This document shows, in pieces, positions 1 to 43,104 of a stretch of DNA of 43,104 bases. The notes under the pieces were generated by a model. The model had not been told where the DNA came from. It ran no database searches and was given only the letters and a program-made list of their open reading frames with translations. The position numbers were made by a program, and so were the translations under genes. The DNA is taken from NCBI GenBank assembly GCA_027049035.1, contig JALTVI010000092.1:1-43104 (forward strand), in the 5' to 3' direction. Source of the stretch: Sulfurovum sp. (GTDB taxonomy: Bacteria; Campylobacterota; Campylobacteria; Campylobacterales; Sulfurovaceae). Numbering within the stretch: position 1 is the first letter of the stretch; each line of letters opens with the position of its first letter.

Positions 1-87
1 TATCTAAGTTAATTCCTATCACTTTTATTTTTAAAAAAGTGCAAAAACTAAATCTCAAATAGACGTTGATTTGTTTACTTATATTCG

Positions 88-132
88 GTTGTCAAAGATC
101 ACTCACTTCACACTCTCTCAACCCACTCGGTT
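88..132 (-). promoter_or_regulatory. boxB/boxA-like antitermination leader
   Basis: About 20 bases into the predicted minus-strand transcript there is a small hairpin with arms AACC and GGTT (132-120). Some 18 bases later comes TGATCTTTGACAAC (101-88), which resembles the rRNA boxA consensus TGCTCTTTAACA. The boxB-then-boxA order is that of rrn leaders. The remaining leader to position 1 is AT-rich and contains no gene. The 16S rRNA itself is not in the window, so the assignment is inferred. Confidence 0.6.
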
Positions 133-157
133 AAGGTCTCTGTGTTTGTGGACGCGT

Positions 158-186
158 ATTATAGCACCCAAACTCTTTATTGTCAA
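158..186 (-). promoter_or_regulatory. Perfect-consensus sigma70 promoter, probably for an rRNA operon
   Basis: On the minus strand TTGACA (186-181) is followed after exactly 17 bases by TATAAT (163-158), a full match to the housekeeping consensus. The discriminator just downstream is GC-rich (ACGCGTCC), as in stringently controlled stable-RNA promoters, and A-tracts lie upstream in the position of an UP element. No ORF begins on the minus strand between here and the window edge. Combined with the boxB/boxA-like signals downstream, this suggests the leader of an rRNA operon whose 16S gene lies off the left edge. Confidence 0.8.
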
Positions 187-337
187 GGGGTTTTTGCGTT
201 TTCTTGTAAAAAAATGCAAAATTTCTCTTTTTTTTCACTTTACATACATTATTATATAAATATATGCTCCTTTTTGCCATCTCTAAGATTTCTTTCTCTA
301 CAATGCCTTGTAACCAACAACAGTAAGGAGCATCCCA

Positions 338-532
338 ATGCGTAACCTTTTCTTTATATCACTATTGGGCATACTCTTTTTGGGCGGATGCCATCAAGAT
401 GAACCGACACCACCCTCCAGCCAGGAGGCGAATGCTAAATCGGCGATAGAGACCAATCTCAGCGATGCCCAAAAGGCACAAAATGAATATCTGGCTCTTC
501 AGCGCAAAAGAAAAGCCGAAGGCCAGCTGTGA
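338..532 (+). CDS. small lipoprotein of unknown function
   Basis: This 64-residue protein has a short charged start (MRN), a hydrophobic stretch and a lipobox LGGC with the predicted lipidated Cys at residue 18. A polar, Ala/Gln/Lys-rich tail follows. AAGGAG lies at a good distance before the ATG. The mature protein would be about 47 residues anchored to a membrane facing the periplasm. Residues 35-64 look helical. I recognise no family. It is followed 67 bases later by the Bax-inhibitor-like gene and may share its transcript. Confidence 0.7.
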   Translation: MRNLFFISLLGILFLGGCHQDEPTPPSSQEANAKSAIETNLSDAQKAQNEYLALQRKRKAEGQL

Positions 533-599
533 TTAACCTTGGATTAATCTGACGCAATTATACTTGCACAAAAACAATCACCAGTGAAAAAGGATTTAC

Positions 600-1289
600 A
601 TGGCGTTATATGACAGAGACTATACAGCAGCCCAGCAGACGGGCTATGTTCAAGAGGCTGCAACGGTAGACTTTATGAAAAAGACCTATCAGCTGCTCGC
701 AGCAAGCATGATCGCTGCAGCAGCCGGTGCATACGTGACAATGCCTTACGCGGCGGCGGTTATGCAGTACAAGTGGTTTATTTTTGGGGCAGAACTTCTC
801 GTACTCTTCTTCGGTCTCGGACTCTCAAGAGGCAAGCCTGGGTTGAACCTTGCGATGCTCTTTATCTTTACATTCCTGACCGGTGTTTCGCTTGTGCCGC
901 TGCTGGCTTCCTTCATCGGTGCAGGGATGGGTGCGGTCATCGGCAATGCTTTCCTGATGACCTCGGTACTTTTCGGTGCACTCAGCCTCTTTGCGATCAA
1001 CAGCAAAAGTGACTACTCCAGCTGGGGTAAACCGCTTTTCATCGTCCTGATTGTTGTGATTATCGCATCGCTGATCAACTACTTCCTGCTTCAAAGTCCG
1101 ATGATGCACATTATCATCACATCAGTCGTGCTGATACTTTTTGGGTTCTTTACCATTTACGATACCCAGAACATCGCCAATGGTGCCTATGACTCACCAG
1201 TGGATGCAGCAGTATCACTCTATATTGACTTTTTGAATCTATTCACTACCATTTTGCAACTGCTCGGTATTTTCGGCAGCGACGACTAA
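600..1289 (+). CDS. Bax inhibitor-1/YccA family membrane protein
   Basis: This 229-residue protein has seven predicted membrane segments and the BI-1 family layout. A cytoplasmic N-terminus (YDRDYTAAQQ) precedes a first helix at about 28-50. The conserved segment near residues 188-205 reads TIYDTQNIANGAYDSPVDAA, and the C-terminal helix (LYIDFLNLFTTILQLLGIF) ends the protein. Family members such as E. coli YbhL/YccA are linked to FtsH modulation and calcium leak, but the bacterial role is not settled. The start follows an AAAGGA site. A hairpin without a clear T-run lies just downstream. Confidence 0.9.
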   Translation: MALYDRDYTAAQQTGYVQEAATVDFMKKTYQLLAASMIAAAAGAYVTMPYAAAVMQYKWFIFGAELLVLFFGLGLSRGKPGLNLAMLFIFTFLTGVSLVPLLASFIGAGMGAVIGNAFLMTSVLFGALSLFAINSKSDYSSWGKPLFIVLIVVIIASLINYFLLQSPMMHIIITSVVLILFGFFTIYDTQNIANGAYDSPVDAAVSLYIDFLNLFTTILQLLGIFGSDD

Positions 1290-1300
1290 AGCAGCCTTTA

Positions 1301-1322
1301 GCGGGAACATACGTTTTCCCGC
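1301..1322. terminator. GC-rich hairpin after the BI-1 family gene
   Basis: A 7-bp perfect stem GCGGGAA/TTCCCGC with an 8-base loop begins 12 bases after the stop codon. No clear T-run follows on the plus strand, so this may be a weak or factor-assisted terminator, or an mRNA-stabilising hairpin. Confidence 0.45.
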
Positions 1323-1382
1323 CTGCACACCTCCAATCGGTTCCATTTCCTGCACATTATCGTACTTTCAATATGGTTTGGG

Positions 1383-1388
1383 TATAAT
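1383..1388 (+). promoter_or_regulatory. -10 element upstream of secG
   Basis: TATAAT at 1383-1388 lies about 48 bases before the secG start and is preceded by a GT-rich stretch. No good -35 hexamer is visible, which is common for Campylobacterota housekeeping promoters. It would drive secG and perhaps frr-pyrE. Confidence 0.5.
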
Positions 1389-1435
1389 CGCCCAAAATAT
1401 TGCCCGCGCACAAGCGGCTACTCGAAGAGGATTTC

Positions 1436-1783
1436 ATGACATCAACACTGCTCATTGTACAAATTATTCTGGCTATTGCCATCACCATCACCGTACTACT
1501 TCAGAAGAGTTCAAGCATCGGTCTGGGTGCCTACAGCGGAAGCAACGAATCCGTTTTCGGCGCAAAAGGTCCTATGGGCTTTCTGGCCAAAGCCACTTTC
1601 ATTCTGGCACTGCTCTTCATTGTCAATACCCTGGCGCTTGGATACTTCTACACCAAAGAGAACCAAAGCTCGGTAGCTGACAAAATTGTTCCGAAAAACA
1701 ATAAAATCGTGCCTGCCGCACCGATAAAACCCTCTTCGGATGCGCCTGCTGCACCGGCTGCACCACAGACACCAGCAAAATAG
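1436..1783 (+). CDS. secG: preprotein translocase subunit SecG
   Basis: SecG is the small accessory subunit of the SecYEG channel in the inner membrane. The protein has a first membrane helix at residues 2-20, the conserved cytoplasmic loop (LLQKSSSIGLG, then ESVFGAKGPMGFLAKAT) and a second helix at about 50-70. A periplasmic or cytoplasmic Ala/Pro-rich tail (PAAPAAPQTPAK) follows. I chose ATG 1436, which has GAGG eight bases upstream, over an in-frame TTG at 1400 that would add 12 unrelated residues. The order secG-frr-pyrE is a conserved Campylobacterota neighbourhood. Confidence 0.92.
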   Translation: MTSTLLIVQIILAIAITITVLLQKSSSIGLGAYSGSNESVFGAKGPMGFLAKATFILALLFIVNTLALGYFYTKENQSSVADKIVPKNNKIVPAAPIKPSSDAPAAPAAPQTPAK

Positions 1784-1805
1784 TCACCCAACCACATTTT
1801 TAACT

Positions 1806-1823
1806 CCGGGAAATCACTCCCGG
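1806..1823. terminator. hairpin between secG and frr
   Basis: CCGGGA and TCCCGG form a 6-bp stem around a 6-base loop, 22 bases after the secG stop. Only a weak pyrimidine-rich stretch follows, so termination here may be partial. Confidence 0.4.
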
Positions 1824-1939
1824 CTTGCCCTTTCTCCAAAGGCACCTTTCTACACACGATTTCCCGACACCTCTTCCTGAAGTACGCAAAAAGGTAAAAA
1901 AGGGTAAAATTCACTCAAACAATCCTTCAGGAGACAAGC

Positions 1940-2497
1940 ATGGTTGAAGAAATTTTCGAACATACCAAAGAGCATATGGACAAGAGTATAGAGGCGCTGA
2001 AGCGTGACTTCGCGTCCCTGAGAACCGGCAAAGTGACCACCAGTATTGTTGACAATATCAAAGTCGACTACTACGGTACACCCACACCGTTGAACCAGGT
2101 AGGAAGTGTTATTGCCACCGATGCGACGACTATTGCCATTACCCCATGGGAGAAGAACCTGCTCAATGATATCGAGCGTGCGATCCAGGAGGCCAATATC
2201 GGGGTCAACCCCAACAACGACGGTGACTTTATCAAGCTCTTCTTCCCGCCGATGACAAGCGAACAGCGACAGGAGATCGTCAAGCAGGCCAAAGCGATGG
2301 CAGAAAATGCACGTGTCGCAGTCAGAAATATCCGCAAAGATGCCAATAACAAAATCAAGAAGCTTGAAAAAGAGAAAGAGATCAGCGAAGACGAGTCCAA
2401 AAAGGCTCAGGATGAGATCCAGAAGATCACCGATACGCACATTGCGATGATCGATGATCTCTTCAAATCCAAAGAAGCGGATATCCTAAAGGTATAA
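1940..2497 (+). CDS. frr: ribosome recycling factor
   Basis: With EF-G, this cytoplasmic factor splits the post-termination ribosome. At 185 residues it has the family's standard length. Family landmarks include [20 protein letters not shown] near residues 29-48, the PLNQVGSV stretch, and the C-terminal helix [16 protein letters not shown] near 132-147. AGGAG precedes the ATG. pyrE begins two bases after the stop, so the two are co-transcribed and probably translationally coupled. Confidence 0.97.
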
Positions 2498-2498
2498 G

Positions 2499-3104
2499 AT
2501 GAACGTCGAACAGATCTACAAAGATGCCGATGCCCTGCTTGAGGGGCACTTTCTGCTTGCAAGCGGCAACCATTCGGCACGCTACCTGCAGAGTGCAAAA
2601 GTACTGGAGTATCCCGAGACTGCCGCCAAGCTTGCCGATGCGCTTGCCGATATGATCCGCGAAGCGGGGGTAGAGGTCGATACCGTCTGTGCACCGGCAC
2701 TTGGCGGCGTACTGGCAGGCTACGAACTGGCTCGCTCTCTTGGCGTGCGCTCCATTTTTGTCGAAAAAAAAGAGGGAGGCATGGAGCTTCGAAGAGGTTT
2801 CGAAGTCAAACCCGGAGAGAAGATCATCATCTGTGAAGACATCATTACCACCGGCGGATCGGCGGTGAAAGCGGCAAAAGCGATCGAGGCACTCGGCGCA
2901 AACATTGTCGCATTCGCATCACTGGCCAACCGCGGTTTCTGCAAACGTGTCGGCGGAGAGAATGAAGCGAAGCCCGAATGCAAGCTTCCTACCGATGTAC
3001 CGCTCTTCTCCCTGGCAGACTTCACCTTTGAGATGTACGCTCCAGAAGAGTGTCCTATGTGCAAAGAGGGAAGCACTGCCATCAAGCCTGGCAGCAAGGG
3101 CTAA
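2499..3104 (+). CDS. pyrE: orotate phosphoribosyltransferase
   Basis: The enzyme converts orotate and PRPP to orotidine 5'-phosphate in de novo pyrimidine synthesis. Its 201 residues contain the PRPP-binding loop [13 protein letters not shown] near 108-120, the upstream [16 protein letters not shown] segment and the flexible KKEGG loop. A C-terminal Cys pair (CPMC) and the PGSKG tail resemble the longer PyrE form of Campylobacterota. The start lies one base past the frr stop. The gene converges on the cetB-like gene, leaving only six bases between stop codons. Confidence 0.95.
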
Positions 3105-3110
3105 ACAGGC

Positions 3111-3620
3111 CTAAAACTGGCAGGCACCTCTGCCCATAAACACTTCACCACAATACTGGCTGGTGGCATTTGCATCGCCGCTGGCACGGATTGCGTCATA
3201 CTCTTCAATCACCTTTTCCAGTTTCTCTGCATCGGGAGCACGTCTCGTCGCCATAAACCCCACCAGTTCATCTGCTTCGTTGCGCTTTGGCTGAATGGTC
3301 AGCTCCGTCCAGTAGCCTACTCCCTCTTTGGAGATGTTGCAGATATAGCCGCTCCATGTCTTTCCCTCGGAGGTCTTTTGACATGCATCTTTGAAGATTG
3401 ACTGCGGCATATGCGGATGCATATGGGCACAGTGCGGTGACCCGACCACCTCCTCCTTCTCATAACCGCTTACCTCTACAAAACGGCGGTTGGCATAGGT
3501 GATCACACCATCCATATCGGTTTCGACAAGCAGCGGTTTCCCTTCATAGATGAACTCCTCATCTTTGGTATCTTCCCTACTGATTTTCTTCCCCGTTTTT
3601 ACATTGGTAAATGTAACCAT
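3111..3620 (-). CDS. PAS-domain protein, CetB-like energy taxis sensor
   Basis: This 169-residue protein consists of one PAS domain (about residues 28-135), including PLLVETDMDGVITYANRRF, GYEKEEVVG, HPHMP and a C-terminal sheet ending in GFMATRRAP. A short helical tail follows. There is no membrane or signalling domain. Campylobacter CetB has the same size and design: it binds FAD and works with the membrane protein CetA in energy taxis, and the domain resembles that of Aer. The HPHMP region is the type seen in Aer-like PAS domains. No cetA gene is in the window. AGGAG precedes the ATG. Confidence 0.75.
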   Translation of the reverse strand: MVTFTNVKTGKKISREDTKDEEFIYEGKPLLVETDMDGVITYANRRFVEVSGYEKEEVVGSPHCAHMHPHMPQSIFKDACQKTSEGKTWSGYICNISKEGVGYWTELTIQPKRNEADELVGFMATRRAPDAEKLEKVIEEYDAIRASGDANATSQYCGEVFMGRGACQF

Positions 3621-3669
3621 ATTGTTTCTCCTGCTTTTTATCCATAAAGTATGATAATAAATGAGAGGT

Positions 3670-3675
3670 ATTATA
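3670..3675 (-). promoter_or_regulatory. -10 element for the CetB-like gene
   Basis: TATAAT on the minus strand lies 50 bases upstream of the start codon. The expected -35 region is a poor match. Confidence 0.45.
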
Positions 3676-3724
3676 GGGCAAACTCTTTTAAAACTACTTT
3701 ATCTACCTATACGCTCAACATTGT

Positions 3725-6061
3725 TTAGACGCGCCATACAAGGGCACAACTCTCTATATCGATATCTGTCTTTCTGGGTTTTATTTTGAACTCGGAAACT
3801 TCGCAATTCTCCACACTGTACTTCTCGTTTAACACATCGATTTTGTTTTCAAGCTCCTCCTCGAGCGCAACGATATCATCCTCGATGTCAGCGACACGCT
3901 GCTGGGCACGGCTCATCTCCCCACGCTCTTTTAGAATACGCCCGCCTTTGTTGACAGCCCTGCCTACCTTGCTGACGCTTGTCTTGCCAAAGAGTGCTCC
4001 CAGTACCGAAATTCCCGCCTCGATGATGCTGCTGGTAGAGTCCGCCTTCTCTTTTTCCACACGCGCTTTGGCACGCTCCAGACGCCCCATCAGCGTCTTC
4101 TCCTTTTTGGCATAACGCTCTTTGAGCTTCTCTATGGCCTCCTCCTTCTGCTCTTCGAGAAGGTCCTGCAGCCGTACCATGAAATCCGCCCGGCTCTCTC
4201 CCGCTTTCGATTCCAGTTTTGGACTCTTGCAGCGCCACAGTTGCAGTGCTTCACTCTGGTAAAGGTACTCTCTGAGCTCACGTATGCATTTTCGCAAGCC
4301 CCTGTCGTTCAGTAGCACTTCCGGAAGCGATGCGAAGTGTGCGTTTGTCGGTCCCGTGCGGGGAAAACGCTCGAAATCGGCTGTTTCCTCTTCGGCCTCC
4401 TCCCAGTCGATACGGGAAAGGGATGCCTCCACCGGCAGGGAAAGCAGCAAAGAGCGCTCCTCATCAATACCCCTGCTTTGGTTGAAAAAGTGTACAGTCG
4501 CCTTTGCTCCCACTGAGGGGAAGTAGTCGTTCCTTCCGGTCGGGTCGGGTTCAAAATACTGGGTGATGGAGCTATCTATCTGCTGGTAGGTCCGGGTAGC
4601 CGGCGCTTTACGTCTTCCTTCTCCGGACAGAATACCTGCTCTATTTTGAAGGACCATTCTCTTTTGAGCCATAAGTGTAGCGATTTCATCTTTTTTCAAC
4701 GGTCCCTTGAGGTAACTCAGCACCCATCGTGTCGTAAAGAGTCTGATATCCTCCAGATGTGCGCTTTTGAGAAAAAATGTACGTTTCTGCAGGTTTGAAA
4801 GCAGCGTTTTGATCTCACCCTTGTCGTAACTGGAGCCGACCTTTCCGCCAAGCCCGTCGATGACCCGTTCGATATCCTGCGATGTCTGCAGCCGTCCAAT
4901 AAACCAGGTACCGATGTTGGCAAGGCCTTTGTAGTCCAGGTCGACCGGGTTTTGCGTACTAAGCACCACACCCACACCGAATGCCCGTGCCTGCTTGAGC
5001 AGCAACAGCATCGGTTCTTTGCTTGGCGGATTCTTGCTTGGCGGGAAGAAGCCGAAGATCTCATCCATATAGAGCAGTGTCTTCAGCCTTGAAGTGCCGC
5101 TTTGGCGCCGCATCCATGCAATATAGCGGTTGAGCAGCAGTGTTACGAAAAACATCCTCTCCTGGTCGTTCAGGTGGGCAATGGAGAAGATGGCGATCTT
5201 CGCTTTGCCGTTCTCATCGTAGAGCAGGCTCTGGATATCGAGCTCTTCACCCTCCAGCCAGGATGCAAAACTTGGGCTTGCAAGGAGCGCATTGAACTTC
5301 GTGGCCAGTGCAAAGCGCTTCTTTTGCGGGAAGAAGTCCTCCAGCGGCAGCACACCGATCTTTTTGAACGGCGGTTTGATGATCTGTCCGATGATTGTTG
5401 CAATATCCATCTCCGCATCGGAAGTCCATGCCTGCATCAAAATCTGTGCGATGAGAATATATTCAGGGGTATCAAGCGAATCGGCATCTTCACCGATGAG
5501 TGCAAGCAGACTCGAAGCGGCGCTCTTGAGGTAGGAGGCCAGGGTATCACTCTCTTCCATAATTTCTGCAGGCGGCTTGCCAAGCGAAGAGAGAATATTC
5601 ACCGATACACCGGCAGAACTTCCCGGCGTATAAATGGTTTTTTCCACTGCGGCAAAGCGTGCCACCCGCTCAGTGCTCTGCTGCCAGCTCTCGATCCCCT
5701 CCTTCCACATCTTTGCTATCTTCTGTGCATAGAGTGCCGGCGCTTCGCCTTTTCCTTCCGCCTCGTCACGCACCCATGGCTCAAACCTTTCGGCAGAGAA
5801 GGTCGGGTCTGTCAGACAGAGATTTCCCATATCACCCTTTGGATCGATCACAATGGCAGGGACATTGTCGATAGCCGCCTCTTCAATGAGCGCTACCCCC
5901 AGACCTGTTTTTCCGGAACCGGTCATACCTATGATTGCCGCATGGGTAGTAAAATGCTTGTTCTTCAGCAGTGTCAGAACTTCTGTCGCCTGCTGCGTCT
6001 CTTTGTCCACATCTTTTCCCAGATAGAACAGTCCCAGTTTTTCATACACTTCCTGCATCAT
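3725..6061 (-). CDS. HerA/DUF87-type ATPase with C-terminal coiled coil
   Basis: This 778-residue cytoplasmic ATPase belongs to the HerA/VirD4-like group. Residues 45-52 form a Walker A loop (GMTGSGKT), IDPKGDMGNL follows near 73-82, and a Walker B region (LLYMDEIFGFF) lies mid-protein. Downstream, LSTQNPVDLDYKGL fits the sensor segment of DUF87 proteins. Residues from about 610 are rich in Glu/Lys heptads and should form long coiled coils around a short Gly/Ser-rich stretch (IIEAGISVLGALFGKTS). A second ATG three bases downstream is better spaced from AAGGA and may be the true start. Substrate and role are unknown: HerA relatives move DNA, but no nuclease partner lies beside it. It follows the type II secretion operon after an 82-base gap. 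Confidence 0.75.
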   Translation of the reverse strand: MMQEVYEKLGLFYLGKDVDKETQQATEVLTLLKNKHFTTHAAIIGMTGSGKTGLGVALIEEAAIDNVPAIVIDPKGDMGNLCLTDPTFSAERFEPWVRDEAEGKGEAPALYAQKIAKMWKEGIESWQQSTERVARFAAVEKTIYTPGSSAGVSVNILSSLGKPPAEIMEESDTLASYLKSAASSLLALIGEDADSLDTPEYILIAQILMQAWTSDAEMDIATIIGQIIKPPFKKIGVLPLEDFFPQKKRFALATKFNALLASPSFASWLEGEELDIQSLLYDENGKAKIAIFSIAHLNDQERMFFVTLLLNRYIAWMRRQSGTSRLKTLLYMDEIFGFFPPSKNPPSKEPMLLLLKQARAFGVGVVLSTQNPVDLDYKGLANIGTWFIGRLQTSQDIERVIDGLGGKVGSSYDKGEIKTLLSNLQKRTFFLKSAHLEDIRLFTTRWVLSYLKGPLKKDEIATLMAQKRMVLQNRAGILSGEGRRKAPATRTYQQIDSSITQYFEPDPTGRNDYFPSVGAKATVHFFNQSRGIDEERSLLLSLPVEASLSRIDWEEAEEETADFERFPRTGPTNAHFASLPEVLLNDRGLRKCIRELREYLYQSEALQLWRCKSPKLESKAGESRADFMVRLQDLLEEQKEEAIEKLKERYAKKEKTLMGRLERAKARVEKEKADSTSSIIEAGISVLGALFGKTSVSKVGRAVNKGGRILKERGEMSRAQQRVADIEDDIVALEEELENKIDVLNEKYSVENCEVSEFKIKPRKTDIDIESCALVWRV

Positions 6062-6143
6062 GGCATCCTTGTTTTATGGAATAGTACGTATGGGATTATT
6101 GTACCGAAATCAAAAAGCCAATCAGCTTACCCTGCTCTTATCG

Positions 6144-6776
6144 CTAAAAGGAGGGTGGTGCCAAAGGTGCGCTATTGCCGGGGCTGGGCGGCCTGGTGGC
6201 ATTGTGCTCCGCCGTTTTACCGGGAGCAGACGGCTTTTTGGCTTTTGGCTTTTTGATCTTTATCTTTTTCGGTTTTGGCTTGGTAATACCCTGCACCATA
6301 AAACTGACAGGCTCTTTTCCCTTCTGCTGAAGAACGACAAGTACCTTGTCACCTTTCCAATAGAGGTCAAACAACGCCATATCTCTCATTACTGCATCGA
6401 CCTCTACCTTCTCTTCCATGCCGACAGGAAGGTGAAAACCGATCCCCTCCGCTCTTACCAGCGTTTTGTTCTGTTTCAGCACTACCCAGCAGACTTTCGC
6501 CTGGGAAAGACCATAGAGAGAGTTGTTGGTCTTCTCCAGGCAGAGACGGTCAAACTCATCTTTGTGCAGGGTGAGATTCCCGTCACTGCTGGCGATATCC
6601 AGAAAGAGGGTCCGGGTCGCCTTGGCATCGGCTTTTGCTTTCATCAAATGGCTGAAAAGGTGGCTGTTAGAGTCACGAAGCAGTGTGACACTTTGGTAGA
6701 GTGCCGGAAGGATGATCCCCAGCAGTGCAATAGAGATAAGCACTTCAATAAGAGTAAAAGCCGCACGATGCCGCAT
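6144..6776 (-). CDS. type II secretion-like minor pseudopilin (GspJ-like by position)
   Basis: The 210-residue protein begins with a short leader and a type III signal (MRHRAAFTLIEVLISIALLG). Prepilin peptidase would cleave before Phe-7, and Glu is at +5 of the mature protein. The body is globular without a family motif I can name. Since G, H-like, I-like and K genes are also present, J is the remaining pseudopilin slot. The tail from about residue 165 is Lys/Pro-rich (KPKPKKIKIKKPKAKK), unusual for a pseudopilin. The start overlaps the gspE stop by one base. Confidence 0.7.
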   Translation of the reverse strand: MRHRAAFTLIEVLISIALLGIILPALYQSVTLLRDSNSHLFSHLMKAKADAKATRTLFLDIASSDGNLTLHKDEFDRLCLEKTNNSLYGLSQAKVCWVVLKQNKTLVRAEGIGFHLPVGMEEKVEVDAVMRDMALFDLYWKGDKVLVVLQQKGKEPVSFMVQGITKPKPKKIKIKKPKAKKPSAPGKTAEHNATRPPSPGNSAPLAPPSF

Positions 6777-8287
6777 CAGCCGTCCATCAATCCTACACGG
6801 ATCGCCTCTTCATAACTGGTCTCGCCTGCTATGAGCATCTGCTTGAGCTTGTCAGAGATGGTAGCCATCCCCTTCTGTTTCATCGCTTCACGTATCTGAT
6901 GATCGTTGTAGCCATCCTTCATCATCAGCTTGACATCGTCATCTATAATGAAAAGCTCACCGATCGCCTGTCTGCCTTTGTAGCCGGTAAAGTCACACGC
7001 TTTGCAGCCTACCGCGGTATAGTAGGTGTGTGACTCCGGCAGGCCGACCTCCTGGGTAACAGCAGGGGAGAGCGTCGTCTCCGTTTTGCAGTGGACACAG
7101 AGTTTTCGCGCCAGACGCTGGGCGAGTACCCCAAGCAGGGTCGAGGAGATCAGAAAGTTTTCGATGCCCATATCCATCAAGCGGCTCAGGGAAGAGGTGG
7201 CATCGTTGGTATGGAGTGTGGAGAGTAGCAGGTGTCCGGTGAGTGCCGAACGCAGGGCGATGTCTGCCGTCTCCGAGTCACGGATCTCCCCAACCATGAT
7301 GATGTCGGGGTCCTGACGCAGGATCGAACGCAGGCCGGCAGCAAAGGTCAACCCCACTTTGTCGTTGACCTGTATCTGGGAGATGTTGTCGGCATTGTAC
7401 TCCACAGGATCTTCTACAGTGATGATATTCTTGTCCGGAGAAGCGATATGCTGCAAACAGGCGTGCAGCGTGGTCGACTTACCCGAACCGGTAGGTCCCG
7501 TTACCAGGATCATACCGTGAGAGTGGGTCAGCAGCTTATAGAGACTTTTGGTGATGTCTTCGGAGAAGCCCAGCGACTCCAGTGTGGGAATGTGCTCGCT
7601 TTGTGCCAGAATACGCATTACCACCCTCTCTCCGTGATAGGTGGGCAGAATGGAGACTCTGACATCAAGCGTCTTGCCTGAAATAGAGATCTGCGTACGC
7701 CCGTCCTGGGGTACACGCTTTTCGGAAATGTCAAGATTGGAGATAACCTTGACACGGTTGATCACCAGGCCGATAACTGTTTTGTCAAGGTCCAGGTGCT
7801 TTTTGAGCGCACCGTCGATACGGAGCCTGACATCCCCTTTACGTTCTCCGCTTTCGATGTGAATATCGCTGGCCCCCTTCTGGATGGCCTGAAAAAAGAG
7901 GGAGTTGACCAGTTTGATGATAGGCGCGGAAGCTTCGCTTGAGAGCAGGTCCTGCGAATTGCGGATAAACTCCAGCAGGTCCGACTCCACTTCGATGAGC
8001 TCTTCGGTCGCAGTGGACATCTCTTCGAACTCCGAACCACGCTGGATCTCCAGAAACTTGTTCTTCAGCCGCTCGAAACTCTCCGCATCGACTATCGTAA
8101 CCGGGTAGTCCAGCCCAAGCTTGGCCAAGTGGTTGAGTGCCTCGCCCATCGTTTCCTCTTCAACAACAGCACGTTTTTCACCATCGATACGGGAGAAGAG
8201 AAGATTGTGCCCGATCGCCAGCTTGTGATTGATCTCCTCCTCCCACAGCGGTTCAAGGTTGACATCTTTCAGGCGCGGAAACAGCAT
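6776..8287 (-). CDS. gspE: type II secretion ATPase GspE
   Basis: This is the hexameric cytoplasmic ATPase that powers pseudopilus assembly. Landmarks in its 503 residues are GASDIHIE (138-145), Walker A GPTGSGKST (264-272), the Asp-box region, Walker B DPDIIMVGEIRD (326-337), the His box STLHTND (356-362) and a zinc-binding quartet C397-x2-C400 and C428-x2-C431. The N-terminal 110 residues are divergent and would contact the GspL-like protein. One base separates its start from the gspD stop. Confidence 0.93.
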   Translation of the reverse strand: MLFPRLKDVNLEPLWEEEINHKLAIGHNLLFSRIDGEKRAVVEEETMGEALNHLAKLGLDYPVTIVDAESFERLKNKFLEIQRGSEFEEMSTATEELIEVESDLLEFIRNSQDLLSSEASAPIIKLVNSLFFQAIQKGASDIHIESGERKGDVRLRIDGALKKHLDLDKTVIGLVINRVKVISNLDISEKRVPQDGRTQISISGKTLDVRVSILPTYHGERVVMRILAQSEHIPTLESLGFSEDITKSLYKLLTHSHGMILVTGPTGSGKSTTLHACLQHIASPDKNIITVEDPVEYNADNISQIQVNDKVGLTFAAGLRSILRQDPDIIMVGEIRDSETADIALRSALTGHLLLSTLHTNDATSSLSRLMDMGIENFLISSTLLGVLAQRLARKLCVHCKTETTLSPAVTQEVGLPESHTYYTAVGCKACDFTGYKGRQAIGELFIIDDDVKLMMKDGYNDHQIREAMKQKGMATISDKLKQMLIAGETSYEEAIRVGLMDG

Positions 8288-8288
8288 T

Positions 8289-10304
8289 TTAGAAGGCCCC
8301 TATGACACTGTCGCTGCTGTGACGGTAGCTGCTGGTCGGGGTCTGCTTGATGCGGCGTGCGGGAGGCGCCACAGGGACCACTTCGCTGACGGGTTTTCCC
8401 TCCACTCTGGCCTCTACCACCTTTTCATAGAGCCGGTTATACTCTCTTTGCACCTTCTCCAGCTCGTCAAGGTGCTGTCTCAGCTTCTGCAGTTCATCAC
8501 TTCTGCGTACGATGTAGGGTGTAAGGTAGATCACAACATTAGTTTCGCGGCTGAGGTCTGACGTATGGGTAAAAAGCAGTTCTCCAAGCACCGGAATATC
8601 ACCGAGAAACGGTACCTTTGTCACCCCTTTGCCCCCTGCATTCTTGATCAGACCGCCGAGGATGATCATCTCACCGTTGTTGACGATGGCGGTGGTCTTC
8701 ACCTCACGCTTGGTCGTTGTCGGACGGTCTGCCGAGGGTGATTCGTTGTCAAGCACATCTTCGATAACGGTACTCACCTCAAGCGTAACCTTGTTGTTGC
8801 TCGAAAGGCGCGGTTTCACCTTGAGTGTCAGCCCTATGTCCTCACGGCTGTAGTTATTGACAACGTTGGAGACACCCGTGGTCGACTGCTGCGCCTGTGT
8901 CAGGATGGAGCGTGTCTGACCGACGTAAATTTCCGCCTCTTTGTTATTCGTACAGAGAATAGAAGGTTCACTGAGAATGTGTGCCGCACCGTTTCTGGCA
9001 AGTAGGTCGAGCTGAGCACCCAACGCAAATACTTTATCTGTATCTGAAGGAAAGGTAAATGCAGGGTTACTTTCTGTAATAATACCTCCAGATGCAGTTT
9101 CAGTCACTTTTGTATCAGTAGTATTCAGAAAAGCTAGCAGGTCTGGAGAAATTTGCAATGCATTGGCTCCCATATTCCCTGCCAGGGTAAAGAGTCCGTT
9201 GCTGGTAATGGCGCCGCCGTTGATACCGTACTTCAGACCCACCTGCTCGGCAAGGTTCCTGTCGATCTCGACAATACGCGCCTTGACATAGACCTGCACC
9301 TTTGGAATATCGATCTTGCGCACCGTTTCACGAATGTTTTTGATCTGCTCTCCCGTCGCCAGCACGATGAGGGCATTGCGCTCCACATCGGAGACCACCA
9401 TCGCCTTGCTGGGCGGCTTTCCTCCTTTTTTGGGCTGGCGGACAGCAACGTTGTTCATCTGTGCGACCAGTTTGGAGAGGATCTTCTCCATCTCTTCGAC
9501 ATTGGAGTTCTTCAGACGGATGACATACATCTTCTGTGTCTGGTCCTCCCCCTCGATATCGAGCTGCTTGATATAGCGGATCATGCGGTGAATATTATCC
9601 TCTTTGCCCACAAGGATGATGGAGTTGGTAGCATCATCCTTGAAGATATCGACCTTTTCACTCTCTATGGTCTGGGGAAAAAGCTTCTTTGCCATATTCT
9701 GCGCATTGGCGTAAAGGTCTTTGACACTGGAGTGTTTGAGTTTGATCACTGTCGAGTGTTTCGCGCCGCGCTTTTCAATAGCGTTGATAAGTTTGGCGAT
9801 GGACTTGAGCGTACGCGGGGTAGCGGTGATGGCCAGCACATTGTTCTCTTTGAACGAGATGACTTTATCGTTTCGGTTGAGCAGCGGTTTGATCTTCGCT
9901 CTGACAACGGCAGCATTGGAGTTTTTCAGCGGGAACATGACCGTCTTCATCGTTTCACCTTCGATCGTACTGCTGACATCAAGTCCCTCTCCTGCAGCGT
10001 TACTGCCTTTGACAACCTTGTAAAAATCTCCCTGGTCAATCAATGTCAACCCCTTACTGGCAAGTATGGAGTTCGCCAGAGGAATCAACGAAGATTTCTT
10101 GATCGGCTCCTGGGAGATAAAGTTGATTTTTCCCTTCAGGTCTGCATCGATCAGAATGTTCTTATGGGTGATCTTTGAAACCATCTCAATAAAGTCCTTT
10201 ACAGCCATGTTCCGCAGGTTCAGATTGACTGTCTCTTCATCGGCATGTACCACCATCGTCACACAGACGAGGCAAAGCAGCAGTATTCGTTTAATTGATT
10301 TCAT
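8289..10304 (-). CDS. gspD: type II secretion outer-membrane secretin GspD
   Basis: The gated outer-membrane channel of the system. A signal peptide (about residues 1-21, ending VVHA) precedes N0-N3 ring domains (about 25-320). The secretin core includes RIVEIDRNLAEQVGLKYG, HILSEPSILCTNNKEAEI and the signature VPFLGDIPVLGELLFTH near 575-592. The C-terminal tail has a Glu/Arg-rich helix that could be the pilotin-binding or membrane-edge S-domain. No lipobox is seen. It overlaps the gspC-like stop by 14 bases. The protein is complete at 671 residues. Confidence 0.94.
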   Translation of the reverse strand: MKSIKRILLLCLVCVTMVVHADEETVNLNLRNMAVKDFIEMVSKITHKNILIDADLKGKINFISQEPIKKSSLIPLANSILASKGLTLIDQGDFYKVVKGSNAAGEGLDVSSTIEGETMKTVMFPLKNSNAAVVRAKIKPLLNRNDKVISFKENNVLAITATPRTLKSIAKLINAIEKRGAKHSTVIKLKHSSVKDLYANAQNMAKKLFPQTIESEKVDIFKDDATNSIILVGKEDNIHRMIRYIKQLDIEGEDQTQKMYVIRLKNSNVEEMEKILSKLVAQMNNVAVRQPKKGGKPPSKAMVVSDVERNALIVLATGEQIKNIRETVRKIDIPKVQVYVKARIVEIDRNLAEQVGLKYGINGGAITSNGLFTLAGNMGANALQISPDLLAFLNTTDTKVTETASGGIITESNPAFTFPSDTDKVFALGAQLDLLARNGAAHILSEPSILCTNNKEAEIYVGQTRSILTQAQQSTTGVSNVVNNYSREDIGLTLKVKPRLSSNNKVTLEVSTVIEDVLDNESPSADRPTTTKREVKTTAIVNNGEMIILGGLIKNAGGKGVTKVPFLGDIPVLGELLFTHTSDLSRETNVVIYLTPYIVRRSDELQKLRQHLDELEKVQREYNRLYEKVVEARVEGKPVSEVVPVAPPARRIKQTPTSSYRHSSDSVIGAF

Positions 10305-11124
10305 ATTCCAACTCCATCTCTTTGTTTCCTCTTTGAATTGTCAGGGTCAGCCCGGCGGCATCACTGGTCGACTTGTAGGCATCGAAAGCTGCTTTGTAAC
10401 TGGTCAGCGGCTGTCCGTTGACCGCCTTGAGCAGATCGCCGCGCCGCAGTCCCAGCTTGGCGAAGGGGCTGCCGCGTTTGACGAACGTCACACGAAAGCC
10501 TTCAATTTTACCGCCCTTTTTGACGTCTTTGATTCCGATATTCTTGTAGATCTCATCCATGTTCTTCGTATAGTGCTCGAGCAGGGACCTGTCAATGATC
10601 TTGTGGTCACCGGCATCGATCACTTCCCCTTTTGGCAATGCAGAAAGCGGGGACACCACAGCCGTCTGTTTAGGTGGCGATACGTTGTAACTGCTGCTCT
10701 TTTTCTTCTCCAGCATATCCAAGCGGTAGGTTTTTCCCTCTTTGGTAAAGAGAGCATAGCTGCTTCCTGCCCCGTCAAGTATGAAACCGTTTATCGCTTC
10801 CCCTTTGGCAAGGACTTTGCTCTTTCCTTTATAGGAGACGGTAACGACTGTCTGGCTCGGAGAGCGGTAGATACCAAGCAGTTTGATGTCCCGGATATTT
10901 CCTGCAATCTGCTTTTTGGGTTTCGGCGGCGGCGCGATACTGCTTCCCGGTGTCAGCTTGATGCGGTAATAGAGCGGTTTGGCCTCTTTGTTTTGGGCAT
11001 GGTTGACTCCGGCTACCGGCATGAATGCAATCTCCACCACCAGCCAGAGCAGTTTGACCAGCAACAAGACTAGCAGCAGACCGATAAGACGGTTGATGGT
11101 ATGCGGATTAGAAAGTGCTCTCAT
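10291..11124 (-). CDS. gspC: type II secretion inner-membrane protein GspC-like (PDZ)
   Basis: An inner-membrane protein with an N-terminal helix (NRLIGLLLVLLLVKLLWLVVE), then a homology-region-like domain (IKLLGIYRSPSQTVVTVSYKGKS region) and a C-terminal PDZ domain (FVKRGSPFAKLGLRRGDLL, near 215-233, then VNGQPL). This matches GspC, which links the inner platform to the secretin through its periplasmic part. I chose ATG 11124, preceded by AAAGGATGG, over a GTG six codons upstream. It overlaps the gspN-like stop by 17 bases and the gspD start by 14. Confidence 0.85.
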   Translation of the reverse strand: MRALSNPHTINRLIGLLLVLLLVKLLWLVVEIAFMPVAGVNHAQNKEAKPLYYRIKLTPGSSIAPPPKPKKQIAGNIRDIKLLGIYRSPSQTVVTVSYKGKSKVLAKGEAINGFILDGAGSSYALFTKEGKTYRLDMLEKKKSSSYNVSPPKQTAVVSPLSALPKGEVIDAGDHKIIDRSLLEHYTKNMDEIYKNIGIKDVKKGGKIEGFRVTFVKRGSPFAKLGLRRGDLLKAVNGQPLTSYKAAFDAYKSTSDAAGLTLTIQRGNKEMELEYEIN

Positions 11125-11623
11125 AGTACCATCCTTTCTCACCGTGCTTCAGCAGATTCCGCACTGTATCGATCTTGCCTGTTTCAACCAGATCAAGGTG
11201 CAGTGTGCGTGTCGCCAACGACAGAGTACCCTCCACTTTTCCAAAGCTTCCTTCCGCTTCAATGAAAAGCGTCCGGGGATGCAGCAAAGAGTGTGTGACG
11301 GCAATGTGTGCTATGGAAGCGGGCACCATACTTTGCAGAGATACATCGGTCTCTACTTCGTCGGCTTCTATTTTGCTGTAGAGAAGCAGCGTAAGAAACG
11401 AAACCTGCTTCACTGTCGCCACTTTGATGCCTTCTACATATACCTCGGCATCTTTGAGCTTCAGTCCGAAGAGATTTTCCTTCATTTCCCCCTCATTGAT
11501 CTCGATACCCTGTGATGCCAGTGCCTGCTCTGCACGGAAGTAGAGCTCCTCCTTGGGCATAAATGCAAGCAGTGCCAGCCAGACAGCCAATATGGTTCCC
11601 AACACTTTGATTACCACTTGCAT
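11108..11623 (-). CDS. GspN-like type II secretion accessory protein
   Basis: This 171-residue protein has one N-terminal membrane anchor (VLGTILAVWLALLAFMP). A periplasmic beta-rich region follows (FGLKLKDAEVYVEGIKVATVKQVSFLT and later alternating strands), of the AsmA/GspN type. Family members are usually longer, so this is a short version. Position between the M-like and C genes supports GspN. Its start overlaps the preceding gene by 13 bases. The similarity is structural and positional rather than motif-based. Confidence 0.6.
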   Translation of the reverse strand: MQVVIKVLGTILAVWLALLAFMPKEELYFRAEQALASQGIEINEGEMKENLFGLKLKDAEVYVEGIKVATVKQVSFLTLLLYSKIEADEVETDVSLQSMVPASIAHIAVTHSLLHPRTLFIEAEGSFGKVEGTLSLATRTLHLDLVETGKIDTVRNLLKHGEKGWYYESTF

Positions 11624-12012
11624 GCGATCTCCATACTGTAGCTGCTGCCTGTTTTCTCGGCTTTGAGCTTCTGTACCTGTACAGGAATGTTGAGCAAGCG
11701 GGTTACCACTTTGTTTACCTCTGAAGCGCTCAGGTCATGCAGTGTGACATGCAGTTTCCGCCCTCTCTTTTCCCAGACCAGCTTCGAGGAGGGTACCAGA
11801 GACTTGAGTGCGTCGACTTTTTTCCCGATCTGCTTGTCCCCCCAGATCTTTTTAAGACTGACTGTCTCCTGCAGCAAGGCAAACTCTGTTGCCATCTGCT
11901 GATTGATCTGCGCCATTTCACTCCGTCTGGCATGTTTGTAGAAGAGTGCGGTAAGTGCAAAGAGCAGTGCCATAGCGACAATCAGCTCGTTCCGGTAGCG
12001 CTGCCAGCTCAT
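11611..12012 (-). CDS. GspM-like type II secretion protein
   Basis: This 133-residue protein has one N-terminal membrane helix (LIVAMALLFALTALFY) and then a helical linker (EMAQINQQMATEFALLQETV). A small alpha/beta periplasmic domain follows (LHVTLHDLSASEVNKVVTRLLNIPVQVQKLKAEK). That is the layout of GspM, whose ferredoxin-like periplasmic domain pairs with GspL. It starts in a 4-bp ATGA overlap with the upstream gene. Sequence alone gives no diagnostic motif, so the call leans on gene order. Confidence 0.65.
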   Translation of the reverse strand: MSWQRYRNELIVAMALLFALTALFYKHARRSEMAQINQQMATEFALLQETVSLKKIWGDKQIGKKVDALKSLVPSSKLVWEKRGRKLHVTLHDLSASEVNKVVTRLLNIPVQVQKLKAEKTGSSYSMEIACKW

Positions 12013-12947
12013 ACGTTCCCCTCCACTATCATCGTTGTACCTGTTTTACGCTGCTTTTTCACGATGCCGGAAGCCTTGGCCAGTGCCTCCAGACGTTTCA
12101 GCGCCTTGGCATCGGCAGCTTCGAAAACTGCACGAAAGCCCTTTTCGTCCATTTCGAAAGATTGCAGCATCACCCCTTTGAAGAGCATACCTGCTATTTT
12201 TCCGACAACTTCCCGTTTTTTCCGCTCCGCTGTATCTATCTTGCGGTACTTTGCAGCGATACTTTCTCGGGTATAGGCGCTCTGCAGGCTAGGGTATTTG
12301 GCGTAGTAGCTCTCAAGCTTGCTCTGCAGCGTCGTATTGGTCCGGCCGTAGCGCCACCCCTCCACAAGCCATATCACTCCGAAGAGAGAGAGTATCACTG
12401 CCAGCAAAACAGCCTGCTTCCGGGTCAGCAGCGATGCTCCCGTCGCGCCGAAGCTGACCCCCTTTCCGGGACGGAAGGTCTCATCAAACACACCCCATTC
12501 CTGTTCGGGCAAAGCTGCACGCGGTACAACTGTGACCGTCTGGTCAATGCGTACCAGCGCCTCTTTCTCCCCCAGTGCTACGGGATTGGAAAAGTGTTTT
12601 TTTGCCTGCTGGGCGAAAAAGAGTTTTGCCACTCTCTTCGGAGGAAGACCTTTGCTCTCAAGAAAAGAAGCAATCTCTTTGGGATCATAGGCGATAAATA
12701 CCCACGCATCCTCTTCGCGGTAGACGAAGTAGTCGTGACGGGCAGGGTCATCTATCAATCCGTCAAAGAGAGAGAGGGCAACCTTCTGTGCCTGGTGGGC
12801 AAAACGAACATGAAGCGCTTCACGCTTGAGGGTATAGAACTGCGGTGTCACCATCACATCCACCCTGCCTTCGATACCGGTTACCGTCGGCATGGCGCGG
12901 TGCACCAGTATCAGCGGTCTTCTACTCCCTGAAAAATTCAAACTCAC
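12009..12947 (-). CDS. GspL-like type II secretion protein
   Basis: The 312-residue protein has a cytoplasmic N-terminal region of about 170 residues, one membrane segment (KQAVLLAVILSLFGVIWLVEGW, near 180-200) and a periplasmic part with a coiled region. A ferredoxin-like domain ends it (MLQSFEMDEKGFRAVFEAAD). This is the bitopic GspL architecture; GspL recruits GspE to the membrane. Translation starts at GTG 12947, inside the gspK 3' end (26-base overlap), after a GGGAGAGG site. Neighbours K and M agree with the call. Confidence 0.7.
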   Translation of the reverse strand: MSLNFSGSRRPLILVHRAMPTVTGIEGRVDVMVTPQFYTLKREALHVRFAHQAQKVALSLFDGLIDDPARHDYFVYREEDAWVFIAYDPKEIASFLESKGLPPKRVAKLFFAQQAKKHFSNPVALGEKEALVRIDQTVTVVPRAALPEQEWGVFDETFRPGKGVSFGATGASLLTRKQAVLLAVILSLFGVIWLVEGWRYGRTNTTLQSKLESYYAKYPSLQSAYTRESIAAKYRKIDTAERKKREVVGKIAGMLFKGVMLQSFEMDEKGFRAVFEAADAKALKRLEALAKASGIVKKQRKTGTTMIVEGNV

Positions 12948-13839
12948 TCACCTCTCCCTCTTGGTCCTTGAATGCAAATGCAAACCGCTCTCCCTCGTAC
13001 ATGTAGTGCACTTCACAGCGTGCCCTCTGAATAAACTCCGATGCAAACAGCTGCTTGTCAAACGGTATGCCGTGTGCACGCAGTAGAGACTTAAGTGCCC
13101 CTTCGGCTTCAATCCACTCCTCTTTGAGTGATGCTGGATCGATCTCAAAGAGTGCTGCCAGCAGCGCTCTGGAGACAAAATCACCCGCAATCAGATTCTC
13201 TTCGGGGTGCTTGCTTGATGGCTGAAATACAAAGTACTCCTTCCACGCTATTCGACCTGCTGCTTCATCATCCGTTTCAAACTGGTAACGGCTGAGAATC
13301 TGCGCAAACTGTTGGTACGATATAATACCATTTTTCCGTACAAAACGGCTTTGCTCCTCCTCACCGCTGCCCCGGATGGCATGTAGCAGCATCTCCTCAA
13401 GACGCAGGGGGTTGGCCAGTGCGTACTTCTCAGCCAGATAGTCGAACACTTTCTGTGCAGCGGTATACTGTGCACGCATCTTTGCATTGTTCTCGCTTGC
13501 GAGCCAGTTTATATTCACACCGTTGTCGAGCGGACGGCACTGCAGTATCAGTGAAAAGCGCCCGTCTTCAGACTGCAACGGTACGGGAGTGAGATAGAGT
13601 GTATTGTAGAGCGCCTTTTTGTCCTTGAACTTTCCCAGTATCTTCTTCACATCGGAGAAGTAGAGATTCGCCTGTACCAGCGCCTTGGTCGCAGACGCCT
13701 TTTTTCTGGCTACATCGAGGTAGCCTATGAGCACACCCGTCAGCGCAATGACGATTGCAAGCACGGAGAGGGTAATGATGAGTGCGAACCCTTTCTGCTG
13801 CCGGTAACTGCCTCCTGAAGAGGTCTTTCGTTTATCCAT
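12922..13839 (-). CDS. gspK: type II secretion minor pseudopilin GspK
   Basis: GspK caps the pseudopilus tip. The protein (305 residues) has a type III signal with an 18-residue leader ending in Gly before FALIITLSVLAIVIALTGVL. Position +5 lacks the Glu seen in other pseudopilins, which is the known hallmark of GspK. NINWLASENNAKMRAQYTAAQ and the helical insert resemble the family's alpha domain, and length (about 300) fits. It is the first gene of the leftward operon, divergent from gspG across 60 bases. Confidence 0.82.
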   Translation of the reverse strand: MDKRKTSSGGSYRQQKGFALIITLSVLAIVIALTGVLIGYLDVARKKASATKALVQANLYFSDVKKILGKFKDKKALYNTLYLTPVPLQSEDGRFSLILQCRPLDNGVNINWLASENNAKMRAQYTAAQKVFDYLAEKYALANPLRLEEMLLHAIRGSGEEEQSRFVRKNGIISYQQFAQILSRYQFETDDEAAGRIAWKEYFVFQPSSKHPEENLIAGDFVSRALLAALFEIDPASLKEEWIEAEGALKSLLRAHGIPFDKQLFASEFIQRARCEVHYMYEGERFAFAFKDQEGEVSEFEFFRE

Positions 13840-13899
13840 CTGAAAGCTCTGTTAAAGTAAAATCGTTATGATTATACCAAAAGCAACCCAAGGATTGTT

Positions 13900-14346
13900 A
13901 TGCACTATCGAACTTCCCCGACACAAAACAGCATGAGAAAAGGCTTCTCGCTGATCGAACTGCTCATTGTCATTGTCATTCTCGGCGGACTTGTCGCCGT
14001 GGTCGCCCCCGGACTGATGGACTCTGCCGACCAGGCAAAGCGCGATACGGTCTGCCTGAAGATGGATGATCTCAAAAAACGTCTGGATATGTTCAAACTC
14101 GACAACGGTGTCTACCCCGATACCGAAGAAGGCTTCGAAGCGCTTCTGAGCAACCCAGATGCGGACAAATACCCCAACTACCGCACAAAACCCTACCTCA
14201 AGAAGCTGCCAAAAGACTCGTGGAGAACCCCGTTCATCTACATCAACAAAGGTGACGATGTAGAGATCATCTCTCTGGGTGCCGACCGCAAACAGGGCGG
14301 AGAGGGCAATGGCAAAGATATCAAATTTTCCGAGTGTAACAAGTAG
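13900..14346 (+). CDS. gspG: type II secretion major pseudopilin GspG
   Basis: The main subunit of the pseudopilus. The type III signal is RKG/FSLIELLIVIVILGGLVAVVAP, with Glu at +5 of the mature protein. The conserved GspG region follows: MDDLKKRLDMFKLDNGVYPDTEEGFEAL, then YLKKLPKDSWRTPFIYI and ISLGADRKQGGEGNGKDI, which includes the calcium-loop area. ATG 13900 has AAGGA upstream; ATG 13933 has none and would leave a leader of only three residues. The first gene of the rightward set. Confidence 0.95.
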   Translation: MHYRTSPTQNSMRKGFSLIELLIVIVILGGLVAVVAPGLMDSADQAKRDTVCLKMDDLKKRLDMFKLDNGVYPDTEEGFEALLSNPDADKYPNYRTKPYLKKLPKDSWRTPFIYINKGDDVEIISLGADRKQGGEGNGKDIKFSECNK

Positions 14347-14354
14347 CACTTTCT

Positions 14355-14903
14355 ATGCTTCCCCACACTCGCTTCAACAGTCAGAAAGCATTTTCCCTGC
14401 TGGAGCTGCTGCTGGTGATCTTCATCGTATCGCTGGTCTATTTTCTGGGCTTCAGCGGTTTCGAGAAAGAGAAAAAGCGTATGCCTGTTCTGACACCGCT
14501 GAAGCTGAAAGAGGAGGTGATACAGAGCCCTCTTTTCAGGGGACAGGGAACACTCATCTGCATCGACGGGTGCCGATCGTGCTACTTCAGAGAAGATATC
14601 ACTTCTCCCTTTGAAGCCTACAAAGGCAAAACAAAACTCTCGCACCTCAAGGTCTACACCCTCGATGGCAACGATGCACTGACGCAGCTTGAGTATGGAC
14701 GCTACCGGGACCGGAAGATTTGCCTGCAGGTCGACTTCTATCCCAACGGCAGCAGCACACCGCTGATTCTGCAGAACGATGAGGGTGTCTACTTTCTTCC
14801 CGCTTTCTTTGGCGAGGGCAAAAAGGTGACGTCAATTGAAGAGGCCAAGGCGTTGTGGCTGAAACACAATGATGCCCTGAAGCATCAGGGGGACTACTAT
14901 TGA
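14355..14903 (+). CDS. type II secretion minor pseudopilin, GspH-like
   Basis: A 182-residue pseudopilin with leader MLPHTRFNSQKA followed by FSLLELLLVIFIVSLVYFLG. It carries Glu at +5 but Ala instead of Gly at -1 of the peptidase site, a departure from the usual motif that some pseudopilins tolerate. Two Cys in CIDGCRSC give a CxxxCxxC cluster near residues 69-76, which could form a disulfide or bind metal. Order after gspG suggests GspH. It overlaps the next gene's TTG start by four bases. Confidence 0.7.
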   Translation: MLPHTRFNSQKAFSLLELLLVIFIVSLVYFLGFSGFEKEKKRMPVLTPLKLKEEVIQSPLFRGQGTLICIDGCRSCYFREDITSPFEAYKGKTKLSHLKVYTLDGNDALTQLEYGRYRDRKICLQVDFYPNGSSTPLILQNDEGVYFLPAFFGEGKKVTSIEEAKALWLKHNDALKHQGDYY

Positions 14904-15421
14904 AGCCTTTAAACCATTGCCCACAAAGGTTTCACCCGATGGCGACAAAGGAGCACTCAACCCCTGAAAGGGGCGCTTGCGTTTGCGACTGCCAGAGCTA
15001 TCGGGTAAAACTACTGAGGCCGGGGTTTACCCTCATCGAGATCCTCATTTCGGTCCTGATCCTCTCGACCTCCATTGTCTACATTCTGAAGATCTACGGA
15101 CAGAACCACGAACAGATTGTCTACATCACCCAGCGCAACGCCCACGCCCTGGAAGATTCACTCTTTCTCGGCAAGGATGTGCTCCGTTACCACAAGGAAG
15201 AGAAGTCCGCATACGACCTCATCGAGCGTGAGATAAAGGTGAATGACTTCGAGAGCAGGAAAATCCTCAAAAATATCAAGCGTACCATCTTCATACCCGA
15301 ACCCATCACCCTTTCTCCCGAAGAGGAGGGAGACGAAACGCCTGCTGCACTCATCAACGAAATCAAACTCAAGGGTGACTACGCCTCCACCTACTTCCGC
15401 TTCGACCTGCAGTCTTTCTGA
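14900..15421 (+). CDS. type II secretion minor pseudopilin, GspI-like, with element-encoded leader
   Basis: The type III signal reads RPG/FTLIEILISVLILSTSIVYI, with cleavage predicted after residue 42 from TTG 14900 or after residue 29 from ATG 14939. Downstream is a short GspI-like globular domain (173 residues in total). The leader is much longer than usual because a palindromic repeat (14928-15012) lies in frame within it. No ATG, GTG or TTG in this frame lies between the element and the signal, so part of the element must be translated. ATG 14939 is inside the element, with AAAGG just before. Cleavage would remove all foreign residues, which may explain why the insertion is tolerated. Confidence 0.75.
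   Translation: MKPLNHCPQRFHPMATKEHSTPERGACVCDCQSYRVKLLRPGFTLIEILISVLILSTSIVYILKIYGQNHEQIVYITQRNAHALEDSLFLGKDVLRYHKEEKSAYDLIEREIKVNDFESRKILKNIKRTIFIPEPITLSPEEEGDETPAALINEIKLKGDYASTYFRFDLQSF
14928..15012. repeat. Palindromic repeat element, copy A (short form)
   Basis: About 85 bp bounded by near-matching terminal inverted repeats (GTTTCACCCGATGGC against the complement of the right end, GTTTTACCCGATAGC). It shares the left section GGCGACAAAGGAGCACTCAA and the right section GTTTGCGACTGCCAGAGCTA with copies B and C but lacks their middle of about 77 bp. It lies inside the gspI-like coding sequence. It has the same orientation as the other two copies. Confidence 0.85.
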
Positions 15422-15439
15422 CATAGATAGGTTTGGCGG

Positions 15440-15467
15440 TTGGTTTTGAGCGAAAAAAAGCTATAAT
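15440..15467 (+). promoter_or_regulatory. promoter upstream of gspF
   Basis: TTGGTT (15440-15445) and TATAAT (15462-15467) are 16 bases apart and lie between the gspI-like stop and gspF. This gives gspF, and perhaps the RDD and MFS genes, a transcript of its own. Confidence 0.55.
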
Positions 15468-15505
15468 GACGCCAACGATGCAAAAGGCAGGGTTGAGGAT
15501 GGCGA

Positions 15506-16720
15506 ATGCTGTTTAAATACAAAGGATTCGACAAAGCAGGGAAACGTGCCAAAGGCACGGTTACCGCATCCAGCAGCGAAGAGGCGGCACAGAAGCTCCG
15601 TACTCTGGGGATCTACTACGAATCACTCACCCCTGCAAAAAACTTTTCGATAGAGGGACTTGGAAAGCGACAGATGTCCGGTGAAATGCTCGCCTCCTTC
15701 TCCAAAGAGCTCTCCTCCTACCTCAACTCAGGCATGACCATCCTTACAGCCATCCGTCTGATGGAGAACCAGCATGAGGGTGAAAAGCGCTACACCTCCT
15801 TCCTCAATGCACTCAGAACGATGATCGAAGAGGGAAACTCCCTCTACCACGCCCTCAATACCCAAAAGGTTTACCAGCTTCCGGAATTCTACGTACAGAG
15901 CCTCAATATTGCAGGACAGAGCGGCAAAATGGCGGAAGTTTTGACCAACATGGCTGCGTTCTTCTCCGCACAGGACAAGGTGAAAAAGCAGGTCAAGGGA
16001 GCGATGGTCTACCCCAGCGTCATCATGACCGTCGCCATCGCCATCACCGCCTTTCTCATCAGCTTCGTCGTACCGAAGATTACCGAAATCTTCGAAGACA
16101 CCGACCAGAAGTTGCCGCCCATCACCCAGTTCGTGCTTGGCATCAGTGACTTTCTAAGTGCATACTACATTCATCTTATCGTAGGTATTGTGCTCTTCAT
16201 TGTGCTCTTCAAGCTCGCCTACGCGAAAGTGTACAGTTTTCACCGTCTCATCGACGGATGGCTGCTGCGCATGCCGGTCCTTGGCAACATTATCCAGAAC
16301 CATGAGCTTGGACGCTTCTCCTACATCCTCTCTCTGCTGCTTGGCAGCGGTGTGGCCTATGCACAGGCAGTCAAACTGGCAGTCGCCTCCTTTGGCAACT
16401 ACCGTCTTGCCGAAATGTTCGAACGCGCTTCGGACAAGGTGATGGAGGGGAACAAACTTTCCAACGCCCTGCAGCTTGAGGGTGGTGTGAAGCTCAAACG
16501 AAACTTCCTGCAGTCTCTGGCTCTGGGTGAAGAATCTAGTGAAGTGGCAGAGGTACTCGCCAACCTCTCTACACTTTATGCAGAAGAGAACGAGGAGAAG
16601 CTGAAGATGATGCTCAGTATGCTCGAGCCGGTTATGATGCTCATCATCGGCGCTGTTGTCGGAGTCATCGTCTCTGCGATGCTGCTGCCGATCTTTACGA
16701 TGACACAGGGACTTAAATAA
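15506..16720 (+). CDS. gspF: type II secretion inner-membrane platform protein GspF
   Basis: GspF is the polytopic core of the inner-membrane assembly platform. The 404 residues show the start MLFKYKGFDKAGKRAKG and two T2SSF domains. The first has LNSGMTILTAIRLMENQ near residues 71-87 and the second has LLGSGVAYAQAVKLA near 278-292. Three membrane segments lie at about 165-195, 215-240 and 370-395. The ATG follows GAGGATGG. It ends 27 bases before the RDD gene. Confidence 0.94.
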   Translation: MLFKYKGFDKAGKRAKGTVTASSSEEAAQKLRTLGIYYESLTPAKNFSIEGLGKRQMSGEMLASFSKELSSYLNSGMTILTAIRLMENQHEGEKRYTSFLNALRTMIEEGNSLYHALNTQKVYQLPEFYVQSLNIAGQSGKMAEVLTNMAAFFSAQDKVKKQVKGAMVYPSVIMTVAIAITAFLISFVVPKITEIFEDTDQKLPPITQFVLGISDFLSAYYIHLIVGIVLFIVLFKLAYAKVYSFHRLIDGWLLRMPVLGNIIQNHELGRFSYILSLLLGSGVAYAQAVKLAVASFGNYRLAEMFERASDKVMEGNKLSNALQLEGGVKLKRNFLQSLALGEESSEVAEVLANLSTLYAEENEEKLKMMLSMLEPVMMLIIGAVVGVIVSAMLLPIFTMTQGLK

Positions 16721-16747
16721 TGTCAGGAATCAAAGGAGTCCAATACT

Positions 16748-17248
16748 ATGGCAAAACAGCGATTTAGGGATGTCAAACAGGGCAAAGCGGCTGCTCCCAA
16801 ACCCAAACACATAAAAAAAAGTACACCGGAGCGTCGCTACGCCACAGCAGGGGAGAAGCTAAAAGCCTTTCTCACCGACAGCTTCATGCTGCTGATGCCC
16901 ATTATGTATGCCGTCTTCTACCTTGTCATGGGAAGCAGGGAGGCGTTCGCGGAACACAAAGCGGCCGGATGGCTCTATATTCTCATTGCCCTGGTTATTG
17001 TACAGACGCTCTTTATGTACAAAAGCGGCCAGACACCGGGCTACCGTGCCTACGATCTGGAGGTGATCGATGAGAGTACCGGAAAACGCCCCTCGCTCTT
17101 TCTCATCCTTTTCCGAAACCTCTGTGCCGTACTCTCTGCAGCTACGCTCTTTGGCTGGACACTGATGTTTTTCAGAAAAGACAGAAAAAATCTGCACGAC
17201 CTGCTCAGCAATACCGCAGTCATCAAGAAGCCATGCACGTCCTGCTGA
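16748..17248 (+). CDS. RDD family membrane protein
   Basis: The 166-residue protein has a Lys-rich cytoplasmic start (about 1-45), a helix pair at about 50-65 and 78-95, the RDD-like segment QTPGYRAYDLEVID and a third helix near 125-145. The family takes its name from an Arg-Asp-Asp motif and the molecular role is mostly unknown. In Campylobacter an RDD-type gene is a neighbour of pyrE, as far as I recall, so its location here suggests the secretion locus was inserted between them. It overlaps the MFS start by 16 bases. Confidence 0.75.
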   Translation: MAKQRFRDVKQGKAAAPKPKHIKKSTPERRYATAGEKLKAFLTDSFMLLMPIMYAVFYLVMGSREAFAEHKAAGWLYILIALVIVQTLFMYKSGQTPGYRAYDLEVIDESTGKRPSLFLILFRNLCAVLSAATLFGWTLMFFRKDRKNLHDLLSNTAVIKKPCTSC

Positions 17249-18348
17249 GACCCTCGTCGCTGCTGCTTAGCGCCTTTTATTTTTTCTACTTCGCGCTGGT
17301 GGGCGTCTACGTCATCTTCATGCCAAAAGTGCTCGTGGAGCTTGGATACAGCACAGTGGAGGTAGGCATCATCTATGCGGCCGCTCCCTTTATGCGCTTT
17401 CTGCTCCCTTTTGTCTTCAAACACTTCATTGCACTGACGCCGCATGTCTACCTTTTAGCACTCGTACTTACCGTTCTTGCCACACTGCTTTTCTGGGTGA
17501 CACGGGAGCACTTCCTAGCGTACTTGCTGGCGAACCTTCTCTTCGGCGCGGCGATGGGCATTTCACTCCCCTATGTCGAAACCATCGCACTGGCGACACT
17601 CTCCAAGAGTCACTACGGCAAGGTGCGTCTCTGGGGGTCGCTTGGCTTCATGGGCATCGCGCTGTGGCTGGGCAAAGTACTCAGCTCACCGATGGAGGCA
17701 CTCTACTATCTCTCGGCGATGACCTTTCTTACCATGCTCTTCGGCGCACAGCTGATACGCTACGACACGGTGGAACATACAGGCAGTGACGACGACACCG
17801 GCTTTTCGCTGAAGCGCTACTGGGCCTTTTGGGTCTCCGTCTTTTTGATGCAGGTAGGGTTTGGAGGATTCTACAACTTCTTTACCATCTACGAAACTGC
17901 GCATGGCATTTCGCTGGAGATGACAAGCTGGATGTGGAGTTTCGGGGTGATCTGTGAAATTGTCATGCTCTACTTTCAGGGGCCGCTGCTGCAGCGGAAC
18001 CTGCTGCACATTCTGCAGTTTGCCACACTGGTGACGGCGCTGCGCTGGCTGATCCTCTATCTCTTCCCCGACTCCGTGGTACTTACCTTCGCTTCGCAGT
18101 CGCTGCATGCGGTCAGCTTCGCACTCTACCATACCGCTGCGATCACCTACGTCTTTTCACTCTACACCCAGAAGAAGCTTGCACAGCAGTTCTTTCTGGG
18201 GATCGCCTTCGGGCTTGGCGGTTCGGTGGGTGCCGTACTTTCGGGACAGATCTACGGGCCATACCTCTTTCTGGTCGAATCACTCATTACGCTGGCTGCA
18301 TTCATTGTACTTCTAATTCACCAAAAACGCAAGGAGCATATTGCATGA
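17233..18348 (+). CDS. MFS transporter (HcaT/MFS_1-like)
   Basis: The 371-residue inner-membrane protein has about 12 predicted helices. GYSTVEVGIIYAAAPFMRFLLP and the loop KSHYGKVRLWGSLGFMG (near 117-133) are characteristic of the HcaT/NupG-like MFS branch. The substrate is unknown. The start lies within the RDD gene end and the stop overlaps the mobA start by four bases, so the three form a tight operon. Confidence 0.8.
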   Translation: MHVLLRPSSLLLSAFYFFYFALVGVYVIFMPKVLVELGYSTVEVGIIYAAAPFMRFLLPFVFKHFIALTPHVYLLALVLTVLATLLFWVTREHFLAYLLANLLFGAAMGISLPYVETIALATLSKSHYGKVRLWGSLGFMGIALWLGKVLSSPMEALYYLSAMTFLTMLFGAQLIRYDTVEHTGSDDDTGFSLKRYWAFWVSVFLMQVGFGGFYNFFTIYETAHGISLEMTSWMWSFGVICEIVMLYFQGPLLQRNLLHILQFATLVTALRWLILYLFPDSVVLTFASQSLHAVSFALYHTAAITYVFSLYTQKKLAQQFFLGIAFGLGGSVGAVLSGQIYGPYLFLVESLITLAAFIVLLIHQKRKEHIA

Positions 18349-18917
18349 CAGAAACCATTCCCGCAGTAATATTCGCCGGAGGCAAAAGCTCCCGTATGGG
18401 CAGAGACAAAGCATCGCTCCCTTTTGGCGGCTTTGACACCCTTGCCGAATACCAGTACCAAAGACTAAAAAAAATCTTCAAAGATGTCTATATCGGCAGC
18501 AAAACGGAGAAGTTCGATTTTGACGCACCTCTCATTCTCGACTGCTATGAGGCAAACTCCCCTATGGCAGGACTGGTTTCCGCATTCGAAACACTCGAAA
18601 AAGCCGATGCCGTCTTTGTACTGAGTGTCGATGCACCGTTTGTCGACGAGGCAATCATTTCCCGACTCCTTCGTGCAGACGGGAACGCCGATGCCGTCAT
18701 TGCACGTTGCTGCAAAAAGGTACAGCCGTTGTGCGGTCTCTACCGGCGAAGTACGCTGCCGAATGCAAAAGCAACACTGGACGCAGATAAACACAAAATG
18801 GGGATTTTACTTGAGGAGCTCAACACACACTATGTCGACTTTGAAAACAAAGATGCTTTTCTAAACCTCAACCGCCCCGAAGAGTATGAGACGGCACTAA
18901 GGCTTATCGGTTCTTGA
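18345..18917 (+). CDS. mobA: molybdenum cofactor guanylyltransferase
   Basis: MobA joins GMP to molybdopterin to give the guanine dinucleotide form of the cofactor used by many respiratory oxidoreductases. The N-terminal nucleotide-binding motif FAGGKSSRMGRDKASLPFGG (residues 9-28) is clear. LSVDAPFVDE near 92-101 supplies the metal-binding Asp. At 190 residues it is standard length. It begins at an ATGA overlap with the MFS gene and converges on the LysR gene with 14 bases shared between the 3' ends. Confidence 0.92.
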   Translation: MTETIPAVIFAGGKSSRMGRDKASLPFGGFDTLAEYQYQRLKKIFKDVYIGSKTEKFDFDAPLILDCYEANSPMAGLVSAFETLEKADAVFVLSVDAPFVDEAIISRLLRADGNADAVIARCCKKVQPLCGLYRRSTLPNAKATLDADKHKMGILLEELNTHYVDFENKDAFLNLNRPEEYETALRLIGS

Positions 18918-19821
18918 ACTGCAGTGATGTATCTGATTCGAGCATTTGCAGCATCAGTTTCTTGGAGAAGAAGACAAATTTGTCAAAAAGCGTACTGTGG
19001 TACTTGTCTTTGTGGTAGATCATCAGAAAGTCGCGCTTACACTCAAAGTTCTTGACCGGTACTCGGTAGAGCTTCCCTTCTGCAAGCTCACTCTCCACCG
19101 ATATCTTCGAAATGCAGGTCAGACACTCCCGGTTCAGCAGAATACTCTTGATCGATTCGGTATGCCCGAGTTCAAAGAAGATATTCAGGTCATCGACCTT
19201 GTCTTTGATATAGTTAAGAAATACCTCTCTGGTTCCGGACCCCTCTTCCCTGAGTACCCACCGTTTCTGTGCCAGTTCATCGATGTAGCAGGGCTTGGCA
19301 AGCTCTTTCTGTGAAGTGACCACAATCAGTTCATCCACCCCGATCTGCTCTTTGATGATGTCACTGCCACCGACGAAGCCTTCAACAAACCCGACATCAA
19401 TCTCGCCGCTTTTGATCAGTTCGCTGATCTCTTTGGTATTCCCCTCTTTGAGTGAAATCTTCACATCGGGGTAGGAGCTCATGTAGCTGCAGATGATGGA
19501 GGGCATCAGGTAGTCGACGATCGTCGTACTCGCCCCTACACGGATCATCCCCTTATTCTCGGAATTCTGGAACTCATACTCGATATCGGAGAGTTTTTTG
19601 TAAATAGGGTCTATCTCCTTGTGAAAGGCGCGCCCGACTTCGTTAAGCACCAGTTTTTTATTGATACGGTCAAAAAGGGGACGGCCCAGAATGTTCTCCA
19701 TCTCTTTAATAGACATGGAGATGGCCGACTGGCTAAGGTTCATCTCTTTGGCAACATTGGTCAGGTGACCGGAGGCGACAACATTAAGGAATATCTCCAT
19801 CTGCCGGAGGGTTAGTTTCAT
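18904..19821 (-). CDS. LysR-family regulator, YeiE-like
   Basis: A 305-residue LysR regulator: winged HTH at residues 1-60 (LRQMEIFLNVVASGHLTNVA, LSQSAISMSIKEMENILG) and a type 2 periplasmic-binding-like effector domain from about 90 to 295. It is divergent from a YeiH-family gene. In enterobacteria the LysR gene yeiE lies next to yeiH, so this pairing is conserved in logic; YeiE has been linked to sulfite defence. A TTGAT-N11-ATCAA site sits between the two genes. The effector is unknown. Confidence 0.85.
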   Translation of the reverse strand: MKLTLRQMEIFLNVVASGHLTNVAKEMNLSQSAISMSIKEMENILGRPLFDRINKKLVLNEVGRAFHKEIDPIYKKLSDIEYEFQNSENKGMIRVGASTTIVDYLMPSIICSYMSSYPDVKISLKEGNTKEISELIKSGEIDVGFVEGFVGGSDIIKEQIGVDELIVVTSQKELAKPCYIDELAQKRWVLREEGSGTREVFLNYIKDKVDDLNIFFELGHTESIKSILLNRECLTCISKISVESELAEGKLYRVPVKNFECKRDFLMIYHKDKYHSTLFDKFVFFSKKLMLQMLESDTSLQFKNR

Positions 19822-19869
19822 GGGTAACTCGCTTTTCTTCGAAAAAATTTATTATGGCTGACGATAATA

Positions 19870-19904
19870 TTGATTTTACTATTATATCAAGAATATGGTA
19901 CAAT
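19870..19904 (+). promoter_or_regulatory. LysR-type operator and promoter of the YeiH-family gene
   Basis: The inverted repeat TTGAT-N11-ATCAA (19870-19890) has the T-N11-A layout favoured by LysR regulators. It ends nine bases before a TACAAT -10 element (19899-19904), so it covers the expected -35 position of the rightward promoter. It also lies 50-70 bases upstream of the lysR start and could mediate autoregulation. Confidence 0.6.
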
Positions 19905-19957
19905 TCCAAAAATTTTATCAGTTTTTTTGAATCAACTCCAACATATGAGGTAAAAAC

Positions 19958-21025
19958 ATGCCATTTTCTCCAGAAAACCGCAAGGGTACCATGAGCGGTA
20001 TCCTCTTTGTCGCCATCTTCGCGGCCGCTGCTACCTACATCGCAGGGCTTGGGCCTGTCAAGGCACTGGGGCTCTCCCCGCTGGTTATCGGTATCGTCAT
20101 GGGTATCTTCTATGCCAATACCCTGCATAACCATACCCCTGCCGAGTGGCAGCCGGGCATCACCTTTTCGGCCAAAAAGATCCTCCGTTTCGCCATTGTC
20201 CTTTACGGCTTCCGTTTGACCTTCCAGGACATTATCGCGGTCGGTCTGGACGGCTTCCTTGTCTCTCTGATCATGCTCAGTTCTACCCTGATCCTCGGTT
20301 CTTGGCTGGGACACAAGATCTTCGGTATGGAAAAAGACACTTCCATCCTGACCGCTTCAGGTGCGGCAGTTTGTGGTGCTGCTGCCGTACTGGCAACAGA
20401 GCCTGTGCTCAAGTCAGAAGAGTATAAAGCGGCTATCGCCGTCTCCATGGTCGTTCTTTTCGGTACCATTTCGATGTTCCTCTACCCTGTGCTCTACACC
20501 GGTATCATCGAACATGCGACAGGCTTCTTGCACATGACCGCACGTGAATTCGGTATCTATGTAGGCGGCACCATCCACGAAGTAGCGCAGGTTGTTGCCG
20601 TTCCTGCCTCTGTTCCCGGTTCTCCAAAAGAGATGGCAGATGCTGCTGTCATCGTCAAAATGACCCGTGTCATTATGATCGCGCCAATGCTGATTATTCT
20701 CGGTCTTTACCTTGCATGGAGCGCAAAGAGAGAAGGTGGTGAGGCATCGGGGAAAACAAAACTGGTCATTCCATGGTTTGCAGTCTACTTCATTATGGTT
20801 GCAGGGTTCAACTCACTGCACCTGCTGCCTGAGAACCTGGTAAACCTCATCAACGAAATCGATACGTTCCTGCTCACCATGGCAATGACCGCCCTTGGTA
20901 TGGGAACCATCTTCAGCAAATTCAAGGGTCTTGGTCTTGCACCGCTCTATACCGCCCTTGGCATGTTCTCTTGGCTGGTCATCGGCGGCTTTGTCGTCAC
21001 CAAGGTGATCGTTGAAGTGCTTTAA
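19958..21025 (+). CDS. YeiH-family putative sulfate/sulfite exporter (UPF0324)
   Basis: The 355-residue inner-membrane protein has about ten helices and family landmarks such as LSPLVIGIVMGIFYANT, GITFSAKKILRFAIVLYGFRL, ASGAAVCGAAAVLATEP and GTIHEVAQVVA. The family is annotated as putative sulfate exporter. Transport has been shown for few members, so the substrate is uncertain. GAGG precedes the ATG. The stop overlaps the stop of the convergent coiled-coil gene by four bases. Confidence 0.88.
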   Translation: MPFSPENRKGTMSGILFVAIFAAAATYIAGLGPVKALGLSPLVIGIVMGIFYANTLHNHTPAEWQPGITFSAKKILRFAIVLYGFRLTFQDIIAVGLDGFLVSLIMLSSTLILGSWLGHKIFGMEKDTSILTASGAAVCGAAAVLATEPVLKSEEYKAAIAVSMVVLFGTISMFLYPVLYTGIIEHATGFLHMTAREFGIYVGGTIHEVAQVVAVPASVPGSPKEMADAAVIVKMTRVIMIAPMLIILGLYLAWSAKREGGEASGKTKLVIPWFAVYFIMVAGFNSLHLLPENLVNLINEIDTFLLTMAMTALGMGTIFSKFKGLGLAPLYTALGMFSWLVIGGFVVTKVIVEVL

Positions 21026-21516
21026 GCCTTCGATGTGCGGGCAATCTTTCTCGAGAGCGTCTGCATAATGCGTGAAGCGGTCTGCATGTACATATCGCGT
21101 TCTCGATAGAGCGCAGCTTTCGCCTCTTCGAGGGAAAACTCTTTTTTCACCACTTTCTCCTCTTTTCGCGCCAGTGATTCATACGCTTCTTTGAGTTTTT
21201 TGTACTCTTTGTCGAGTGCATGCACCTCTTTCATCAGGCGGTTATAATCCTTTTCGTACATCTTCATCTCTCTGTCCGTCTGCGCATTGAGGTACTTCTT
21301 GCGTGTTCTGCCCACCTTGTTGAGCTTCTCATGCAGCGCTCTTTCGGTTTTGTTCAGCTTCGAAGCGATCTCCAGAAGCTCCACCTCCATAGGCTCGAGT
21401 TCCTTGCGCACCTCTTGCAGTTCCTTGTCGATCTTTGCCGCTTTTTTCTCAACAGCATCGAGCTCTTTCATAAAGCGCTCAACCGATTTTTCCATTGCTT
21501 CGATAGACTCTTTCAT
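21022..21516 (-). CDS. coiled-coil protein of unknown function
   Basis: The 164-residue protein is almost wholly Lys/Glu-rich heptads (for example EKKAAKIDKELQEVRKELEP and KVGRTRKKYLNAQTDREM) and should form a long coiled coil. It lacks a signal peptide or membrane segment. AAGGAG-like sequence precedes ATG 21516. No family or function is recognisable. It may be structural or a partner of the YeiH-side genes, but nothing ties it to them. Confidence 0.6.
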   Translation of the reverse strand: MKESIEAMEKSVERFMKELDAVEKKAAKIDKELQEVRKELEPMEVELLEIASKLNKTERALHEKLNKVGRTRKKYLNAQTDREMKMYEKDYNRLMKEVHALDKEYKKLKEAYESLARKEEKVVKKEFSLEEAKAALYRERDMYMQTASRIMQTLSRKIARTSKA

Positions 21517-21645
21517 CGTCGTTCTCCTTCAGTGCAAATTCATACTCTAAAGTTTATTGTAGCATCAATTTGAAATATGGGTATGGGACTTTGGTTGCAT
21601 CTTTGCAAAAGTAGTGTGAAGAAGTGTTGAAGAAGAGAGCTTAAA

Positions 21646-21662
21646 CCCCTTTATGTAAGGGG
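21646..21662. terminator. hairpin downstream of the TumA-like gene
   Basis: CCCCTT and AAGGGG form a 6-bp stem with a 5-base loop, 33 bases after the antitoxin stop on the minus strand. Only a short TTTAAG follows it, so any terminator role is tentative. The rest of 21517-21694 shows no gene. Confidence 0.4.
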
Positions 21663-21694
21663 CTGTATGCAGTCAGTATCTCATCGAATCCGGC

Positions 21695-22069
21695 TTACGC
21701 AGCCAATTCATCCAACCCAAATTCCACTCTGAACTCAGTTGCCAAAACCTCGGGAACCGTTCTGTTTTTCTCTTTGTGAAGCTTCACGATACCGTACCGC
21801 TCCAATGTCTTCAAAGTACGTGATAAATTCGACTTCTTCCTACCTGTCATCGCCTCAAGTTCTGCAAGCGATTTGGGTTTCCTGTGCAGTATTGTCTTGA
21901 GCAGTTGCCTGTTTTCGTTGCTGAGAACCTGTGCCATGGATCTGAGGGACTCGAACCAGATTTTTGGCTCATGCTTTTTGGGTACATACTCTCCCCGCGC
22001 TATCGCCATCGTACGCTCTTTGTATGCCTCTTTGGACATAATACCTACATAAACTGTTTTTCCATTCAT
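21695..22069 (-). CDS. HTH antitoxin of a TumE-type pair (HVO_A0114-like)
   Basis: This roughly 124-residue protein has a MarR/ArsR-like winged helix: VLSNENRQLLKTILHRKP, then LAELEAMTGRKKSNLSRTLK and LERYGIVKLHKEKNR. This pattern is typical of the DNA-binding protein paired with DUF6516/TumE toxins. I place the start at ATG 22069, because AGGAG overlaps the toxin stop codon seven bases upstream; the longer ORF begins inside the toxin gene. It would neutralise the toxin and repress the shared promoter. Confidence 0.78.
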   Translation of the reverse strand: MNGKTVYVGIMSKEAYKERTMAIARGEYVPKKHEPKIWFESLRSMAQVLSNENRQLLKTILHRKPKSLAELEAMTGRKKSNLSRTLKTLERYGIVKLHKEKNRTVPEVLATEFRVEFGLDELAA

Positions 22070-22079
22070 TCTTTCGCTC

Positions 22080-22418
22080 CTACTGTTGCTGCATATATGT
22101 TTCGACACTTTTCCAAAAATCCTCTATAAGCTGTGATGCCGACGAGAACTCGTAGGGAAACACTTCCATCTTCCTATGCAGATGATCCCAGGTCTCTTTC
22201 TTCGCACCGTACTTACCTTTCCTGGGCTTGAAACTGTGTGCGTTATCATAACCGATCACACGCTGGTTGGACTTATCGTGGAGTGTCAATGAGTATTTGA
22301 CACCATGCGGTATCTCTCTACTTCTCTCTACCTTTCTGGCTTCGAACTTGACCCAGAAACCGTTATCCAGTGTGAATATCTCACCATCCAGCATCAACAG
22401 GGTGTCAAGATCATGCAC
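22080..22418 (-). CDS. TumE/DUF6516-family toxin
   Basis: A protein of about 112 residues with family features: LMLDGEIFTLDNGFWVKFEA at the start, then PHGVKYSLTLHDKSNQRVIG, the GYDNAHSFK segment and a PYEFSSASQLIEDFW ending. I chose GTG 22418, which has AAAGGAG eight bases upstream and matches where family members begin; ATG 22454 lies within the promoter and palindrome. Family members are thought to be ribonuclease-like toxins. The toxin is first in the operon, with ten bases to the antitoxin. One of two toxin-antitoxin pairs in the window. Confidence 0.75.
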   Translation of the reverse strand: MHDLDTLLMLDGEIFTLDNGFWVKFEARKVERSREIPHGVKYSLTLHDKSNQRVIGYDNAHSFKPRKGKYGAKKETWDHLHRKMEVFPYEFSSASQLIEDFWKSVETYMQQQ

Positions 22419-22434
22419 TGTATATACTCCTTTA

Positions 22435-22474
22435 TTATCATTTGATGATAACATTTTAAGGGGGCTTTTGTCAA
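22435..22474 (-). promoter_or_regulatory. promoter and palindromic operator of the TumE-type operon
   Basis: TTGACA (22474-22469) and TATCAT (22450-22445) are 18 bases apart. The -10 lies within a perfect 7-bp inverted repeat TTATCAT-TTG-ATGATAA (22435-22451), which ends just before the AAAGGAG site. Such overlap suits autorepression by the HTH protein. Confidence 0.7.
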
Positions 22475-22575
22475 GAATGTGGAATTTTTGAACTGGCGGT
22501 TTACTACGATATCTTTGAATTGCGCGTTGATAAAATAAGCGAAGTGAATGGGATAATAATGTGCGTTAAGAAGTG

Positions 22576-22660
22576 TGGTGCGGATGAGAGGACTCGAACC
22601 TCCACACCGTTAGGCACCAGATCCTAAGTCTGGCGTGTCTACCAATTCCACCACATCCGC
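22576..22660 (-). tRNA. tRNA-Leu(TAG)
   Basis: An 85-base cloverleaf with long variable arm. The acceptor is GCGGATG/CATCCGC, the anticodon loop CTTAGGA gives TAG, and the T-loop is GTTCGAGTC. CCA is encoded. Read on the minus strand, it is the last gene of the five-tRNA cluster. Confidence 0.95.
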
Positions 22661-22697
22661 ATGTGATTGTTTTACGAAACAATGAAAAAATAAGGGG

Positions 22698-22774
22698 TGG
22701 TACACCCGTCAGGATTCGAACCTGAGACCGCCCGCTTAGAAGGCGGGTGCTCTATCCAGCTGAGCTACGAGTGC
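22698..22774 (-). tRNA. tRNA-Arg(TCT)
   Basis: A 77-base cloverleaf. The acceptor starts GCACTCG, the D-arm contains AGCTCAGCTGGATAGAG, and the anticodon loop TTCTAAG gives TCT. CCA is encoded. It reads AGA codons. The acceptor includes two G-T wobble pairs. Confidence 0.95.
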
Positions 22775-22797
22775 AAAGTTACGATCAGTAATCCGGG

Positions 22798-22874
22798 TGG
22801 TACGCCAGAGAGGAGTCGAACCCCTAACCCTCAGATCCGAAGTCTGATGCTCTATCCAATTGAGCTACTGGCGC
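22798..22874 (-). tRNA. tRNA-Arg(TCG)
   Basis: A 77-base cloverleaf with acceptor GCGCCAG. The D-arm is AGCTCAATTGGATAGAG, the anticodon loop CTTCGGA gives TCG, and CCA is encoded. Its anticodon reads CGA and, by wobble, other CGN codons. A TCG anticodon is rarer than the ACG form most bacteria use for CGN. Confidence 0.93.
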
Positions 22875-22898
22875 TTCGGCAGGGCTACTGATTAATAA

Positions 22899-22975
22899 TG
22901 GGGTAGGCGACGGGACTCGAACCCGCGACAACCAGTGCCACAAACTGGCGCTCTACCAACTGAACTACGCCTACC
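22899..22975 (-). tRNA. tRNA-His(GTG)
   Basis: A 77-base gene that includes the extra G at position -1 needed by histidyl-tRNA synthetase (C on the plus strand at 22975). The anticodon loop TTGTGGC gives GTG and CCA is encoded. Confidence 0.95.
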
Positions 22976-23054
22976 ATTATGTAAGACTTATGTTTAAGTA
23001 TGATGCCTTGGCACTTTTAAACTGTCTTAATGGATATTTTTGATGTTACTTTAA

Positions 23055-23131
23055 TGGTCGGAGTGAAAGGACTCGAACCTTCGACCCCCTGGTCCCAAAC
23101 CAGGTGCGCTACCAGACTGCGCTACACTCCG
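23055..23131 (-). tRNA. tRNA-Pro(TGG)
   Basis: A 77-base cloverleaf with acceptor CGGAGTG/CACTCCG. The anticodon loop TTTGGGA gives TGG and CCA is encoded. It is the first gene after the cluster promoter. Confidence 0.95.
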
Positions 23132-23147
23132 TTTAAAAAGGACTGCA

Positions 23148-23176
23148 ATTATAGTCAAAACTATTTTAAATGTCAA
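23148..23176 (-). promoter_or_regulatory. perfect-consensus promoter of the tRNA cluster
   Basis: On the minus strand TTGACA (23176-23171), 17 bases, TATAAT (23153-23148). It sits 17 bases upstream of tRNA-Pro, as expected for one transcript covering Pro-His-Arg-Arg-Leu. It is the second exact consensus promoter in the window; both precede stable RNA. Confidence 0.85.
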
Positions 23177-23300
23177 TAGCATTTGCGAAATTTGTGTATT
23201 TTTCCTATTTTTTGCAAAAAACAACCGTCAAACGTGGCGCTTTTTTGCAGATATTTTCCAAACCCGTGATAGAATCACATATTACGCAAGGAGAGCAGAT

Positions 23301-24653
23301 ATGGCAAAAGCACGGTTTAGCCGGATAGGATTCATACTCGCTGCCGCAGGCGCGGCGGTCGGACTGGGGAATATCTGGAAGTTTCCCTACATCACGGGTC
23401 TGTATGGCGGAGGCGCCTTTGTCTTCGTCTATCTTGTGACGGTGATGCTCATTGGCTTCTCCATCCTCGCAGCGGAGATGTTCATCGGATACAAAGGGGG
23501 CAAGGATGCCGTCACCAGTTTCGAACTGGTCGCGCCTGAGAGCAAAAAGGGGTGGAAGTACGCCGGTTTCATGTTCGTCAGCGGTATGATCATCATGACC
23601 TTCTACTCGGTGGTCATAGGCTGGATCTTCCACTATATCTTCCTTGCCGCCGCAGGTGGACTGCCAGAGACGATGAGTCAGGCCAAGAACACCTTTGACG
23701 GCCTGGTGGGGCTCTCCCCGCTTACGGCGACACTCTGGCACTTTCTTGCCACACTCTTTGTCGCCGTGGTCCTGATGGGCGGTATCAAAGCCGGTATCGA
23801 AAAGGCCAACCTCATTTTGATGCCCATGCTGATGGCCATCCTCATCGGCCTGCTCATCTACGCGATGAACTTCGACGGCTTTGGCAAAGCGATTGCATTC
23901 ATGTTCGAACCCGACTGGAGCAAACTCAACTCCGAAGCGATCGTGCGTGCAGTGGGGCATGCTTTCTTCACGCTCTCCATCGGGCTTGGTACGATGATCA
24001 CCTACGCTGCGTCGATGAGCCACAAGCAGTCGGTCTTCAAGGCTGCATTCTGGGTAACGATGCTCGATACCCTCATCGCTCTCATTGCCGGTGTCATGCT
24101 CTACAGCTTCATCTTCCAGTTCAACGCAGAACCCGGACAGGGACCTGGACTGGTCTTCAAGACGCTGCCCGTCGTCCTTTCGCAGCTTGGTACGACCGGT
24201 TCCCTGCTTGCCGCCGTCTTCTTCATCGGTCTTGCCTTTGCGGGCCTTACCTCCGCCATCTCTCTGACAGAACCTGCGGTTGAGTACTTCATCCAGCGTT
24301 TCCACTGGAGCCGCCCCAAAGCGGTCATCGTCAACACATCGCTCTATTTCATCGTGGGTATCGGAGCGATCCTTAGCTACACCAAGGCATACGGCAAAAC
24401 CTTCAGCATCGGCGGCACACCGCTCTTTGACGCACTGGAGTTCTCCACCGACTCCATCCTGCTGCCTGTCGGCGGGCTGCTGATCGCAATCTTTGTAGGA
24501 TACGTGCTTCCCGAACATGCACGCGAAGAGATGCGAAAACACCACCGCGTTCCGCTGCGGGTTTATAAAGTGTGGCTCTTCAGCCTGCGCTACATCGCGC
24601 CGCTGGCAATCGTATTCATGATGCTCAACAACTTCGGGATCATCAAGATTTGA
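23301..24653 (+). CDS. sodium-dependent transporter, NSS (SNF) family
   Basis: The 450-residue inner-membrane protein has the LeuT-type fold with 11-12 predicted helices. The N-terminal signature GFILAAAGAAVGLGNIWKFP (residues 10-29) forms the unwound first helix that holds sodium and substrate. GIEKANLILMPMLMAILIGL and the later LTSAISLTEP are also family segments. Bacterial members carry amino acids; the substrate here is unknown. AAGGAG precedes the ATG. The 3' end overlaps the convergent mazF-type gene by 11 bases. Confidence 0.92.
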   Translation: MAKARFSRIGFILAAAGAAVGLGNIWKFPYITGLYGGGAFVFVYLVTVMLIGFSILAAEMFIGYKGGKDAVTSFELVAPESKKGWKYAGFMFVSGMIIMTFYSVVIGWIFHYIFLAAAGGLPETMSQAKNTFDGLVGLSPLTATLWHFLATLFVAVVLMGGIKAGIEKANLILMPMLMAILIGLLIYAMNFDGFGKAIAFMFEPDWSKLNSEAIVRAVGHAFFTLSIGLGTMITYAASMSHKQSVFKAAFWVTMLDTLIALIAGVMLYSFIFQFNAEPGQGPGLVFKTLPVVLSQLGTTGSLLAAVFFIGLAFAGLTSAISLTEPAVEYFIQRFHWSRPKAVIVNTSLYFIVGIGAILSYTKAYGKTFSIGGTPLFDALEFSTDSILLPVGGLLIAIFVGYVLPEHAREEMRKHHRVPLRVYKVWLFSLRYIAPLAIVFMMLNNFGIIKI

Positions 24654-24993
24654 ATGCAAGCATCATTTTGATGCCGCACTCTATTTTTTCCATCTCCTCA
24701 TCGTTCAGCGATGCAATACGCTCGCCTATGCGTCTTTTGGAGACACTTCTAAGCTGCTCGATCATTGCATCACTGTCCTGCTTGAGGCTTTCTCTTTTTG
24801 CAATGCGTACACGAAGCGGCTCAGCACCCTCTATGAGGTTGGTGCTGAGGGCAACGACTGTCACAAGGTCCAATATGCCGTTCAGTGCCGTCTCTGAAAC
24901 GATAACGGCCGGCCGAACCTTGCCGACCTCCTCCGCCTTTTTTTGCGGATTGAAGTTGACCAGCACAATGTCGCCTCTTTTATAATCCGTCAT
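24643..24993 (-). CDS. MazF/PemK-family toxin
   Basis: This family consists of sequence-specific mRNA interferases. In 116 residues the conserved pieces are RGDIVLVNFNPQKKAEEVGKVRPAVIVSE (given as RGDIVLVNF and KVRPAVIVS), LVTVVALSTN, the VRI strand and DAMIEQLRSVSKRRI, including catalytic-type Arg and Ser/Thr positions. It overlaps the upstream antitoxin by 14 bases. The C-terminal helix (LNDEEMEKIECGIKMML) is typical. Both the family and the pairing are clear; target sequence is unknown. Confidence 0.87.
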   Translation of the reverse strand: MTDYKRGDIVLVNFNPQKKAEEVGKVRPAVIVSETALNGILDLVTVVALSTNLIEGAEPLRVRIAKRESLKQDSDAMIEQLRSVSKRRIGERIASLNDEEMEKIECGIKMMLAFKS

Positions 24994-25231
24994 CTAACGA
25001 ACCCTCAAGCGCTTCATTCTCTTTACGGGCATGTTCCTTTATCTTTCGTGCCGCATCGAGCAGTGCCTTTTGCTTTTGGTAGGCAAAAAACTCCTGTGCC
25101 AGATTCGCACCCAGGTAGACACCAAGACGCTTGTGTGCCTTTTTATCCTCAACCACAAAACTCTCATCAGGGTCTATCTTCAGCAGTGAAGGGTTTCGCA
25201 CAATGTCTCTGGCACCGAATACACCACTCAT
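24980..25231 (-). CDS. antitoxin partner of the MazF-type toxin
   Basis: This 83-residue protein starts at ATG 25231 with AAAGGAG upstream; the longer frame to 25252 adds seven residues lying across the likely operator. MSGVFGARDIVRNPSLLKID could be a short DNA-binding region. A long charged helix follows (KQKALLDAARKIKEHARKEN) and would wrap the toxin. It does not look like a classic MazE (AbrB fold) in sequence. Assignment rests on position, size and overlap. Confidence 0.72.
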   Translation of the reverse strand: MSGVFGARDIVRNPSLLKIDPDESFVVEDKKAHKRLGVYLGANLAQEFFAYQKQKALLDAARKIKEHARKENEALEGSLDDGL

Positions 25232-25240
25232 TGTCACTCC

Positions 25241-25290
25241 TTTGTCATACATATGTCAAATATTATAACGACTTTTTTCAAGTGATGCAA
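25241..25290 (-). promoter_or_regulatory. promoter and inverted repeat of the MazF-type operon
   Basis: TTGCAT (25290-25285), 17 bases, TATAAT (25267-25262). Directly downstream is a near-perfect 20-bp inverted repeat (25241-25260, TTTGTCATAC/ATATGTCAAA) ending at the ribosome-binding site, a plausible operator for autorepression. Confidence 0.65.
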
Positions 25291-25303
25291 GCCCTTAAGC
25301 TGT

Positions 25304-25714
25304 TTAGCTGCACAACTCCTGCTTTATGATGGGCAGCAGCTCTCTTTCTATGAGGTCGTAGGTCTTTTCGTACTCCTCTTCGGCTTTGCCGCTGGGGTCT
25401 TCGAAACCTACATGGATCGTCTTAACCGCTTTGGGGAACATGGGGCAGGTCTCCTTAGCATGGTCACACACCGTGATAACCAGATCAAAAGGCATATCCA
25501 GCACCGTATCGATAGTCTTGGAGTGGTACTCCGGGCGCCAGATGCCTTTGCGCTCTAGCAGTGCCTGCGCGGTCGGATTGACCTTACCGCTGGCTTTGAC
25601 ACCCGAACTCTGCGCCTCGACACACTCGCCCAGTTTGGCGTTGATAAGCGCTTCTGCCATAATGGAGCGGCAGCTGTTTCCGGTGCAGAGCACCAATACA
25701 TGTTTTTTACTCAT
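25304..25714 (-). CDS. arsC: arsenate reductase, thioredoxin-coupled type
   Basis: ArsC reduces arsenate to arsenite in the cytoplasm. The 136 residues carry the low-molecular-weight phosphatase loop CTGNSCRS (C10 to S17), with C10 the attacking thiol, and the redox pair C83 and C90 in VCDHAKETCP. This is the Staphylococcus pI258-type mechanism, which regenerates with thioredoxin. It overlaps arsR by an ATGA, so both are one transcript. Confidence 0.93.
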   Translation of the reverse strand: MSKKHVLVLCTGNSCRSIMAEALINAKLGECVEAQSSGVKASGKVNPTAQALLERKGIWRPEYHSKTIDTVLDMPFDLVITVCDHAKETCPMFPKAVKTIHVGFEDPSGKAEEEYEKTYDLIERELLPIIKQELCS

Positions 25715-26034
25715 ATTTTACATTCTCCTGTTTGTGATAGTTTTTGCAGTTTAGGCAGTTCGATCTCAAGATGGCGTATCTCTTCGATTGCTTCAGACCT
25801 GAACCTGTCAAGCGGACTGCGTATGCTGTAGTATGCCCAGGTTCCTTTTCGCTCGACACGCAGAAAGCCCGCCTCTTTGAGTATTTTCAAATGGCGTGAA
25901 AGACGCGACTGTATCATGCCAAACGATGCCTGCAGGTCACAGACACACAGCGCACCGTGCTCGTCAAAAAAACGCAGCAGCAGCACCCGCGTCTCGTCAT
26001 TGAGCGCGGCGACAGTTTTTAAAAAGTCTTCCAT
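25711..26034 (-). CDS. arsR: ArsR-family arsenite-responsive repressor
   Basis: A 107-residue winged-helix repressor. The metalloid site is C30-V-C32 in the recognition region LCVCDLQASFGMIQSRLSRH; the third Cys of the E. coli site (CVCDLC) is replaced by Gln, which still leaves the two essential thiols. The wing is LRVERKGTWAYYSI. It would release DNA on arsenite binding and control arsR-arsC and divergent arsB. The palindromic element copy B starts 44 bases upstream of its start codon, so its own promoter may have been altered. Confidence 0.88.
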   Translation of the reverse strand: MEDFLKTVAALNDETRVLLLRFFDEHGALCVCDLQASFGMIQSRLSRHLKILKEAGFLRVERKGTWAYYSIRSPLDRFRSEAIEEIRHLEIELPKLQKLSQTGECKI

Positions 26035-26077
26035 CCTTATCCTTTCAAATTAAATCCTCTGAATAATTTTATATCAA

Positions 26078-26239
26078 GGTTTCACTCGGCGGCGACAAAG
26101 GAGCACCCAACCCGAAGGGCGGCGCCTCCATGGCTATGCTTCGCTCCGACCATTCCGGTTCCGAAGCTACGTAAGACAAGCAGTTGTCTTCCGTTTACGC
26201 TTCTCATGTTTGCGACTGCCAGAGCTGTCGAGTGAAACC
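26078..26239. repeat. Palindromic repeat element, copy B (162 bp)
   Basis: Terminal inverted repeats GGTTTCACTCGGC and (right end complement) GGTTTCACTCGAC. Inner hairpin AAGACAA-GCAG-TTGTCTT. It is the same length as copy C and highly similar along its whole length. It occupies half of the arsR-arsB intergenic region. No transposase gene is in or near it. No target duplication is obvious at its edges. Confidence 0.88.
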
Positions 26240-26292
26240 GATAGCCATTCAAGGAGATCACTGGAGAAAGTGTAGCATAAAAAAATTAATAT

Positions 26293-26332
26293 ATCAACAT
26301 ATCTTGATTTATATGCCGCTTTCTGCTATACT
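26293..26332 (+). promoter_or_regulatory. arsB promoter with ArsR-type operator
   Basis: TTGATT (26304-26309), 17 bases, TATACT (26327-26332) just before arsB. An inverted repeat ATCAA-N6-TTGAT (26293-26308) overlaps the -35, and resembles ArsR boxes. This implies arsenite induction of arsB. Confidence 0.68.
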
Positions 26333-26355
26333 CCGTCAAAAAAACAAGGATATCC

Positions 26356-27618
26356 ATGTTTCTCGCTACGAGCCTCTTTCTGGTCACTCTCCTTTTCATC
26401 ATCTGGCAGCCAAAAGGACTGCAAATAGGCACCACCGCCGTCATCGGTGCCGTTGCCGCACTGGCGCTGGGTGTGGTCAGTTTCGACGATGTCATTATTG
26501 TCACAAAGATCGTATGGGATGCTACACTGGCGTTTATCGGTATCATTTTGCTTTCGATGGTACTCGATGAGATCGGCTTTTTCGAATGGGCTGCCATCAA
26601 AATGGCCAAGCTGAGCAAAGGAAGCGGCAACAGAATGTTCGTCTACATCCTGCTGCTGGGTGCGCTGGTCGCTGCCTTTTTTGCCAACGACGGCGCGGCA
26701 CTCATTCTGACCCCCATTTTGCTGGCAAAGATGAAGTACCTCAAGATGAAACCGCTGCCCATCTTCGCCTTTTTGATGGCCGGCGGCTTCATCGGTGACT
26801 CCGCCTCCAACCCGCTGGTGATCTCCAACCTCACCAACATCGTCACAGCCGGATACTTCGACATCGGTTTTGTGGAGTATGCCAAACATATGTTCCTGCC
26901 AAACCTGCTTAGCATCATCGCTTCCATAGCTGTGCTCTGGTTCTACTTCAGAAAAGACATTCCCCTCACAGTCAACGTCGATGAACTCCCCGAAGCCGCT
27001 TCGGTCATCAAGAACCGTACGATGTTCAAACTCAGCTGGCTCTTTCTGGGGCTGCTGCTTGCAGGATACCTCATCGGCGACCACTACAAACTGCCCATCT
27101 CACTCTTTGCACTGGGCGGTGCGCTTGTCTTTCTTGCCATTGCAAACCACTACAAGGCAGCCAAGCCGCTGATGACCATCAAAGCCGCGCCCTGGCAGGT
27201 GGTATGGTTCAGTATCGGGCTCTATATCGTCGTCTACGGGCTAAAGAACGCAGGGCTTACCGATGAGGTGGCCTCGTGGATCGCAATGCTCAAAGAGCAG
27301 GGAGAGGCGGTCGCCATCATCGGTACGGGCTTCCTCTCGGCAGTTATCTCCTCTGTGATGAACAATATGCCGACCATCATGATCATGGATATCGCCATCG
27401 ACAAGGTGGGTTACGTGGGCAACGAAGCACTGGTCTACGCCAACATCCTCGGCTCCAACCTCGGCCCTAAAATGACCCCCATCGGCTCGCTTGCAACGCT
27501 GCTCTGGCTGCATGTACTGGCACAAAAGGGTGTGAAGATCAGCTGGGGAGAGTATATGAAAGTGGGGCTGGTGGTAACACCGCCTGTACTGCTCATTGCA
27601 CTGCTTGGCCTGCTGTAG
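26356..27618 (+). CDS. arsB: arsenite efflux transporter ArsB
   Basis: The 420-residue inner-membrane protein has about 12 helices and expels arsenite, driven by the proton gradient. ArsB landmarks are FFANDGAALILTPILLA near residues 112-128, GGFIGDSASNPLVISNLTNI near 150-169, SSVMNNMPTIMIMD and NILGSNLGPKMTPIGSLATLLW near 365-386. Length is the family's usual 420-430. AAGGA precedes the ATG. Its promoter carries an ArsR-type site and arsR-arsC are divergent, so it is the efflux arm of this arsenic locus. No arsA is present. Confidence 0.93.
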   Translation: MFLATSLFLVTLLFIIWQPKGLQIGTTAVIGAVAALALGVVSFDDVIIVTKIVWDATLAFIGIILLSMVLDEIGFFEWAAIKMAKLSKGSGNRMFVYILLLGALVAAFFANDGAALILTPILLAKMKYLKMKPLPIFAFLMAGGFIGDSASNPLVISNLTNIVTAGYFDIGFVEYAKHMFLPNLLSIIASIAVLWFYFRKDIPLTVNVDELPEAASVIKNRTMFKLSWLFLGLLLAGYLIGDHYKLPISLFALGGALVFLAIANHYKAAKPLMTIKAAPWQVVWFSIGLYIVVYGLKNAGLTDEVASWIAMLKEQGEAVAIIGTGFLSAVISSVMNNMPTIMIMDIAIDKVGYVGNEALVYANILGSNLGPKMTPIGSLATLLWLHVLAQKGVKISWGEYMKVGLVVTPPVLLIALLGLL

Positions 27619-27624
27619 GCGGCA

Positions 27625-28116
27625 CTACTTTCGCAGCAGCCGCTGAGCGACGATGCCCTGCAGCCAGGCACCGACCACCATCCAGAATGTGTATACCAGC
27701 GTAAAGGTCCATCCAAAATAGGTGATCATCAGCGGTATCCACGGAATCTTGATGGCACGCGCATAGATAAAGGCAACAATGAGCCTCTCTTTAGCACCCT
27801 GCTCTCGGAGGTTTTGCAGCAGCGGATACCAGACATACCCCGGCCCGTGGCTGAGAATGCCGCCAAAGAGTGCCAGAAGCCACCCTTTCACACCGCTCTC
27901 CTCCCCCATATGCCTGCTGATCGCCTTTTCATCGATGTAGGCGTTTAGCAGCGCCATTAAAAAGAAGACCAGCAGCAAAATGGGAATGATCATCTTCAGC
28001 ACACCAAAACTTTCCCCAAGGGCTGCCACCGTTTTGTCCGGATACAGCAGACCAAGTACCAGATAGAGGAGCACTACAATGCCAAGCATCACCAGACCGC
28101 TGCGGTTCTTTTTCAT
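27625..28116 (-). CDS. half-size permease (PF03773/ArsP-like), C-terminal half
   Basis: A 163-residue membrane protein with four predicted helices. GGILSHGPGYVWYPLLQ and LREQGAKERLIVAFIYARAIKIPW align in pattern with GGISVGQPFLSYIIGG and LLKEGASFYGVTAFILAFV in its neighbour. This fits the inverted halves of the predicted permease family that includes ArsP. I place the start at ATG 28116, in an ATGA overlap with the upstream gene. Substrate unknown; proximity to ars genes raises, but does not prove, an arsenic link. Confidence 0.7.
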   Translation of the reverse strand: MKKNRSGLVMLGIVVLLYLVLGLLYPDKTVAALGESFGVLKMIIPILLLVFFLMALLNAYIDEKAISRHMGEESGVKGWLLALFGGILSHGPGYVWYPLLQNLREQGAKERLIVAFIYARAIKIPWIPLMITYFGWTFTLVYTFWMVVGAWLQGIVAQRLLRK

Positions 28117-28538
28117 GCGAACATCCTGACGCAAAAGGCGATGAGAAAAGCAAGGATAAAAGCGAACAAGAGCGAGAGGAGATTGCGCACCAGCGCGAAA
28201 CGGAATCCGAAAATGGAGAACTCCATCGGCAGCTGCACCACTCCAAGGGTGACAAAGGCAAGGATGAACGCCGTCACCCCGTAAAAGGAGGCACCCTCCT
28301 TGAGCAGCTCGCCGCCAATAATGTAGCTGAGAAAGGGCTGCCCGACAGAGATGCCGCCAAAACCTACGCCAACCAGCATGTCATGCAGTGCCGAACCGTT
28401 GAAGAGGGTGCGGAGCATTTCGGGAGTAATGTAGGTTTTAAAGAGGCCGATGAGCCCGATGACCGCCAGCAGCATCGGAGCGATCATCTTCAGGGTTTTG
28501 GCCGTACCGACCGTGGCTGTTTTGAGTTTTTGCTGCAT
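28113..28538 (-). CDS. half-size permease (PF03773/ArsP-like), N-terminal half
   Basis: The 141-residue protein has about four helices: TLKMIAPMLLAVIGLIGLF, the GVGFGGISVGQPFLSYIIGG reentrant-like stretch, and two C-terminal helices. ArsP/YraQ-like permeases are usually single chains of about 300 residues with two such halves. Here they are separate, intact ORFs with their own ribosome-binding sites, coupled by ATGA. They would need to form a heterodimer. It is transcribed away from repeat copy C, 45 bases upstream. Confidence 0.7.
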   Translation of the reverse strand: MQQKLKTATVGTAKTLKMIAPMLLAVIGLIGLFKTYITPEMLRTLFNGSALHDMLVGVGFGGISVGQPFLSYIIGGELLKEGASFYGVTAFILAFVTLGVVQLPMEFSIFGFRFALVRNLLSLLFAFILAFLIAFCVRMFA

Positions 28539-28582
28539 ACCATTGCCTTTTTATAAATTGTCCTGTCTGATTAACGACAAGA

Positions 28583-28744
28583 GGTTTCATACGATGGCGA
28601 CAAAGGTGCACTCAACTCGTAGGGCGGCGCCTCCATGGCTACGCTCTGCTCCGACCATTTCGGTTCCGAAGCGACGAAAGACAAGCAGTTGTCTTTCGCT
28701 TACGCTTCTCATGTTTGCACCTGCCAGAGCTATCGCATGAAACC
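28583..28744. repeat. Palindromic repeat element, copy C (162 bp)
   Basis: Terminal repeats GGTTTCATACGAT and (right end complement) GGTTTCATGCGAT. The inner stem CGAAAGACAA/TTGTCTTTCG is a perfect 10 bp around GCAG. Outside the element, CTGATTAA (28567-28574) and TTAATCAG (28750-28757) form a further inverted pair, perhaps an older palindrome that received the insertion. It lies between the permease pair and the cytochrome gene. Confidence 0.88.
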
Positions 28745-28801
28745 ACTCATTAATCAGGAAACTCCATTATGAGGGCAAATGGCTGACAGAGAGTTGAAAC
28801 C

Positions 28802-29581
28802 CTACTCCCAGAACGGTAGCAGATAGGCGACCTGCTCGTCACTCAGTACTGATGTCGTATCGGCAATGCACTTCAGGTGCACCTTGGTCGCTTCTATTTT
28901 AAGCTTGGCGATCTTCTCAAGCAGCGGCGCGACACTGTCTGGGTCTTCTCTGTCGATCATCGCTTCAGCCACCTCATCTTCCAGCGGCTTGAGCTGCATC
29001 TTGATCTTCTTGACCACACCCATCGTCTCCTTGCGGATTGCAAGCAGTTTTTTCTTCTGCTCCGCCGTCAGTCCCAGCGCACCCTTGTCCCAGTGTTTCA
29101 CAAGCAGTTTGGTCAGGTGCGGCAGACGGTCGCTGTTGATCAGAAACGGCGAATCGGTAAGCGCGCGGATCTTGTCGTTGGCCTGCACCTCCTTGATCAT
29201 CGCTTCGAAATCCTTGTGCGGGTAGGTTTTCACCAAATAGTCGGCAATCGTCTCAAGCTCAGCCTTGGTGACATTTCCTTTCTGCGACGGCATCACACCG
29301 AATTTTGCTACCTTGTTGGACTCACACACCGACTTGGAGACTTCGGGGTTGAGCACATAGTCGACAATAAACGCTTTCTGCGCCTCTGGCTTCTCCTTGG
29401 CCAGTTTCACATGAAACACCACCGCATCCATCGCAGGGGCTTTGAGCTTTTGGAGCTGAAAGAAGTTGGGGCTCTCGAGCATATGGCAGGAGGCACACTT
29501 GGCTTTGGTAAGGGCTGCGGCATCGTTGGCAAGAAGTGCGGTGCCCAGCATAGAGAGGAGCACAATCGTCCGTTTCATCAT
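28802..29581 (-). CDS. periplasmic c-type cytochrome with C-terminal LTxxQ (Spy/CpxP-like) domain
   Basis: A signal peptide ending LLA/ND precedes one haem-attachment site CASCH (about residues 29-33 from ATG 29581) and an axial-Met candidate (FGVMPSQKG). Together these cover about 120 residues of cytochrome c domain. The second half is helical and has LTAEQKKKLLAIRKE and a later LSDEQVAYLL, the LTxxQ repeats of Spy/CpxP periplasmic proteins, which bind metals or unfolded protein. The combination is unusual. I took the first ATG after AAGGA; an adjacent ATG at 29578 is equally possible. The role may be electron transfer coupled to stress or metal sensing. Confidence 0.75.
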   Translation of the reverse strand: MMKRTIVLLSMLGTALLANDAAALTKAKCASCHMLESPNFFQLQKLKAPAMDAVVFHVKLAKEKPEAQKAFIVDYVLNPEVSKSVCESNKVAKFGVMPSQKGNVTKAELETIADYLVKTYPHKDFEAMIKEVQANDKIRALTDSPFLINSDRLPHLTKLLVKHWDKGALGLTAEQKKKLLAIRKETMGVVKKIKMQLKPLEDEVAEAMIDREDPDSVAPLLEKIAKLKIEATKVHLKCIADTTSVLSDEQVAYLLPFWE

Positions 29582-29606
29582 TTGGGTTCCTTGGTGTTGA
29601 ATTTTA

Positions 29607-29635
29607 GATATAAAATGATAACACACCAATCTCAA
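29607..29635 (-). promoter_or_regulatory. possible promoter of the cytochrome/LTxxQ gene
   Basis: TTGAGA (29635-29630), 17 bases, TATATC (29612-29607), about 26 bases before the start codon. The rest of 29636-29715 is AT-rich with no gene. Confidence 0.4.
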
Positions 29636-29715
29636 CCCAATGTGAACTTAGCTTTTGATATTTATTGGACATACTCCTGCTCTAGTTCTACAATAGTGAT
29701 ATTATATTTTCAATT

Positions 29716-30249
29716 TTAATAAAAACTGCGTCCAGCAGGTATAGTTCCCCGTGCATACCATGGATCATCATGTATCTTAAAGCGCCACAAAAATCTACCA
29801 ATTATCCCTTTTGCATAATAGATTTGCAATTCATCATGCTCTCTGTCTATCCATCCGCTGATTCTATACATCATGTTCCGAATATCTCTTTCTTCCCCTT
29901 TATCATCTTTCATCATCACCCTACTCATTTTTTCTGCTCTTTGATTTTTATCTAATGCTATAAATTCTGATTCTACAGCCATGATAGATTCAAACAGCTC
30001 TTTGAGTATATCTGAGGCATAGATGCTATTACGGATATATATCTCTTTGAGTGCCAAATAATCTTTGTATGGGTTATCTGTACCATACAGCATATGCTCC
30101 ATGCAGTAGACATACATAGGAGTGTATAGCTTCTCCAGCCTCTCTTTTATCTCATCTTTTTTACGATTAGAAATGAAAATGTAGAGGTTGGTTCCAGCAA
30201 CAAGTGTCGCGCCCATGATTGCGCCGATTCCTAGGGTATTAATGTCCAT
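29716..30249 (-). CDS. single-pass membrane protein, third gene of the Septu-like module
   Basis: A 177-residue protein with one N-terminal helix (IGAIMGATLVAGTNLYIFI, about 7-26), then a positive stop-transfer patch (SNRKKDEIKERLEK). This predicts a cytoplasmic body of about 145 residues. That body is helical and acidic/basic-rich (KLYTPMYVYCMEHMLYG, RISGWIDREHDELQIYYAKG). I recognise no family. ATG 30249 overlaps the HNH gene by 11 bases and has no clear ribosome-binding site, so translation is probably coupled. It is the last gene of the restriction/Septu-like chain. A membrane-anchored effector or regulator is possible but unproven. Confidence 0.6.
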   Translation of the reverse strand: MDINTLGIGAIMGATLVAGTNLYIFISNRKKDEIKERLEKLYTPMYVYCMEHMLYGTDNPYKDYLALKEIYIRNSIYASDILKELFESIMAVESEFIALDKNQRAEKMSRVMMKDDKGEERDIRNMMYRISGWIDREHDELQIYYAKGIIGRFLWRFKIHDDPWYARGTIPAGRSFY

Positions 30250-30865
30250 AATGATAGTCTACGGCGGCATTAATTAAATCCAATATATTTGGTTCTATGA
30301 GGAGTTCCGCCTCCTCAGTCATTCTCTGATAATATAATTCTTTTTCACGAACTTTTTGAATATATGGATCATCTAATTTAAATACTTCTATAGTTTTTAG
30401 CCCTTTATCTGTTATCGCATATATAATTACATCCTCCCAAAAAGCTATATGATCATCTACATTGTCCAACAAAGGATGTACAATCCGAAAAGTACATTGA
30501 CTATAATCATGATTCAAAATTTCTATGGTATCATATCTATTTTTCAAAGGTCTATTGCATGTAATACATGCAATTAATAAATTTCTTTTTTCAAATGTAA
30601 ATTGGGGATATCTTTCTTTATTAGAGAAGTGCTCTCTATCTCCATCATAACTTGTTCTAGTATCAATATCCTGCATACAATAAACGCATTTTTCATTCTG
30701 GATTCTCATCAACTCAGACTTCATTCTCAATTTCAAACTTTTCATTTCATCATTACCTTTGTAATATGTCCAACTCTTATCGTCATATTTTGATGGGCTG
30801 CGAAGATTGTTAAGATAGGCTAATTCTAATGGGGTATACTCAAAGGTTTCATTTAAATTAAGCAT
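30239..30865 (-). CDS. HNH endonuclease, PtuB-like
   Basis: A 208-residue nuclease with a zinc-type HNH core: C60-x2-C63 (CVYC), the REHF segment with His-79, Asn-95 in the NLL stretch, C100-x2-C103-N104 (CITCN) and K108. This pattern (CxxC ... EHF ... NLL..C..CN) is that of the HNH proteins that partner AAA ATPases in Septu and Ec78-type retrons. It starts two bases after the ATPase stop, after AAAGG. No other nuclease motif is seen. Its role would be phage- or host-nucleic-acid cleavage when released by the ATPase. Confidence 0.75.
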   Translation of the reverse strand: MLNLNETFEYTPLELAYLNNLRSPSKYDDKSWTYYKGNDEMKSLKLRMKSELMRIQNEKCVYCMQDIDTRTSYDGDREHFSNKERYPQFTFEKRNLLIACITCNRPLKNRYDTIEILNHDYSQCTFRIVHPLLDNVDDHIAFWEDVIIYAITDKGLKTIEVFKLDDPYIQKVREKELYYQRMTEEAELLIEPNILDLINAAVDYHYGH

Positions 30866-30867
30866 TT

Positions 30868-32292
30868 TTATGCCTTTGCATCTAAATATTTTTCAATTCT
30901 TTGTAATAAATCACTCAAGGGGTCATCCTTATGAAAAACAACTTGTTTCAACTCTACATAGCCTTCTTTAATCTTTCTTAAATTGTTATGATTATCTTCT
31001 GATATTAACTTAAAGATCTCAGTTAATTTTTTATGGAGGTAATAGTTGTTAACAGTACGTGTTTGAAAAATTCTATATAAAATATTTTCAGCTGACCAAC
31101 TATATATGTCTTCTGCAATGCACTCAACACCTTTATTAATGTTAATAGAAAAAATATTTGATTCATTTGATTTTAGTCCTGATACCATAAAATGTGAGTG
31201 AGTGGCAATAAATATATGAATATTTTTATATCCAGCTAATATTTTTTTTAGATGAAGGTTATATTTTAACTGCCAATTTGGGTGAAGGCTTATTTCAGGT
31301 TCATCAATAAGTAATATTGATTCATCTTTTATATTTGCTAGGATATTAAGAGTAACAAATAATAAGTTTTTTTCTCCAGAACTTAAATACTCAGAGTCTA
31401 TACCTGTTTCTTTATTAAATAATTCAATATTAGACTGTGCGATTAAATCTAAAGCAATCATATTCCTAACTATAGAATATTCGTCATCAAAAGGTTTGAT
31501 ACTACCGAAGTCAAAAACAATAGACATATAATGTTTATCTTTATTTATTTTTGCTTCTATTCTCTTTTCATGAATATATTTTACTAATTCATTTTCTTCT
31601 TGTTCTGAGAGTTCAATACGCTTATATTTTGAATTTTTATTAATAGTTTTCATTTTTTGCTGTATTGTTTTTCTAGTAATTTTCGTACTTACAATACTTT
31701 TAGCCTTATACTTGAAATTTATTTTTATTTTTGCTTCGTATCCAAGAAGATCAAATGTTCCAGCCATCTTATGTACAAAATTTGTATCATGAATATTGTC
31801 AAATAGAATTTCTCTTATTTTTTTGTTTATTGCCCCCACAAAAACTGCATTAGCAGTATTCCTCGCACCTAGATATTTATAAAAAGATTTTTTATTTTCT
31901 TCAATCGATTGAAAAATAAATTTATCTTCTTGTAAAGATGATAGAGCTAGTATGGTATTAGGTAACACAATTTCATTTATGGTTTTTATTTTATTGTTTC
32001 TTTTAAAATTGAATTCTTTCCCATTTTTTTCTATTTTATACCTATTCTGTCCTAAAGTATAATCAATAAAATAGTAACTTAAACTTTCATATCTATTATT
32101 TTGGGTATGCTTTAAACTTTCTATCTCTCTAAATATTTGGATTATTTTTTTTAAAAATAAACTTTTTCCAGTGCCATTCGGACCAATTACTATAGAAAAA
32201 ATAATATCACTTTTTAATGATTCTGTTTCAAATTCGAATGCCTGATTGTCTTTTATTTTATCAAACGAAATTTTATTTATGATGAATGGCAT
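30868..32292 (-). CDS. AAA/ABC-type ATPase, PtuA-like
   Basis: The 474-residue protein has the SMC/OLD-like ATPase layout: Walker A GPNGTGKS (37-44), the signature LSSGE (303-307), Walker B ILLIDEPE (326-333) and the switch His in ATHSH (363-367). A long Lys-rich helical insert lies between (about 195-250). The ending AEDIYSWSAENILYRIF is seen in ATPases of restriction-linked defence pairs. The HNH gene next door makes it a Septu-type PtuA candidate; GajA-like TOPRIM is absent. It starts within the hsdS 3' end (20-base overlap), after AAAGGA. The coding sequence is extremely AT-rich compared with hsdR. Confidence 0.75.
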   Translation of the reverse strand: MPFIINKISFDKIKDNQAFEFETESLKSDIIFSIVIGPNGTGKSLFLKKIIQIFREIESLKHTQNNRYESLSYYFIDYTLGQNRYKIEKNGKEFNFKRNNKIKTINEIVLPNTILALSSLQEDKFIFQSIEENKKSFYKYLGARNTANAVFVGAINKKIREILFDNIHDTNFVHKMAGTFDLLGYEAKIKINFKYKAKSIVSTKITRKTIQQKMKTINKNSKYKRIELSEQEENELVKYIHEKRIEAKINKDKHYMSIVFDFGSIKPFDDEYSIVRNMIALDLIAQSNIELFNKETGIDSEYLSSGEKNLLFVTLNILANIKDESILLIDEPEISLHPNWQLKYNLHLKKILAGYKNIHIFIATHSHFMVSGLKSNESNIFSININKGVECIAEDIYSWSAENILYRIFQTRTVNNYYLHKKLTEIFKLISEDNHNNLRKIKEGYVELKQVVFHKDDPLSDLLQRIEKYLDAKA

Positions 32293-33439
32293 ATTTATCC
32301 TTTCTTTCTAAGTCAAACTCCCCTCTAAACACCCGTTGAGAAAGTGAACCAAAAAGTTCATTTAATTCATCAAGACTTTTTTGGTAATATTTTTTTGTCT
32401 CTTCTACTTGTTGGACTATTGTGGCAAATTTGTTTTGAAGTGGTTTTGGTGGGTATCCTATTTCAATAGCTTCTAATTTTGTAGGTGAAGTATGCTTTAC
32501 TTTTGTTCCAGTTGCTTTTGAATGAATAATTTGACGGATTGATTTTTGATTAAATAAATAAAATATATAAGAATTAACAATAGGTTCTTTTGGAACAACT
32601 AACCCCAATCGCTGATTATGTAAGAACTTATTTGACTCTGGAATAATTAAAGAACTCCCTAATAAACCTGGAGCTTGTTCTGTCATTGCTATAAGTAAAC
32701 TATTCTTTTTTAAAATAAATTCATGTGGAATATCTCCTATATAATATTTTTGTTTTTTACCTCTATCCCTATAGCCACCTTTTTCAAAAAAATTACCTGG
32801 TGTTAATAATAGATATTCTCCATCATCACTGAAAAATTCACTTTTGAAAGCATAACCATGTTTGATATTAAAAATAGAACTAAGTTTGCGTTTTTTCCAC
32901 CCCATCGGATTCAACACAGGATCTCCAAACATATCCAAAAAAGTGCTTTTTAGTAATTCGTCAAGCAATCTAATACTCTCTTCTCGTTTCTCAATAAGTG
33001 CTTCTACTTGGGTTAAAAGGTTTGCTATTTTAATTTGTTCTTCAAGTGTTTTAGGAAAAGGAATTTCTATATTTGAAAGATATTTTTTGGAAATATGTTT
33101 AAGCCCAGCACCCTTAAAACCATCTTCAAGAATTGCTTTATTACTTTTTAAGAAATATGATACATACTTAACATCAACCTTGTCTTCATACTCTATATTC
33201 TTTTGTACTACAAAACAATCCGTCGATGTCGCAAACTTATCATTTATATAATGTAAACTTGCCTGCCCTCCTGTTCCAAAAACAATACTTTCGCCTTCAT
33301 ACAAATACTCGTCGTAGTATTTACTTAGTATTGGACTTGAAGTAAATAATGGGTACTTTCCTTCTTCTTTACCCTCACCAGCTTTTATTTTACTTTTCGG
33401 TAAAAATCTGAAAATATTGCCAAGTTTTTCTTTTTTCAT
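32273..33439 (-). CDS. hsdS: type I restriction-modification specificity subunit HsdS
   Basis: A 388-residue subunit with two target-recognition regions (about residues 1-130 and 180-320), each followed by a conserved helix: IPFPKTLEEQIKIANLLTQV and IGYPPKPLQNKFATIVQQVE. This two-fold design sets the bipartite DNA target. FGTGGQASLHYINDKFATST is typical of the first TRD. It overlaps hsdM by four bases and the ATPase gene by 20. It is much more AT-rich than hsdR and hsdM, as expected for a gene whose recognition parts are often exchanged. Confidence 0.93.
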   Translation of the reverse strand: MKKEKLGNIFRFLPKSKIKAGEGKEEGKYPLFTSSPILSKYYDEYLYEGESIVFGTGGQASLHYINDKFATSTDCFVVQKNIEYEDKVDVKYVSYFLKSNKAILEDGFKGAGLKHISKKYLSNIEIPFPKTLEEQIKIANLLTQVEALIEKREESIRLLDELLKSTFLDMFGDPVLNPMGWKKRKLSSIFNIKHGYAFKSEFFSDDGEYLLLTPGNFFEKGGYRDRGKKQKYYIGDIPHEFILKKNSLLIAMTEQAPGLLGSSLIIPESNKFLHNQRLGLVVPKEPIVNSYIFYLFNQKSIRQIIHSKATGTKVKHTSPTKLEAIEIGYPPKPLQNKFATIVQQVEETKKYYQKSLDELNELFGSLSQRVFRGEFDLERKDKYAIHHK

Positions 33440-34995
33440 TGAATTAAACTCTTCACTTCATTTAATCCGTTGACAATATCTTGTTCAATACTTTCCAATT
33501 TTTTCAAGATATCTTTTGGGTCATCATACGGTATCTCTTCATACACCTCTTCTTTGTAGCTATTGAAACTCAAATCATAGCCATTCTCTACAATCTCTTT
33601 TTTGGGCACAAAAAAGTGCTTGGCTTTTCTGTCATTCTTTGCTTCTTGGTCTCTGTTTTTAAATTTCTCTATAATATCTTGCAAATCACTCTGCTCTATT
33701 TTGGTACGTTTGTCATCGAGACTGTAACCGTCATGCTCCATCTCATAAAACCATACATCATAATCATTCTCTTTTGGAGCCTCTTTTTTACTATTGGCTA
33801 TTTTTGTAAAAATAAGTATGGCAGTTGCTACCCCTGCGTATGGCTTAAATACACCGCTTGGCATGGTAATAACCGCTTTTAGTTGCGACTGCTCCAGCAA
33901 TATTTTACGCGCTTCGACAAATGCTTTGGCCGTACCAAAAAGCACCCCTTGGGGGATGATCACCCCTGCTGTTCCACCTAGGCGAAGCATCGTATGGATA
34001 CGGTCTATAAATAGCAACTCTGTCTTTGTGGTACTGAGGGTTAAAGAGTCTGAGTCTATCTCTCCTTTGTTAAGATTACCCGTAAAAGGTGGATTGGCTA
34101 AGATTGTGTCGTAAGTACCAAGCTCTACGTGGTTGAACTTTTTACTCAGGGTATCCATATAGTCGATTTGCGGGTCGTCAATGCCGTGCATCATCAGGTT
34201 CATCAGCCCCAACCTCACCATTGTCACATCAATATCATACCCGTGTAATGAGCTGTCAAGTGCCTCTTTTACATTGTTTGTCAGAAGTGCACTCGTACTA
34301 CTGCGCCAAAAGCCGTCCTCATCCTGTACGGCATACTTTTTTTCAGTATCAAGAGAGGTGACAATATACTGATATGCTCCAAGCAAAAAGCCTCCAGTAC
34401 CACAGGCAGGATCACCCACCTTGTCGCCCAGTTTTGGTGCTACCAGTTCAGCCAAAAGCTTAATGATATGTCTAGGGGTTCTAAACTGCCCATTTTTACC
34501 GGCTGTGGCTATCTCACCAAGGAGCATCTCATACACATCACCCTGAATATCCTGAAATGCCTGACCATTCTCTTTTGCATCCCGTTCTATCTCTTTAAAT
34601 ATCTCTTCTATCGTACCGACAGCTTCAACAAGCAAAGAGGCAGAAGGGATAATGAAAACAGCATTTTTCATATGCTTAGTAAAATGCGAGTTTTGTCCGT
34701 TCAGCTCTTTGAGGAACGGGAAGACCTTCTGCTGTATATGCGTGAGCATCTCTTCTGCTGGAAGTTGCTTGAAGTTGCTCCATCTGAGCGTATCATCTGG
34801 AAAGATTGACTGGTAACTCTCACCTGTCCACTCAGCATCTGCCATGCGTTTGGTGTCTAACTCGTCTATACGCTTCATAAAAATAAGATAGGTTATCTGC
34901 TCTATAGCGGTCAGAGGATTGGAGATACCGCCACTCCAAAATTTATTCCATAGTTTGTCTATGAGGCTTTTTAGTGCTGGATTGTTCTGTAACAT
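33436..34995 (-). CDS. hsdM: type I restriction-modification DNA methyltransferase HsdM
   Basis: A 519-residue N6-adenine methyltransferase. The SAM-binding motif DPACGTGG is at 195-202 and the catalytic NPPF at 301-304. The N-terminal HsdM helical domain (SLIDKLWNKFWSGG, LIFMKRIDELD) is intact and the C-terminal part has a Lys/Glu-rich tail for subunit contact. The start overlaps the hsdR stop as TAATG. It would protect the host target and form the M2S core of the complex. Confidence 0.96.
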   Translation of the reverse strand: MLQNNPALKSLIDKLWNKFWSGGISNPLTAIEQITYLIFMKRIDELDTKRMADAEWTGESYQSIFPDDTLRWSNFKQLPAEEMLTHIQQKVFPFLKELNGQNSHFTKHMKNAVFIIPSASLLVEAVGTIEEIFKEIERDAKENGQAFQDIQGDVYEMLLGEIATAGKNGQFRTPRHIIKLLAELVAPKLGDKVGDPACGTGGFLLGAYQYIVTSLDTEKKYAVQDEDGFWRSSTSALLTNNVKEALDSSLHGYDIDVTMVRLGLMNLMMHGIDDPQIDYMDTLSKKFNHVELGTYDTILANPPFTGNLNKGEIDSDSLTLSTTKTELLFIDRIHTMLRLGGTAGVIIPQGVLFGTAKAFVEARKILLEQSQLKAVITMPSGVFKPYAGVATAILIFTKIANSKKEAPKENDYDVWFYEMEHDGYSLDDKRTKIEQSDLQDIIEKFKNRDQEAKNDRKAKHFFVPKKEIVENGYDLSFNSYKEEVYEEIPYDDPKDILKKLESIEQDIVNGLNEVKSLIQ

Positions 34996-37778
34996 TATGC
35001 GACAAGTTCCTTTGTTAGTGTTAATATCTCTTCTATCTCGTTAGGGGCAAAAATGCCCCGTATGCCATCTGGATGCAAAACCGTAAATGGAGCAGAGATC
35101 AGATCTCTTTTCTCTATATCCCCCTGCTTGATAATAAAATCTCTCAGCAGATTCAAAAACTCCAGCTGCGTTGTTGTTAGCGTGGTATGTTCAGCGATAA
35201 ACTGATCTATCGAAGCACTTACCGTATCGGGAAAACTCTCTATCTTCTCAATACCAAGCACATGGCGAATAAGCTTCAAAAAAGGTGCTTTTGGGGTATG
35301 ATAGACACGGCGAAGCAGGTCTATGGTGATGTATGGTGATTCGCTTGCCAGCAGCTCAGAAAGCTGCTTGGCTTCCTTTTGGCTTATTCTCTCACCCTCT
35401 TTAATCTTTTGCAAAATAGTATTTTGCTCCAAGAGCTCCGCTATCTTAGCTTCAACCATCTTTTTATACTCGCTAATGCTTACAGACTCATTCTCTGCTC
35501 CAAAGCTGACAAACTCTTTCTCTTTGATGATATCTTTGAGATTAAGCCGTGTCTGCTCCTCTCCTTCTGTGCCTATCTCTCTATACTGCATCAGTGGAGC
35601 CAACTCTTCAGCTATGCCATCAAGCTGTTCATCGCTAGCTTCTTGCCAAAAAGTGGGCTTGAGTGCTTCTTCTATGACATCCTGATGGTTGGCCACAATA
35701 TTGATGGACAAAGGCAGTTGGGCTATCTGATCCATAAGCTTCTGACTCTGTTTCTCATAAGATTCATTGTCAGCTTTTAATCTATAGAGTGAAGCCAAAA
35801 GTACATCTTTTTCAAAACGCATCGCTTTGAAATCTACCCCAACCATGGTTTTAAAAAGCGGCTCTATTTTGCTGTGAAGAAAATTGATCTTCTCCTCATC
35901 CAAGCTTTTCCAAAAATCATCGTTCAGTTTCTCTAACTCATTTTTGGCATCTTTTATAACGATAGAACCTTCAGGAAGATGAGCGATCTCTGCTCTGAGT
36001 ATTTCTATCTCTTTGGTGGCTATCTCCACATCTTTATCAATGGCTTCTGCTATCTTGTCTATACGTATCTCGGCACGCTTGACCGGTAGAGGTGTCGTAT
36101 TTGACAACTCTTTGCCTTTTGGATTGAGCTTGAAATACTCGAAATTGTCCCAGCAGTCCATAATAAGAAAATGCTCTTTATGTGTACACCATGGTTTCAG
36201 ACTACCAGGCTCCAACAGTCTGGTTCCCCGTCCTATCATCTGCCAAAAACGGGTATATGAGTAGATAGGTTTGGCAAATACCAGATTGACCAACTCTCGT
36301 ACATCCACACCCGTATCTAACATGCCTACTGATATAGCGACTCTGGGCATGGATTGATTTTTGAACTGATCGAGCAAACCGCCCTTGCCATACACACGGC
36401 TGTCATCCGACACCATCACCTTGGCAAGTTCTCCGGCATACTCTGGATAAAGCTCGTCAAATATCTGCTCTATCCGTCTTGCATGGCTTTTGGTCATACA
36501 GAAAAAAATCGTTTTTGCAGGAAGTACACCATCATCATCTTTTATGCACTCTTCCATAAAAGTTTTAACAATAAGCCTGTTGGTATCTTTGTTGATAACT
36601 CTCTTCTCAAGCTCTGTGCCCTCGAAGTTTATCTCATCAATATCTTTCCCCTCAAGCATCAAGCGTTTTTGATCTTCTAACGTGATGGTGCGTTTATTAA
36701 TGCCCTCATCTTGAAACTTGGTTTTGATTTTCATCACTTGAAAGTCACACAGATAAGGAGGCTCATGCTGTAGTGCTTCTTCGTAAGAGAAAGCAAAAGT
36801 GGGCACACCATCTTCACAATCGAAAAGCTCAAAAGTATTGTGGTCTATCACATTGGTAGGCGTAGCGGTTAGCCCAAGACGAAAAGCATCAAAATACTCA
36901 AAGATCTCTCCATACGTATTGTAGATGGAACGGTGTGACTCATCTACAACTATCAGATCGAAAAAGTGTGAGGAGAGCGTTTGCTCTTCATCTCGAATAA
37001 TATTCAGCATACTGGGATAGGTAGAGACGTAAATACGTCTGTCTTTTACGATGGACTTTTCTCCAAACTTAGGCCAATACGGTTCGTTTGGCATATGCTC
37101 ACGAAATGCATCTATGGCTTGCTCCCTGAGGGCTATACGATCAACCAAGAAAAGCGTTCGTTTGACATACCCTGCTTTCATTAGAGCATCAACAAGCGCT
37201 ATAGTCGTTCTTGTTTTACCGGTACCCGTCGCCATCACCAGTAGAAAGTTACGCCTCTTTTTCTCTATGCCTTCCATGACGGCACGTATAGCCCCTATCT
37301 GATAGTCTCGACCGGCTATATTTGTATCTATGAATTGGTGAGAGAGTGGCTTTTTATACATCTGAATATGACGAAGCCTCTCCAAGTCATCACGCGTTGG
37401 AAAAGCGTGTATTTTTCTAGGTGGGTAATTGCCAATATCCCAAAAATAAATATCATTGCCATTGGTATAAAAACAGAACGGAAGTTCAGAATCTGACATT
37501 TGCTGGATACGCTGGGCATACTGCTTCGCTTGCTCCCGTCCGAGTTCCGCATCTTTACTTGTTCGCTTTGCTTCGACCACTGCCAACGGCTTACCGTCAC
37601 GACCAAGAAGCACATAATCAGAAAACTGTGTCGATTTATAAGGGGAAGAAGCATCTGCTATGAGTGCGCCACCTTGCAGAGCAAACTCTTCTACTACTTT
37701 TGTATGGTCATGCACATCCCATCCTGAAGCAAGTAAACGCTTGTCTATAAGTAAGGCGCGTGTCTGTGCTTCTGTCAT
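34995..37778 (-). CDS. hsdR: type I restriction endonuclease subunit HsdR
   Basis: A 927-residue motor-nuclease. The PD-(D/E)xK nuclease site is D54 with E69-A-K71 (VVEAKRT). The SF2 translocase shows Walker A ATGTGKT (183-189), the DESH box (279-282) and a downstream QMIGRGTR motif VI. A C-terminal domain of about 130 residues would dock to HsdM. All parts are present and the frame is unbroken. It is the first gene of the leftward chain, 111 bases after an hepT remnant. A tandem GCGTAAAA repeat lies upstream in the promoter region. Confidence 0.96.
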   Translation of the reverse strand: MTEAQTRALLIDKRLLASGWDVHDHTKVVEEFALQGGALIADASSPYKSTQFSDYVLLGRDGKPLAVVEAKRTSKDAELGREQAKQYAQRIQQMSDSELPFCFYTNGNDIYFWDIGNYPPRKIHAFPTRDDLERLRHIQMYKKPLSHQFIDTNIAGRDYQIGAIRAVMEGIEKKRRNFLLVMATGTGKTRTTIALVDALMKAGYVKRTLFLVDRIALREQAIDAFREHMPNEPYWPKFGEKSIVKDRRIYVSTYPSMLNIIRDEEQTLSSHFFDLIVVDESHRSIYNTYGEIFEYFDAFRLGLTATPTNVIDHNTFELFDCEDGVPTFAFSYEEALQHEPPYLCDFQVMKIKTKFQDEGINKRTITLEDQKRLMLEGKDIDEINFEGTELEKRVINKDTNRLIVKTFMEECIKDDDGVLPAKTIFFCMTKSHARRIEQIFDELYPEYAGELAKVMVSDDSRVYGKGGLLDQFKNQSMPRVAISVGMLDTGVDVRELVNLVFAKPIYSYTRFWQMIGRGTRLLEPGSLKPWCTHKEHFLIMDCWDNFEYFKLNPKGKELSNTTPLPVKRAEIRIDKIAEAIDKDVEIATKEIEILRAEIAHLPEGSIVIKDAKNELEKLNDDFWKSLDEEKINFLHSKIEPLFKTMVGVDFKAMRFEKDVLLASLYRLKADNESYEKQSQKLMDQIAQLPLSINIVANHQDVIEEALKPTFWQEASDEQLDGIAEELAPLMQYREIGTEGEEQTRLNLKDIIKEKEFVSFGAENESVSISEYKKMVEAKIAELLEQNTILQKIKEGERISQKEAKQLSELLASESPYITIDLLRRVYHTPKAPFLKLIRHVLGIEKIESFPDTVSASIDQFIAEHTTLTTTQLEFLNLLRDFIIKQGDIEKRDLISAPFTVLHPDGIRGIFAPNEIEEILTLTKELVA

Positions 37779-37889
37779 TCTACCCTTCCCCTCTTTGAGT
37801 TGCTATATTTTAGCGTAAAAGCGTAAAAAATATATAGTTCTTACATTTTCAACCACTAGTAGCTATTATCGTTTTATGCCAACCCCATT

Positions 37890-37991
37890 TTACAACGCTT
37901 GAATATGTTCTTTTGGTTCATCCATCTTCTCATCACATATCATATAAATCGTTTCTGCATCAATATCAACATAGTGATGAGAGATCAAGCC
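37890..37991 (-). pseudogene. hepT (DUF86/HEPN toxin) C-terminal remnant
   Basis: An open stretch of about 34 codons directly following the mntA-like gene, in another frame, translates to SALYGLISHHYVDIDAETIY and then a C-terminal part ending EPKEHIQAL before TAA (37892-37890). HepT toxins have an R..HxY active site followed by such a segment (HxYFxID...). Only that C-terminal third is present, and no start codon or upstream HEPN helices are left. The gene therefore looks deleted at its 5' end and fused to the end of the mntA-like gene. Confidence 0.6.
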
Positions 37992-38296
37992 GTATAAAGC
38001 ACTTCACTCTCTATCTGTCTTTTCAGCCCTTTTCTAAGCTTTGGATGCTCATGGATCATATCGATTTTTTTGCCAAATGCCTTTTCCAGATAGAGCCACA
38101 AACCCGTCATATTATCGAGTGTTTTCTCACTAAAAACCACATAGAAATCAATATCGCTCTTCTCTGTCGCCAGATCTTTGGCATACGAGCCAAAAAGACC
38201 GATCTTGCTCACGGCATACTTCTCTTGCAGCAGACCTTTATGTTCTCTAATAAAGTTTAGTATCTCTTCTTTTTGCATTGCCATCTTTTTACTCAA
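37985..38296 (-). CDS. MntA-like nucleotidyltransferase antitoxin
   Basis: A protein of up to 103 residues with the minimal nucleotidyltransferase core GLFGSYAKDLATEKSDIDFYV (GSYA, then the D-x-D pair), followed by LWLYLEKAFGKKIDMI. MntA antitoxins AMPylate the paired HEPN toxin HepT. The longest frame begins with TTG at 38296; ATG 38284 or 38278 is more likely. Its usual partner is reduced to a fragment downstream, so it is probably an orphan antitoxin. It lies next to a restriction operon, a common setting for such pairs. Confidence 0.78.
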   Translation of the reverse strand: MSKKMAMQKEEILNFIREHKGLLQEKYAVSKIGLFGSYAKDLATEKSDIDFYVVFSEKTLDNMTGLWLYLEKAFGKKIDMIHEHPKLRKGLKRQIESEVLYTA

Positions 38297-38341
38297 AATA
38301 TCTATTGCTTTTCCTGTATTATAGCATATTGAAACAAGAGC

Positions 38342-40045
38342 TTACGACGAACAACTCACATGCGACACCCCTGCGATGTCAAAAAGATCGGCAGGTTTCT
38401 TTCGGTAGTATTTGCTCTCTACCGCTTCAGACTGTTCCTCATAAGGATCGGTCATCACTTTCATGAGCTCCTCAATAAGGCTATAGTCACCACGCTGCGC
38501 GGCTTTATAGGCAGGCACAAGGATCCATTCGCGCAGGGTGTATTTGGGGTTGGTCTTTTTCATCTGTACCGAGAATGCCGTACGAGACTCCGGTGTATCT
38601 GCATCGATAGCACTTCGCCACTGCCTGAGCCATGCCCGCCAGCGATCAAGGAGTGCTTCGTTGTCGACATTGGCATAGAAGCTCTTGGTAAGCGGTGTGA
38701 TATCATCAGGGATATGGGAGAGTTCTCGGAAAAATATTGTATAGTCCACCGTTGTCTCCATCATCAGACGCATCAGCTCATTGAAAAGTTTGGCATCAAA
38801 CGTTTGCAAACCAAGCTTCGAAGTCCACATCTGTATCATCTGTGCTTGCATGAGGAGAGGGAATGCCTTTTCTACCTCATCCAGTCTCTCCAGTACCTCT
38901 ACATCATCCTGCAGCAGCGGGCGCAGTGCCGAAACAAACATCTTGAAGTTCTGCTCCGCCGCTTTGGGCTGGTTGAGAAAGGAGAAGTGTCTGCCTCCGC
39001 CCGTCCATGGTTGATAATAGGGATCAAAGGCGTCGATGAACCCGAACGGCCCGTAGTCAAGGGTAAAGCCGCCAACGGCACAGTTGTCACTGTTGAAGTT
39101 CCCCTGAGTGTACCCTACCCGTATCCAGTCGGCTACCAGTGCGCTCAGACGCTTCCCAAAGGCATGGGCAAGCTGCACAACCTGCTCTGTAAGCGGCTGT
39201 GAGGTGTCGACCTCTTCACTGTACTCACGGGTGATGATGTAGCGCACTATCGCTTCAAGCTCTTCCATCGCCTGAGGATGCTCCTCTTTACGTGCACGAC
39301 GTCCAAAAAGTTCAAGCTGCCCTACACGCAGGAACGAGGAGGCAACACGCGTGGTGATGGCAACGGGTTCGTCGATCATCACTTCAGGATCTCTGGAGTG
39401 TGACCCCTCACGGAACCAGGGGCGTCTGACCGTTTCGGTGGTAGATGTGTAAAGCGTCAAGGAGCGTGTGGTGGGGACGCCAAGCGCGTGCATATGCTCC
39501 TGTGCCAGAAACTCCCGCACGCTCGAACGCAGCACTGCACGCCCGTCCGCACCCCGGCAGTAGGGTGTGCGCCCGCCGCCTTTGAGCTGCATCTCCCACC
39601 GTCTGCCATTGAGCACTCCCTCGAAGATGGAAACGGCACGTCCGTCACCATACCCGTTACCGGTACCGAACGGACACTGCTCATACAGTTCCGTACCATA
39701 AATGGAGAGTGCATACCCCGTCGCCCAGCCATGTGCTCTCAGCGGTTCTGGCAAAGCGGAAGCATCGCCGCAGAACATCCGCATAAACGGCTCTGAGGTT
39801 GCCAGGTCATCTGCCAAGCCAAGCTCTTTGAAAAACTGCCTGCTGTGTGATACATAAACAGGGTTGGCTATGGGTGTGGGTTTGACCGGTACGTAGTGCC
39901 CGCTGAAGACCTGCCGCGGGTCGTGGTCTCTGCCGTCATCGGTTGCCTGCGGGTCTGGCTGCAGGGTATCGAGCAGTGAGTAGTCCGCGTGCTTGGCAAA
40001 ATCTTCGAGGCTATCTATGGCTGTAGTACTTGTATCATTTTTCAT
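38342..40045 (-). CDS. selO: protein adenylyltransferase SelO
   Basis: SelO is a pseudokinase-fold enzyme that AMPylates proteins, mainly in redox homeostasis. The 567-residue protein has [40 protein letters not shown] and [19 protein letters not shown], which form the nucleotide-binding core. The C-terminus ends SCSS, and this Cys occupies the position of selenocysteine in animal SELENOO. A start at ATG 40045 has GGAAG upstream. It diverges from the response-regulator gene across about 117 bases. Confidence 0.93.
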
Positions 40046-40162
40046 AGTGCTTCCAACTAGGAGTATATTTATCTTATTTATACTATAGCAAAGTTAGATA
40101 AAAGTAGTGACAGTTGATATTTGGTTGATACTCTCTTGCTACAATATCGCAAAAGGAGTCGT

Positions 40163-40828
40163 ATGCACCAGAAGATCCTGCTGCTTGAAGATGATCTGCA
40201 GCTTAACGATACCGTCAAACAGTTTCTCGAACACCACGGCTACACGGTGCTCAGCGCCTACGATGCACACAGGGCGAAAGAGATCGCCTATGAGACCGAT
40301 GTGGACCTGATGCTACTTGACATCAAGGTACCTGCACAGAACGGTTTCGACCTGCTTGCGGAGCTTCGCAAAGAGGGTAACGACACACCGGCGATCTTCA
40401 TCACCTCTCTGCACAGCGTCGAAGATGTCAGCCGAGGGTTCGATGTGGGGTGTGATGACTACATCCGCAAACCCTTTGCCCTCAAGGAGCTGCTGGTACG
40501 CATCGAAGCGCAGCTACGCAAACGCTACGGCAGCAGGGATGCCTACATCGATCTGGGTAGTGAAATGCACTTTTACCCAAAAGAGTTCCGTTTGACAAAG
40601 GCGGGCGAAACCCTTCCGCTCAAGAACAAGGAAGCCAAACTGCTGGCTCTCCTGCTCGAACACAGCAACCAGCTTGTCGACTACGACAAAATCAACACCG
40701 CCCTTTGGGACTACGACGAGGAGCCAAGCCCGGGCTCGCTGCGCACCTACATCAAAACCCTGCGCTCTCTGATTGGCAAAGAACGTATCGAAACTGTCAA
40801 AAATGTAGGATACCGCTTTGTTCCGTAG
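40163..40828 (+). CDS. OmpR-family response regulator
   Basis: A regulator of about 221 residues: receiver domain (KILLLEDDLQLNDTVKQFLE, phospho-accepting Asp in DLMLLDIKVP, CDDYIRKPF with the conserved Lys) and a C-terminal winged-helix effector domain from about 125 (LPLKNKEAKLLALLLEH, RTYIKTLRSLIGKERIETVKNVGYRF). I chose ATG 40163, after AAAGGAG; a longer frame begins at GTG/ATG 40121 without support. It overlaps the histidine kinase gene by 11 bases. Confidence 0.92.
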   Translation: MHQKILLLEDDLQLNDTVKQFLEHHGYTVLSAYDAHRAKEIAYETDVDLMLLDIKVPAQNGFDLLAELRKEGNDTPAIFITSLHSVEDVSRGFDVGCDDYIRKPFALKELLVRIEAQLRKRYGSRDAYIDLGSEMHFYPKEFRLTKAGETLPLKNKEAKLLALLLEHSNQLVDYDKINTALWDYDEEPSPGSLRTYIKTLRSLIGKERIETVKNVGYRFVP

Positions 40829-41981
40829 CGAAAAGAAGAGCCTTTTTCGGTTTCTCTCCATCTACCTGCTTTCGACATTCACCCTCTTTGCCATCGGCGC
40901 TTCCATCTTCTATACGCTTGAAAAACACCACCTCATCGACAGACAGCGACAAATGATGGCACAGGAAGGGGAACATATCCAACACCAGCTCATTGCACTG
41001 CACAAAAGCTTTGCAAAAAAGCTGCCTATCTACATCGACCCGGCATACGCCATTACGCTCCTTGATATCGACAAACAGCCCATCACCGGTGACTCCGCAC
41101 TTTTAAAACAGCTAGACTTTGCAAAGGAGTACCAGACTGTCGGCAGCCAACTTATTTATTTAAAATCTGTAGAGCCCTACTATCTCGGCACCGTCTACAT
41201 CGTGCTGCAGACTCCGGTAGACCGGGCCGGCATAGCGCAGCTGCAGCGGACCATTCTGCTCTTTATGCTCGCTGCGGGCATCTTCTTTTTGCTGCTTGGG
41301 CTCTTTCTTGGCCGCCTCTTCATCGCACCGATGCGCGAAGCGATAGAGACGATGAACCGCTTCATTCAGGACACCACACATGAACTCAACACCCCGGTAA
41401 GCACCATATTGACCAACCTTGAACTGATACAGACGATGCGAAAGTGCGATGCCAAAGAAGAGATGCAGCGCATCGAGATCGCCTCTAAGACGCTTAGCCG
41501 CATCTACGACGACCTGACCTATCTCAAGCTCAACCACGCCTACCACCGCGATATACGCCCGCTGGATCTTTCGCGTCTCTTAAGAGAGCGCATCGCCTAT
41601 TTTGCCACCGCCATCGAAGCCAAAAAGCTGAAGCTTAAAAAGGAGATCGCAGAGGATGTCGTGCTGGAGATGGACCACGACGATGCGCTCAGGCTCATCG
41701 ACAATCTGCTCTCCAATGCGATCAAGTACAACCGCACCGGTGGGAAACTGCACATAAAGCTCGATGTGACACAGCTTGTCGTCGCAGACAGCGGGGTGGG
41801 TATGGATGCGCAGACACTGCAGTATGTACACGAGCGCTTCAGGCGCGCCAACGGCAGCGAAGGGGGCTTTGGTATCGGGCTGGACATTGTCCATCAGGTC
41901 ATCAAGGCATACGGCTTTGCGATCACATTCAACTCACAGCCGAACGAAGGTACGGAGGTAACGGTACAATGGGAAAAGTAA
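40818..41981 (+). CDS. membrane sensor histidine kinase
   Basis: A 387-residue kinase with a TTG start after AGGA inside the regulator's 3' end. Two membrane helices (about 11-35 and 146-172) border a small periplasmic sensor region of about 110 residues. The H-box is DTTHELNTPVSTI, the N-box LIDNLLSNAIKYNR, and the G-boxes are VADSGVGM and GGFGIGLDIV. A HAMP domain is short or missing. It is partner of the preceding regulator. The overlap with the haem-binding gene suggests a periplasmic redox or haem-related signal. Confidence 0.9.
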   Translation: MFRSEKKSLFRFLSIYLLSTFTLFAIGASIFYTLEKHHLIDRQRQMMAQEGEHIQHQLIALHKSFAKKLPIYIDPAYAITLLDIDKQPITGDSALLKQLDFAKEYQTVGSQLIYLKSVEPYYLGTVYIVLQTPVDRAGIAQLQRTILLFMLAAGIFFLLLGLFLGRLFIAPMREAIETMNRFIQDTTHELNTPVSTILTNLELIQTMRKCDAKEEMQRIEIASKTLSRIYDDLTYLKLNHAYHRDIRPLDLSRLLRERIAYFATAIEAKKLKLKKEIAEDVVLEMDHDDALRLIDNLLSNAIKYNRTGGKLHIKLDVTQLVVADSGVGMDAQTLQYVHERFRRANGSEGGFGIGLDIVHQVIKAYGFAITFNSQPNEGTEVTVQWEK

Positions 41982-42367
41982 ACAATACGACAAACAGATA
42001 TAGCGGTATCTTTCTATGCCTGCTGCTGTTAGCGCCGGGAACACTCAAAAGTGCCCAGACAGAGGAACTCTCTTTGGAGCAGCATTGTCTTGCCTGCCAT
42101 GAAGCACAACAGATTCCCTCGGAGATGATCTACCGCCGCTACCTGATGCGCTACTCCTCCAAAAAGAGTATCAAAGCGAAGATGTTCGCCTACCTTAGAC
42201 ACCCATCGGTCAAAACCTCCATCATGCCATCCCCCTTTTTCAGAAAGTTCCCGCTCAAAGAGGCTTCAAAACTGGAAGAGAAAAACCTTGAAGCACTTAT
42301 TGAAGCCTACATCAGACACTACGATGTCGATAGCAGAATCGTCATTGTGCCAAGAGAGAAAGGTTAA
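41969..42367 (+). CDS. small periplasmic c-type haem-binding protein
   Basis: A 132-residue protein with a signal peptide (GIFLCLLLLAPGTLKSAQ) and a single haem-attachment site CLACH (about residues 40-44). The rest is short and helical (KMFAYLRHP, MPSPFFRKFPLKEAS), with a Met-Pro that could be the second ligand. It overlaps the kinase gene by 13 bases and would be expressed with the two-component system. Its 3' end overlaps the convergent haem-binding gene by four bases. Confidence 0.75.
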   Translation: MGKVNNTTNRYSGIFLCLLLLAPGTLKSAQTEELSLEQHCLACHEAQQIPSEMIYRRYLMRYSSKKSIKAKMFAYLRHPSVKTSIMPSPFFRKFPLKEASKLEEKNLEALIEAYIRHYDVDSRIVIVPREKG

Positions 42368-42813
42368 TCCTCATCCTCTTCTTCTTGGGAACTCTCTTCA
42401 CCAAATGTGCGCTTGAGCCCCTCTATGAGTGCACGTTTCTCCTCTTTGGAGAGTCGGGCTTCAGGATGTGCAAGCAGATATGAGGCAAGCGGCATTTCGC
42501 CCTCTTCTACCTCCTCGGCAGCCTCATCTCCTTTGTTCTTCTTCTGAGCACCCCGCATAGAGACATTGAAGTGCTCTCTTCCCTCCTCTACATGACGATA
42601 GACCATCCAAGAAACCGGCGCGATATTGCTATACCACGGCCATTTGGTTTCGTTAGAGTGGCAATCTCCACAGGCACGCATAAAGAGCGTACGGGTTTGG
42701 GGACTGTCCCACTTAGGCTCCGAGAGCACTTTGGGGTTAGTGTGGTCTCTTCCGTAGGGGACAAACTGGATAAGTACCAAAAGAACAATAACTGCAATAA
42801 CTGTTTTTTTCAT
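42364..42813 (-). CDS. haem-binding domain protein (c-type)
   Basis: A 149-residue protein with an N-terminal signal/anchor helix (KTVIAVIVLLVLIQFVPYG) and a haem site CGDCH followed by SNETKWPWYSNIAPVSW, the pattern of the Haem_bd (PF14376) family. A C-terminal Glu-rich tail ends in EEEDED. I chose ATG 42813, which has AAGGAG before it; the longer frame extends 44 residues upstream with no support. It faces the cytochrome of the regulatory operon. Function is not known beyond the haem. Confidence 0.82.
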   Translation of the reverse strand: MKKTVIAVIVLLVLIQFVPYGRDHTNPKVLSEPKWDSPQTRTLFMRACGDCHSNETKWPWYSNIAPVSWMVYRHVEEGREHFNVSMRGAQKKNKGDEAAEEVEEGEMPLASYLLAHPEARLSKEEKRALIEGLKRTFGEESSQEEEDED

Positions 42814-42932
42814 CACATACTCCTTATATGATAATACACAGTATACTGAGCGTGCATCAACCATATGTGAACTGTTGCCAAAGTAACATTCAACTAACAA
42901 AGATTTTATACTATAATGCCAAAGGAGCATAC

Positions 42933-43104
42933 ATGAAGCAAGCAACCATTATTCTCATATCGCTATTGTTCACTATTTCACTGCTGCAGGCTGATAAAAA
43001 ATCCGATGAGCAGACCATAAAAGAGCTTGTACAGAAAGTCAAACAGAGCCAGGGTGACGAGCGCAGAAAGGCGATGAACGCCCTCAAGGTGCAGCTGCGA
43101 TCAA
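42933..43104 (+). CDS. exported protein, 3' truncated by window end
   Basis: A frame of 57 codons with AAAGGAG before ATG 42933 runs off the window edge. Residues 1-20 (MKQATIILISLLFTISLLQA) form a signal peptide with a cleavage site after QA. The remainder is charged and helical (DKKSDEQTIKELVQKVKQSQ). No family is recognisable from this part. It diverges from the haem-binding gene with about 120 bases between. Confidence 0.65.
   Translation, partial: MKQATIILISLLFTISLLQADKKSDEQTIKELVQKVKQSQGDERRKAMNALKVQLRS

Follow-up and report, generated by a model that had tools for sequence, protein, structure and literature searches.

A palindromic repeat lies within the reading frame of a gspI-like minor pseudopilin gene in the Sulfurovum contig studied here (the window, meaning the whole stretch of 43,104 nucleotides that was analysed; its element copies and its secretion genes described below are on the forward strand). 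Its position raises the question of whether the repeat is translated and, if so, what becomes of the residues that it encodes. The original prediction held that one copy of a three-copy element is read as part of the pseudopilin leader and then cut off by prepilin peptidase. Our analysis confirms the observation behind this proposal and supports the interpretation in essence. With a probability of roughly 0.8, we consider this copy to be a MITE-like mobile insert in the gspI leader that is read through from the TTG at 14900 and removed by prepilin peptidase.

The gspI locus and its insert

All three copies that had been placed in the window are present. Copy A, a short form of about 85 nt from stem to stem (14928–15012), is the one inside the gspI-like gene; its outer stem is formed by GGTTTCACCCGATGGC paired with GCTATCGGGTAAAACT, and its core is GCGACAAAGGAGCACTCAACCCCTGAAAGGGGCGCTTGCGTTTGCGACTGCCAGAG. 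Copies B (26077–26239) and C (28582–28744) are intergenic long forms of 163 nt, 87% identical to each other, that have additional hairpins in the apical part relative to the short form. The gene that hosts copy A (14900–15421) begins with a TTG. It is preceded by gspG, encoding the type II secretion major pseudopilin (13900–14346; above the cut-off of TIGR01710), and by a gspH-like pseudopilin gene (14355–14903) whose stop overlaps the gspI start, and it is followed by a gspF-like gene (15506–16720; best NCBIfam match TIGR02120, E 4e-85, below the curated cut-off). The gspI-like product itself scores above the cut-off of IV_pilin_GFxxxE, just under that of N_methyl and below that of the gspI model. 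Its class III signal, a glycine before the hydrophobic FTLIE, is covered by N_methyl and IV_pilin_GFxxxE at residues 42–60, and these motif matches predict a prepilin peptidase site (15023–15028) between this G (15023–15025) and the F of FTLIE (15026–15028). A prepilin peptidase gene (PF01478) is present in the genome.

Related genomes provide a clear view of the locus before insertion. Empty gspI sites were found at five loci (L091–L095) in G048, G050 (two loci), G041 and G023, where the mature GspI is 91–96% identical to that of the window and the leader has only 7 residues, M-K-P/T-L-R-P-A/G^FTLIE, counted from a TTG overlapping the gspH stop. The window has an extra 105 nt, or 35 codons (NHCPQRFHPMATKEHSTPERGACVCDCQSYRVKLL), between leader codons 4 and 5, with no stop codon inside. 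Alignment with the empty sites and with full-length copies of the element places the inserted segment at 14912–15016, with ends that are ambiguous by a few nucleotides; it is wider than the stem-to-stem hairpin and is missing in all relatives. We also looked for the situation that would have spoken against the original prediction, namely relatives with the same leader and no repeat elsewhere, and the prediction was not refuted.

The native TTG (14900–14902) overlaps the gspH TGA stop in the sequence TTGA and is preceded by a Shine-Dalgarno-like AGGGGGA (14887–14893), which reads GGGAGA or GGAGA in relatives and is conserved throughout the genus. The codon at this position is ATG at two related loci (L087 and L097) and TTG in the others, fixing the start. 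It had been noted from the beginning that this TTG and an ATG at 14939–14941 are both in frame with RPGFTLIE and that the stretch between the element and the signal lacks a start codon. Both statements hold, as the codons in question are GTA AAA CTA CTG AGG CCG GGG and include no ATG, GTG or TTG. Because the native TTG and its Shine-Dalgarno sequence are intact and the mature pilin is under strong purifying selection, the sequence evidence indicates that the ribosome very likely reads the element as part of a leader of 42 residues, which prepilin peptidase then cuts off.

Two other starts have to be weighed against the native TTG. The element might itself supply the start, with translation from ATG 14939 (AAAGG, 8 nt, ATG) giving the leader MATKEHSTPERGACVCDCQSYRVKLLRPG; the native TTG would then have been abandoned and the element would still be translated. 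In its favour, ATG codons generally initiate better than TTG, and this one has AAAGG just upstream. However, the AAAGG and the ATG lie in or at the foot of a very stable predicted stem, the ATG in its 5′ arm, and conservation of the native start extends to the TTG itself, its Shine-Dalgarno sequence and its overlap with the gspH stop (TTGA). We therefore regard initiation at ATG 14939 as unlikely. Scarcely credible is a start at the non-canonical codon CTG 15014, downstream of the element, which would yield MRPG^FTLIE and turn the element, including NHCPQRFHPMATKEHSTPERGACVCDCQSYR, into an untranslated leader. This codon is in frame and would restore a leader of near-natural length, but it sits in the 3′ arm of the stem with no Shine-Dalgarno sequence before it, a good native start is kept upstream, and CTG starts are rare.

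With TTG 14900 as the start, the history of the locus can be reconstructed as follows. A non-autonomous palindromic element, presumably mobilised in trans by a transposase, would have inserted between gspI leader codons 4 and 5 after the lineage split from its closest sampled relatives. Translation would still begin at the ancestral TTG, coupled to the gspH stop, and the ribosome would read through the element to produce a leader of 42 residues instead of 7. Cleavage by prepilin peptidase after Gly42 would leave the mature pseudopilin unchanged, and the insertion would therefore be nearly neutral. Prepilin leader peptides vary in length and remain cytoplasmic until they are cut (PMC10191384). 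The notion of the gspI leader as a “safe harbour” for the element gains plausibility from the length of natural leaders of this gene in the genus, which ranges from 7 to about 22 residues; the 42-residue leader exceeds all of those seen. Taken alone, an uninterrupted frame across the element would not be unlikely: depending on the frame, 9–48% of copies are open.

Mature gspI of the window differs from that of L091 by 26 synonymous and 4 nonsynonymous changes. Because this corresponds to a dN/dS of 0.035, the gene is functional, or was so until very recently. The larger part of this selection signal may have accumulated before the insertion. It is very improbable, in our estimate, that gspI is dying or that the insertion is an assembly chimera. 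The sequence does come from a metagenome assembly (G000; 2.49 Mb, completeness estimate 99.8%), whose nearest named relatives are metagenome-assembled Sulfurovum genomes, and the right terminal repeat of copy A is truncated, but the frame is kept, the gene is otherwise intact and its dN/dS low, the neighbouring secretion genes are intact, and the element occurs in frame in two more genes, in one of them at a position shared by two species. A local error is conceivable in any such assembly, but here the junctions lie well inside the 43-kb contig.

Copies in other genes and other genomes

Copy A was first found by plain sequence similarity to copy C; against the family covariance model, which was built from sequences that include copy A, it scores 84.9 bits (E ~5e-23). 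A sequence search of the 2.49-Mb assembly gives a copy number of about 34. With the covariance model, the family was detected in 31 of 78 Sulfurovum genomes, at up to about 30 copies per genome, and no copy was found in the remaining 47. Genera of the same family outside Sulfurovum have at least 10 copies in each of G135, G311, G417 and G307, and other families of the order gave weak matches only. Chance is excluded as the source of the repeat family. Plasmid and phage collections yielded no match to the element, and a partial repeat at 42897 (repeat family D4) proved not to be a copy of it.

Several further observations concern the margins of the family and the surroundings of its copies. G004 has four divergent, low-copy members (L267–L270) whose stems are fully different. 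Two of the weak matches (L284 and L285, in G090 and G113, from another family of the order) have the CACTTAACCCGTAGGGCAGC apical motif without GACAA and may be remote relatives or chance. In the window, copies B and C have the same orientation and lie 2505 bp apart, with permease-like genes and an arsB-like transporter gene (PF02040) between them; this segment could be lost through recombination of the two copies. The G+C content of positions 30000–34000 is 0.29–0.32, compared with about 0.51 in most of the window, which suggests that this segment was recently acquired.

Beyond gspI, copies in frame, with empty-site orthologs, were found in two further genes. In msrA (PF01625) of the same genome, a short copy of 135 nt is inserted in frame after codon 3, such that ATG CAG CAG, 135 nt, ATA GGA TTC here (L236, G000 C85:137250-137768) corresponds to ATG CAG CAG ATA GGG TTT at the empty site of the sister genome G048 (L237). 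In the gene for a conserved protein of about 650 residues (L224, L225, L226), G048 has a long copy in frame and in opposite orientation, G000 retains an in-frame remnant, PLSPSRETSVPM, in the corresponding position, and the site is empty in G050. This protein has no Pfam match, and its identification as RelA/SpoT-like was given up when Pfam provided no confirmation. Each of the three genes, gspI, msrA and that of the 650-residue protein, reads the element in a different frame, so that nothing points to a single conserved peptide encoded by it.

Among the 156 copies that were examined, these three cases alone span real genes; all others appear intergenic or in antisense frames, a classification that relies on ORFs, a rough dicodon score and visual checks and that falls short of full annotation. 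We accordingly discarded the idea of widespread in-frame reading: by the dicodon score and visual inspection, most ORFs that span a copy run antisense or terminate ahead of the true start codon of the adjacent gene. Because nearly all of the 156 copies are intergenic or antisense, purging of the element from genes is strong. The copies found in frame have survived where an insertion is tolerated, namely in a cleavable leader, at the very N-terminus of an enzyme and in an N-terminal segment.

A fixed core and replaceable stems

The core of the element is almost invariant, with an internal loop that reads GACAA in its 5′ strand and GCCRGAG in its 3′ strand, whereas the stem sequence is replaced between copies and its pairing kept. 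Among 86 distinct arm pairs, 95% of stem cells pair and 181 cells are compensated, compared with 30 in shuffles. A family-wide alignment of 35 sequences, with rows picked to include divergent stems and with imperfectly aligned apical hairpins, shows changes on both sides of all 16 outer-stem pairs and 263 compensated cells, as against 84 in shuffles and 53–74 in slid controls; this signal is solid for the outer stem and the second helix. A striking example is provided by orthologous copies that lie, in two species, between an S4-domain-like gene and an ffh-like gene, the latter named from its sequence and not by a family search. These copies (L262, around 4089–4177; L263, around 5038–5129) have the conserved core and an outer stem that is wholly different yet paired. 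Around the hairpin, full-length copies have imperfect outer repeats, ATTGAAAyCTCTGAAtAA on the left and its complement on the right; in copy A the left one can still be recognised, whereas its counterpart on the right is truncated. The outer repeat is also similar to the ancestral gspI start, ATTGAAGCC, a likeness that may reflect target preference or chance.

An Rfam scan of the three window copies and divergent family members returned no known RNA, and six miRNA, snoRNA and snRNA hits around copies B and C, all below threshold, were put down to chance. As far as sequence can tell, the element represents an undescribed hairpin family with a near-invariant core and stems of replaceable sequence. 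Selection for structure, acting on RNA or single-stranded DNA (ssDNA), would explain the covariation. Alternatively, the covariation may be mutational, arising from repeated template-switch correction between the palindrome arms without selection.

This distinction bears on whether the family might be a functional structured RNA or ssDNA hairpin, with the gspI copy serving to regulate or partition the gspH-gspI transcript. The very strong stem covariation in all 16 outer-stem pairs, the near-invariant internal loop and the orthologous pair at the ffh site speak for such a function. Nevertheless, we find it improbable: the copies are dispersed and differ between close species, 47 of the 78 genomes have none that we could find, Rfam offers no match, and the arms of a palindrome can be co-corrected through template switching in the absence of selection. 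A different proposal, which we put forward tentatively and at less than even odds, is that the family is a mobile, structure-recognised hairpin of the Sulfurovum family. In this view, stems of free sequence hold a junction and an invariant internal loop, in which GACAA faces GCCRGAG; its RNA or ssDNA form would be recognised by a mobilising or host protein, and in-frame copies would be tolerated as disposable leaders.

Relation to known palindromic elements

The description of copy A as MITE-like reflects several properties of the family: its members measure at most a few hundred base pairs, have imperfect terminal inverted repeats and are too short to encode a transposase. No target-site duplication was seen at the gspI insertion site; the msrA insertion is flanked by CAG on either side, but CAGCAG is present at the empty site as well. 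Y1 transposases (Y1_Tnp), the only family surveyed for a mobilising partner, had no gene within 1.5 kb of any copy and none that could be found in three copy-rich but incomplete genomes. A Y1 (RAYT-type) enzyme is thus unsupported as the partner of the element. Sulfurovum NBC37-1 is among the hosts of GTAG/CGTC REP repeats (PMC3733652), dispersed palindromes that are partly RAYT-associated. REP elements, however, are 20–40 bp long with a fixed tetranucleotide tag, whereas the element described here measures 85–163 nt and rarely has such a tag near its stem base (GTAG in 6 and CGTC in 14 of 156 copies), and its assignment to this class was rejected.

Rickettsia palindromic elements (RPEs) of 100–150 nt provide a closer parallel in that they, too, are dispersed palindromes that occur in frame in conserved protein genes at near-neutral positions (PMC2229807, PMC10969869). 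The likeness is one of behaviour in another phylum, and sequence relation is not part of the comparison. As the original prediction had proposed, the parallel extends to in-frame insertion into coding genes, here conserved ones with empty-site orthologs (gspI, msrA and the 650-residue protein). It also covers the presence of many dispersed short copies (about 34 in this genome; 31 of 78 genomes). It breaks down over the share of genic copies: 19 of 44 RPE copies in R. conorii are in reading frames (PMC10969869, PMC2229807), but nearly all Sulfurovum copies are intergenic, and instead of about half the copies in frames with a conserved encoded peptide, we find 3 of 156 in three frames. The replacement of stem sequence between copies around an almost invariant loop core also sets the Sulfurovum element apart. 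By analogy, then, the element seems to work like an RPE, and we do not class it as one.

Fusions involving the MITEs ERIC, of enterobacteria, and the Yersinia palindromic sequence (RU-2) are similar in that a MITE is read in frame. In Yersinia, part of the signal peptide predicted for YPO1552 is derived from a MITE (PMC2229807), which makes this the nearest precedent for an element-derived export leader. The difference is that YPO1552 is a putative new exported protein with a predicted signal peptide, whereas the Sulfurovum copy lies in a leader that stays in the cytoplasm and belongs to a conserved pseudopilin of type II secretion, for which empty-site orthologs exist. The literature searched, whose scope left out most subscription journals, contained no report of such an element in Campylobacterota.

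What is new here is an element family that combines the behaviour of a protein-coding palindrome with free stems around a fixed loop core. It provides an independent case, in another phylum, of protein-coding palindromic elements, which are known mainly from Rickettsia, and it does so with clean empty sites at three genes. The gspI copy further constitutes a natural experiment on the maximum length of a prepilin leader. Finally, the combination of stems that vary freely with a loop core that is fixed makes the question of mobilisation testable, as the recogniser of the element would be expected to read its structure and not the sequence of its stem.
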